Source: an uncultured Bacteroidota bacterium (GTDB lineage Bacteria > Bacteroidota > Bacteroidia > NS11-12g > UBA955). From it: a DNA stretch of 46,685 nt. The notes under the pieces were generated by a model. That model searched no databases. It was not told the origin of the DNA and was given only the letters and a program-made list of their open reading frames with translations. The position numbers and the translations under genes were made by a program. Positions 1 through 46,685 of the stretch are shown here, piece after piece. The stretch is taken from assembly GCA_937867025.1 (NCBI GenBank), contig CALMKH010000138.1, positions 1 to 46,685 on the forward strand, read 5' to 3'. How positions within the stretch are numbered: position 1 is the first letter of the stretch; the number at the start of each line of letters is the position of its first letter.

Positions 1-1357
1 CTCCCATCGCACTCGCTGTCAGCGTGGCGCCACTCTGTACGACCCGCACGTCCACCGTATCGATTGTCAGATCGAGTGTAATGATGCTGTCGCATCCATT
101 TGCGTTAACCAGTGTTTGTATAAATGTTCCGCTGCTCCTGTAGGTCACCTGGTTCAAGGTATAACTTCCGCATACTCTTACCGTATCAAACATGAAGCTT
201 GGCTGCCTGAGGATCAGGACAAGTGTTATCGTACTGTCGCATCCAGACGAGCTTGTCAGTGATTGGGTGTATGTACCGCTGCTGTCATAGGTCTGACCAT
301 TGAGTACAAAACTGTCACAGGCCTCTATGGTCATTAGCGTATCCGAAGGCATGACGATGGTCAGATTGATGGTAAGCAGGCTGTCGCAACCCGAAGCGTT
401 TGTCAGTGTCTGAACATACACACCACTGCTGTCGTAAGTCTGTCCGTTAAGCATGAGACTGTCGCAGGCTGTTATGGAAATTGAGCTGTCTGACATCTCC
501 AGAATAGTAAGGTTCACAATCAGTGTGCTGTCGCATCCGGAGACATTCATAAGATTCTGCACATATATTCCGCTTTGAGTGTACGTCTGGCCGTTCAATA
601 AGAAGGTGTCGCAGGCCGTGGTCGTAAGCACTCCGGCAGAACTGTTGCGTATTGTCAGGTTGAGGGTAAGCATGCTATCGCATCCCTGCGCATTGGTCAG
701 GGTCTGGGTATATGTACCGCTGCCCGTGTAGGAAATGCCGTTCAGCGTGAACGTATCGCAGGCGGTTATATTCATCGTACTGTCCGAACTGTTGGTTATG
801 GTAAGCATCAATGTCACTACACTGTCGCATCCTTCCGCATTGGTTAATACCTGGGTATAGGTTCCGCTGCTCATATATACGCTGTCATTCAGTTCGAAAC
901 TGTCGCAGGCGGTAACCGTCATTGTCGTATCGCTGCTCATAAGGACCGTCAGCGCCAGGAAAATAAAGCTGTCGCAACCGGCATTGTTTTCAAGTGTCTG
1001 CAGGTATAAGCCGCTTTCAAGGTAGACGCTGTCGTTCAGGACAAAACTGTCGCACGCTGTCATGATCATAACCGTGTCGGTGCTGTTGAGAATGGTTAGC
1101 TCCAGTGTCAGGAAACTGTCGCATCCACCAGTATTCTGTAACACCTGCATATATGTACCACTTTCTGAATAAGAACTGTCATTAAGCGTGAACGTGTCAC
1201 AGGATTCAACCACCAGGGTGTCATACGTATCCACGCATTGGGCGCTTGAACCGGAATGGAAACACACAGCAAGGAGAAACAGGAATACACCCTTTAAGCA
1301 CGTCAGGGCTTTTTTGCCGGTTTCCGGAAATTTAAGTTTTGTAAATTTGTGTATCAT
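1..1357 (-). CDS. Secreted tandem-repeat surface protein, N-terminal part (C-terminus lies beyond window edge)
   Basis: Open minus frame from ATG at 1357 (MIHKFTKLKFPETGKKALTCLKGVFLFLLAVCFHSGSSAQCVDTYDT...) to position 1 with no stop. Signal peptide, then 8 repeats of the form CDSFxLNGQTYxxSGxYxQTLTNAxGCDSxxTLNLTI, ending in ...DVRVVQSGATLTASAMG. Absent from the ORF track because it runs off the edge. Confidence 0.88.
   Translation of the reverse strand, partial: MIHKFTKLKFPETGKKALTCLKGVFLFLLAVCFHSGSSAQCVDTYDTLVVESCDTFTLNDSSYSESGTYMQVLQNTGGCDSFLTLELTILNSTDTVMIMTACDSFVLNDSVYLESGLYLQTLENNAGCDSFIFLALTVLMSSDTTMTVTACDSFELNDSVYMSSGTYTQVLTNAEGCDSVVTLMLTITNSSDSTMNITACDTFTLNGISYTGSGTYTQTLTNAQGCDSMLTLNLTIRNSSAGVLTTTACDTFLLNGQTYTQSGIYVQNLMNVSGCDSTLIVNLTILEMSDSSISITACDSLMLNGQTYDSSGVYVQTLTNASGCDSLLTINLTIVMPSDTLMTIEACDSFVLNGQTYDSSGTYTQSLTSSSGCDSTITLVLILRQPSFMFDTVRVCGSYTLNQVTYRSSGTFIQTLVNANGCDSIITLDLTIDTVDVRVVQSGATLTASAMG
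61..1210 (-). repeat. Coding tandem repeat, about 8 units of 147 bp (49 aa)
   Basis: The conserved 'tcgca(t/a)cc' word recurs with cgc at 91, 238, 385, 532, 679, 826, 973 and 1120, every interval exactly 147 bp. Confidence 0.93.
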
Positions 1358-1603
1358 AGAGAGAGTTGATTTTAACAATGCAAAATTCCGTTGCCAAAAA
1401 TTGAAATTCTTGCAACACTTTAAAAATATCTTACAGGATTTCTCATCTTGAAACCCTTGTCACCGCTTGGTTCTCAGACATTCAACAATGAATATACCTG
1501 ATTTAGACCTTATTCAGGAAATGAAACAGGAAACGCGTATATAAACATATATACAGCATGCATGTAAAACTGAAAGGGTAAAAATTCTTTTGGAAAAAGG
1601 CTA

Positions 1604-3118
1604 TCAGTTTCCTGCACTCTGCAATATCTCGTCTATCAGACGCCTGTCATTGCTCAGCCTTGGCACTTTATGCTGGCCACCCAGCTTTCCTTTTTTCTTC
1701 AGCCAGTTGTAGAATGTATTGTTGGGCATAGACTGAATTTTAGGCATGCGCAAGGCTATGTCCTTGTGCCGTTTTGCCTCGTAATCGCTGTTCACTTCTT
1801 TCAGTTTGCTGTCGAGCGCCGAAGCAAAATCCTGTATGCTGTGCGGTTCCTTTTCAAACTCTATCAGCCATTCATGCGCGCCATTTTCCCTGCTTGCCAG
1901 ATACACGGGCGCTGCTGTATATTCCCTTACTTTGCTGTCGGTAACACTGCAGGCATGGGCTATAGCTTTTTCTGCATTTTCAATAACCACTTCCTCTCCG
2001 AACGCATTGATGAACAGTTTAGTCCTCCCGGTTATTGTAAATTTATATGGATTGGTGGACGAGAAAATGATAGTATCACCAAGCTGGTAACGCCATAATC
2101 CGCTGTTGTTGCTAATAATAATGGCATAGTTTACGCCTTTTTCCACTTCGCCCAGAAGACATGCCGGCGGATTCGCCTGGTCGAGATCGCTCACTTTTAC
2201 AAATTCGTAAAAAATACCGTAATCGGGCATCAGCAGCAGTGAAGGATCGGAAAGATCATTCTGCAGACCGAAAAAACCTTCACTTGCATTATAGGTTTCA
2301 AGATATCTCATGCCACTGTTCCGGATCATTTTCTGGAACAGGTCGCGGTACGGAACAAAACTTACGCCTCCATGTATATACAGCTGCAGGTTAGGCCATA
2401 TATCGGAAACATTATCCGTTCCTTTCATGGCCATCAGTTTTTCCATTAATACAATGGTCCAGGTAGGAACTCCTGAAATACTGGTAACATTCTCCGTTAT
2501 CACCTGGTTGGCCATTTTTTCCAGCTTCAGTTCCCAATCGTCCATCAGGGCAATGGATTTATCGGGCGTCTTAAGGAGGTTGACCCAGGTCGGCATATTG
2601 TTCATCAGCACGGCGCTCAGATCGCCATAGAAAGAGTTTTCATTGAACGAATTGATTTTGTGACTTCCGCCGATAAGCAGGCTCTTGCCGTCAAAGATGC
2701 CGGTTTCGGGCTCACTCAGGCAATAATATGTAAGCACGTCTTTCCCGCCTTGAAAATGACATTCTTCCAGTGTTTCATAACTTACAGGTATGAATTTGCT
2801 TTTGTCATTGGTGGTTCCGCTGCTCTTTGCAAACCATATAATTTCACCGGGCCAGAGGACGTTTGTATCTCCCCTCATAACCTTTTCAATATACGGCTTC
2901 AGTGATTCGTAATCCTGTATCGGAAACCTGTTCTTAAAGTCATTATAAGAGCTGACGGACTTGAAATCGTAGTGTCTTCCCCATTCCGTGTCCCGCGCAT
3001 CATCTATCAGCCTTCTCAAGACGTTCAACTGCACTTCGGCGGCATTTTTCACAGCGGTGTCCAGAGCGGTGATACGCTTCCTGAAATACCAGCTCATCAT
3101 TGTACTTAAGACTGCCAT
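1604..3118 (-). CDS. GH3 auxin-responsive promoter family protein (acyl-adenylate/amide synthetase-like)
   Basis: 504 aa; SSGTTNDKSKFIPVS, YNASEGFFGLQ, YQLGDTIIF and TGRTKLFINAFGEEV are GH3-family hallmarks. Confidence 0.85.
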   Translation of the reverse strand: MAVLSTMMSWYFRKRITALDTAVKNAAEVQLNVLRRLIDDARDTEWGRHYDFKSVSSYNDFKNRFPIQDYESLKPYIEKVMRGDTNVLWPGEIIWFAKSSGTTNDKSKFIPVSYETLEECHFQGGKDVLTYYCLSEPETGIFDGKSLLIGGSHKINSFNENSFYGDLSAVLMNNMPTWVNLLKTPDKSIALMDDWELKLEKMANQVITENVTSISGVPTWTIVLMEKLMAMKGTDNVSDIWPNLQLYIHGGVSFVPYRDLFQKMIRNSGMRYLETYNASEGFFGLQNDLSDPSLLLMPDYGIFYEFVKVSDLDQANPPACLLGEVEKGVNYAIIISNNSGLWRYQLGDTIIFSSTNPYKFTITGRTKLFINAFGEEVVIENAEKAIAHACSVTDSKVREYTAAPVYLASRENGAHEWLIEFEKEPHSIQDFASALDSKLKEVNSDYEAKRHKDIALRMPKIQSMPNNTFYNWLKKKGKLGGQHKVPRLSNDRRLIDEILQSAGN

Positions 3119-3149
3119 GGGAACGGAAAAGATTAAAAGGTAGTTTGCG

Positions 3150-3157
3150 CAAATATA
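3150..3157 (-). promoter_or_regulatory. Putative -7 element TATATTTG upstream of the GH3-family gene
   Basis: Plus-strand caaatata; matches Bacteroidota TAnnTTTG; about 30 nt upstream of the ATG at 3118. Confidence 0.5.
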
Positions 3158-3230
3158 AAGAAGTTTATGAATTTAGCCACGCATTTTATTGTTTTTTAAA
3201 TACCTTCGCGCATATTGTTTCAGCTTCTTT

Positions 3231-4247
3231 ATGATGGACCGGCCCATAAAAATAAAGCCCTTATGGCATATCATGATTTTTGTCATGCTGGGTTGCGGTT
3301 CGCGCACACCGGACGTCAATGAAAACATGCAGGTGTCCGCGAAATGGAGTGAGATTCCTCAAAAAATGAAGGACGTCGACGCCTGTTATATCGCCTATAT
3401 TGATTCCTCCGGAAACATAGCAGAATACTCAAAAGGGGTTGATGTCGGGGGTGAACCCGTCGATCAGAACACCCTGTTTGAGGGTGCATCCCTAAGCAAA
3501 ACTTTTTTTGCCTATGCTTTCTGGAAGGCGCTGAATACCGGTGATATCAAACCCGCCGATGTACATGCATCCATCTGTGGATCCGTATCAGGCACAATTC
3601 CTGTTTCTCCTTTTAAGTTTTTAAGTCATACCGTACCCTGCAGCGATTCATGCATTTTTCCGGACTTTAAAACCCGTAATGAATTCGCATATTCGGAAAA
3701 CGGTTACCTGGTCTTGCAAAAGGCATTTGAACGGCATATGGGAATGGACCTTGAACAGATCGCGACAAATTATATTTTCAAACCTTCCTTATTAAAGCAG
3801 GCTTCCTTTGTCTGGCAGCACACCAATACGAATTTTGTGGACGGGTATTACCAAACAGGAAAGATACACAGGCCTATTTACAAATTGACAAAACCGGCTT
3901 CCAACGGCAGTCTTTATATAAGCGGGCGCGACCTGGTGACATTTACAAAGATGCTGATAAACAGCCGGGAGCTCGATTCAATGTGCGTTCCGGTGATTCC
4001 TGTAAAGGGGTTCGATCACCTGTATTGGGGCAGGGGCATAGGCATAGAGAAAAATCACGGCCGCGAAATCGCCTGGCAGTGGGGCAGCAACTGGTCGTTC
4101 AATCATATTCTTCTGATCAACCGCAGCGACCGGTCCGCGCTTATCTGCTTAAGCAACAGTATCATAGGTGCAAAACGTATCCGTGAAACCACAAAATGGC
4201 TGCTGGGCACCGATTTCCAGCTTTTCGACTATATCAACTGGTATTGA
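3231..4247 (+). CDS. Serine hydrolase, beta-lactamase/transpeptidase-like lipoprotein
   Basis: LFEGASLSKTFFAYAFWK (SxxK), FAYSENGYLVLQKAFE (Y motif), WQWGSNWSFNH (HxG-like position), lipobox-like MLGC. ORF-track start at 3189 is TTG; ATG at 3231 preferred. Confidence 0.75.
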   Translation: MMDRPIKIKPLWHIMIFVMLGCGSRTPDVNENMQVSAKWSEIPQKMKDVDACYIAYIDSSGNIAEYSKGVDVGGEPVDQNTLFEGASLSKTFFAYAFWKALNTGDIKPADVHASICGSVSGTIPVSPFKFLSHTVPCSDSCIFPDFKTRNEFAYSENGYLVLQKAFERHMGMDLEQIATNYIFKPSLLKQASFVWQHTNTNFVDGYYQTGKIHRPIYKLTKPASNGSLYISGRDLVTFTKMLINSRELDSMCVPVIPVKGFDHLYWGRGIGIEKNHGREIAWQWGSNWSFNHILLINRSDRSALICLSNSIIGAKRIRETTKWLLGTDFQLFDYINWY

Positions 4248-4254
4248 AACATTT

Positions 4255-4285
4255 TTGGTTAATTCATTTTTTTAACGTACCTTTG
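4255..4285 (+). promoter_or_regulatory. Bacteroidota-type promoter (-33 TTG / -7 TACCTTTG) for tRNA-Leu
   Basis: TTG at 4255-4257, 20-nt spacer, TACCTTTG at 4278-4285, about 38 nt before the tRNA. Confidence 0.65.
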
Positions 4286-4323
4286 CAGCCCGTTTGAGAA
4301 AAACGTCAAGTTCTTTTAAACCT

Positions 4324-4405
4324 GCGGATGTGGCGTAATTGGTAGCCGTGCCAGACTTAGGATCTGGTGCCGAAAGGCGTGGGGGTTCGAGTCCCTTCAT
4401 CCGCA
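4324..4405 (+). tRNA. tRNA-Leu (anticodon UAG)
   Basis: Acceptor arms GCGGATG/CATCCGC, anticodon arm ccaga-cttagga-tctgg, long variable arm, T-arm gggggTTCGAgtccc, CCA not encoded. Confidence 0.95.
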
Positions 4406-4481
4406 CAAAAAACAACAGCAGGAAAACATTCTTGAAAGCATTCCTGCCTGTACCACACAAAGACAACCATCATTCATAGAA

Positions 4482-5855
4482 ATGGAATTAAATTTCAAAA
4501 AAATTGACGACCTGAACGCTACGCTGACAGTAGCCCTTGCAAAAGCCGACTACTCAGAAACAGTTGAAAAGGAACTTAAAAAATACCAGAAACAGGCCGC
4601 GATCAAGGGTTTCAGGCCCGGTTCAGCCCCAATGGGCATGATTAAAAGCATGTATGGAAAAAGCATACTCGCAGAAGAAGTCAACAGGCTGGCATCCCAG
4701 GGTCTTTACAACTACCTTAAGGAGCAGAACATTGATATTATAGCCCAGCCGCTTCCAAGCGAATCCATCCAGTCGGATATCGACCTGGATAAAAAAGAAG
4801 ATTTCGTGTTTGCTTTTGACCTGGGTCTCGCTCCCCATATCGACTTTAACATCAGTGATAAGGATGTTCTGGATAAATACATTATCGATGTGGACGACAA
4901 GGAGGTTGAAAAGGAGATCGAAACCCTTGCCAGCAGGTACGGCGAACTTACCGAGGTAGAAACTTCTGAAGAAAAGGATATCATTTATGCCGACATGACC
5001 GAGCTGAATGAGAATAACGAATCGTTTGAAGGCGGTGTTGACAAAAAACGCGTATCCCTTACTGCTGATCTTGTCAAGGATGAACAGCTCAAGAAACAAT
5101 TGACGGGCATTCGCAAGGGCGACGAGCTCACAGTAAATATCTATTCGCTTTTCAATGAAAATCATTCTGTGATCAGCAGTTCCCTCGGTATCAGCAAGGA
5201 AGCAGTTGCTGATCTCAATCCCAATTTTAAATTCACTGTAACCGAAATATCCAGGAGGGTACCTGCAGAGATTGACCAGGCCCTGTTTGATAAAGTGCTG
5301 GGAGAAGGCACTGTCAGCAGCCTTGAAGAGTTTAAAGTGAAAATCAGGGAGAACCTCGAAGCCTATTACCGCAGCGAAAGCGAGCACCAGATAGAGCATA
5401 TGATCACTCACCTGCTTGAAGACAAACATCCTGTCCCTTTGCCTGACGCATTTCTCAAGAGGTGGCTGCTGAGCAATAAGGACCAGCACTATAATGCGGA
5501 GAATATCGACGAGCGCTATGCCAATGAAGCCAAAGTGCTTAAGGAAGTCCTGATAAGGGAAAAGGCTGCCTCCATATACGATATTAAGATCGAGCAGCAG
5601 GACATAGAAGATGCATCACTGGGTTACACGCTTTCCATGTTCCGCAATTATGGCTTGCAGAATCCTGAATTTGATTTCGTTAAAAAATTCAGCGACGACA
5701 GCCTGAAAAAGAAAGAATATGTTGAACAAATGAACGATATCGCTTTAAGGCGCAAGGTGTACAACAAAATCAAGGAAATTGTATCCTATAACGAGAAACA
5801 CGTCAGTATAGAAGAATTCTATAAAATGATAGAAGCTCATAATCACCAGCATTAA
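4482..5855 (+). CDS. tig: Trigger factor
   Basis: 457 aa; N-terminal ribosome-binding region with KGFRPGSAPMGMIKSMYGKSILAEEVNRL and trigger-factor-like C-terminal domain. Confidence 0.9.
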   Translation: MELNFKKIDDLNATLTVALAKADYSETVEKELKKYQKQAAIKGFRPGSAPMGMIKSMYGKSILAEEVNRLASQGLYNYLKEQNIDIIAQPLPSESIQSDIDLDKKEDFVFAFDLGLAPHIDFNISDKDVLDKYIIDVDDKEVEKEIETLASRYGELTEVETSEEKDIIYADMTELNENNESFEGGVDKKRVSLTADLVKDEQLKKQLTGIRKGDELTVNIYSLFNENHSVISSSLGISKEAVADLNPNFKFTVTEISRRVPAEIDQALFDKVLGEGTVSSLEEFKVKIRENLEAYYRSESEHQIEHMITHLLEDKHPVPLPDAFLKRWLLSNKDQHYNAENIDERYANEAKVLKEVLIREKAASIYDIKIEQQDIEDASLGYTLSMFRNYGLQNPEFDFVKKFSDDSLKKKEYVEQMNDIALRRKVYNKIKEIVSYNEKHVSIEEFYKMIEAHNHQH

Positions 5856-5878
5856 CAGGGCAGATAATATTTTGATTT

Positions 5879-5911
5879 AAAGCCATAATCACCGGATTAT
5901 GGCTTTTTTAT
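5879..5911 (+). terminator. Intrinsic terminator after tig
   Basis: AAAGCCATAATC-ACCG-GATTATGGCTTT perfect hairpin followed by T run. Confidence 0.85.
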
Positions 5912-5998
5912 TGATTTGTTGAGCCGATCTCAAAGCCGTTATAAGCTATGTGTTTTCCCCTTTGAATGCTTGCCTGGCATATTTATGCAGCAATTGCA

Positions 5999-7417
5999 TC
6001 ACAACTTCCCGGCCAGCCCTCCCACTGTTTTTAATGCTTCTTCCACCTTATCATTCCACAACATGCCATAATTCAGTTTCAGGCAATTGTTATACTGGTC
6101 CTGTAACGTATACATCCTTCCCGGGGCAACGCTGATACCCTGTTTCATCGCCCTGTTATACAGCTCCACGGTATCGGTTTTCCTGTTGAGTTCAACCCAC
6201 AGCTGCATGGCGCCTTGCGGTCGTGTTACCCTGGTATCCGCCGGAAAATACTCGCTTATGCACCGCTGCATCTGCAGCGAATTCCTGTGAAGCACCATCC
6301 TTAAACGCCGCAGGTGGTTTTCATAACGGCCATTCTCCAGGAAACTTCCTATCGCTTCATGCGTGATGGAAGTACAATACAACGAGTGATACATTTTAGT
6401 CCTTTCAATCTTTTCCCTGAATTGTCCCGGAGCCACCCAGCCTACCCTGTATCCCGGAGCAAGCGTTTTTGAAAATGACCCGCACCATAACACAATGCCG
6501 CTTTCATCAAACGTCTTGCAGTTCAAGGGTCGTTGTTTACCATAATACAGATCACCGAACAAATCGTCTTCTATCAACGGTACATGGTGTTTTTCCATCA
6601 GCCGTACCACTTCTTTCTTATGTTCATCCGGCATGCAGCTTCCCAGGGGATTACTGAAATTGCTGACCAGCAGGCATAATTTGACTTTCTTTTTCTCGAG
6701 CGCCTTTTTAAGAGCATCCGGATCGATTCCCGTAGCCGGATGTGTAGGCAGCTCAAGTACATTTAGTCCTTGCAGGCGCGCCAGTTGCAGGATACCAAAA
6801 TACACAGGGCTTTCAACGGCAATGGTATCGCCTTTCTGAGCGAGCGCCATCATGCAGAACGATAATGCATCCATGCATCCCGAGGTCGGCACAATATCAT
6901 CCGCCTTGAGTTTTCCTCCCCACAATAACGACCTTAAGGCTATTTGTTTCCTGAGCTTGGAATTGCCCTGGCGGTCGTAATCAATACCGCTTTCCGGCAA
7001 TTCACGCGTCGCATTGATAATGGCCTTGTTCAGTTTGGCTACCGGCAATAACTCCGGTGACGCCACACCCGATGAAAGCATGATTTTCACCTTTGCAGAA
7101 TTTTGCGCTATGGCCGAAATGATATCACCGACATCCTCGCCCGGCTTCGCAATGATTGGCTGGCTCGGAGAAGGTGCGTTTCGAAAATACTTATGGGCAT
7201 AGGAGACATAATAGCCCGATTGAGGTCTCGATTCGATAAGCCCGCGGCTTTCCAGTTCAAAATAAGATTGCTGGGCGGTCGTCAGGCTTACCCCGCGCTC
7301 AATACAAATCGTCCTGAGGGAAGGAAGCCTGTCGCCCACTTTTAACACCTCGTGCTTGATCTGCTCCTCAATATGGTTGGCAATTCCCATGTAAAGAAGT
7401 TCTTTTTTCCTTATCAT
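5999..7417 (-). CDS. MocR/PdxR-type GntR regulator with aminotransferase-like domain
   Basis: N-terminal winged helix (LPSLRTICIERGVSLTTAQQSYFELESRGLIESRPQSGYYV) and fold-type I PLP domain (VSNFSNPLGSCMPDEHKK, GSFSKTLAPGYRVGWV). ATG at 7417 preferred over TTG at 7441, which overlaps a -7-like element. Confidence 0.88.
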   Translation of the reverse strand: MIRKKELLYMGIANHIEEQIKHEVLKVGDRLPSLRTICIERGVSLTTAQQSYFELESRGLIESRPQSGYYVSYAHKYFRNAPSPSQPIIAKPGEDVGDIISAIAQNSAKVKIMLSSGVASPELLPVAKLNKAIINATRELPESGIDYDRQGNSKLRKQIALRSLLWGGKLKADDIVPTSGCMDALSFCMMALAQKGDTIAVESPVYFGILQLARLQGLNVLELPTHPATGIDPDALKKALEKKKVKLCLLVSNFSNPLGSCMPDEHKKEVVRLMEKHHVPLIEDDLFGDLYYGKQRPLNCKTFDESGIVLWCGSFSKTLAPGYRVGWVAPGQFREKIERTKMYHSLYCTSITHEAIGSFLENGRYENHLRRLRMVLHRNSLQMQRCISEYFPADTRVTRPQGAMQLWVELNRKTDTVELYNRAMKQGISVAPGRMYTLQDQYNNCLKLNYGMLWNDKVEEALKTVGGLAGKL

Positions 7418-7513
7418 AGCTTTTAAAACTGTAGTGGTCAAAAATAAATATTTTGTATCTGTACTGCCAAGGATTAATCCATTTATTTTGTGTCCTGATA
7501 ATCAAATTGAATT

Positions 7514-8113
7514 ATGCTCTGGATTGATGAACCTGTAACGCTCCGCGGGCGTGCAATTGACCTGCTTCCCCTTGACCGGACCCATTTTCCGGTGCTCGAA
7601 AATATCGCATCCGATAAACGCATATGGGAATTCATGTCCTTTCCCTGCGACAATGCCGGCGCTTTCCAAAAACAATACGATCTGGCGCTCGAGGAACGCG
7701 ACAAGGGCATACAATACCCGTTTGTCATTTATCATAAAAAAGATCAGCGTATCATCGGGGCCACGCGTTATCTTGAGATGGTGCCGGCCCACAGGAAACT
7801 TGAGATCGGATGGACCTGGCTGAATCCCCAGTACTGGGCAAGCGATGTCAATCCCGAATGCAAACTGCTCCTGCTCACACATTGTTTCGAAAAGCTTCAT
7901 ACCAGCCGGGTGACATTACGGACATCCGAGTTCAATATACGTTCGCGCAAGGCGATCGGCAAGATAGGAGCCAGTTTTGAAGGTATAATTCGCAACGATA
8001 TCATCACGGCCAACCAGACAAAACGCAACTCTGCCTGGTTCAGTATTATTGAGGAAGAATGGCCGGCGGTGAAACAACAGCTGACGGCATTTCACAGATC
8101 ACGGTCACAATAA
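7514..8113 (+). CDS. GNAT family N-acetyltransferase (RimJ/RimL-like)
   Basis: 199 aa; LPLDRTHFPVLENI, RIIGATRYLEM, KLEIGWTWLNPQYW, NIRSRKAIGKIGASFEGIIR. Confidence 0.85.
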   Translation: MLWIDEPVTLRGRAIDLLPLDRTHFPVLENIASDKRIWEFMSFPCDNAGAFQKQYDLALEERDKGIQYPFVIYHKKDQRIIGATRYLEMVPAHRKLEIGWTWLNPQYWASDVNPECKLLLLTHCFEKLHTSRVTLRTSEFNIRSRKAIGKIGASFEGIIRNDIITANQTKRNSAWFSIIEEEWPAVKQQLTAFHRSRSQ

Positions 8114-8144
8114 TTCCTTTTTTTACACATAAAACTTCCAAAAG

Positions 8145-8651
8145 ATGACCTTATCAGGATTCACTTTCAGAGACGCCGTCATGGACGACAAGCCGCAGCT
8201 ACAGGCACTGGGGCTGGCAGCCTACAGGCAGCACCGTCTTGCCCTTGGCGAAGAGAACTGGCAAAAGATGGAACATATCTTATCGCTTGCCAACCATTAC
8301 GATCCGCTACTGGAATACGCAAAGGGGGTTTTATGCGAAGAGGGGGACAGGGTCATAGGCATGGCATTCCTGATGCCGCACGGACATCCTACCGCGCTGT
8401 TCGAAAAGGAATGGTCGTATATCCGGATGGTTGGAGTCGATCCGGCATATTCAGGACTTGGCATCGCAAAAACACTTACCCGGAAATGCATAGACGCTGC
8501 CAGGGAATCGGGTGAGAGATACATTGCCCTGCACACATCCGAAGTCATGCACGCCGCAAGGCATATCTACGAAAGTCTTGGTTTCAGCATACTGAAGGAG
8601 ATCGAACCGATGTTCGGCATCCGCTACTGGATATACCTGATGAAACTCTGA
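8145..8651 (+). CDS. GNAT family N-acetyltransferase
   Basis: 168 aa; IRMVGVDPAYSGLGIAKTLTRKCIDAARESG is motif A, followed by LHTSEVMHAARHIYESLGF. Confidence 0.85.
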   Translation: MTLSGFTFRDAVMDDKPQLQALGLAAYRQHRLALGEENWQKMEHILSLANHYDPLLEYAKGVLCEEGDRVIGMAFLMPHGHPTALFEKEWSYIRMVGVDPAYSGLGIAKTLTRKCIDAARESGERYIALHTSEVMHAARHIYESLGFSILKEIEPMFGIRYWIYLMKL

Positions 8652-8658
8652 CCCTGTT

Positions 8659-8994
8659 CTAATTATTCTGTGCTCCGGCATCGATCCAGCAGATGATCTT
8701 GTTTTTCTCATCATCGCTTAACGTATGGTCCTTGGGCATGGAACCATTGGCTACGGCCGGGCGGATACGGTCCTTTGCGGCACTTACCTGGCTGTGGCTG
8801 GTGAGAGGTCCCGGCCCGTTGCTGCTTCCGGCGGCGTGGCATCCGGATCTGGCACAATGGCTTGCAATTATCGGACTGACATCTGATGTGTATGATTTCG
8901 CTCCCCCGCTGCAATCGGGTGTAAACTTCTTATCCTTTTTACAGGTAGCAAAAACCAGAATTGCCAGTGAAAGAATCAGTAAATTGTTTTTCAT
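8659..8994 (-). CDS. Small c-type cytochrome-like lipoprotein
   Basis: Start MKNNLLILSLAILVFATCKKDKK (lipobox); single CARSGCH heme-like motif and downstream GSMP; ends ICWIDAGAQNN. Confidence 0.7.
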   Translation of the reverse strand: MKNNLLILSLAILVFATCKKDKKFTPDCSGGAKSYTSDVSPIIASHCARSGCHAAGSSNGPGPLTSHSQVSAAKDRIRPAVANGSMPKDHTLSDDEKNKIICWIDAGAQNN

Positions 8995-9232
8995 AATGCT
9001 TGTTTTGTATTCATCGTGACATAGATAAAACAATAAGCAGAATCAGGCGTTTAAGTCCCTGACAAACTGCCAAAAATCATTTTTTGTCCGGGATATTCCA
9101 TAATTGCTCTCTGGTACGGGATTTGAGGTGTATAGCGGAGATTGGAAGGCATTTATCTAAAACCTCAAGTTTTTTACTGCCTTTTTGTCATTAAGCGTAA
9201 AAATTGTATTAATATTGTGTCGATTAGAAATT

Positions 9233-9928
9233 ATGGATCAAGGAAACGAATTTAAAAAATATGCAAGCAAGCATTTAGGTTTGAACAGCCTGATGGTAGA
9301 CCGCTATATCAACAATGCGACCCCTACCGTTATTACCAATCTTACTCCCAATATTATTGAGGAAAGGCCACTGAACATTGCGGCAATGGATATATTCTCA
9401 AGGCTGATGATGGACAGGATCATTTTTCTGGGCGTGCCTATCAATGACGAGGTGGCCAATATCATTATGGGCCAGCTTTTGTTCCTGGAAAGCACTAACC
9501 CCAACCGTGATATTCAGATATACATCAACAGTCCCGGAGGAAGCGTTTATGCAGGACTTGGCATTTATGACACCATGCAGTTCATTACCAGCGACGTGAG
9601 CACGATCTGCACCGGTATTGCAGCAAGTATGGCAGCGGTGCTTATGTGCGCCGGCCAGAAAGGCAAACGCACAGCGCTCAGGCATAGCAGGGTGATGATA
9701 CACCAGCCTTTGGGAGGCGTTCAGGGCCAGGCTACAGAAATAGAGATCACTTACAAGGAAATCTCTAAGCTGAAAAAAGAATTGTACGATATTATTGCTC
9801 ACCATAGCGGTCAGACATTTGAAAAAGTGGAAAAAGACAGTGACAGGGATTACTGGATGACAGCTGAAGAGGCAAAAGCATATGGCATGGTAGACGAGGT
9901 GTTAACCCGTACGAAAGAGAAAAAATAA
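9233..9928 (+). CDS. clpP: ATP-dependent Clp protease proteolytic subunit
   Basis: Catalytic region CTGIAASMAAVLMCAG, RHSRVMIHQPLGG, INSPGG; internal ATG at 9233 (MDQGNEFKKYA) preferred. Confidence 0.95.
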   Translation: MDQGNEFKKYASKHLGLNSLMVDRYINNATPTVITNLTPNIIEERPLNIAAMDIFSRLMMDRIIFLGVPINDEVANIIMGQLLFLESTNPNRDIQIYINSPGGSVYAGLGIYDTMQFITSDVSTICTGIAASMAAVLMCAGQKGKRTALRHSRVMIHQPLGGVQGQATEIEITYKEISKLKKELYDIIAHHSGQTFEKVEKDSDRDYWMTAEEAKAYGMVDEVLTRTKEKK

Positions 9929-9931
9929 ACA

Positions 9932-11167
9932 ATGGCAGGCAAAAAATCGAGTTCCTTCTGTTCATTCTGCGGCAAGCCTAAAGAAGAGGCCACCATGCTT
10001 ATATCAGGTATTGAAGCCAATATTTGCGACGCATGCGTGGAACAGGCTTCCAAAATTGTGGATGTGGAACTCAGCAGCAGCAGCAAGTCCAGGAAATCGA
10101 GCCCTGACTTCCAGATCACCCTACTCAAACCCAGTGAAATCAAGAAACACCTGGATGAGTACGTGATCGGACAGGATCAGGCAAAAAAGGTGCTTTCAGT
10201 GGCTATTTATAACCACTACAAAAGGATTATGAATGCCGGTGACAAGGATGACACAGAAATCGAAAAATCGAATGTGCTGCTGGTCGGTGAGACAGGAACA
10301 GGAAAAACCCTCCTTGTCCGCACACTGGCCAAAATACTGAAGGTGCCATTCTGCATCGCGGATGCCACCGTACTGACTGAAGCCGGATATGTGGGGGAAG
10401 ACGTTGAAAGCGTTATTTCCAGGTTATACCAGGCCAGCGATTATGATGCCGAAGCTACCCAGAGAGGCATTGTATACATCGATGAAATTGACAAGATCGC
10501 CAGGAAGGGCGACAATCCTTCCATCAGCAGGGACGTCAGCGGAGAAGGTGTGCAGCAGGGACTTCTGAAGCTCCTTGAAGGCACGATAGCCAACATCGCC
10601 CCTGAGGGAGGCAGGAAACACCCGGACCAGAAATTCGTCAAGATCGATACCAGGAATATTCTCTTTATATGCGGTGGCGCTTTCAGCGGCATAGAACGCA
10701 TTATAGCCAAAAGACTTAACAACTCCGCCATTGGTTTCAAGAGCCTTGGCAAAGACCGCATGAAGGATGACGACCTGATAGAACAGATAGCGCCTTCAGA
10801 CCTGCGCTCCTTTGGCCTTATTCCGGAGATCATCGGCCGCATGCCTATGATCACTTACCTGCAGCCACTCGACAGGGACGCCCTGAAGAATATTCTTCTT
10901 AAACCAAAGAACGCGCTGATCAAACAATATGTCAGGCTGATGGAAATAGAAGGCATTAAACTGGTATTTGATAAAAAAGCGATAGAGCTTATTGTCAGCA
11001 AAGCCGTTGAATTCAAGCTTGGCGCCAGGGGATTGAGGACCATTTGTGAAAAATTGATGCTGGATGTCATGTACGAAGCGCCATCGAGGAATGAAAAAGA
11101 AATTACCATTACTTCGGAAATGGTGGTGAACAAACTCGCCGACCTGGACGATATAAAAGCAGCCTGA
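9932..11167 (+). CDS. clpX: ATP-dependent Clp protease ATP-binding subunit
   Basis: Zinc finger CSFCGKPKEEATMLISGIEANICDACVEQ; Walker A GETGTGKT; IGF loop NSAIGFK. Confidence 0.96.
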   Translation: MAGKKSSSFCSFCGKPKEEATMLISGIEANICDACVEQASKIVDVELSSSSKSRKSSPDFQITLLKPSEIKKHLDEYVIGQDQAKKVLSVAIYNHYKRIMNAGDKDDTEIEKSNVLLVGETGTGKTLLVRTLAKILKVPFCIADATVLTEAGYVGEDVESVISRLYQASDYDAEATQRGIVYIDEIDKIARKGDNPSISRDVSGEGVQQGLLKLLEGTIANIAPEGGRKHPDQKFVKIDTRNILFICGGAFSGIERIIAKRLNNSAIGFKSLGKDRMKDDDLIEQIAPSDLRSFGLIPEIIGRMPMITYLQPLDRDALKNILLKPKNALIKQYVRLMEIEGIKLVFDKKAIELIVSKAVEFKLGARGLRTICEKLMLDVMYEAPSRNEKEITITSEMVVNKLADLDDIKAA

Positions 11168-11188
11168 ACATTCTAAAAACGATACGTG

Positions 11189-11219
11189 AAGCCCATGCCC
11201 TTTTAGCATGGGCTTTTTT
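11189..11219 (+). terminator. Intrinsic terminator after clpX
   Basis: AAGCCCATGC-CCTTTTA-GCATGGGCTT plus T run. Confidence 0.85.
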
Positions 11220-11337
11220 ATTTTATCAAGCTTTTAATCATATACGGAATACATAAAAACAAATTTTGCCCTCCCAGGCAACCTTTTCTTTTCTTTTTAG
11301 TTCTTAACAGTACAACTCCAAACTAATAATCCCGACT

Positions 11338-14300
11338 ATGAAAACCTTTAAGATCAACAGTCAGGCAAGGGCTGTCATGCTCTTTCTTGGCCTCCTGTGC
11401 TACAGGCATGAATCTTCCGGACAGTGCTTTATCACAACAACAGGCAGTCCCTGTGCAGGCAATCAGATCACTTTCAACTGTAACTCGATAGGCGCCTCCA
11501 ACTACAACTGGAACTTCAACGGCGAGGGTAGCAACACAAGCTCCTGTTCGCCCGCATTTGTTTTTAATACATCCGGCACTAAGGTTATTTCCCTGAGCAT
11601 GAGATTGCCTAACGGACAAACCTGCTCTGCAATGATCAATCTTACGGTCAATCAGAAACCTGAGATACGGTTCAGGCGCATTGGAGGAATGTGGCAGTGT
11701 TTTGCAAATAACAGTTTTTGTTTTACAGACAGCAGTTTGGCATTCAATGGTGCGACAATAAAAAAACGTACGGCTGTATTTAGCGATGGCACAAAATATA
11801 CCTTTTCGGGAAACGGGCCCGTGAGCTTCTGCCATTCATTCCAGGACCCCGCCGGCGGATCTTTTGGTGTTACAATAGAAGTGGAAGACGATAACGGATG
11901 CATCACCAAAACAAGCATCCCAGTGGTAGCCCGCGTCAGACCCAGCCTTGGCCTCAGTTTTACCACTCCCCAGCCAAAACGTTGCGACAGTGTGAAACTC
12001 TGCATCACCAACCGCTCTGCCGTTCTTCTTGACAGCATAGCGGCGCTTAGCTGGGATTGGGGTGACGGACTGAAGGACAACGGCAGCAAGAATACTCCCA
12101 ACTTATGGAAAGCCTTTGTGCCCAATGGCATCTGTCACTGGTATAAAACGCAGGGACCCAATAGCGGCAACTTTGATGTTAAGCTTAGCGTGACAACCAA
12201 TAGCGGCTGTACCGAAACGTTTACTTTCCAAAGTGCTGCCACAAATTTATTCATTAACCCCGTTGTCCTGGCTGATTTTGATTCGGTCTGTATATCGTCT
12301 CCGACTGTGACTTTCAGGCTAAAGGACGGGCCTGTACCCGGAGCGGCCAATCCTTTATACATGTATGAGCAGCCTTTTAATCCACCAAATTTTACAAGGG
12401 CCTGGACAGGCAGTCATGCATTTCCTGCACCCGGACCTTATAAAATCAATTTTTCATTTACCCATACTATTCCCGGATGCGGGAGAACCGTTTATGATAC
12501 AATTCTCGTGCTCGGCCCGCAAAGTATTATTGAAGGATCGACGACTGCTGGCATGCAGTTTATTACAGATTCCCTGAGATATTCCTGTGTCATAAAAGAC
12601 ACTGTCAGGTTTACGAATTTTTCGAAATTTTATCACAATGACACAAAGATGCTCGATGACGACAGTACGTTCAATCACCCCACAGGATTCAACAAACCCC
12701 TGGGCCACGTATTTACCGGTATTGCTAACCAGACATCCGTGAAAGCCAACCCTCAGAACCGGGGCAATGCCCATGTGAACAGGATATGGGATTTTGATGA
12801 CGAATACTGCGAAAGATGCACGACCGATACTAAAAAAGGCGTCAATATAAACAGGAACTGCAGGTATAGCAAAGATTCATTGCCATGGCACATGTATACA
12901 CCATGGGATAAAATTTATCAGGAACAATTTGCGCACAAGCCTTCCGCCATCATGGTGTTTAACAGGGATTCGGGCTACTATTACAGGCGCAACCTGTGGA
13001 GCGATGATTCGGTGGCTATCGTCCGCGATACCGTCTTGTATTACGGTGATAACCCTCTTGCGATAGTGACAAAAGACTCCGTCATCTATTCAACTATCAC
13101 TAAAAAGGTCAGAACATTTAAGCATATAGCCGGCATCTCACGTACTGATTTCAGCGTTACTACGCGCTTTTACGTACCGGCCGGCGATACTATCTATATC
13201 GATGCCAATAACGGCTTGCCGCCCAACAGGTGGATCGGTCCGAGGTATATCAATGTCGTGGGTGGTTATAGCCTGGTGCTGAAGAGCAAGACGGATAAAG
13301 CGCTTTACAATGTATGGATCGAAACCTCACAGGATACCATACCGCTGCACATGGTGGACAGTTCCCACAGGATATGGAAGAAGGAACGCGTTTATGGTTA
13401 TGTTCAGGGCGACAGCGTCAGCCCTGCCGCGCACCGGCAAATGTTCTACTCCGGAGAAAAGGTCAGGTGTTTCAATGTGAAGTTGTGGCAGAAGGATATA
13501 AAACATCCGATGGCCTGCGCAAATGAGAAAACTGCTCCTCTTTCGCTGATGCCGGCAAGCGCCCGTGGTTTGCGGAAAGCCGGGGTGCAATGTTATGGCA
13601 GCGATGTGGACGCATACGGCATCACATTTATACTCGATGAAACAAAACCTGGTTGCAGCCGGACCTGGGCTGAGATCAACTTCGATACGGCCTTTAACAG
13701 GAATGGCTGGGTTCCGGCCATTGGCAAAAACCTTGGCCCGGGATCCATTTCCGCAGGCGATCTTCCTCCTGTGAATTTTCCATATGGTGTGCCTTTCCCC
13801 GATTATGCAAGGAGCGGACCCGCACCATCTCGATTCTCAACGATATACACATCCGATATGGTGAAAGACAGGAAAACAGGTTATGTGCACGTGGGACTGA
13901 TTGTCGGAAACGGTATATGGCCCAATAAAATATATCCGCAAACATGTCATGACACCGCATATTACCACAATTTTGCCAGGTTCCCTGTGCTTGATAACCG
14001 TTTCCGTGTGATCAAACCGTCGCAAGGCTCAGAGTACACGCATATCTGCAGGAAAGACTCCATTCATCTCGGACTGAACGGTTACAATACATCAAATATG
14101 GAGGATGTAAAAACCGCCTCGTGGGTATTGTCCAGTGAGACCTCCGGCAAATACTTCAACGTGCCCAGCTGGCTGCGGGTGGATGAAACCTATAAACGTT
14201 TCAGCCGGGTACATCCCGATACTCCCTACCTGGTGGATAAGCTCAGCGTTGTGAGGCGCAGCCACTCCAATGGTGTTACCGTGACAACCGACAGCCAGGA

Positions 14301-16035
14301 ATTCCGTATCGCCAAGATTACCAAATGGCACAATGAAGCGGATATATACAAAGTATACCACCAGGTGGAAATAAAGCTCCAGGGTTCAGGCATTAAGCTT
14401 GCAGAACTCGGACCTGCCCAAATTGCCGACCTGGTATGGAACGGAAAGGGCACTATCGGTAAACCTTATACCGGCTCCAGGGGGATTCTTGACACAACAG
14501 GATTCGGTCACCTCATACAGTTCCGTATGGTAGCAGATCAGAAACAGACCCTGCATGTCCGTGACACTTCCTTGCAGCCGCTGGACAAAACTACAGGGCC
14601 GGGCGGGACATCATACCATGTGTATTCCTTTATTCCGCCGTATGCAGGATTTTATACAGCCAACCTTGAACTGAATGCCGGCATACCGGAATCATGTCCG
14701 AAAACACAAGGTCAGGCTAAAAAAGTTATAGTCGGTTTTTATGCCAATATGGGTTACACCGATACGATACTCTGCCATGGACAGCCTGTCAACGCTTCTC
14801 CGGTTTTCAGGTATTTCGAAGTCTATCCCGAAATCACTTTCCGCCTGCTCGATCCTGTGGATTACTGGAGAGCCAGGATCGGTGAGGCCGGCAATCCTAA
14901 GCGGGAAGGCTATACCATCACTGACCTGAATAAGGCCGATGACGACCTGAGCAAACCTCAGACAATTTTCGGCGGATTCCCGTATTCTGTTACCGGCCTT
15001 GACAATAGACCATCCGAAGTTCTGCAACTGGGAGGCTTAAATAACGGAATATATTACGGAAAAGATACCGGTGCTGCGTATGTGTTGCGCACTGCCGCAG
15101 CAGATAGTTTCGGATGCAGAGACACGTTTGTCCAGGAAATATATACTACTGCAGCCAGGGCCAAATTCAAGATTATTCAATCACGGCCCCAATGCAATAC
15201 CATTATCGAACTGTTCGACTCATCCTATATCATTGATCCGCATAAAGCAAGGTATGGCTTATCATCTGACAAGATCGTCAAATGGACAGTAGACTGGGGA
15301 GATAAAAAAACGTCATCCGTTGTATCCTATTTCGATAGCATACCACAGGGTATTTCGCATGTTTACACCTATTCGGGAATTTTCCATGTGAAGGTCAGAG
15401 TGGAAAGTGCCCTTGGTTGCAGCGATTGGGATTCCATCATGTTCAGCATTCCCGACCGCAGGCCGGAATTCGACACCAGTATCAAACGCATATATTGTAT
15501 CAATGAAAAAGTGACATTCAAGAACCTGAGTAAATACATGCGAAGGGACAGTATGGTATGGATCTGGGAATTCGGCGATAACACATTTGGCAATCAATAT
15601 GATACGATCACATCAGCCAATGACACCATGAATCACAGGTACAAGCAACCCGGAATATATAGCATCATGCTTTATGGATCATACTATAAAACGCCCGGTG
15701 GCGGAGCAACAGGAGCGCGCTGTTCTGAAGTATTCCCGGACACCACAGAAAACTACCAACGCCCGTTCACCATTAAAGTGATCGACTGCGATACAACAGG
15801 CATCAGAGAGGTGAGACTCAGCAATGTCAGCATGTTCCCCAACCCCGCTCATCATACCGTAACAATATCCGGAAAGGCGGCTATGAATATAGAGTTCATT
15901 GACGCGACGGGCCGGATGGTAAAGAGCGCCAGGAAACCGGAGGGTGATCATGTGATCGATATCCGTGGCCTGTCTCCTGGAATTTACCTCGTGCGAGGGG
16001 ACGGTAAAGAAATCGGAAAACTCCTTGTTGAATAA
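11338..16035 (+). CDS. Large secreted PKD-domain protein with T9SS type A sorting domain
   Basis: 1565 aa; signal peptide; PKD-like WDWGDG, WTVDWGD...GISHVYTYSGIFHVKVRV and WIWEFGDNT...NHRYKQPGIYSI; C-terminus VSMFPNPAHHTVTI...GLSPGIYLVRGDGKEIGKLLVE. Confidence 0.9.
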   Translation: MKTFKINSQARAVMLFLGLLCYRHESSGQCFITTTGSPCAGNQITFNCNSIGASNYNWNFNGEGSNTSSCSPAFVFNTSGTKVISLSMRLPNGQTCSAMINLTVNQKPEIRFRRIGGMWQCFANNSFCFTDSSLAFNGATIKKRTAVFSDGTKYTFSGNGPVSFCHSFQDPAGGSFGVTIEVEDDNGCITKTSIPVVARVRPSLGLSFTTPQPKRCDSVKLCITNRSAVLLDSIAALSWDWGDGLKDNGSKNTPNLWKAFVPNGICHWYKTQGPNSGNFDVKLSVTTNSGCTETFTFQSAATNLFINPVVLADFDSVCISSPTVTFRLKDGPVPGAANPLYMYEQPFNPPNFTRAWTGSHAFPAPGPYKINFSFTHTIPGCGRTVYDTILVLGPQSIIEGSTTAGMQFITDSLRYSCVIKDTVRFTNFSKFYHNDTKMLDDDSTFNHPTGFNKPLGHVFTGIANQTSVKANPQNRGNAHVNRIWDFDDEYCERCTTDTKKGVNINRNCRYSKDSLPWHMYTPWDKIYQEQFAHKPSAIMVFNRDSGYYYRRNLWSDDSVAIVRDTVLYYGDNPLAIVTKDSVIYSTITKKVRTFKHIAGISRTDFSVTTRFYVPAGDTIYIDANNGLPPNRWIGPRYINVVGGYSLVLKSKTDKALYNVWIETSQDTIPLHMVDSSHRIWKKERVYGYVQGDSVSPAAHRQMFYSGEKVRCFNVKLWQKDIKHPMACANEKTAPLSLMPASARGLRKAGVQCYGSDVDAYGITFILDETKPGCSRTWAEINFDTAFNRNGWVPAIGKNLGPGSISAGDLPPVNFPYGVPFPDYARSGPAPSRFSTIYTSDMVKDRKTGYVHVGLIVGNGIWPNKIYPQTCHDTAYYHNFARFPVLDNRFRVIKPSQGSEYTHICRKDSIHLGLNGYNTSNMEDVKTASWVLSSETSGKYFNVPSWLRVDETYKRFSRVHPDTPYLVDKLSVVRRSHSNGVTVTTDSQEFRIAKITKWHNEADIYKVYHQVEIKLQGSGIKLAELGPAQIADLVWNGKGTIGKPYTGSRGILDTTGFGHLIQFRMVADQKQTLHVRDTSLQPLDKTTGPGGTSYHVYSFIPPYAGFYTANLELNAGIPESCPKTQGQAKKVIVGFYANMGYTDTILCHGQPVNASPVFRYFEVYPEITFRLLDPVDYWRARIGEAGNPKREGYTITDLNKADDDLSKPQTIFGGFPYSVTGLDNRPSEVLQLGGLNNGIYYGKDTGAAYVLRTAAADSFGCRDTFVQEIYTTAARAKFKIIQSRPQCNTIIELFDSSYIIDPHKARYGLSSDKIVKWTVDWGDKKTSSVVSYFDSIPQGISHVYTYSGIFHVKVRVESALGCSDWDSIMFSIPDRRPEFDTSIKRIYCINEKVTFKNLSKYMRRDSMVWIWEFGDNTFGNQYDTITSANDTMNHRYKQPGIYSIMLYGSYYKTPGGGATGARCSEVFPDTTENYQRPFTIKVIDCDTTGIREVRLSNVSMFPNPAHHTVTISGKAAMNIEFIDATGRMVKSARKPEGDHVIDIRGLSPGIYLVRGDGKEIGKLLVE

Positions 16036-16070
16036 ATACTGAAAACCAATCTCTATGTGACGGGTTAAAA

Positions 16071-16108
16071 TGTCCCTGGGTTGATGTGACCCGGGGATAT
16101 TTTTTTAC
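16071..16108 (+). terminator. Intrinsic terminator after PKD protein gene
   Basis: TCCCTGGGT-tgatgtg-ACCCGGGGA stem (one G-U) followed by T7. Confidence 0.75.
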
Positions 16109-16197
16109 TTAGTCAGTTTTCTTGTCCGGACGAAGTCTCCCGGTTTCAAAAAATATAATAAAGAAATGCCTTAATTTTGAATACACATTCAGAAAAT

Positions 16198-16578
16198 ATG
16201 GGAAGAATTTTATTTTTGATCGGCATAGGCGGTTTCGCAGGCAGCATTTTGCGTCATCTGACCGTTTCAGCCTGCTCCAGGCTCTTTTCATCTGCATTTC
16301 CATCGGGCACTTTTATTGTCAATATATCCGGTTGCCTGGCCATCGGGATTGTGGCGGAGCTTTCACAGCGTTATGACTGGATCGGTGAAGAATGGCGACT
16401 TATGCTGATGACCGGTTTGTTGGGAGGGTATACAACGTTCTCGGCATTCTCCCTTGAGAATTTGAAACTGTTGCAGAACTCGGAATATCTGACGTTTGCC
16501 ATTTACAGTGTATCCAGTTTCTGTTTCGGGCTGCTGGCTGCTTTTACCGGCATGATGCTTGTAAAATACCTGGGTTGA
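16198..16578 (+). CDS. crcB: Fluoride ion channel, CrcB/Fluc family
   Basis: About 126 aa, four hydrophobic segments; GGFAGSILRHL, PSGTFIVNISGCLAIG, GLLGGYTTFSAFSLE. Confidence 0.93.
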   Translation: MGRILFLIGIGGFAGSILRHLTVSACSRLFSSAFPSGTFIVNISGCLAIGIVAELSQRYDWIGEEWRLMLMTGLLGGYTTFSAFSLENLKLLQNSEYLTFAIYSVSSFCFGLLAAFTGMMLVKYLG

Positions 16579-16692
16579 TTCAATTTCAGGCGGATAGATA
16601 CGGAAACAACAATGCAGGAAGGGCTATATGTTAACAGCTTATCTGTTTATTACGAAAGATCTGTCCGATTTTCATTAATTTAGCACTCCATT

Positions 16693-18600
16693 TTGGCGCT
16701 TGCACCTGAAAAGATATTACAACAGTATTTCGGCTATGATTCCTTCAGGCCTTTGCAGAAAGATATTGTCGAACATGTTGACAAAGGCCTGGACACGATT
16801 GCCCTCCTGCCTACGGGCGGAGGCAAATCCATCTGTTTCCAGGTGCCGGCGCTCATGAAAGATGGCGTGTGCCTGGTGGTCACTCCCCTCATAGCATTGA
16901 TGAAAGACCAGGTGGAAAATCTCCGCAAACGCGATATCATGGCGGTAGCCTTATACTCGGGCATGAGCAGGCGCGAGATAGAATTCGAACTCGAAAACTG
17001 TATCAATGGCAAATACAAATTCCTGTATGTGTCGCCCGAGCGTCTGCAAAGCAAACATTTTACCGATTATGCCCTCAATATCAAGCTTAGCATGATCGCA
17101 GTCGACGAAGCGCACTGCATTTCCCAGTGGGGATATGATTTCAGGCCGCCATACCTCCGCATTGCCGATTTCAGGGCGAAGTTTCACGGCATTCCGGTCA
17201 TCGCCCTTACCGCTTCGGCGACGAAGGAAGTGGTGAAGGATATCGAGAATAAGCTGGACCTTAAAAAACCGGCGGTATTTGTTCAGAGCTTCACCCGGAA
17301 AAATCTGTCATATGTCGTGCAGCGTGAAGAAAACAAGCTGGGAAAGATCGTTTCGATTTGTGAAAAACTGAAAGGCACAGGGCTTGTGTATGTACGTAGC
17401 AGGAGAAAAACATCCGAGGTAGCCAAAATCCTGAAGGAAAAAAACATCAGTGCCGATTTTTACCACGCAGGTCTCGACGCCAGGCTGCGCACCGAAAAAC
17501 AAGACGACTGGAAACAGGGCCGTACACGCATCATGGTTTGCACCAACGCTTTCGGAATGGGGATTGATAAAGGCGAGGTGCGGTTTGTGATTCATGAACA
17601 AAAACCCGATACCCTGGAAGCCTATTACCAGGAGGCAGGGCGTGCGGGGCGCGACGGATTAAAATCCTACTGCATTCTTTTACATCACGATTATGATGAC
17701 CTGGAAGATGAACGAAGCATCGCACATAAATATCCGTCCGCGACCGATATCTCCAGGGTGTACGAATTGATCTGCAACTACCTGCAGGTGGCAGTGGGTT
17801 CTGGACAGGGCATCAGTTATGACCTGGAGATACACGAGCTCTGCACGTATTACAATGTCAGTTCCCAGCTGGTGTACAACGCTTTGAGGATCCTTGAAAA
17901 TGAAGGTTATTTCCAGTCGGGCGAATCCCTGTATGCACCTTCGCGCATGCGGATATGCTGTTCATATGAGGAATTATATGAATGGCAGCTCAGGAACGAC
18001 AATGTTGACGCACTATTTAAAGTTATACTGCGTTCGTACGGGGGCATATTTGATTTTTACACCGGTATCTTTGAATACGAAATTGCCTCGCGCATGAAAA
18101 AACCTGAAAAATGGGTAAAAGAACAGTTGGTTAAATTCCGTGAAGCCGGCATTATCGACTATATTCCTCAAAGCAGCAAACCTCAACTGATTTTCCTTGA
18201 AAACCGTTTCCCTTCCATTTATGTATCCAATGAAAAAATAGAGTTCCTGAGAAACCGTTATAAGGAAAAACTGGAGGCGGTAAATGCCTATATCCGCAAC
18301 CAGGATATTTGCAGATCCTCACAGCTTGTCAGGTATTTCGGTGAGGAGGATCCGGAAGACTGCGGCATATGCGATATCTGCCTTGAAAAGAAAAACAGGA
18401 AGGGCGGTTCGCAGGAATATATGCAGAAGGTGAAACACCTGTTTCAGTCAGGCGGGCTGCATATCACCGACCTTCCAAAGATGGTGGATGAGCGTGAAAT
18501 ACATGAATATTTGACTATATTGCGATGGTTAAATGATAACGGCTATGTCACGGAGGACATGGACGGACGCTGGCAATGGAAAAAGGAAAAACAGTCATAA
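16693..18600 (+). CDS. recQ: RecQ-family ATP-dependent DNA helicase
   Basis: LLPTGGGKSICFQVPAL, VDEAHCISQWGYDFRP, QEAGRAGRDG, zinc site CRSSQL...DCGICDIC; no obvious HRDC domain. Predicted TTG start. Confidence 0.93.
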   Translation: MALAPEKILQQYFGYDSFRPLQKDIVEHVDKGLDTIALLPTGGGKSICFQVPALMKDGVCLVVTPLIALMKDQVENLRKRDIMAVALYSGMSRREIEFELENCINGKYKFLYVSPERLQSKHFTDYALNIKLSMIAVDEAHCISQWGYDFRPPYLRIADFRAKFHGIPVIALTASATKEVVKDIENKLDLKKPAVFVQSFTRKNLSYVVQREENKLGKIVSICEKLKGTGLVYVRSRRKTSEVAKILKEKNISADFYHAGLDARLRTEKQDDWKQGRTRIMVCTNAFGMGIDKGEVRFVIHEQKPDTLEAYYQEAGRAGRDGLKSYCILLHHDYDDLEDERSIAHKYPSATDISRVYELICNYLQVAVGSGQGISYDLEIHELCTYYNVSSQLVYNALRILENEGYFQSGESLYAPSRMRICCSYEELYEWQLRNDNVDALFKVILRSYGGIFDFYTGIFEYEIASRMKKPEKWVKEQLVKFREAGIIDYIPQSSKPQLIFLENRFPSIYVSNEKIEFLRNRYKEKLEAVNAYIRNQDICRSSQLVRYFGEEDPEDCGICDICLEKKNRKGGSQEYMQKVKHLFQSGGLHITDLPKMVDEREIHEYLTILRWLNDNGYVTEDMDGRWQWKKEKQS

Positions 18601-19670
18601 TCGGCTTAACGGGTCATATTTTTACCGATCAGCGTATGACAAGGATTGCCTCGGCCCTTTCATCCAATGGTTACGTCGTGAGACTGTATTACCGAAAGTT
18701 TTTTAAATACAGGCCTGTAAAGACACCCGTTGAAGTGCCTTTTGAAACAGTACCCGTCGTGTGCCCTGCAAATTCAGGCGTCTTGTTATATCTCATCTTT
18801 AACATTCAGTTATTTTGTAAGATCCTTTTCAGGCGGGTTGATTATTTGTATGCGGTAGACAGTGATACCCTGCCTGCGTTTACCCTGCTTTCAATCATCA
18901 GAAACAAGCCGCTGGTGTTCGATTCGCATGAGTATTTCACGGAGGTGCCTGAACTGAAGGGCGCGACCCTGAAAAAGAGGATATGGAATGCTGTTACCCG
19001 GGCAGGTGTCAGGCGGAGCAGACTTTGTATAACGGTAGGCCCTGAATTGGCAGGCGTTCTCAGTAAAGTATACGGAAAACATTTTACCGCCATCAGGAAT
19101 GTACCCTCTGCTATACCCTTGCCTGAAGTCAGGAAAGCGGAACCTCCGGTAATCCTTTACCAGGGAGCGCTGAATGCGGGGCGTCAGCTGGAACTGCTCA
19201 TACAGGCAATGAAAGATTTGCCTGAATGCAAATGTATACTGGCCGGAGAAGGCGATTTAAGCCGGTCGTTGCGCGAGATGGCCCGTGGCATGGATAATGT
19301 GGAATTTGCGGGATTGATGAATCCTCCGGACCTTCGACGGCTTACGCTTGAATGTTTTGCGGGGTACAACCTCCTGGAACCTGAAAGCCTCAGCTATTAT
19401 TATTCGCTTAGCAATAAGTACTTTGATTATATGCAGGCAGGTGTGCCGTCCATTTCATCCAGGTTGCCTGAATACCTTAAACTTAATGCGGCGCACGAGT
19501 GCGGTGTATGTATCGATAACACCGCTGAAGCGATCACTTCGACAGTGAGGTACTGGCTTAATGACAAGGCGCATTACCGGAAATTGAAAGAAAATGCTAT
19601 AATTGCGGCACAGACCCTGAACTGGGAAAATGAACAAAAAATTTTGTTAAACCTTTTTAAAAGCCTTTGA
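18576..19670 (+). CDS. Glycosyltransferase, GT4-like
   Basis: 364 aa; GLTGHIFTDQRMTRIASAL, VFDSHEYFTEVPEL, LYQGALNAGRQLELLIQAM, CFAGYNLLEPESLSYYYSLSNKYFDYMQAGVPSI. Confidence 0.82.
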   Translation: MEKGKTVIIGLTGHIFTDQRMTRIASALSSNGYVVRLYYRKFFKYRPVKTPVEVPFETVPVVCPANSGVLLYLIFNIQLFCKILFRRVDYLYAVDSDTLPAFTLLSIIRNKPLVFDSHEYFTEVPELKGATLKKRIWNAVTRAGVRRSRLCITVGPELAGVLSKVYGKHFTAIRNVPSAIPLPEVRKAEPPVILYQGALNAGRQLELLIQAMKDLPECKCILAGEGDLSRSLREMARGMDNVEFAGLMNPPDLRRLTLECFAGYNLLEPESLSYYYSLSNKYFDYMQAGVPSISSRLPEYLKLNAAHECGVCIDNTAEAITSTVRYWLNDKAHYRKLKENAIIAAQTLNWENEQKILLNLFKSL

Positions 19671-20806
19671 AAAAACATATTCATATTGTGTCGTTCGACG
19701 TACCCTATCCTGCCGATTACGGTGGTGTGATCGACATATTTCACAAAATACGGTGGCTGCATAAACTCGGTCTCACCATCACACTTCACTGTTTCCAGTA
19801 TGGCAGGGCCGAGGCTCCTGCGCTCAACAGCATCTGCAAAAAGGTATATTATTATAAACGCAGCAAATACCGGAATCCCTTTATAGGAAACATCCCCTAC
19901 ATTGTGCTGACACGCAATCACGAAGAGCTTCTGACAAACCTGTGCAGGGATCATTCGCCCATTCTTTTTGAAGGGCTTCATACCACGTTCTTCCTTCAGC
20001 ATGAGAAACTGAAGAACCGCATCAAACTTGTGAGGAATCACAATATCGAACATGATTACTACAAGAACCTCGAACTTGTAGAATCGAATTATTTCAAGAA
20101 ATATTTTTTCAGGAATGAATCGGACAACCTCAGGAAATATGAAAAGATTATCAAAAGCGCTACACATGTGCTGGCCATTTCGCCATCGGATCATCAGTAC
20201 CTGAACCGCAAATACCACAACTCGGTATTGATCCCGGCTTTCCACGCCAATGACGATATCAGCATACTGCCCGGAAACGGGAAATTCGTGCTTTACCACG
20301 GCAATCTTGTTGTGGGTGAAAACCATTACGCAGCCATGTACCTGGTGAAAGAAGTTTTTTCAAAGCTCAGCATACCGTGCATCATTGCCGGAAGCCATCC
20401 TCACGATGAACTGGTGAGGCTTTGCCTCAAGTATCCGCACGTCAGGCTGATAGATGACTGGAGTCATGAACAGGTGATGGATGCAGTGCGTCAGGCACAT
20501 GTCAACGTGCTTCCCACATTCCAGGGAACAGGCATCAAGCTCAAACTGCTGAACTCACTTTTCTGCGGCAGGTTCTGCGTCGTAAACCCCACTATGGTGC
20601 TGCATACCGGACTTGAGGACGCATGCATGATTGGCAACAATGCTGAAGAAATGATTCATTACATCACCCAGTGCTGGAGGCAATCGTTTACGGAGAAACA
20701 TATTGAAGAGCGGAGGAAATTCCTTTCCCACAGTCTTTTTGACAACAGGAAGAACGGAATGGATATCCTGAAAATACTGGGGGAAGAGTTGAAAGTGAAA
20801 AGTTGA
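19667..20806 (+). CDS. Glycosyltransferase, GT4-like
   Basis: 379 aa; HIVSFDVPYPADYGGVIDIFHKI, VRNHNIEHDYY, LYHGNLVVGENHYAAMYL, PTFQGTGIKLKLLNSLFCGRFCVVN; TTG start overlaps upstream TGA. Confidence 0.78.
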   Translation: MKKHIHIVSFDVPYPADYGGVIDIFHKIRWLHKLGLTITLHCFQYGRAEAPALNSICKKVYYYKRSKYRNPFIGNIPYIVLTRNHEELLTNLCRDHSPILFEGLHTTFFLQHEKLKNRIKLVRNHNIEHDYYKNLELVESNYFKKYFFRNESDNLRKYEKIIKSATHVLAISPSDHQYLNRKYHNSVLIPAFHANDDISILPGNGKFVLYHGNLVVGENHYAAMYLVKEVFSKLSIPCIIAGSHPHDELVRLCLKYPHVRLIDDWSHEQVMDAVRQAHVNVLPTFQGTGIKLKLLNSLFCGRFCVVNPTMVLHTGLEDACMIGNNAEEMIHYITQCWRQSFTEKHIEERRKFLSHSLFDNRKNGMDILKILGEELKVKS

Positions 20807-20892
20807 GAGTGTGCTGTGTACATTCCCTGGCACCAGCCGCCGCCCAGTAATTACCAAGCGCCTGCTTTCGTCGTTTTTAATGTAAAAAATCA

Positions 20893-20912
20893 ACAAAATT
20901 AGTTAATTTTGT
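20893..20912 (+). promoter_or_regulatory. Inverted repeat overlapping putative -7 element (TAATTTTG) upstream of mutL
   Basis: ACAAAATTA-GT-TAATTTTGT, perfect 9-bp arms; TAATTTTG at 20904-20911. Confidence 0.5.
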
Positions 20913-20959
20913 ACTGCTGAATACAGCGTTCCTGATCAGACAGCTTAACTACGTATAAA

Positions 20960-22768
20960 ATGGATTGTATCAAACTTCTGCCGGATAATATTGCGAACCA
21001 GATAGCAGCAGGCGAAGTGGTACAACGACCGGCGTCTGTCGTGAAAGAACTGCTCGAAAACTCGCTCGATGCAGGCGCTACGGATATCAAGCTTATCGTC
21101 AGGGAAGGTGGCACGGTCCTTATCCAGGTGATTGATAACGGTGCAGGCATGAGCGTAACGGATGCGCGCATGTGCTGGGAACGGCACGCGACATCAAAAA
21201 TCAGCATAGCCGACGATCTTTTTAAACTCAGGAGTTTTGGCTTCAGGGGCGAGGCTTTGGCTTCCATCGCCGCGATAGCTCATGTGGAAATGAAAACGCG
21301 CCGGGCTTCCGATGATGTAGGAACACTCATCAGGATAGAAGGGAGTAAAGTAATCGAACAAACACCGGTCGCCACCAACCCGGGGACACAGTTTTCAGTT
21401 AAGAACCTGTTTTATAACGTGCCTGCCAGGCGTAATTTCCTCAAGAGCATTCCGGTGGAACTCCGCCATATCATTGATGAATTCACCCGTGTAGCCATGC
21501 CGCATCACCAGGTTGGGTTCAGCATGTATCACAATGACAAGGAAGTTTTCGACCTGAAACCGGGCTCTTTGTCGAAACGTATTGCCGAACTTATCGGAAA
21601 GAAAAACGACATGGATTTTCTCCCTGTCAACGAATCGCACGACCTCGTGAATGTTTCCGGATTCGTGGGCAAGCCTGAGATAGCAAGGAAGACCCGTGGC
21701 GAACAATTCATCTTTGCAAACAACAGGTTCATCCGCGATGCGTATCTCAATCATGCCATCATGAATGCCTACGATCAGCTGATAGCCAGGGACCAGTTCC
21801 CATTATACGTATTGTTCCTCCAGATCGAGCCGAACCGTATCGACGTCAATATACATCCCACCAAAACAGAGATCAAGTTCGACGATGAAAGGGCCATCTA
21901 CACCCTGGTAAAATCTGCGGTCAAAAAGGCGCTCGGACAATATTCGTCCATGCCCGAACTGGAATTTGCAGACCCCAATGTGTTCAATCCGGTTGGTTTT
22001 ATAAATCCTGAACCCAGGTTTACCAGCGTACCGGAAAAAAAGGCCGACAAAGGTTATAACCCATTCCAGGAACAACGACAATGGAAAAGCGTTCAGAATG
22101 CCCAATGGCATAAGCTTTTTGAAAATGAATATATCGACAGGAACACCCCTGAAGAACCATTCCCCATCCAGCAGAAACAAATTCATATAGACCACGCCGA
22201 AAATGAAACAGTGGAAGCTTTTTCATTGCCGGGCGGATATATCGCGGCAAGCCGTAAAAATCAACTCCTGATCATCGACCAGAGAGCTGCGCACGAACGT
22301 ATCCTGTTCGAAAAATATTGCCAGAATATCATCTATCGCTCATCATCCATTCAGCAGCTTCTGTTTCCAAGGACCATCGAGCTTTCAAAACAGGATTATG
22401 CCATTGCCCACGACATACTCGATGATATCAAGGACCTTGGATTCGATATTGCTGATTTCGGCACCAATTGCCTTATCATTAACGGCGTGCCTGCGGAAAC
22501 CATCAAGGGGACTGAAAAGGAACTGCTGGAAGGACTGCTGGAGCATTACAAGCACAATGCGCATAACTTTGCCGGTGACAAAAGGAAAGCGTTAGCAGGT
22601 GCCCTTGCCCAGAATGAAGCGATATTCAGGACTAAAACCCTGGAACCTGCCGAGATGGAAGAACTGGTCAGACAGCTTTTTAAATGTGAAAGCCCGTCAG
22701 TCAGGCCCAATGGCAAACCGGTTTACATAGAATTCAGTACCCAAAAATTAACAGACCTCTTTAGATAA
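20960..22768 (+). CDS. mutL: DNA mismatch repair protein MutL
   Basis: LPDNIANQIAAGEVVQRPASVVKELLENSLDAGAT, RSFGFRGEALASIAAIA, GTQFSVKNLFYNVPARRNFLK. Confidence 0.96.
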   Translation: MDCIKLLPDNIANQIAAGEVVQRPASVVKELLENSLDAGATDIKLIVREGGTVLIQVIDNGAGMSVTDARMCWERHATSKISIADDLFKLRSFGFRGEALASIAAIAHVEMKTRRASDDVGTLIRIEGSKVIEQTPVATNPGTQFSVKNLFYNVPARRNFLKSIPVELRHIIDEFTRVAMPHHQVGFSMYHNDKEVFDLKPGSLSKRIAELIGKKNDMDFLPVNESHDLVNVSGFVGKPEIARKTRGEQFIFANNRFIRDAYLNHAIMNAYDQLIARDQFPLYVLFLQIEPNRIDVNIHPTKTEIKFDDERAIYTLVKSAVKKALGQYSSMPELEFADPNVFNPVGFINPEPRFTSVPEKKADKGYNPFQEQRQWKSVQNAQWHKLFENEYIDRNTPEEPFPIQQKQIHIDHAENETVEAFSLPGGYIAASRKNQLLIIDQRAAHERILFEKYCQNIIYRSSSIQQLLFPRTIELSKQDYAIAHDILDDIKDLGFDIADFGTNCLIINGVPAETIKGTEKELLEGLLEHYKHNAHNFAGDKRKALAGALAQNEAIFRTKTLEPAEMEELVRQLFKCESPSVRPNGKPVYIEFSTQKLTDLFR

Positions 22769-22773
22769 TCATT

Positions 22774-23499
22774 ATGAGAACACTTACACCGGTAGTCAAG
22801 CAAATCCTTATAGGATGTATTGTACTGTTTGCCGGAACCTACCTGATGGAAGCGCGTAATATCGACCTCAGGCAGTGGCTGTCCGTTTTCTACCCGCGAT
22901 CACCGCTGTTCAAGCCCTGGCAGCTGGTAACGCATATGTTCATGCACGGCAATCTCGGACATATCGTATTTAACATGTTTGCCCTGGTGTCCATCGGGTC
23001 CGTAATCGAGCGATTTATGGGCGGGAAAAAATTCCTGCAACTCTATTTCATTTCCGGTTTCGGGGCCATTCTTGTTCACTTTATTTCACAGGCTGTCGAA
23101 CTTTATAATATAACCGGCATGTGGTTCCCGAGCCTCAGCGATATGGGAATGACGGTTGTCGATGAAAGGGTGCGGGCGGTAGGACCCATGTCGCAGACAC
23201 AGTACGATGAGATATTCCAGTTGGTGTTCGGCCCGGTGCTTGGAGCCAGCGGAGCCATTTATGGCGTTGTGGTGGCTTTTGCATACCTGTTCCCGAACTC
23301 CGAACTGATGATCATGTTCATTCCTTACCCCATTAAAGCCAAATACCTGGTACCGGCGTTTATTGTACTGGATGTGATACTTGGCATCAGCAGCATACAG
23401 GGCGATTCCATCGCGCATTTCGCGCACTTCGGGGGTGCCCTTTTCGGTTTTGCCCTGGTGTTTTACTGGCGTAAATTTGATAAAAGGAATTTTTATTAG
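22774..23499 (+). CDS. Rhomboid family intramembrane serine protease
   Basis: 241 aa membrane protein; GASGAIYGV (catalytic Ser), HMFMHGNLGHIVFNMFAL, HFAHFGGALFGF (catalytic His). Confidence 0.93.
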   Translation: MRTLTPVVKQILIGCIVLFAGTYLMEARNIDLRQWLSVFYPRSPLFKPWQLVTHMFMHGNLGHIVFNMFALVSIGSVIERFMGGKKFLQLYFISGFGAILVHFISQAVELYNITGMWFPSLSDMGMTVVDERVRAVGPMSQTQYDEIFQLVFGPVLGASGAIYGVVVAFAYLFPNSELMIMFIPYPIKAKYLVPAFIVLDVILGISSIQGDSIAHFAHFGGALFGFALVFYWRKFDKRNFY

Positions 23500-23542
23500 G
23501 CAGTGATCCCGACGACCGGCATTTCCGGTAACTCCAACACCA

Positions 23543-23983
23543 TTAGCAATCGATCTTCCCCACCCTGTTCTGGTGCCTTCCGCCTTCAAAGGTGGCATTC
23601 AGATAAGACGTGACGATCTCCAAAGCCGTTTCTTTATCGATGAAACGCGCAGGCAGGCATAGCACATTGGCATTGTTATGCTGGCGGGCCAATGAGCCAA
23701 GCTCGGGCAACCAGCAAAGTGAAGCCCTGACGCCCTTGTGTTTATTGGCTGTAATACATACGCCATTACCGCTTCCGCAAATAAGAATACCTAGGGTATT
23801 GTCGCCGGCTGTCACCGATTCCGCAACCGGATGCGCCACATCGGGGTAATCCATGGAATCCGTGCTGTACGTACCGAAATCTTTGACCTGGTAGCCCAAA
23901 CCTTCGAGGTACCTGATCACGTGACCCTTGAGTTCAAAGCCGGCATGGTCGGCCCCAATACTTATTTTTGGCGAATTATTCAT
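23543..23983 (-). CDS. rpiB: Ribose 5-phosphate isomerase B
   Basis: IGADHAGFELK, DYPDVAHPVAESV, GILICGSGNGVCITANK. Confidence 0.95.
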   Translation of the reverse strand: MNNSPKISIGADHAGFELKGHVIRYLEGLGYQVKDFGTYSTDSMDYPDVAHPVAESVTAGDNTLGILICGSGNGVCITANKHKGVRASLCWLPELGSLARQHNNANVLCLPARFIDKETALEIVTSYLNATFEGGRHQNRVGKIDC

Positions 23984-24807
23984 GATATGATTTTTTGCTT
24001 TTCAACCCGTTTGATGATGACTATTCCCAATTCGAAAAGAGAATACAAAGGTATGGTTAAAATGATCTGACTTACAATATCCGGAGGAGTTATTATGGCA
24101 GCAAGGATCAATATGATCACAAACGCATATTTTCTGTATTTGATCAGGAATGCTGAGCTGATAAGGCCGATCTTGGCGAGAAAATACATCAGTACAGGCA
24201 GTTCGAAGATCAGTCCTGTACCCATCACCAGCAATGTCATGAACGAAATGATGTTCTGCATATTGATCTCATTCTTTATCAGGTCGCTCAGCGAATAATG
24301 TGCGAAAAAATTGATGGATATGGGGCATAATACATAATACCCGAACAATATGCCTAAACCAAACAGTACGCTGGTATAGAAAACGAATCCACGCGTCTTT
24401 TTCCTTTCTTTCATACTCAGCGCCGGCTTGATGAACAGCCATACCTGCCATAGTATGAAAGGCATGGCCAGAATCATCCCCACAAGAAAAGACAGCCTGA
24501 ATGACAGCATGAACTGACCAGCCATCTGCGTGTTCTGCAACACATAATCAAGGTTGCTGACGCAGAATTCATCGCTGTGATAGAATTTGCGGGAGAAATT
24601 GCAAAGCATCCTGTAAGTGAAAAAATCGGTCTGCAGCGGACCAAGCACCACATTATGAAATATTTCACGTACATAGGCAAATGCCAAGATGGTAAAACCG
24701 AGAACAAAGAACAAACCCCTGATAAGATGCTTCCGCAACGCATCAATGTGGTCGAAAAATGACATTTCCTTATCTTTTATCTCGTCTATTTCCTGATCTA
24801 ATGCCAC
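23980..24807 (-). CDS. tatC: Sec-independent protein translocase TatC
   Basis: FFDHIDALRKHLIRGLFF, multiple TM segments, PFILWQVWLFIKPALSMKERK; 4-bp overlap with rpiB. Confidence 0.93.
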   Translation of the reverse strand: MALDQEIDEIKDKEMSFFDHIDALRKHLIRGLFFVLGFTILAFAYVREIFHNVVLGPLQTDFFTYRMLCNFSRKFYHSDEFCVSNLDYVLQNTQMAGQFMLSFRLSFLVGMILAMPFILWQVWLFIKPALSMKERKKTRGFVFYTSVLFGLGILFGYYVLCPISINFFAHYSLSDLIKNEINMQNIISFMTLLVMGTGLIFELPVLMYFLAKIGLISSAFLIKYRKYAFVIILILAAIITPPDIVSQIILTIPLYSLFELGIVIIKRVEKQKIIS

Positions 24808-24831
24808 CCTGTTAAGTTAATTAATTTCTGA

Positions 24832-25572
24832 TTACATAACCATTCCGCCATCGATATTGATAGTCTGGCCGGTGATATATGAACTCATATCACTCGCAAG
24901 GAACAGGCATGCATTCGCCACGTCCTCTGTGGTTCCTCCCCTCTTCAAAGGTATGCCTTCCACCCATCCCTTGACCACGTCCTGGTCGAGGCTTGCGGTC
25001 ATTTCTGTCTGGATAAAGCCCGGTGCCAGCGCGTTGCACCTGATATTCCGGCTACCCAGCTCCTTGGCTACCGATTTGGTAAAACCTATCATGCCCGCCT
25101 TGCTGGCTGCATAATTGGCCTGGCCGGCATTGCCGTTCACACCCACGACTGACGACATGTTGATAATGCTGCCGGCCCTGTTTTTCAGGAAAGTCTTCAG
25201 ACAGGCCTTGGTCATGTTAAACGCCGATTTGAGGTTGACATGAATGACATCATCCCATTGTTCTTCGCTCATGCGCATGATAAGCGTATCCTTGGTAATA
25301 CCTGCATTATTGATCAGTATATCGATATTTCCGAAATCCTTAAGCACCTGGTCGACCAAAGCATGGGCCGCATTAAAATCCGCCGCGTCGCTCTGGTACC
25401 CTATGGCTTTAATCCCGTAAGCGGCCAGTTCGGCCTCAAAAGCCCTTGCTTTTTCAACAGAGCTGGCGAAAGTGAAGGCAATGTTGCAGCCGTTCCTGGC
25501 GAACAGTTCAGCGACCCCTTTGCCAATGCCACGGCTCGCCCCGGTAATAATTGCTGTTTTTCCTTTTAGCAT
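24832..25572 (-). CDS. fabG: 3-oxoacyl-ACP reductase
   Basis: TGASRGIGKGVA, NNAGITKDTL, INMSSVVGVNGNAGQANYAASKAG, YITGQTINIDGGMVM. Confidence 0.93.
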   Translation of the reverse strand: MLKGKTAIITGASRGIGKGVAELFARNGCNIAFTFASSVEKARAFEAELAAYGIKAIGYQSDAADFNAAHALVDQVLKDFGNIDILINNAGITKDTLIMRMSEEQWDDVIHVNLKSAFNMTKACLKTFLKNRAGSIINMSSVVGVNGNAGQANYAASKAGMIGFTKSVAKELGSRNIRCNALAPGFIQTEMTASLDQDVVKGWVEGIPLKRGGTTEDVANACLFLASDMSSYITGQTINIDGGMVM

Positions 25573-25761
25573 ACGATGTATTATCAGGCTGCGAAAATAC
25601 TATTTTGATTTAAGATTTAGTCACTTTGTTCGTGAAATCGCTGCTAAGTTAAGAATTAAGATGTGAGAGGCGGGTAAAATAATACGGATGACACTGCCAA
25701 TGTTTAAAATAAACAAACCTCACCGGCAATCATCCATTCATTCAAGGGCGAATAAAAGCTG

Positions 25762-26364
25762 TTAACCGGCCTTCTGTCTTCCGGTAGCTTCCTTTTTTTT
25801 CTTCGGCTCAGGCGTCTCTGCGGCAGTAACGTTCTCCTTGGCGAATTTTTTCATTTCCTCCTGTTTCAGCACAAGCTTCAGGGAATTGATGTAATCCGTA
25901 TTGTACTGGATCACCCGGATATCGCCCGGCCTCAGTTTCATTTCACCATCCCATCTGCCCCTGGTGTTGAGGTAATCGATCACCAGGACCTTGCTTTCCA
26001 GTGATTTCAACCTGCCCAGGTAACAGGCATTTTCAGATTTGGTTTCGATCTCAACCACTTTGAAATATTCGGTCAGGTACGACATAATGCTTACAATGCC
26101 GGTAAGGGGTATTACATCCATATACGTTAATTTCATCCCCTTGAGGAACAGAATGTTCTCGATGAATTTCTCTTCTTTTTCCCTACGGATGGATTTGATA
26201 TTCTTATTCCTGACAATGATGCATCCGTCAATCACATAATCCACTACATTGTGCTTCATGAGTATCCATTCATCATTGTGCTCGATCACAAACCCGCGTA
26301 TGGGGTCTTTCCTGTCCGTAAAACGGATCGTGATCAATTTGCCGACCAGATTTTTAATTTTCAT
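25762..26364 (-). CDS. Uncharacterised protein, possible double Sm/SH3-like fold with Lys-rich tail
   Basis: 200 aa; KLITIRFTDRKDPIRGFVIEHNDEWILMKHNVVDYVIDGCIIVRNKNIKSIRR and a similar beta-rich second half; C-terminal PEPKKKKEATGRQKAG. Confidence 0.7.
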   Translation of the reverse strand: MKIKNLVGKLITIRFTDRKDPIRGFVIEHNDEWILMKHNVVDYVIDGCIIVRNKNIKSIRREKEEKFIENILFLKGMKLTYMDVIPLTGIVSIMSYLTEYFKVVEIETKSENACYLGRLKSLESKVLVIDYLNTRGRWDGEMKLRPGDIRVIQYNTDYINSLKLVLKQEEMKKFAKENVTAAETPEPKKKKEATGRQKAG

Positions 26365-26379
26365 GTATATAGGTATTAT

Positions 26380-26811
26380 TTAAGTGTCTCTTTTTTTCAT
26401 GGCATAATGCCTGATGCCTGCTTCCTCGAATTCAGGTCCATATGTTTCAAAGCCATTCTTTTCATAAAACGGAACAGCGTGAAGCTGGGCATGCATCATC
26501 ACTTTATCGGCCAGCGGAAGATCATCAAGGACAGTCCTGACCAAAGCTGCGCCGACGCCTTTTCCCCTGTAAGCCTTTTCAACCGCAAAACGCTCAAGCT
26601 TTATAATACCTTTATCCTTGAACCTCCACCGCGCAGTACCGCAGGGCACCCCGTCACAATATGCCAGAAAATGGGTGCTTTTTTCATCATCGTCGTCGTA
26701 TTCCTCGGAGGCATCAACTTCCTGTTCTACCACGAATACATGCTGCCTGATCGCAAAGGCCATATCTTTCTCCGCTCTGTGTTTTATTTTCTTAACCTCG
26801 ATATTTGCCAT
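26380..26811 (-). CDS. GNAT family N-acetyltransferase
   Basis: 143 aa; VFVVEQEVDASEEYDDDDE, RFAVEKAYRGKGVGAALVRTVL, AVPFYEKNGFETYGPEFEEAGIRHYAM. Confidence 0.9.
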   Translation of the reverse strand: MANIEVKKIKHRAEKDMAFAIRQHVFVVEQEVDASEEYDDDDEKSTHFLAYCDGVPCGTARWRFKDKGIIKLERFAVEKAYRGKGVGAALVRTVLDDLPLADKVMMHAQLHAVPFYEKNGFETYGPEFEEAGIRHYAMKKRDT

Positions 26812-27448
26812 GTAAATCCACTCTGAGTGTTGGGGTGATGAACAATCTGCCGGGATACGGGTAAAAGGAAAAATGCCCCATAAATATTATATCATCAATG
26901 TATGACCCGCATATGACATCTAAGGATATCCTCCGGTGTTCAAACAGCTTTATGTTAACGTATACAGGCATTCCGACGGATGCATAGCGCTGGATATGAG
27001 GATAACCGCGTAATACAAAACAATTCCAGTCTTCATTATCTGAAAAGGCTTCAAGATATTCCATCTTTGAATAACTGAACCCGGTGTACCCTTCAATCAT
27101 TTTGCTCCCGAACAGGTTCCTTCCAATCAGAACGCTATAATCAACATCTTTCAGCACATATTTTACGCCTTTGAAATGCCTCAGAAAAGTTTCCTGCCGG
27201 CTATAACCAATGTGACCCTGGACGCGCACATGCAGATTGTTCTTTAACCGGTAATCACAGCCCAGCAAATATCCGTGCCCTTTTACAGATGCCGGGCTAA
27301 GGCTGAGTTCCGGAGTATAATACCCAGCCCCAAAAAGCAGTCCCAGCCTTGAATCTGTAGAACCGGGCTTCATATTAACACCATACGAGCCTGATGTTAT
27401 CGCACTAAAAATAAAAAGCAATACGGTGATTTTCATGCTTGTTTTCAC
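26792..27448 (-). CDS. Uncharacterised exported protein (possible outer-membrane beta-barrel)
   Basis: 218 aa; N-terminal signal peptide, alternating beta-strand-like pattern; overlaps downstream GNAT start by 20 bp. Confidence 0.6.
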   Translation of the reverse strand: MKTSMKITVLLFIFSAITSGSYGVNMKPGSTDSRLGLLFGAGYYTPELSLSPASVKGHGYLLGCDYRLKNNLHVRVQGHIGYSRQETFLRHFKGVKYVLKDVDYSVLIGRNLFGSKMIEGYTGFSYSKMEYLEAFSDNEDWNCFVLRGYPHIQRYASVGMPVYVNIKLFEHRRISLDVICGSYIDDIIFMGHFSFYPYPGRLFITPTLRVDLHGKYRG

Positions 27449-27563
27449 TACAATTTTACTTACTTTTTTTCACTTTAGCAAGAAAAAAAGCTGTATTTGC
27501 CTGAAACTCATATATCCATTTTTTGCAAAACATAACGGTTGACTGTTAAAGGTTCATAAGGCA

Positions 27564-27929
27564 TCACTTCTTTTTGAACCTGCTGAGAAAAAATGGCCAG
27601 CTCGCAAGCCATGATCTGTTCCGGAGATAATTCAGATCTTTCTCCATCGCATAAGCCTCCTTTTCAAAACTGATGGCCATATAGGCATCATGATGTCTGA
27701 AACCATTGCCAAACATGCCCGCCCAATATTCAAGAAAATACCAGATATAATAAGGCAAGATCAATAATTCCAGCTGTTGCCTGTGATGTATCTTTTCATG
27801 ATTCATCATGACCGCGTTGTGCCGGGATGCCTTGTCCGCAAAAATGATAAATGGCCATAAAGCCATTGCCGACACCTTGCGGTTCCTGAACGTTAAAATA
27901 TCCAGCAAGAGCCTGCTAACGACCAGCAT
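27564..27929 (-). CDS. Small HEXXH protein, putative membrane-associated metalloprotease
   Basis: 121 aa; MMNHEKIHHRQQLELLILPYYIWYFLEYWAG...ISFEKEAYAMEKDLNYL; HEKIH matches HEXXH with downstream Glu-rich segment. Confidence 0.65.
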   Translation of the reverse strand: MLVVSRLLLDILTFRNRKVSAMALWPFIIFADKASRHNAVMMNHEKIHHRQQLELLILPYYIWYFLEYWAGMFGNGFRHHDAYMAISFEKEAYAMEKDLNYLRNRSWLASWPFFLSRFKKK

Positions 27930-29308
27930 CAGCCATTTCCTTCCCCGCCGTTCTTCTCTTCCTCCTCTTTGCGTTTCCGCTCTTCTTCTTCACGTTTTTT
28001 GCGGCGCTCTTCCCTTTCCTTTTCTATCATGATACGGAGCTTCTCTTCTTCAGATATCTCCTTCTCAGGTTCGGTATTGCCGTTTTGCCTGTTCAGTTCG
28101 GCGTTCTTTTTTGCTATAGTGTCCTGCAGCCCGAGTATCATTTTCCTGAGACTGTCGAGCTCCGATTGCAGCAGTTTGTTCTTCTGCTGTTCATTTGTAA
28201 GGTAATTGGTGAGCTTGTCCACCTGTTTGGTAAGTTCCTTTGTTTCCAGGAACAGGCTATTGTTCTCATCATTCAGCGCCTTGTTGTGTTTTTCAAGGGT
28301 TTCAATACTTGTTTTCTGATTGCTCACCATATTGGTAAGGTTGATGATGATATCCCCGTCAGTCCCTTTTTCAACGCCCTGTTTAAAGTCCCTCAGCTTG
28401 TTCAGTTCATCCTCCATGTTCAGAAGCTTCAGTTTCAGTTCGTCGTTCTCTTCTTCAAGTTCGATAACCGCGGCCTGAAGCCTGTTTTTCTGGTTGTAAA
28501 CGGCCGTGTCGATACTGTTTCTCCCGCTGCCGCCCTCACACAGTTTCAGTTTGGTCTTGTATTCATCAATCTCCTTATCCTTCCTGTTGATCTGATCCTT
28601 AAGTTTAACAATAATCTGGGTGAATGCTTCTTCCTCTGATTTCCTGTCCGTGACATCGATCTGGGCCAGCTCTTTCTTATCCTCTCCAAGCACTTTCAGG
28701 TAGTCGAACTTCACTTTGCTGTCCGGGCCCACATACAGACCAAGCTTACCTTTGTTCAATTCGATATCTGTAAAAGATTGCACATATATACCGTTCAGGT
28801 ACAGGTCGTACACCTTGTCATACGTTTTTATGCTGATGATATTTTCGAGTTTTGTAAGCGCCTGTGAAGCTTTTCTCCAGCCATTTCCGGTCCCTGTTAC
28901 AGGCACCTGCTTGTCTCTGTACACCCTGACGACCCTGTATTCTTTTTTTCCGTTTATCTCTACAGCAAGACCCTCGCTGGTTTCAGACCTGGCCATCATT
29001 AAAATACCCGCGCTTTGCTTTTTGTTGTCATGATCACCGAATATAAGGCTCACCTCCACCTGGCAGGCCGAATACTCTTCAGCGGAGTTTGAAAAAAGGT
29101 AGTATCCCGACTTCCCGGAGCGCCTGTACAACTCATAAAAACCATTCTGCCCGATGAAAAGATTATCGGCATTGAACGTAGTGCTCCAGTTCTTATCCAC
29201 ATTATCGAACTGCTCGTTGAGCAATTGTTTTGTAAAATCTTTGTTGACCTCTTGCCCGACAGCAAAAAATCCGCAGCCACACATCCAAATTACAAATAAT
29301 TTCTTCAT
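27929..29308 (-). CDS. Exported protein: LamG/DUF1080-like N-terminal domain, coiled coil, highly charged C-terminal tail
   Basis: 459 aa; signal peptide ending CGCGFFAVGQEV; beta-rich N-half; heptad-like EEENDELKLKLLNMEDELNKL; tail KEREERRKKREEEERKRKEEEEKNGGEGNG. Confidence 0.65.
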   Translation of the reverse strand: MKKLFVIWMCGCGFFAVGQEVNKDFTKQLLNEQFDNVDKNWSTTFNADNLFIGQNGFYELYRRSGKSGYYLFSNSAEEYSACQVEVSLIFGDHDNKKQSAGILMMARSETSEGLAVEINGKKEYRVVRVYRDKQVPVTGTGNGWRKASQALTKLENIISIKTYDKVYDLYLNGIYVQSFTDIELNKGKLGLYVGPDSKVKFDYLKVLGEDKKELAQIDVTDRKSEEEAFTQIIVKLKDQINRKDKEIDEYKTKLKLCEGGSGRNSIDTAVYNQKNRLQAAVIELEEENDELKLKLLNMEDELNKLRDFKQGVEKGTDGDIIINLTNMVSNQKTSIETLEKHNKALNDENNSLFLETKELTKQVDKLTNYLTNEQQKNKLLQSELDSLRKMILGLQDTIAKKNAELNRQNGNTEPEKEISEEEKLRIMIEKEREERRKKREEEERKRKEEEEKNGGEGNG

Positions 29309-29356
29309 CTTTGCGGTTACTTGTTTAAAAAAGCAAAATTAATATAATTTACCTAA

Positions 29357-30373
29357 ATGAAGTCTTGTTTTCATTATTTATTGTTTTTACTGTCAAGCAT
29401 TGTTCTTAATTCCTGTTCCAACGATCTCGAAGCGCTTGCCGAATATGAGGAGACCGCGTCTGTTTATGCCCTGCTCGACCCCAGGCAGGCTTACCAGTTT
29501 GTCAAGATCAACAAAGTGTTCATCAACCCGGGATCAAAAGCCACTGATATAGCCAGAATATCCGATTCCATCTTTTTCGACACGCTTGCCCCGCAGCTTG
29601 TGGAACTCGACAATGGCAGCGTCAGGCAGGTTATACCGCTCACCCGCGCCAACATATTGCTTAAAGACAGCGGCACCTTCGCCAACTCGCCGAATTACCT
29701 GTATGTCACCAATAAACCTGTTTCCAGCTTATACCAGTACAGGCTGGAAGTAAAACTTCCCAAAACCAACAAACTTGTCACTGCTACAACGAATATGGTG
29801 ACCATGCCCATAGCTTCACTTTCGCAACCGATCCTGGTGTTCCAGATACCAAGGATCATTAATATTCCTACTACGCCTAACGGCAACATCGCGATATCTT
29901 TTAGCTCAGGCATGAACGGGAAAATATATGACGCTTTTTTCAATTTCAATTACCAGGAAATAAGCAAGGCGGACACTTCGCAGAAGACCGTAAAAACCAT
30001 TCGCTGGAAGATACTCAGAAGCTACAGGACCATCAAGGACAAAGGCAATGAGAATGTCATACAGAGAATTCCCAGCTCCCTGTTTTACAACATGCTTCTG
30101 AATGAGATCCCTCTCAATCCCGGAGTAACCAGGCATTTTCTTCCGTGCTCTATTGAGCTGATTGGGGGCAACCAGGAACTTGACAATTATATCCAGGCAT
30201 CGGTGCCTTCCATCGGTATTGTTCAAAAACAGACGGAGTATACCAATATCAAGGGCGGAATTGGTCTTTTCGCCTCCAGGAATACATTGTTTATAGATGA
30301 GGTACACCTGATCTCGACCAATAAGAGCTATATCATTAATGATCCGCTTTTAAAACCCCTTGGGTTTCAGTGA
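29357..30373 (+). CDS. DUF4249-like lipoprotein (copy 1)
   Basis: 338 aa; lipobox LNSCSNDLE; EETASVYALLDPRQAYQFVKINKVFINPG; close paralogue of next gene. Confidence 0.65.
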   Translation: MKSCFHYLLFLLSSIVLNSCSNDLEALAEYEETASVYALLDPRQAYQFVKINKVFINPGSKATDIARISDSIFFDTLAPQLVELDNGSVRQVIPLTRANILLKDSGTFANSPNYLYVTNKPVSSLYQYRLEVKLPKTNKLVTATTNMVTMPIASLSQPILVFQIPRIINIPTTPNGNIAISFSSGMNGKIYDAFFNFNYQEISKADTSQKTVKTIRWKILRSYRTIKDKGNENVIQRIPSSLFYNMLLNEIPLNPGVTRHFLPCSIELIGGNQELDNYIQASVPSIGIVQKQTEYTNIKGGIGLFASRNTLFIDEVHLISTNKSYIINDPLLKPLGFQ

Positions 30374-30401
30374 CGTTTGTCCAAAAACCTGTCGTTCAAT
30401 C

Positions 30402-30430
30402 TTGAAATTAACCCCTTGTCCCTATATTTG
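30402..30430 (+). promoter_or_regulatory. Bacteroidota-type promoter (-33 TTG / -7 TATATTTG)
   Basis: TTG 30402-30404, 18-nt spacer, TATATTTG 30423-30430, upstream of the gene at 30460. Confidence 0.6.
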
Positions 30431-30459
30431 TATAAGTATTTGAGATTGCAAGTGCTGTT

Positions 30460-31479
30460 ATGAACTCCCGGGTGCGCTGTATGTTCTTCCTTATCCCTGC
30501 CCTGCTGGCCAACTCATGCGCCAACGAGGTGGAAGTGCTGGGTGATTATGAGGAAAATGCAGCCGTTTTCGCTTTGCTCGACCCTTCGCAACCCAGGCAA
30601 TTTGTAAAAATCAACAAGGTGTTTACAAACCCCCACGCCAGGGCGTCGGATGTGGCAAAAATTGCGGATTCACTTTATTTCGATACGCTTGCACCTTTCC
30701 TCACCGAAGTTCAGAATGGCGCCGTTCTGCGAAAAATTCCCCTTTACAGGGCAAATGTCCTCCTCAAGGACGAAGGCACCTTTGCCACTGCGCCCAACTA
30801 CCTCTATGTGACCAATGAAAGCATTTCAAGCCTGTTTGAATACAGGCTTGAATTCATGCTTCCTGCAACCCGCCGGCTGATCACTGCAAAAACGAATATT
30901 GTGCGCATGAGCCCCGGCGACCTTTTCCTGCCTGTAAACCCCGCCAGTGTTCCCAGGGAGATCAATATTCCTCCCTTTATAGAATCCGGGATACAGGTAA
31001 AATTCGCCACAGGGAAAAACGGTAAAATCTATGATGCCTTCTTCATATTCAATTACCTTGAAGTGAATAACAATGACACAAATATCAAAACCGTAAAGAC
31101 TATCAGGTGGAAAATATTAAAGGGTTTCAGAACCGTATTCGACAGGGGGAATGAAATTGTCAGCCAGCGCATGCCAGGAAGGCATTTTTATGATATGCTG
31201 CTCCAGAAAATTGCCGTTGACAGCACTGTCACCCGCAGATTCCTGCCCTGCTCGCTCGAATTTACAGGAGGCAATGCGGAACTTGATAATTATATCCAAT
31301 CCACAATCGTATCCATAGGCATCGTGCAGAAACAGCAGGATTACACCAATATAGAAGGCGGGGGAATTGGTATTTTTGCCGCGCGGACCACAGCCGTCAT
31401 CGATAATATCCTGGTCGGCGAACTCACCAGGAAAACCCTCTATTCATATCCGGAATACTCCGTATTGGGTTTTAAATAA
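30460..31479 (+). CDS. DUF4249-like lipoprotein (copy 2)
   Basis: 339 aa; lipobox ANSCANEVE; EENAAVFALLDPSQPRQFVKINKVFTNP; collinear with copy 1 throughout. Confidence 0.65.
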   Translation: MNSRVRCMFFLIPALLANSCANEVEVLGDYEENAAVFALLDPSQPRQFVKINKVFTNPHARASDVAKIADSLYFDTLAPFLTEVQNGAVLRKIPLYRANVLLKDEGTFATAPNYLYVTNESISSLFEYRLEFMLPATRRLITAKTNIVRMSPGDLFLPVNPASVPREINIPPFIESGIQVKFATGKNGKIYDAFFIFNYLEVNNNDTNIKTVKTIRWKILKGFRTVFDRGNEIVSQRMPGRHFYDMLLQKIAVDSTVTRRFLPCSLEFTGGNAELDNYIQSTIVSIGIVQKQQDYTNIEGGGIGIFAARTTAVIDNILVGELTRKTLYSYPEYSVLGFK

Positions 31480-31532
31480 CCCGACTTTTTGGCACCTTTT
31501 GTCAGATTCTTTTACCTTTTTTCACAAATTAG

Positions 31533-31544
31533 GACAATATTGTC
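31533..31544. promoter_or_regulatory. 12-bp perfect palindrome GACAATATTGTC in dnaK 5' region
   Basis: Sequence is self-complementary; 64 nt upstream of the dnaK ATG. Confidence 0.35.
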
Positions 31545-31607
31545 ATATTCAGTGGAATGGCACCCCGTTTGAAACTAAACAATTTAAAGAAACTGTAAAT
31601 AAATATT

Positions 31608-33521
31608 ATGAGTAAAATAATAGGAATAGATTTAGGAACCACCAACAGTTGTGTAGCTGTTATGGAGGGCAATGAGCCTGTGGTGATTGCCAACAGCGAA
31701 GGCAAGCGCACAACCCCGTCGGTAGTTGCATTTATGAAGGACGGCGAAAGAAAGATCGGCGATCCTGCCAAGCGCCAGGCGATTACCAACCCGAAACACA
31801 CTATTTTCTCCATCAAGAGGTTTATGGGTAATAATTATGACCAGGTGACTATGGAAGCCGGCAGGGTTCCTTATGAGGTGGCGAAAGGTGATAACAATAC
31901 GCCGAGGGTAAAAATAGATGACAGGCTATATACCCCTCAGGAAATCAGTGCGATGATCTTGCAGAAAATGAAAAAGACTGCCGAGGATTATCTCGGGCAG
32001 GAAGTAAAGGAAGCAGTCATCACCGTTCCTGCATATTTTAACGACGCGCAACGCCAGGCAACCAAGGAAGCCGGCGAAATTGCCGGTCTGAATGTCAGGA
32101 GGATTATAAACGAACCTACTGCAGCAGCCCTGGCATACGGACTGGATAAAAAACATTCCGATATGAAGATCGTGGTGTTCGACTGCGGAGGAGGTACCCA
32201 TGACGTGTCAGTACTTGAACTCGGTGATGGCGTGTTTGAAGTAAAAGCCACCGACGGTGATACCCACCTGGGGGGTGACGACTTCGACCAGAAGATCATT
32301 GACTGGCTTGTTCAGGAATTCAAGGATGAAAACGGCGGTCTTGATATCAGCAAGGATCCGATGGCTCTTCAAAGGTTAAAGGAGGGTGCTGAAAAAGCTA
32401 AAATCGAATTGTCAAGCACCACTTCCACCGAGATCAACCTCCCGTACATCATGCCGGTTGACGGGATACCGAAACACCTTGTGAGGACCCTCACCAGGGC
32501 TAAATTCGAACAGCTTGTGGACGATCTCGTACAAAGGACCATAGAACCCTGCAGATCTGCGCTTAAAAACGCAGGTCTAAACACCAGCGATATCAATGAG
32601 ATCATTCTCGTAGGAGGAAGCACAAGGATTCCTGCCATTCAGACAGCAGTTGAGAAATTCTTCGGCAAAGCCCCATCAAAAGGCGTGAATCCTGATGAAG
32701 TGGTTGCCATCGGTGCAGCCATCCAGGGTGGTGTGCTGACCGGCGAAGTAAAAGACGTCCTGCTTCTCGATGTCACCCCGCTCAGCCTGGGTATTGAAAC
32801 CTATGGCGGTGTAATGACCAAGCTGATTGAAGCCAATACCACCATCCCTACAAAAAAGAGCGAGACTTTCAGCACCGCCGCAGATAACCAGCCTAGCGTT
32901 GAACTGCATGTGCTCCAGGGTGAAAGGCCGATGGCCAAGGATAACCGGACCATCGGAAGGTTTAACCTTGACGGCATACCACCTGCACCAAGGGGAGTGC
33001 CTCAGATTGAAGTAACCTTTGATATCGACGCGAACGGCATATTGCATGTTAGCGCCAAGGATAAAGGCACTGGCAAGGAGCAGAAGATCCGTATCGAAAG
33101 TTCAAGCGGACTGAGCAAGGAAGAAATTGAAAAAATGAAGAAAGAGGCAGAGGCCAATGCCGAATCTGACAGGAAAGCCAAAGAAGAAGTTGAAAAGCTG
33201 AATGCAGCTGATGCATTGGTGTTCACTTCAGAAAAGAACCTGAAAGATTATGGCGACAAACTCCCTGCAGATAAAAAGCAGGCTATAGAGGATGCGTTGG
33301 CAAAACTGAAAACCGCACACCAGAACAAGGATGTTGCAGCATGTGATGCATCCTCAGCCGAATTGAACAAGGCATGGGAAGCGGCCAGCCAGGACATATA
33401 CAATGCCCAGCAACAGCAGTCCCAGGGACAGGCCGGTAATGCCGAGGGCGGAAATACCGGAGGAAACACAGGGCAACCTGGTCCTGATGTCGAAGACGTT
33501 TCTTTCGAAGAAGTTAAATAA
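31608..33521 (+). CDS. dnaK: Chaperone protein DnaK (Hsp70)
   Basis: [58 protein letters not shown], ends [14 protein letters not shown]. Confidence 0.97.
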
Positions 33522-33540
33522 TCCCTATTGTTTATCATAA

Positions 33541-33576
33541 AAAAGACCCGGGCAATCGTCCGGGTTTTTTATTTTT
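33541..33576 (+). terminator. Intrinsic terminator after dnaK
   Basis: ACCCGGGC-AATC-GTCCGGGT hairpin followed by T run. Confidence 0.8.
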
Positions 33577-33580
33577 AGTA

Positions 33581-33610
33581 TTGGAAATCCGGTCTGTTTT
33601 TCTAGATTTG
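33581..33610 (+). promoter_or_regulatory. Bacteroidota-type promoter (-33 TTG / -7 TAGATTTG), 5 nt before ATG
   Basis: TTG 33581-33583, 19-nt spacer, TAGATTTG 33603-33610; ATG at 33616. Confidence 0.65.
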
Positions 33611-33615
33611 CATTG

Positions 33616-34116
33616 ATGAAAAAACTAATATTTCTTACTTCTCTTGTTGTTCTCTTTGCAACAGCTTCAATGTCCCAGGTGACAAAAAACCAACTCAAAG
33701 GCGTATGGAACATTGCAGCATTCGGTAAAGAGAGCGATGACAGTGTTGTCACTTTCGGACAAGATACTGTCATTGGTAGCCTCGTTAAGGATAAAATATT
33801 CACAGACCTTAGTGTGCTTGCAGCCAATGCCACCAGCGACCAGGATAAAATGGCGTTTGCCTTTATTGGCATGCTGAAAGGCATGTTTATCCAATTCGAT
33901 GAAAACAATGCATTCGGAGAAGGTATGCTGGAAGAAGACAACGGCACACCGAAGGTTAAAGCCGGTACATATACCCTGGATGGAGCAAATCTTACAACCA
34001 ACACCAAAAAAGAGCAAGCTTTCAACATCGCTATGAAGGGCGAATACCTTATACTGACAGCTTCCAATTCAGGTACCGTTATGTACATGAAAAAGATTAA
34101 AGACAGTCCTTTTTAA
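33616..34116 (+). CDS. Small secreted protein, unknown function (tandem paralogue 1)
   Basis: Signal peptide MKKLIFLTSLVVLFATASMSQ; VTKNQLKGVWNIAAFG...; ends GTVMYMKKIKDSPF. Confidence 0.75.
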   Translation: MKKLIFLTSLVVLFATASMSQVTKNQLKGVWNIAAFGKESDDSVVTFGQDTVIGSLVKDKIFTDLSVLAANATSDQDKMAFAFIGMLKGMFIQFDENNAFGEGMLEEDNGTPKVKAGTYTLDGANLTTNTKKEQAFNIAMKGEYLILTASNSGTVMYMKKIKDSPF

Positions 34117-34128
34117 AGACATGCAGCC

Positions 34129-34614
34129 ATGCCGCGGGTTTTACTGATACCATTTATCTTCTGCTTCCTCCAAACTGAAGCCCAGGTATCGAAAGCCCAG
34201 TTGCATGGGGTATGGTCCGTCACCTCCATGGGCATGTTGGACAGCGATACGGTGATCATTCTCGACAGGGATTCAGGAATTGCAAATACGTTTCCTTCTT
34301 ACAGGTTTGTCCATATTGCAGAAAAGATCTACACAGCGAAAACCGCTCCTGAATCGATGGCTTACAACGTGTTGGGAATGTTCAGCAATATGTTTTTCCA
34401 GTTCGACAGCCTGGGAAATTACGGTGAAGGCATGAAACCTCGGACGCCCGAAGAAAAACCGGATGTCAAACGCGGAACATTCACACTGAAAGAAGGAAAA
34501 CTGATCACAGGAAAAGATGTATCGTTCGTGTTCTTTCAACATCCTTACCTTGTCATAACCACCGCGACAGGCAGCATGATGTACCTTAAGAAAACCGGGA
34601 ATGTATTGTATTAG
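34129..34614 (+). CDS. Small secreted protein, unknown function (tandem paralogue 2)
   Basis: 161 aa; VSKAQLHGVWSVTSMGM...GSMMYLKKTGN aligns with upstream gene along the length. Confidence 0.75.
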   Translation: MPRVLLIPFIFCFLQTEAQVSKAQLHGVWSVTSMGMLDSDTVIILDRDSGIANTFPSYRFVHIAEKIYTAKTAPESMAYNVLGMFSNMFFQFDSLGNYGEGMKPRTPEEKPDVKRGTFTLKEGKLITGKDVSFVFFQHPYLVITTATGSMMYLKKTGNVLY

Positions 34615-34624
34615 AAGGCTGTGA

Positions 34625-35686
34625 TTAAAACCCGTAAAGCTCCCTCATCCTTTTAAAGATATCCGTGTTCTCCATTGTTCCCTGGAAACGTTCGGCTCCC
34701 GGACCGAATGCATACACAGGCACCATGATGCCCGAATGGTGTGTTGAGGCGAATGAGCCTTCAACCTGCCGCTTGGCTATTGATCCACTGTTCAGTGAAA
34801 GCCCGCCGGTTTCATGATCAGCAGTGATGATGACCAGCGTATTGCCATCGGCTTTAGCGAAATCAATGGCCTCTTTTACAGCTTTGTCAAAATCTATGAG
34901 TTCAGTTACAATATAGTTCAGGTCATTGTCGTGCCCTCCCCAGTCGATCTGGCTTCCCTCCACCATCAGGAAAAAACCCTTTTTATTACCTGCCAGATAT
35001 GACATACCCGCTTTGGTCGCATTCCGGAGCCAGGGGCCTCTTTCGGCCACTTTCGGAGGGTGTATGCTGTCGTTGAAGAACCAGAAATGCTTCGCCGAAA
35101 CTTTAAAATCATGCGGACCCTGACCCATGGACACCTGATATTCTTTCTGAAGCTTCGCCATATCAAAATACGGCTTGCCTGTTCCGGCAATAAAATCTAT
35201 GCCTTTGCCATACAGGTCTGAAGCGATCTGTGTATGCATTTCCCTGTCTTTCTGATGACCGAAAAATGAAGCCGGGGTTGCGTGCGTAACACTGCAGGTC
35301 GATATCAGGCCTGTTGAAAGCCCATTTTTCTCCGCCAGCTCAAGAATGGTGGTTCTCGGCAGAGAATCCATGCCCACGCCGATCGCGCCGTTATACGTCT
35401 TCTCACCGGTGCTGTAAGCAGTGGCTCCAGCAGCACTGTCGGTAATATAATCATCGGCCGATGAGGTCTTTACCAGACCAATAGCCTGTATCAGGTCAAG
35501 CGCCAGTCCGCCGCTGATAACTGAGGCGGCGGAAATCTGTGCAAGTCCCATCCCGTCACCGATCAGCAAAATGATATTTAAAGGTTTTTTAACCTTTTCA
35601 CCAATGGTTTTGGCACCCTGGTTGCAGTTGGTAAATAAAACAGCTATGGCTGCCAGGAAAGAAATATACCTGCTTTTTATACTCAT
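34625..35686 (-). CDS. Alkaline phosphatase family protein
   Basis: ILLIGDGMGLAQISAA, ITDSAAGATAYSTGEKTYNGAIG (Ser in TDSA), EGSQIDWGGHDND, ITADHETGG. Confidence 0.93.
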   Translation of the reverse strand: MSIKSRYISFLAAIAVLFTNCNQGAKTIGEKVKKPLNIILLIGDGMGLAQISAASVISGGLALDLIQAIGLVKTSSADDYITDSAAGATAYSTGEKTYNGAIGVGMDSLPRTTILELAEKNGLSTGLISTCSVTHATPASFFGHQKDREMHTQIASDLYGKGIDFIAGTGKPYFDMAKLQKEYQVSMGQGPHDFKVSAKHFWFFNDSIHPPKVAERGPWLRNATKAGMSYLAGNKKGFFLMVEGSQIDWGGHDNDLNYIVTELIDFDKAVKEAIDFAKADGNTLVIITADHETGGLSLNSGSIAKRQVEGSFASTHHSGIMVPVYAFGPGAERFQGTMENTDIFKRMRELYGF

Positions 35687-35691
35687 GCCCG

Positions 35692-35699
35692 CAAAGGTG
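35692..35699 (-). promoter_or_regulatory. Putative -7 element CACCTTTG, 5 nt before ATG of alkaline phosphatase
   Basis: Plus-strand caaaggtg; one mismatch to TAnnTTTG; ATG at 35686. Confidence 0.4.
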
Positions 35700-35858
35700 A
35701 AAATTTTCGCCGAAATTTTATAAACACAAAATGATCAATTCACAGCTTGATTTGACCGGATGATTTCCGGGCTCCTGAAAATGCTTTTTTAAAGCAAAAG
35801 ATACTGTCGCAAAAGAAGTCAACCAGGTTTACCATTAATAGCAGTGTAACCGCCCTTT

Positions 35859-36425
35859 TCATACTGTCGATTTCAGCCAGTTGTCCAGTATCTGCAAGCC
35901 GTATGTTGTAAGGATCGCTTCAGGGTGATACTGTATTCCTGTCACCGGCAGATACCGGTGCTGGTAACTCATACATTCTTCTTCACTGGTCTTTGCAGTG
36001 ATATTCAAAATCCCGGCATCAATATCTTCCAGGAGCAGGCTATGATACCTGCATACTTCAATCTGCCCGGGCAATCCCTTATAAATGCCTTCGCCATTGT
36101 GACTGATGACAGATGTCTTGCCATGCATCGGCTTATGAGCGAGACGGAGACTGGCTCCGAAAAACTGGCCCAGGGCCTGGTGTCCAAGGCAAATGCCCAG
36201 TATGGGGCACCTGTCGTATACAGCAGGTATGATGTTCATAAGGTTTCCCGATTCGTCCGGCGTATTGGGGCCCGGTGATATTACCAGCTTGTCGAATGTA
36301 TGATTGTATATCGACTTTTCATCGACCTCATCATTCCTGACTACCGTTACATCTTCACCGAGCTGAAGAAAATAATCCACCAGGTTGTAAGTGAACGAAT
36401 CGTAATTGTCTATCAGCAATAACAC
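35859..36425 (-). CDS. Anthranilate/aminodeoxychorismate synthase glutamine amidotransferase component
   Basis: LIDNYDSFTYNLVDYF, ISPGPNTPDESG, PILGICLGHQALGQFFGA, GIQYHPEAILTTYG. Confidence 0.92.
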   Translation of the reverse strand: MLLLIDNYDSFTYNLVDYFLQLGEDVTVVRNDEVDEKSIYNHTFDKLVISPGPNTPDESGNLMNIIPAVYDRCPILGICLGHQALGQFFGASLRLAHKPMHGKTSVISHNGEGIYKGLPGQIEVCRYHSLLLEDIDAGILNITAKTSEEECMSYQHRYLPVTGIQYHPEAILTTYGLQILDNWLKSTV

Positions 36426-36465
36426 GCTGCAATAACGGTTAAATTTTCTTGAATAACATCAACGC

Positions 36466-38358
36466 TCAGTAAGCCCTGGCATTATTATTCTCCATGTAAT
36501 AGATGAACGCCCTGTTGGTGATCTTTACGCCGCCCGGTGTAGGGAAATTTCCTGTAAAATACCAGTCACCCGAATGACCGGGACAAGCCATATGCAGGTT
36601 TTCCACGGTCTGGAAAATGATCTCAACTTCAGGCTCGAAATTATCCGGCGTCACGATCTCCGCAATCTTTTTCGATATCTGTTCCTGAGAGAACAATTTA
36701 TAAAGGGCAATAACATGGTTTTCCATGTCCTCCACCGGTTTCTGCATTTCCGCCTTGCACAGCTGGTAGGTTTCAGCCAGCTTGTATTCCATATTGTTTT
36801 CCTTCAGCAGTGCCAGCAAAGCCCTGAAAGCCACAAAATCCTTTAACCTGCTCATGTCTATGCCGTAACAATCGGGGAATAATATCTGGGGAGCGCTGGA
36901 AACCACAATGATCTTTTTAGGCTGAAGACGGCCAAGTATCTTTAGAATACTGGTTTTCAGTGTCGTGCCCCGGACGATCGAATCGTCAATAATTACCAGC
37001 GTGTCCTTTTTAGGCTCTATAACACCGTAGGTGACATCGTAGGCATGCCCCACAATATCTTCTCGATCGTTATCATTGGTGATAAAAGTGCGCATTTTAG
37101 CGTCCTTTATAAGTATCTTTTCACGGCGAATCCTGTAAGTTAGTATCTCCTGGATGCGCTCAGGTGTCAGTGTGCTTTTTTCTGCCATCAACACTTCTGA
37201 ACGCCTTATCTTAAGCCAGTCGTTTATGCCGTCTACCATGCCATAGAAAGCTGTTGCAGCAGTATTTGGGATATAGGCGAACACTGCATTTTCAATGTCA
37301 TAGTTCAGTGATTCTATCACTTTCGGTGCCAGAAGTTTCCCGAGATTTTTCCTTTCGGTATAAATATCGGCGTCATTTCCACGTGAAAAGTATATTCTCT
37401 CAAATGAGCATGATCGTTTTTCCCTCTGCTCCAGTATCCTTGTCTCCTTGTATTTTCCATCCTTGTTGATGATGAGGGCGCAGCCTGGGGTAATCTCCCT
37501 GATATTCTGGAAGGGAATATTAAATGTAGTGCAGATGGCCGAACGTTCGCTTGCCACAACCAGGATTTCGTCGTTCGCGTACCAGAACGATGGCCTTATG
37601 CCACTCGGATCGCGTATGATGAAAGAAGCCCCGTGGCCTATCATTCCCACCATGTTGAACCCGCCGTCGGCCCGCTTGAATGCATTTTTCAATATGTTCT
37701 CAACGGACAGCGATTCTTTTATTTTTTCCGATATTTCAAAATTTGAAAAACCCTGTTGCTTGTATATCTTGAACAGCCTCTCGTTCTCTTCGTCAAGGAA
37801 GTGACCGATCTTCTCGAGCATAGTCACATTATCGCTTATTTCCTTTGGCTGCTGGCCAAGTTCAATCAGTTGGGCGAACAATTCATCGACATTGGTAAGG
37901 TTGTAATTTCCTGCCAGTACAAGGTTGCGGCACATCCAGTTGTTCTGGCGCAGGAAAGGGTGGATGTTTTCCATTCCGTTCCCTCCGTGAGTGCCATATC
38001 GCAGGTGCCCGAGCAACAATTCTCCGGCATAGGGAAAATGCTCCTTCAGGTAGAGCGAGTTCTTGAAATTCTCAGGATCCAGTTCCTGCAATGATTTATT
38101 GACATCCTCAAATATATCGGCTATGGCATTCCTCGAATTGGATCGTTTCCTGGCAAGATAGCGATGCCCGAACTGAGGATCGAGTTTAATGACCCCGATG
38201 CCTGCCCCATCCTGCCCCCTGTTGATCTGCTTGGCCATAAGAAGCTGAAGTTTTTTAAGGCCATACAAGGGAGATCCGTATTTTTCGGTATAATATTCAA
38301 GGGGTTTTAAAAGCCTTATGAATGCGACACCGCACTCGTGCTTTATAGCATCACTCAT
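36466..38358 (-). CDS. purF: Amidophosphoribosyltransferase (PurF-like)
   Basis: 630 aa; HECGVAFIRL N-terminal Cys, NRGQDGAGIGV, GHLRYGTHGGNG, PRPP loop LVIIDDSIVRGTT. Confidence 0.9.
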   Translation of the reverse strand: MSDAIKHECGVAFIRLLKPLEYYTEKYGSPLYGLKKLQLLMAKQINRGQDGAGIGVIKLDPQFGHRYLARKRSNSRNAIADIFEDVNKSLQELDPENFKNSLYLKEHFPYAGELLLGHLRYGTHGGNGMENIHPFLRQNNWMCRNLVLAGNYNLTNVDELFAQLIELGQQPKEISDNVTMLEKIGHFLDEENERLFKIYKQQGFSNFEISEKIKESLSVENILKNAFKRADGGFNMVGMIGHGASFIIRDPSGIRPSFWYANDEILVVASERSAICTTFNIPFQNIREITPGCALIINKDGKYKETRILEQREKRSCSFERIYFSRGNDADIYTERKNLGKLLAPKVIESLNYDIENAVFAYIPNTAATAFYGMVDGINDWLKIRRSEVLMAEKSTLTPERIQEILTYRIRREKILIKDAKMRTFITNDNDREDIVGHAYDVTYGVIEPKKDTLVIIDDSIVRGTTLKTSILKILGRLQPKKIIVVSSAPQILFPDCYGIDMSRLKDFVAFRALLALLKENNMEYKLAETYQLCKAEMQKPVEDMENHVIALYKLFSQEQISKKIAEIVTPDNFEPEVEIIFQTVENLHMACPGHSGDWYFTGNFPTPGGVKITNRAFIYYMENNNARAY

Positions 38359-38374
38359 TGTTGTATTGGGACAG

Positions 38375-38382
38375 CAAAGTTA
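38375..38382 (-). promoter_or_regulatory. Putative -7 element TAACTTTG upstream of purF-like gene
   Basis: Plus-strand caaagtta, 16 nt upstream of the ATG at 38358. Confidence 0.5.
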
Positions 38383-38538
38383 CGGAAAATATTGCGAATT
38401 ACCCTACGGGAAAACTGCCTTGGAAAGATTTACTTTCAATACTTGGAGCTGACAATCAACGTATTGTGTAAAACCGGTAATCGCTTTATAAATTCTATTG
38501 ATATAGCCGACCCCGGAAACAAGAATAAAATGACTTGT

Positions 38539-38841
38539 TCAGCGGCTGATATTCAACTTATGCAGCAATTCCGTCGACATCTCGGTGTCATACATGCCGT
38601 AGCCGGTTACCAATACCCCCTTTATGCCGGTTGCCGACTCAATCCCATAAACGGTAGCCTCGTCCGCAGGATCGGTATTGCCCTCATAGCGGTAAATCTC
38701 CGTCACTTCAAAATCCTCGGGATGAAACTTTCCCGAATGGCAAACAATGCAATTCTCTTCCAGGTTAAAATCGATCGTATATCCTTTTTGTCGCAGATCT
38801 GTCAGAGCCTCGGAAACAGTGGAATAATAAACGTGTTGCAT
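38539..38841 (-). CDS. Small uncharacterised protein (family often labelled phosphoribosylpyrophosphate synthetase, probably wrongly)
   Basis: About 100 aa MQHVYYSTVSEALTDLRQKGYTIDFNLEENCIVCHSGKFHPEDFEVTEIYRYEGNTDPADEATVYGIES...; no PRPP synthase motifs. Confidence 0.7.
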   Translation of the reverse strand: MQHVYYSTVSEALTDLRQKGYTIDFNLEENCIVCHSGKFHPEDFEVTEIYRYEGNTDPADEATVYGIESATGIKGVLVTGYGMYDTEMSTELLHKLNISR

Positions 38842-38848
38842 AAGTGTG

Positions 38849-39352
38849 CTATTTGACGACAATATGAATCTGCTTACTCATTGCCGGACCATAAGACATG
38901 TGCAATCCGTTGGCAAACTGCAATGTCAGGGTGTGTTTGCCCGGCGTAAGCATAGGATATTTTTCAATACTCAACGTATCGAGCAGCTGCCCCTTTCCGA
39001 AATGATGGTAATTCGGGTCTTCCATCGGCACCATGGTGCCTGCTTTCACAGGTTCCCTGTCTACCAGCAAATGATGATGTCCCCTGTTAGGCTCCTTAGG
39101 CATCTGCGCAGGTTCCACCTCCATTCCTTCAACCCCGAATTTGACAACATAGGGCAACTTGATTTCCTGGCCGTCAATCAGGTTGGGAAAAAACACCTTC
39201 TGACCAGCCAGTATAGCCGTGGTATCTTTTTTTTCAGCTGTTTCATCATGTTTGTGCTGTTCGGTGGGGACATTTGTCGTATCGGCCGGAGCGGAACTGT
39301 TATTGCAGGCTGCCATGATAGCGACTGCTGTGATGTATAGTATTCTTTTCAT
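38849..39352 (-). CDS. DUF4399-like lipoprotein
   Basis: 167 aa; lipobox IMAACNNSSA; FGVEGMEVEPAQ, NRGHHHLLVD, YHHFGKGQ, LTPGKHTLTLQFANGLHMSYGP. Confidence 0.82.
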   Translation of the reverse strand: MKRILYITAVAIMAACNNSSAPADTTNVPTEQHKHDETAEKKDTTAILAGQKVFFPNLIDGQEIKLPYVVKFGVEGMEVEPAQMPKEPNRGHHHLLVDREPVKAGTMVPMEDPNYHHFGKGQLLDTLSIEKYPMLTPGKHTLTLQFANGLHMSYGPAMSKQIHIVVK

Positions 39353-39371
39353 AACAAAGTGGATTACAGGG

Positions 39372-39379
39372 CAAATATA
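39372..39379 (-). promoter_or_regulatory. Putative -7 element TATATTTG upstream of DUF4399-like gene
   Basis: Plus-strand caaatata; 19 nt upstream of the ATG at 39352. Confidence 0.5.
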
Positions 39380-39462
39380 GAAGCCCCGGGCATAGTATCC
39401 AATAGTTTTTTAATTATAGGCATATAGCCCGCCTCTTTTAACAAGCAGGCTGCCGGCCAACA

Positions 39463-40155
39463 TTACTTCATTTCCACCTTCAGCCTCTGTACCAATACCG
39501 GCAATGCGTTGGCGGCCGTGTCTTTCAGCAGTTCAAGGTTCTTCACCCTGATGTCTTCGTGCCTGTTCGGGTCAATAAGGAATATTTTGCAATGCGGCGG
39601 CGCATAATACATCAGGCCCGCTGCGGGATATACCTCAAGGGAAGTTCCTACGATAATAAGAATATCCGCTTTTGCCACATGCATGGCCGCATCTTCAATC
39701 AGCGGCACCGCTTCGCCAAACCAAACGATATGCGGTCTGAGCAATGTGCCTTTGGGGCATTTGTCGCCATAGGCCATGGATGTATACCCCACATGGTAAA
39801 CATCCTCTTCATACTGGCAACTGCGAAGCTTGGTCAGTTCCCCATGCAAATGAATAATGGATGCTGAACCCGCCCTTTCATGCAGATCGTCTACATTCTG
39901 CGTAATGATCACCGTGTCAAAAGCATCTTCGAGTTCTTTCAGGGCTATATGACCGGCATTTGGTGACACCTCGGCCAACTGCAGTCTTCTCTGGTTGTAG
40001 AATTCGGTCACCAGCAAGGGGTTCCTCGCCCAGCCTTCAGGGCTTGCCACATCCATGACGTTATGACCTTCCCAAAGCCCTCCGGCATCCCTGAAAGTCC
40101 TGATCCCGCTTTCAGCGCTCATCCCTGCTCCTGAAAGAACCACTACCTTTTTCAT
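39463..40155 (-). CDS. cobB: Sir2 family NAD-dependent deacylase
   Basis: VLSGAGMSAESGIRTFRDAGGLWEGH, ITQNVDDLHERAGS, HLHGEL, LRPHIVWFGEAVP, IVGTSLEVYPAAGL. Confidence 0.93.
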   Translation of the reverse strand: MKKVVVLSGAGMSAESGIRTFRDAGGLWEGHNVMDVASPEGWARNPLLVTEFYNQRRLQLAEVSPNAGHIALKELEDAFDTVIITQNVDDLHERAGSASIIHLHGELTKLRSCQYEEDVYHVGYTSMAYGDKCPKGTLLRPHIVWFGEAVPLIEDAAMHVAKADILIIVGTSLEVYPAAGLMYYAPPHCKIFLIDPNRHEDIRVKNLELLKDTAANALPVLVQRLKVEMK

Positions 40156-41174
40156 TTTCTTTTTAACTGGCTGTAATGCCTGACCTTCCTGATAAAATGC
40201 TGCCAGACTATGCTGCCCCTGAACACTTCCGGGTTAAAATACGCTATGTTGTTTTTAAGGACCTGCCGTTTTTTCCGCCAGTGCTTATAATGTAAGAGGA
40301 AATGTTTATGAGCCGAGGCAATAGCCTTGAAATCACCGAATTTCCCCTGCAACAGGAACCTGTAAGCTGCTATATGGTCGAATAGAAGCCTGGCCAGGAT
40401 AACCCTTGCGATTTTATTCGAAGGCAGGTTTTTCAGAAGCAATATCAGGCCGTTTCTGAAATTGTAATATGTCTTTCTTGGATTGGATTTCTGAAGGGTG
40501 CCTCCCCCGACGTGATATACCACACTTTCAGGGCATGTCCATACCTCATATCCGGCATTCTGGATGCGCCAGCACAGGTCTATTTCTTCCATATGGGCGA
40601 AGAAATCATCGTCGAGCCCTCCAACGGCATGATAAACTTCAGCCTTGATAAAAAGGGCAGCACCGCTCGCCCAGAACACCCTGCAATGGTCGTCATACTG
40701 ACCTTTGTCCTTTTCAAGGCTTTCAAAAATGCGTCCCCTGCAGAACGGAAAACCGTATTTGTCGATAAACCCGCCGCTGGCTCCTGCATATTCAAAACTC
40801 TCCCTGTCATGGTAAGCCAGCAGTTTGGGCTGCACGGCAGCAATCAGGGGATTATTATTGACCAGCTTCAACATAGGCTGCAGCCAGTTCCTGCCAACCT
40901 CAACATCGCTGTTCAGCAAAACATAATACTCTGCATCCACCTGTGACAAGGCCCGGTTATAACCTCCCGTGAAACCATAATTTTTTTCCAGTTCAATGAT
41001 CCGGACCTGCGGATAATATTGCCTCATAAAGCCCACCGAATCATCCGTCGAGGCATTGTCAGCAACCACAACCTCTACGCCATCGCCGGCATTTGAACAA
41101 ACAGAGGGCAGGAATTTTTCCAGGTATTGCCTGGTGTTATAATTGAGAATGACAACAGCTATCCTGGCGCTCAT
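40152..41174 (-). CDS. Glycosyltransferase family 2
   Basis: IAVVILNYNTRQYLEKFLPSV, VVADNASTDDSV, YYVLLNSDVEVGRNWLQPML, FFAHMEEIDLCWRIQNAGYEVW. Confidence 0.93.
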   Translation of the reverse strand: MSARIAVVILNYNTRQYLEKFLPSVCSNAGDGVEVVVADNASTDDSVGFMRQYYPQVRIIELEKNYGFTGGYNRALSQVDAEYYVLLNSDVEVGRNWLQPMLKLVNNNPLIAAVQPKLLAYHDRESFEYAGASGGFIDKYGFPFCRGRIFESLEKDKGQYDDHCRVFWASGAALFIKAEVYHAVGGLDDDFFAHMEEIDLCWRIQNAGYEVWTCPESVVYHVGGGTLQKSNPRKTYYNFRNGLILLLKNLPSNKIARVILARLLFDHIAAYRFLLQGKFGDFKAIASAHKHFLLHYKHWRKKRQVLKNNIAYFNPEVFRGSIVWQHFIRKVRHYSQLKRK

Positions 41175-41563
41175 GAATGATTGTCGGGCGTTAAGGTGTC
41201 GGTCGGTTCGAAAGGCACGAATACGAACTGTGCCCCATGTTCAGTTACCAGGAATATGCAGCAGTATTTTTCAGGATCCTTGTAAGCGGCTTTGAATTTT
41301 GCCACATGCTTCGGCAACACTACTTTTCTTTCCACGAGCTCTTCGAGGGTACTGCCCTGGAAAGTAAAGTTGCTGCCGATCTCTTCCCTGTCAATAATCA
41401 CCTCGCCAAGCTTCACTTCGGCCTGGTGAGCCACAAATACAGGAAATTGACTGTAACCTCCCCTGATCACGTCCTCGCTCACCTCCTTAATTGAATCTTT
41501 AAAAAGATTCAGGTCGAGCCTGAGACTTCCAAGGTAAGCCTTCAGCAGTTCTTCGGTCATCAT
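41171..41563 (-). CDS. Uncharacterised protein coupled to GT2
   Basis: About 130 aa MMTEELLKAYLGSLRLDLNLFKDSIKEVSEDVIRGGYSQFPVFVAHQ...; ATGA overlap with GT2 start. Confidence 0.75.
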   Translation of the reverse strand: MMTEELLKAYLGSLRLDLNLFKDSIKEVSEDVIRGGYSQFPVFVAHQAEVKLGEVIIDREEIGSNFTFQGSTLEELVERKVVLPKHVAKFKAAYKDPEKYCCIFLVTEHGAQFVFVPFEPTDTLTPDNHS

Positions 41564-41572
41564 ACAATGGCG

Positions 41573-41580
41573 CAAATTTA
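41573..41580 (-). promoter_or_regulatory. Putative -7 element TAAATTTG, 9 nt before ATG
   Basis: Plus-strand caaattta; would drive the gene starting at 41563; overlaps the ORF-track start at 41575. Confidence 0.5.
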
Positions 41581-41654
41581 AGATATTCGTTCATATCATA
41601 AAACCTGTTCTTTTTAAGAACAGGTGAACATTTCAGCTTTTTAACCTGCCTGTC

Positions 41655-43235
41655 CTAGCGCATGGGCAGGAATACCTTGAAAACCGATCCTTTTCCCGGT
41701 TCACTTTCAGCCTCTATTCTCCCGCCCATTGCCTCCGCCTGGTTTTTGCATACGAATAAGCCCAGACCTTTTGTGTGGTTCCCGTTATGAAAAGTCTTAT
41801 ACATGCCGAATATCTTGTCACCCACCTTGTTCATATCCATCCCTGTGCCGTTGTCCTCAACACAGAGGCATACCATGTCATCCGGCAAACGTTCGGCATA
41901 CAGCCGTATGTCAGGATCGCGTGAAACACATCTGAATTGAATGGCGTTCGTGATCAGCTGCAACACAATGCTTTCAAGATACCCCGGGATAACATTCAGT
42001 ATGATATCGGAGGGAACCTGGTTTATTACCAGGCTGTTTTCCTTTATGATCTGAGAGTACAACGCCGTTATGATCTTTTCTATTTCCTGATGAAGCCTTA
42101 CGGGTACTCTTTGTTTCTGTTCGTTTTGCATGGTTACAATATCATTCAGATCGGATATGGTTTGTTCCAGTTTGACAATGCTCTTCTTAAGCATGGTATT
42201 CAGCTCGGCCTTTTCCTGTTTATCCCCTGCTTCTTCCATACAGTCTACCAACGCATTGATATTGGCACTTTGCGAACGTATATTGTGAGAGACGATATAG
42301 GCAAAATTCCTCAGCCGGGCATGCTGGCTTGTAGTTACCTCCACAAGTTTTTTCAATTCATTTTCATCTTTTTTTCTTTCCGTCATATCCTGCATAATTC
42401 CTATCAGCCTTATGCCCTCGCCTTTTTCATTGAGCACCATGAAGGCCCTGTCAAGGATAAATTTGTAGGATTTATCCGCGCACAGGAAACGGTATTCCAT
42501 TTCCACCTGCGTGATCCTGTTGCTGAAAACATCCTGTAACTGCCGGGATACCCTGTCTATATCATCAGGATGGATGTGCGACTGCCACCAGTTGATAATA
42601 TTGTCAACTTCGGTGCAGGTATAGCCGAACATTGTATAAATGCGGTCGTTGTAATACATCCTGTCTTTAAGTATGTCCCACTCCCAGATCGTGTCGCTGG
42701 TAGCGTTCGACAGGATGTTGTAACATTCCCTGGCTATTCTTGAATGCTCATTCGCCAGTTTTTTCTGGGTAATATCAATTCCGCTCGCCCTGACACCGAT
42801 CCTGACGCCATTATGATCATAAACCTGCTTCCAACCGACCGACACCCAGGGTACCGTGCCGTTTTTGTGATTGCACCTGAATTCAAGATTCTCGCCCTCT
42901 GTACACTTTGTCAGGGCCTCGTGCAGGATTTGACTGACTCTGGGTAAATCATCCTTATACACAACAATTTTAAGTATATCAGGTGTATTCAATATCTCAT
43001 CATCCGTATAACCTATGATCTTATGCATGCCAGGCACTGTCCATATCGGCCTGCCCTCCATATTGAAAATGGTATCCCATATATCTATAATAGGCTTCAT
43101 TGGATTCACAGGCAGAATATGCTCTATGCCATGAGAAGGGTTTGCTTTGCCTTTATTGTGCATCCCAGGTACACGGCTCCGGGGTTTTACAAGCTCCACT
43201 TCAGACTGTTTATTAAAATTAACCTCTAACTTCAT
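41655..43235 (-). CDS. Multi-PAS sensor histidine kinase
   Basis: Repeated PAS/PAC segments (TVPWVSVGWKQVYDHNGVRIGVRASGIDITQKK; IRLIGIMQDMTERKKDE), H-box-like AYIVSHNIRSQSANI, HATPase LITNAIQF, VEDNGTGMD, GLGLFVCKNQAEAMGG. ATG at 43235 preferred. Confidence 0.9.
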   Translation of the reverse strand: MKLEVNFNKQSEVELVKPRSRVPGMHNKGKANPSHGIEHILPVNPMKPIIDIWDTIFNMEGRPIWTVPGMHKIIGYTDDEILNTPDILKIVVYKDDLPRVSQILHEALTKCTEGENLEFRCNHKNGTVPWVSVGWKQVYDHNGVRIGVRASGIDITQKKLANEHSRIARECYNILSNATSDTIWEWDILKDRMYYNDRIYTMFGYTCTEVDNIINWWQSHIHPDDIDRVSRQLQDVFSNRITQVEMEYRFLCADKSYKFILDRAFMVLNEKGEGIRLIGIMQDMTERKKDENELKKLVEVTTSQHARLRNFAYIVSHNIRSQSANINALVDCMEEAGDKQEKAELNTMLKKSIVKLEQTISDLNDIVTMQNEQKQRVPVRLHQEIEKIITALYSQIIKENSLVINQVPSDIILNVIPGYLESIVLQLITNAIQFRCVSRDPDIRLYAERLPDDMVCLCVEDNGTGMDMNKVGDKIFGMYKTFHNGNHTKGLGLFVCKNQAEAMGGRIEAESEPGKGSVFKVFLPMR

Positions 43236-43980
43236 GATCCGTACTTTTAATGTCACTGTTAAACCGGATTGGTAAACTGCGTCTTTTCCTTCCGCTTTAT
43301 ACGTAAATATACCGAACCCGAACAGGTTGGTATAAATAAGAGAATGATTGTCGAAGGCATAAGCCAATTTTCCATTTCTGATTATTTTTTTACAAAGTTA
43401 TTTACGGCTTTGAACTTAGCCTCTCGGCTATTTAGCGTATTTTTACTGATGAAAAAGCGTATTTATTCTCCATTAACTGACCATGGAGGCACAATGTCTT
43501 CATGACCCACGTTTCATGAAGGAATTATCAGTTGAAAAAGTTAAAAATATATGCGTTTTTTTTTATTGTAGTGGTTAAGGGCTTACGTAAAGTCTCCGGG
43601 TAATCAAAGGTTGGCAAAAAGGGCCAATCAACCTAAATAAATACAAACTAATCCAACCATAGGTGACACTAACTGCTTTCCCCTGATTATCCCAGAACTT
43701 TACACCTCACTGCTTATGCAAGTACATGAACACTCATATAGCCAAAAAACCATTGACTATTTAACAACAAAACAACATGAACCAATCAAAAGCTCCGTCA
43801 GGAATACGATGACATGCAAACCCACTATTTTAAAGAACTTTATTCATGCCCCGCAGGCAAAATAAGAATTTATTTATCTTATGCTTTTCCGATCACCTGT
43901 TTCAGTAATCATCGAACACATTAGCGATAATAGAAACTCTAACTCCCTGAACCAACTTTTTAAACAATTTTTCTTTAAAA

Positions 43981-44018
43981 TTTTAATCATTTGAATGACA
44001 AATAATTACTGATTAAAA
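43981..44018. repeat. Inverted repeat TTTTAATCA-N20-TGATTAAAA in intergenic region
   Basis: Perfect 9-bp arms at 43981-43989 and 44010-44018. Confidence 0.5.
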
Positions 44019-44174
44019 ATATATCAAAATCGTAGAAATACCTAGGTGTTTAATGTTACAAAGAAAAAATTGTCATCCGCTAAAAATGGTAGGAGAGATT
44101 CTTGAAAAGTCGAAATCCATGACAAAAACCAAAAAAAATTTCGCCGCATACATCATTTTTCAGGTACATGCTTT

Positions 44175-44200
44175 TGACGTTTTTTGTCAGTAAAACGTCA
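44175..44200. repeat. Inverted repeat/hairpin TGACGTTTT-N8-AAAACGTCA in intergenic region
   Basis: Perfect 9-bp arms at 44175-44183 and 44192-44200. Confidence 0.6.
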
Positions 44201-44448
44201 TTTATTTTATCCCCGGCTTGCGTTACTTTCCGGGTAAATCATGCCCGAAAGCCCGCAATTAGTGGGGATAATGGTTCATCCGGACAATATCCTGGAGGTA
44301 TCCAGCTGGAAAAACCAAGGCAATAAAACCTTCGGGCGGCTCGTTTAACAGGTAAATCGCCCTGCGATCCGTTCATTGAAAATAATTTTCAACTGTATCA
44401 TATTTACTTTAAATCAATAATGTGTATTAACCCAAAAAAGGAAAAATT

Positions 44449-45258
44449 ATGGACAACCGGGAACAATTCGTTGTACAATCCATGGATGAGATTGTATTCG
44501 ACAAGAGAAACAAAAGTTACGGCGCTTATGCATTACGCCGTTCGTATCACAAACACCTGCTTAAGGCCATTGTCATATGCTTCGGCATGTTTTCATTCGG
44601 CCTCTACACGCCAAAAATGGCAAATGCCCTGGGATTACTGAGCAAAGAGGACAGCGGTATGGAAAAAACCGTTATCATCGACCTGAAGACAATAGAAGAT
44701 TTACCTGAAAAATTCGAGAAGGAAATTGAAAAGGTGGAGCGAAAGATCGAAGACAATCAGCAAAAATTCAAGGAACTGATTGCTGCAGATAAAGATGACA
44801 GGATGGATCCGAACATCCAAAATGACAAGCTTGACAATATTGGCGCGACAACCGTTGTAAACAAGGATACCACGCATGCAGTCGTTATATATAAGGAACC
44901 CGAAGAAGCGATTAAAATTGTGGAGACCAAACCCTTTGTGGAGGTTGACCAGAAAGCCCAGTTCATCGGAGGCATTGATGCGTTTCAGAAATTTCTTGAA
45001 ACTACGCTCATATATCCTAAAATGCCCCTCGAGGACGGAATTGAAGGTACTGCTTTCGTTACTTTTGTAGTGTCTCTGGATGGAAAAGTTACCGATGTGA
45101 AAATCTCGGGCACTTCAGGCAACACCGCTCTTGACGAAGAGGCCAGGCGCGTGATAAAAAGAGCTTCCGGTATGTTCAGGCCGGGAAAAGTAAAAGGCGA
45201 GGAAGTAATTTCATATTGTTCAATTCCCATCGAATTTGTAGTCGAAACGGATGATTGA
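44449..45258 (+). CDS. Energy transducer TonB-like protein with charged helical linker
   Basis: FDKRNKSYGAYALRRSYHKHLLKAI; C-terminal TonB domain (YPKMPLEDGIEGTAFVTFVVSLDGKVTDVKISGTSGNTALDEEARRVIK). Confidence 0.88.
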   Translation: MDNREQFVVQSMDEIVFDKRNKSYGAYALRRSYHKHLLKAIVICFGMFSFGLYTPKMANALGLLSKEDSGMEKTVIIDLKTIEDLPEKFEKEIEKVERKIEDNQQKFKELIAADKDDRMDPNIQNDKLDNIGATTVVNKDTTHAVVIYKEPEEAIKIVETKPFVEVDQKAQFIGGIDAFQKFLETTLIYPKMPLEDGIEGTAFVTFVVSLDGKVTDVKISGTSGNTALDEEARRVIKRASGMFRPGKVKGEEVISYCSIPIEFVVETDD

Positions 45259-45281
45259 TCCGGCTCCGGAGCCCGCCCGGT

Positions 45282-46685
45282 TTACTCAACCTCCTCTTCC
45301 ACACTCCCGGGCAGGGCTTCTGTCACATGTTTCTCCTTCTTCAGGTAATACTTGACAAAATTACACCAGTGGCAGTTCTCCCTGCCACAACCTTTTTCAA
45401 ATTCATGGTTCTTTATCTTCGTGTACACATCCCGGATCTGTCCTGTTACGATGGCAGCCTCAGCAGGTGTTATGACGAACACTTCATTATAAAACTGGTT
45501 GTGTTTATCGGGCTCGATAAAATTCATTTCACCGCGGGTCATTGTCCATTTATTGCTGTGATCGTGCTCGATCAGCAAATGGTAAAATATCATCTGGCGC
45601 CAGTAATCCCCTCCATAAATATCCTCATGAGTATCTTTTGACGGATCGGGTGGCGATGGAAGCTCTTTCGGAGGTTTGCACCTGAGCCTGGCCTTTTCGA
45701 AGGACCCGGTCTTAAAATCTATCACATAAGCGTTATTGCCTTCGAAAACGATACGGTCGAGCTTCCCTTTCACAGGCACGCCGGCAATTTCAATATTCGC
45801 CATGTTTCTTTCGGCCAGGAACACCTTTTCCGACTTCCACTGATCCGCATACCGCTCATAGTACTTGGGTAATATGATCTTTCCGCTAGCCATATACCGC
45901 TTATATCCCTTTTCTGTAAAACTGTCACGGTTCCGGTAGATCGACCTTTCAAAACCCTTGACAAATTCGTCTGCCGAAGGCAATACACCGGTATTCTTCA
46001 AGGTTTTGAATATTTCCTCCAGCGCATCGTGAATGGCCGTACCAAAACTGGCGCTCTCGCTTTTGGCACTGGGAACCCGCAGGACATGATTGAAGTAAAA
46101 CGTCAGAGGGCATTGAAGATATGTGTTCAGATGCGTCGCCGACATGGTGTAGTTGGAAAGAATCACATCCAGGTAGGCATGATCGATCAGCTCAAATTGA
46201 GGAGTTTCCTCATACCTGTAATACTGCGATTCAAACTCTAACACTGCCGCGTCATCCAGTATGGGATGCTGCACTTTCAGCCCTGCATGCTCCTCAAGCT
46301 CGGCAATGAACTGAAGTTTATTGACCTCCTTATCGTTTAGCTCCTTTCTGTAAAAGCTCATGTATAATCCTTTTCTGGCGCGGGTCATGCCGACATACAT
46401 CAGCCTCCTTATTTCCTCTATCTCCGATTCGCTTCCTTTTAATTCCGCATAGATTTTTGTCAGGTTAAAATCGTTGCTATTACCTCTTTTCCTTATCCAC
46501 TCGCTGTCCAGGGTGCGGATAATGAATACATGGTCGAATTCCAGCCCCTTACTGCCATGCAGGGTCATGAGGTTCACACTGTCAGGCACATGCAGTACCT
46601 GCAGCGCTTCAACAGGAATGTCGAAATCGCGGTACACCTGTACCGTGTCCAGAAGATCCCTGAGTTTCATGTCAGGCTGCCGCGA
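45282..46685 (-). CDS. UvrD/RecB-like helicase C-terminal part with PD-(D/E)XK nuclease and Cys cluster (N-terminus beyond window edge)
   Basis: VNLMTLHGSKGLEFDHVFI, RRLMYVGMTRARKGLYM, nuclease YVIDFKTG, LQCPLTFYF...GCGRENCHWCNF; frame still open to 46685 (SRQPD before Met46670). Confidence 0.9.
   Translation of the reverse strand, partial: SRQPDMKLRDLLDTVQVYRDFDIPVEALQVLHVPDSVNLMTLHGSKGLEFDHVFIIRTLDSEWIRKRGNSNDFNLTKIYAELKGSESEIEEIRRLMYVGMTRARKGLYMSFYRKELNDKEVNKLQFIAELEEHAGLKVQHPILDDAAVLEFESQYYRYEETPQFELIDHAYLDVILSNYTMSATHLNTYLQCPLTFYFNHVLRVPSAKSESASFGTAIHDALEEIFKTLKNTGVLPSADEFVKGFERSIYRNRDSFTEKGYKRYMASGKIILPKYYERYADQWKSEKVFLAERNMANIEIAGVPVKGKLDRIVFEGNNAYVIDFKTGSFEKARLRCKPPKELPSPPDPSKDTHEDIYGGDYWRQMIFYHLLIEHDHSNKWTMTRGEMNFIEPDKHNQFYNEVFVITPAEAAIVTGQIRDVYTKIKNHEFEKGCGRENCHWCNFVKYYLKKEKHVTEALPGSVEEEVE

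Follow-up and report, generated by a model that had tools for sequence, protein, structure and literature searches.

A tandem mini-Ig repeat of Bacteroidota T9SS proteins with probable disulfides between neighbouring units

We analysed a 46,685-nucleotide window, one of the 319 contigs (C138) of a Bacteroidota genome, and found at its edge a truncated gene encoding a tandem array of 49-residue units. We read its product, with a probability of roughly three in four, as a T9SS-exported rod of mini-Ig domains in which each first cysteine (C1) is bonded to the second cysteine (C2) of the following unit, with caps at both ends. We infer the C1(n)–C2(n+1) disulfides themselves from the statistics of cysteine loss in related arrays and from the topology given by residue coupling. 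With less confidence, we also lean towards a broader reading in which the unit is a widespread, uncatalogued Bacteroidota mini-Ig module: neighbours would be joined both by the peptide chain and by a C1(n)–C2(n+1) disulfide, N- and C-terminal caps would use the last free cysteines, and the resulting cable could be severed neither by a single cut nor by a single reduced bond.

Results

The edge gene lies on the minus strand, starts at an ATG at position 1357 and runs off the contig at base 1, and its frame is open from upstream of this ATG to base 2 with no stop codon or frameshift. From the translation we read a Sec signal peptide of the kind carried by T9SS type-A proteins (residues 1–39; 1241–1357), with a hydrophobic core and a putative A|Q cleavage site at residues 39/40 (...SGSSA|QC) that conforms to the Q-rule (PMC10653852). 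An N-cap cysteine stands at residue 41, mature position 2 (1235–1237), 12 residues upstream of unit 1 C1. It is followed, all on the minus strand, by unit 1 at 1064–1210 (C1 1199–1201; C2, Cys79, 1121–1123), unit 2 at 917–1063 (C1 1052–1054; C2 974–976, the putative partner of unit 1 C1), unit 3 at 770–916 (C1 905–907; C2 827–829), unit 4 at 623–769 (C1 758–760; C2 680–682), unit 5 at 476–622 (C1 611–613; C2 533–535), unit 6 at 329–475 (C1 464–466; C2 386–388), unit 7 at 182–328 (C1 317–319; C2 239–241) and unit 8, the last, at 35–181 (C1 170–172; C2 92–94). The frame then enters a cap domain (SGATLTASAMG; 2–34) and meets the contig end. The array itself is complete within the window and the missing piece is the domain after it, which in relatives goes on as YQWLDC...NGC.DTSxC and is followed by a T9SS type-A tail.

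A preliminary description of this DNA had reported an exact register, alternating cysteine spacing and divergence of the units at constant length, and all three hold in the window: each of the eight units spans exactly 147 bp and 49 residues, the cysteine spacing runs 26, 23, 26, 23 without exception, and mean identity between units is 51% in protein and 55% in DNA. Self-identity of the edge protein reaches 0.53 at lag 49 and 0.50 at lag 98, where the mean for lags 20–109 is 0.09, and the lag-49 signal rules out a chance or low-complexity repeat. Unit-versus-unit identity is 38% at third codon positions and 63–65% at the first and second, dN is about 0.3–0.7 and dS is saturated, which argues for a pattern held by selection rather than by recent copying; by these comparisons the units are old copies under purifying selection. 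Tandem Repeats Finder did not detect the array in the window, a miss explained by the age and divergence of the units. In composition the array is Ser/Thr-rich; it is also acidic and free of lysine (35–1237, minus strand; 31 Asp, 9 Glu, 5 Arg, 0 Lys), unlike its closest relatives such as L054, which are Lys-rich.

Several lines of evidence bear out the earlier view of a T9SS-type secreted protein. Beside the A|Q signal peptide, the host genome encodes the secretion machinery (SprA, 2446 bits; the PorU sortase, 1228 bits), and a C-terminal sorting domain (PF18962/TIGR04183) was found in paralogues on contigs C271, C74, C40 and C189 and in the relative L054. Por_Secre_tail (PF18962) scored above cut-off in complete relatives, and the type-B model CHU_C scored below cut-off in those examined, which bear type-A tails. 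The edge protein very probably belongs to the T9SS type-A substrates, its own tail position lying beyond the contig edge. Since complete relatives end with a cap and a type-A tail, comparison with them indicates that the missing 3′ end should encode both. No contig in the genome was recognised as carrying this piece; contig C271 was considered and rejected, as it starts mid-unit and fits a gene broken at the end of contig C8, and C8 and C271 are probably two halves of one gene. The genome as a whole carries a heavy T9SS load, with about 140 places above the Por_Secre_tail cut-off in 3.7 Mb.

The repeat occurs at five further places in the same genome (C74, C189, C40 and C8/C271), following FG-GAP-like repeats on C74 and C189 and SBBP-like repeats on C40. 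A relative from a genome of the same genus, L054, presents the same architecture in complete form, with a signal peptide, 18 units, a cap and a Por_Secre_tail in 1,079 residues. Across the order the unit was found in 88 of 108 genomes, and across the class in 244 of 395 sampled genomes. Open frames with the unit reach 5,737 residues; two array-bearing frames of genome G715, on its contigs C10 and C15 (L323, 5,737 residues; L324, 5,272 residues), are among the largest in the survey. Arrays in relatives also sit behind propeller-like, LamG-like and other domains, and an ordinary Bacteroidota Ig-like domain often precedes them. The C1-to-C2 spacing is variable, mostly 26–30 residues, and the C2-to-C1 spacing is nearly fixed at 22–24 (1,229 of 1,260 cases), so that the period ranges from 45 to 57 residues over all relatives. 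The exact 49-residue register is the commonest state among close relatives, a 26/23 subfamily, and is not peculiar to the edge gene.

Searches of Pfam, NCBIfam and PDB sequences returned no family covering the unit. The window protein matched 0 Pfam families at E ≤ 1, 24 diverse members yielded no Pfam family that matched more than one of them, and no existing Ig or PKD Pfam model recognised the unit. The unit is very common in Bacteroidota, and yet none of the libraries searched offers a named family for it.

We examined the fold by structure prediction and residue coupling. AF2 modelled units 4–7 as all beta with ordered strands (pLDDT 88.4), in keeping with the beta units proposed before, and modelled two units, cap and tail of the relative L085 with a pLDDT of 85.5; pTM was 0.47–0.50 in both models, so relative domain placement is uncertain. 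Foldseek ranked the Ig filament of GhpA first for both models (E 1e-6 to 2e-7), with further matches to many tandem Ig chains including animal tandem Ig proteins, and matched the L085 tail to the T9SS sorting domain of NucA (8glk; TM 0.83). In a mean-field coupling analysis of 1,258 neighbouring unit pairs (Meff about 1,000), strands A and G within a unit run in parallel (1-1/2+10, 1-4/2+7, 1-5/2+6, 1-6/2+5), F and G run antiparallel, and A begins beside the FG loop. This pattern corresponds to the A′–G and F–G core of an Ig domain, and together with the all-beta AF2 models and Foldseek matches it indicates an Ig superfold. By the coupling ladders, C1 lies at one end of the unit and C2 at the other. 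Couplings between units that support a C1(n)/C2(n+1) contact are few and modest: 1-1 × 2′-1 and 1-2 × 2′-2 lie beside the proposed bond at a separation of 75, 2+11 × 2′-2 reaches 3 sd where shuffled pairings score −0.9 to −0.1, and 1+1 × 1′-10 also agrees with contact between units. Scores between the cysteine columns themselves were discarded as an artefact of invariance, all being 8.6 when only intact units were used.

Two cysteines that bond with each other should be lost together, so patterns of cysteine loss report pairing. We compiled 233 arrays of at least three units, comprising 1,533 units from about 360 loci; the arrays are phylogenetically related, and sequence clustering (193 clusters) corrects for kinship only in part. 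Not one of 1,482 evaluable units had lost both of its cysteines, and 52 orphan cases were found. Middle units kept both in 1,063 of 1,067 cases, all four exceptions falling in a single protein, L110. At the ends, C2 alone was lost from 24 first units and C1 alone from 15 last units, an asymmetry (p = 1.4e-5) that is predicted by C1(n)–C2(n+1) pairing, which leaves the first C2 and the last C1 without a partner in the array. C2 was missing in last position from two units, in L104 and in L325, the latter truncated at a contig end. Seven apparent losses of first-unit C1 were set aside: five were ordinary Ig-like domains with a cysteine 44–54 residues before C2, and two were cut by the contig end or the frame start. 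L110 itself, from a Bacteroidales of horse faeces (open reading frame from base 3006, plus strand), is a two-unit super-repeat in which six units alternate between C1 only and C2 only.

The terminal cysteines depend on cysteines in the flanking sequence. Where the last-unit C1 is present, another cysteine follows within 95 residues in 206 of 206 arrays, against 5 of 14 where it is absent (p = 7e-13; p = 3.5e-12 over the 193 sequence clusters), and a cysteine occupies +64 to +95 in 204 of 207 arrays with this C1. In L135 and L142 precisely two cysteines are absent, the one at +70 in the cap and the last-unit C1. Arrays without the last C1 mostly continue directly into a sorting tail, into dockerin-like sequence of the GDxNGDG type or into a Cys-free pectate-lyase-like domain, as named by eye; those of L083 and L325 are followed by a long series of GDxNGDG repeats, dockerin- or EF-hand-like. 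Upstream, an N-cap cysteine at −11 to −13 is present in 65 of 187 arrays with first-unit C2 and in 0 of 24 without (p = 1e-4). About 20 arrays keep first-unit C2 with no cysteine within 82 residues upstream; most of these have one at 86–131 in a preceding domain of another kind, and a few only at 176 to 347. L312 keeps first-unit C2 though the usual LamG cysteine is gone, and some arrays behind other domains fit no simple rule for this residue.

These patterns bear directly on the other ways in which the cysteines could pair. The preliminary description had proposed that the two cysteines of one unit, 26 residues apart, bond with each other, which would make the array a string of independently stapled beads. 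Small disulfide-rich domains are common, and C1 and C2 are equal in number in each middle unit, as such a bond would have it; against it stand the 52 orphans with no unit lacking both cysteines, the single cysteine per unit in L110, a coupling topology that sets the two about 11 strand residues apart at opposite ends of the domain, and an N-cap cysteine left without explanation. Cysteine loss in the 233 arrays and the coupling-derived topology contradict this pairing, and we consider it unlikely. Stapling of C2(n) to C1(n+1), 23 residues apart at the base of a long hairpin between G and the next A, would draw on the most constant spacing of the array and fits L110 as well, since that protein has lost exactly such pairs. 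It leaves 37 orphans in 1,256 pairs versus 9 for C1(n)–C2(n+1), however, loss of first-unit C2 is never accompanied by loss of second-unit C1, and coupling gives no G(n)/A(n+1) hairpin (mean 0.15 sd), A being parallel to G of its own unit; we hold this arrangement to be no more probable than the first and, if anything, less so.

A still smaller chance falls to cysteines that cross-link separate molecules or bind metal rather than chain one rod together. The Bacteroidota Ig protein GhpA, related in kind, assembles into filaments of many chains (8 PDB entries contain 56 of them), but the terminal cysteines of the arrays depend on cysteines that the same chain carries in its adjoining domain, the separation-75 couplings fit an in-chain bond, and no histidine is conserved alongside the cysteines. 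That the cysteines are natively free thiols in a passive low-complexity spacer is hardly credible: the Ser/Thr-rich composition is typical of spacers, but near-absolute cysteine conservation at saturated dS, the ordered AF2 model and a pairing logic conserved at both ends all speak against it.

Under the preferred C1(n)–C2(n+1) pairing, each unit would be a minimal Ig-like domain of about 49 residues with strands A-B-C-F-G, repeated in tandem. C1 would lie where strand A ends, in the AB loop at the bottom of the domain and at the same height as the end of G; C2 would lie in the FG loop where G starts, at the top. Neighbours would touch bottom to top, C1(n) meeting C2(n+1), with each interface held by the peptide linker and one disulfide. 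At the ends, N-cap Cys41 would partner unit 1 C2 (Cys79), and the last-unit C1, in unit 8 of the edge gene, would bond a cysteine of the Ig-like cap, past the end of the contig. As strands A and G would both run from top to bottom of the domain, the rod may be spanned from end to end by two covalent paths, A1-SS-G2-A3-SS-G4... and G1-A2-SS-G3-A4..., leaving the 26 residues of B-C-F outside the line of load. Each disulfide loop from C1(n) to C2(n+1) would span 75 residues and overlap the next; every point of the array would then lie inside at least one loop, so that, given this pairing and topology, a single cut could not sever the rod.

Discussion

The architecture we propose would probably serve as a stalk, stiff and resistant to proteases and force, that keeps other domains, or the rod itself, at a distance from the cell. 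Because relatives also carry the array downstream of other domains, propeller-like and LamG-like ones among them, a role as stalk or adhesive fibre is likely; within the window the edge protein has no binding domain. The earlier suggestion of a disulfide-stapled surface rod under structural constraint retains the stapling, the rod and the constraint, with the bond moved from within units to between them, and its companion idea of a surface stalk or adhesin is, as to function, a matter of interpretation.

Tandem Ig-like stalks are familiar, and to our knowledge those described are hardened inside each domain. In the literature we could search, in which subscription papers were thinly covered, we found no account of the repeat or of inter-domain disulfides in Ig arrays; as far as this search extends, the C1(n)–C2(n+1) pattern along the chain is undescribed, and its component parts are familiar. 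The closest structural counterpart, grappling hook protein A (GhpA) of Aureispira sp. CCB-QB1 (PDB 9flp, 9flv, 9flw, 9fly; 5,898 residues), is likewise a Bacteroidota surface protein with many tandem Ig-like domains. The ordinary Bacteroidota Ig-like domain often seen upstream of the arrays matches the domains of GhpA (E 1e-83), whose repeat measures about 83 residues versus 49 in the edge gene. Profiles of the 49-residue unit matched none of the GhpA chains up to E = 10, and the predicted models point to a resemblance at the level of fold only, outside the GhpA family by sequence.

Covalent cross-links also harden the tandem Ig-like domains of the giant adhesin of the Gram-positive Mobiluncus; PMC10619420 describes them as ester, isopeptide, disulfide and thioester bonds within each domain, unlike the cross-links between neighbouring domains that the edge-gene rod would have. 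Among Bacteroidota, the SprB gliding adhesin of Flavobacterium is likewise a surface protein of large size exported by T9SS (PMC12635249); it is a type-B cargo moved by SprF. The complete relatives of the array share the Por_Secre_tail (PF18962) of type-A substrates, and the window gene ends before the tail position. The disulfides in the SprB paper join SprF to GldK, and the term 'Ig-like' is absent from its text (PMC12635249).

If the reading is true, a rod with both backbone and disulfide at each junction, its pattern completed by caps at the ends, would explain how Bacteroidota build long exposed proteins able to survive proteases and pulling, and would suggest a way of designing protein cables that resist force. 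The pairing rule would be a readable guide for annotating many unnamed T9SS proteins, the unit is ready to become a Pfam-type family, and L110 is a naturally occurring case on which the pairing can be tried.

Elsewhere in the window, a plus-strand gene at 11338–16035 encodes a 1,565-residue secreted protein with PKD-like segments and a type-A tail at 15832–16008 (41 bits), so the window holds two T9SS cargo genes, this one and the edge gene. Two clearly related secreted or lipoprotein-like genes of about 339 residues each stand in tandem on the plus strand at 29357–30373 and 30460–31479.
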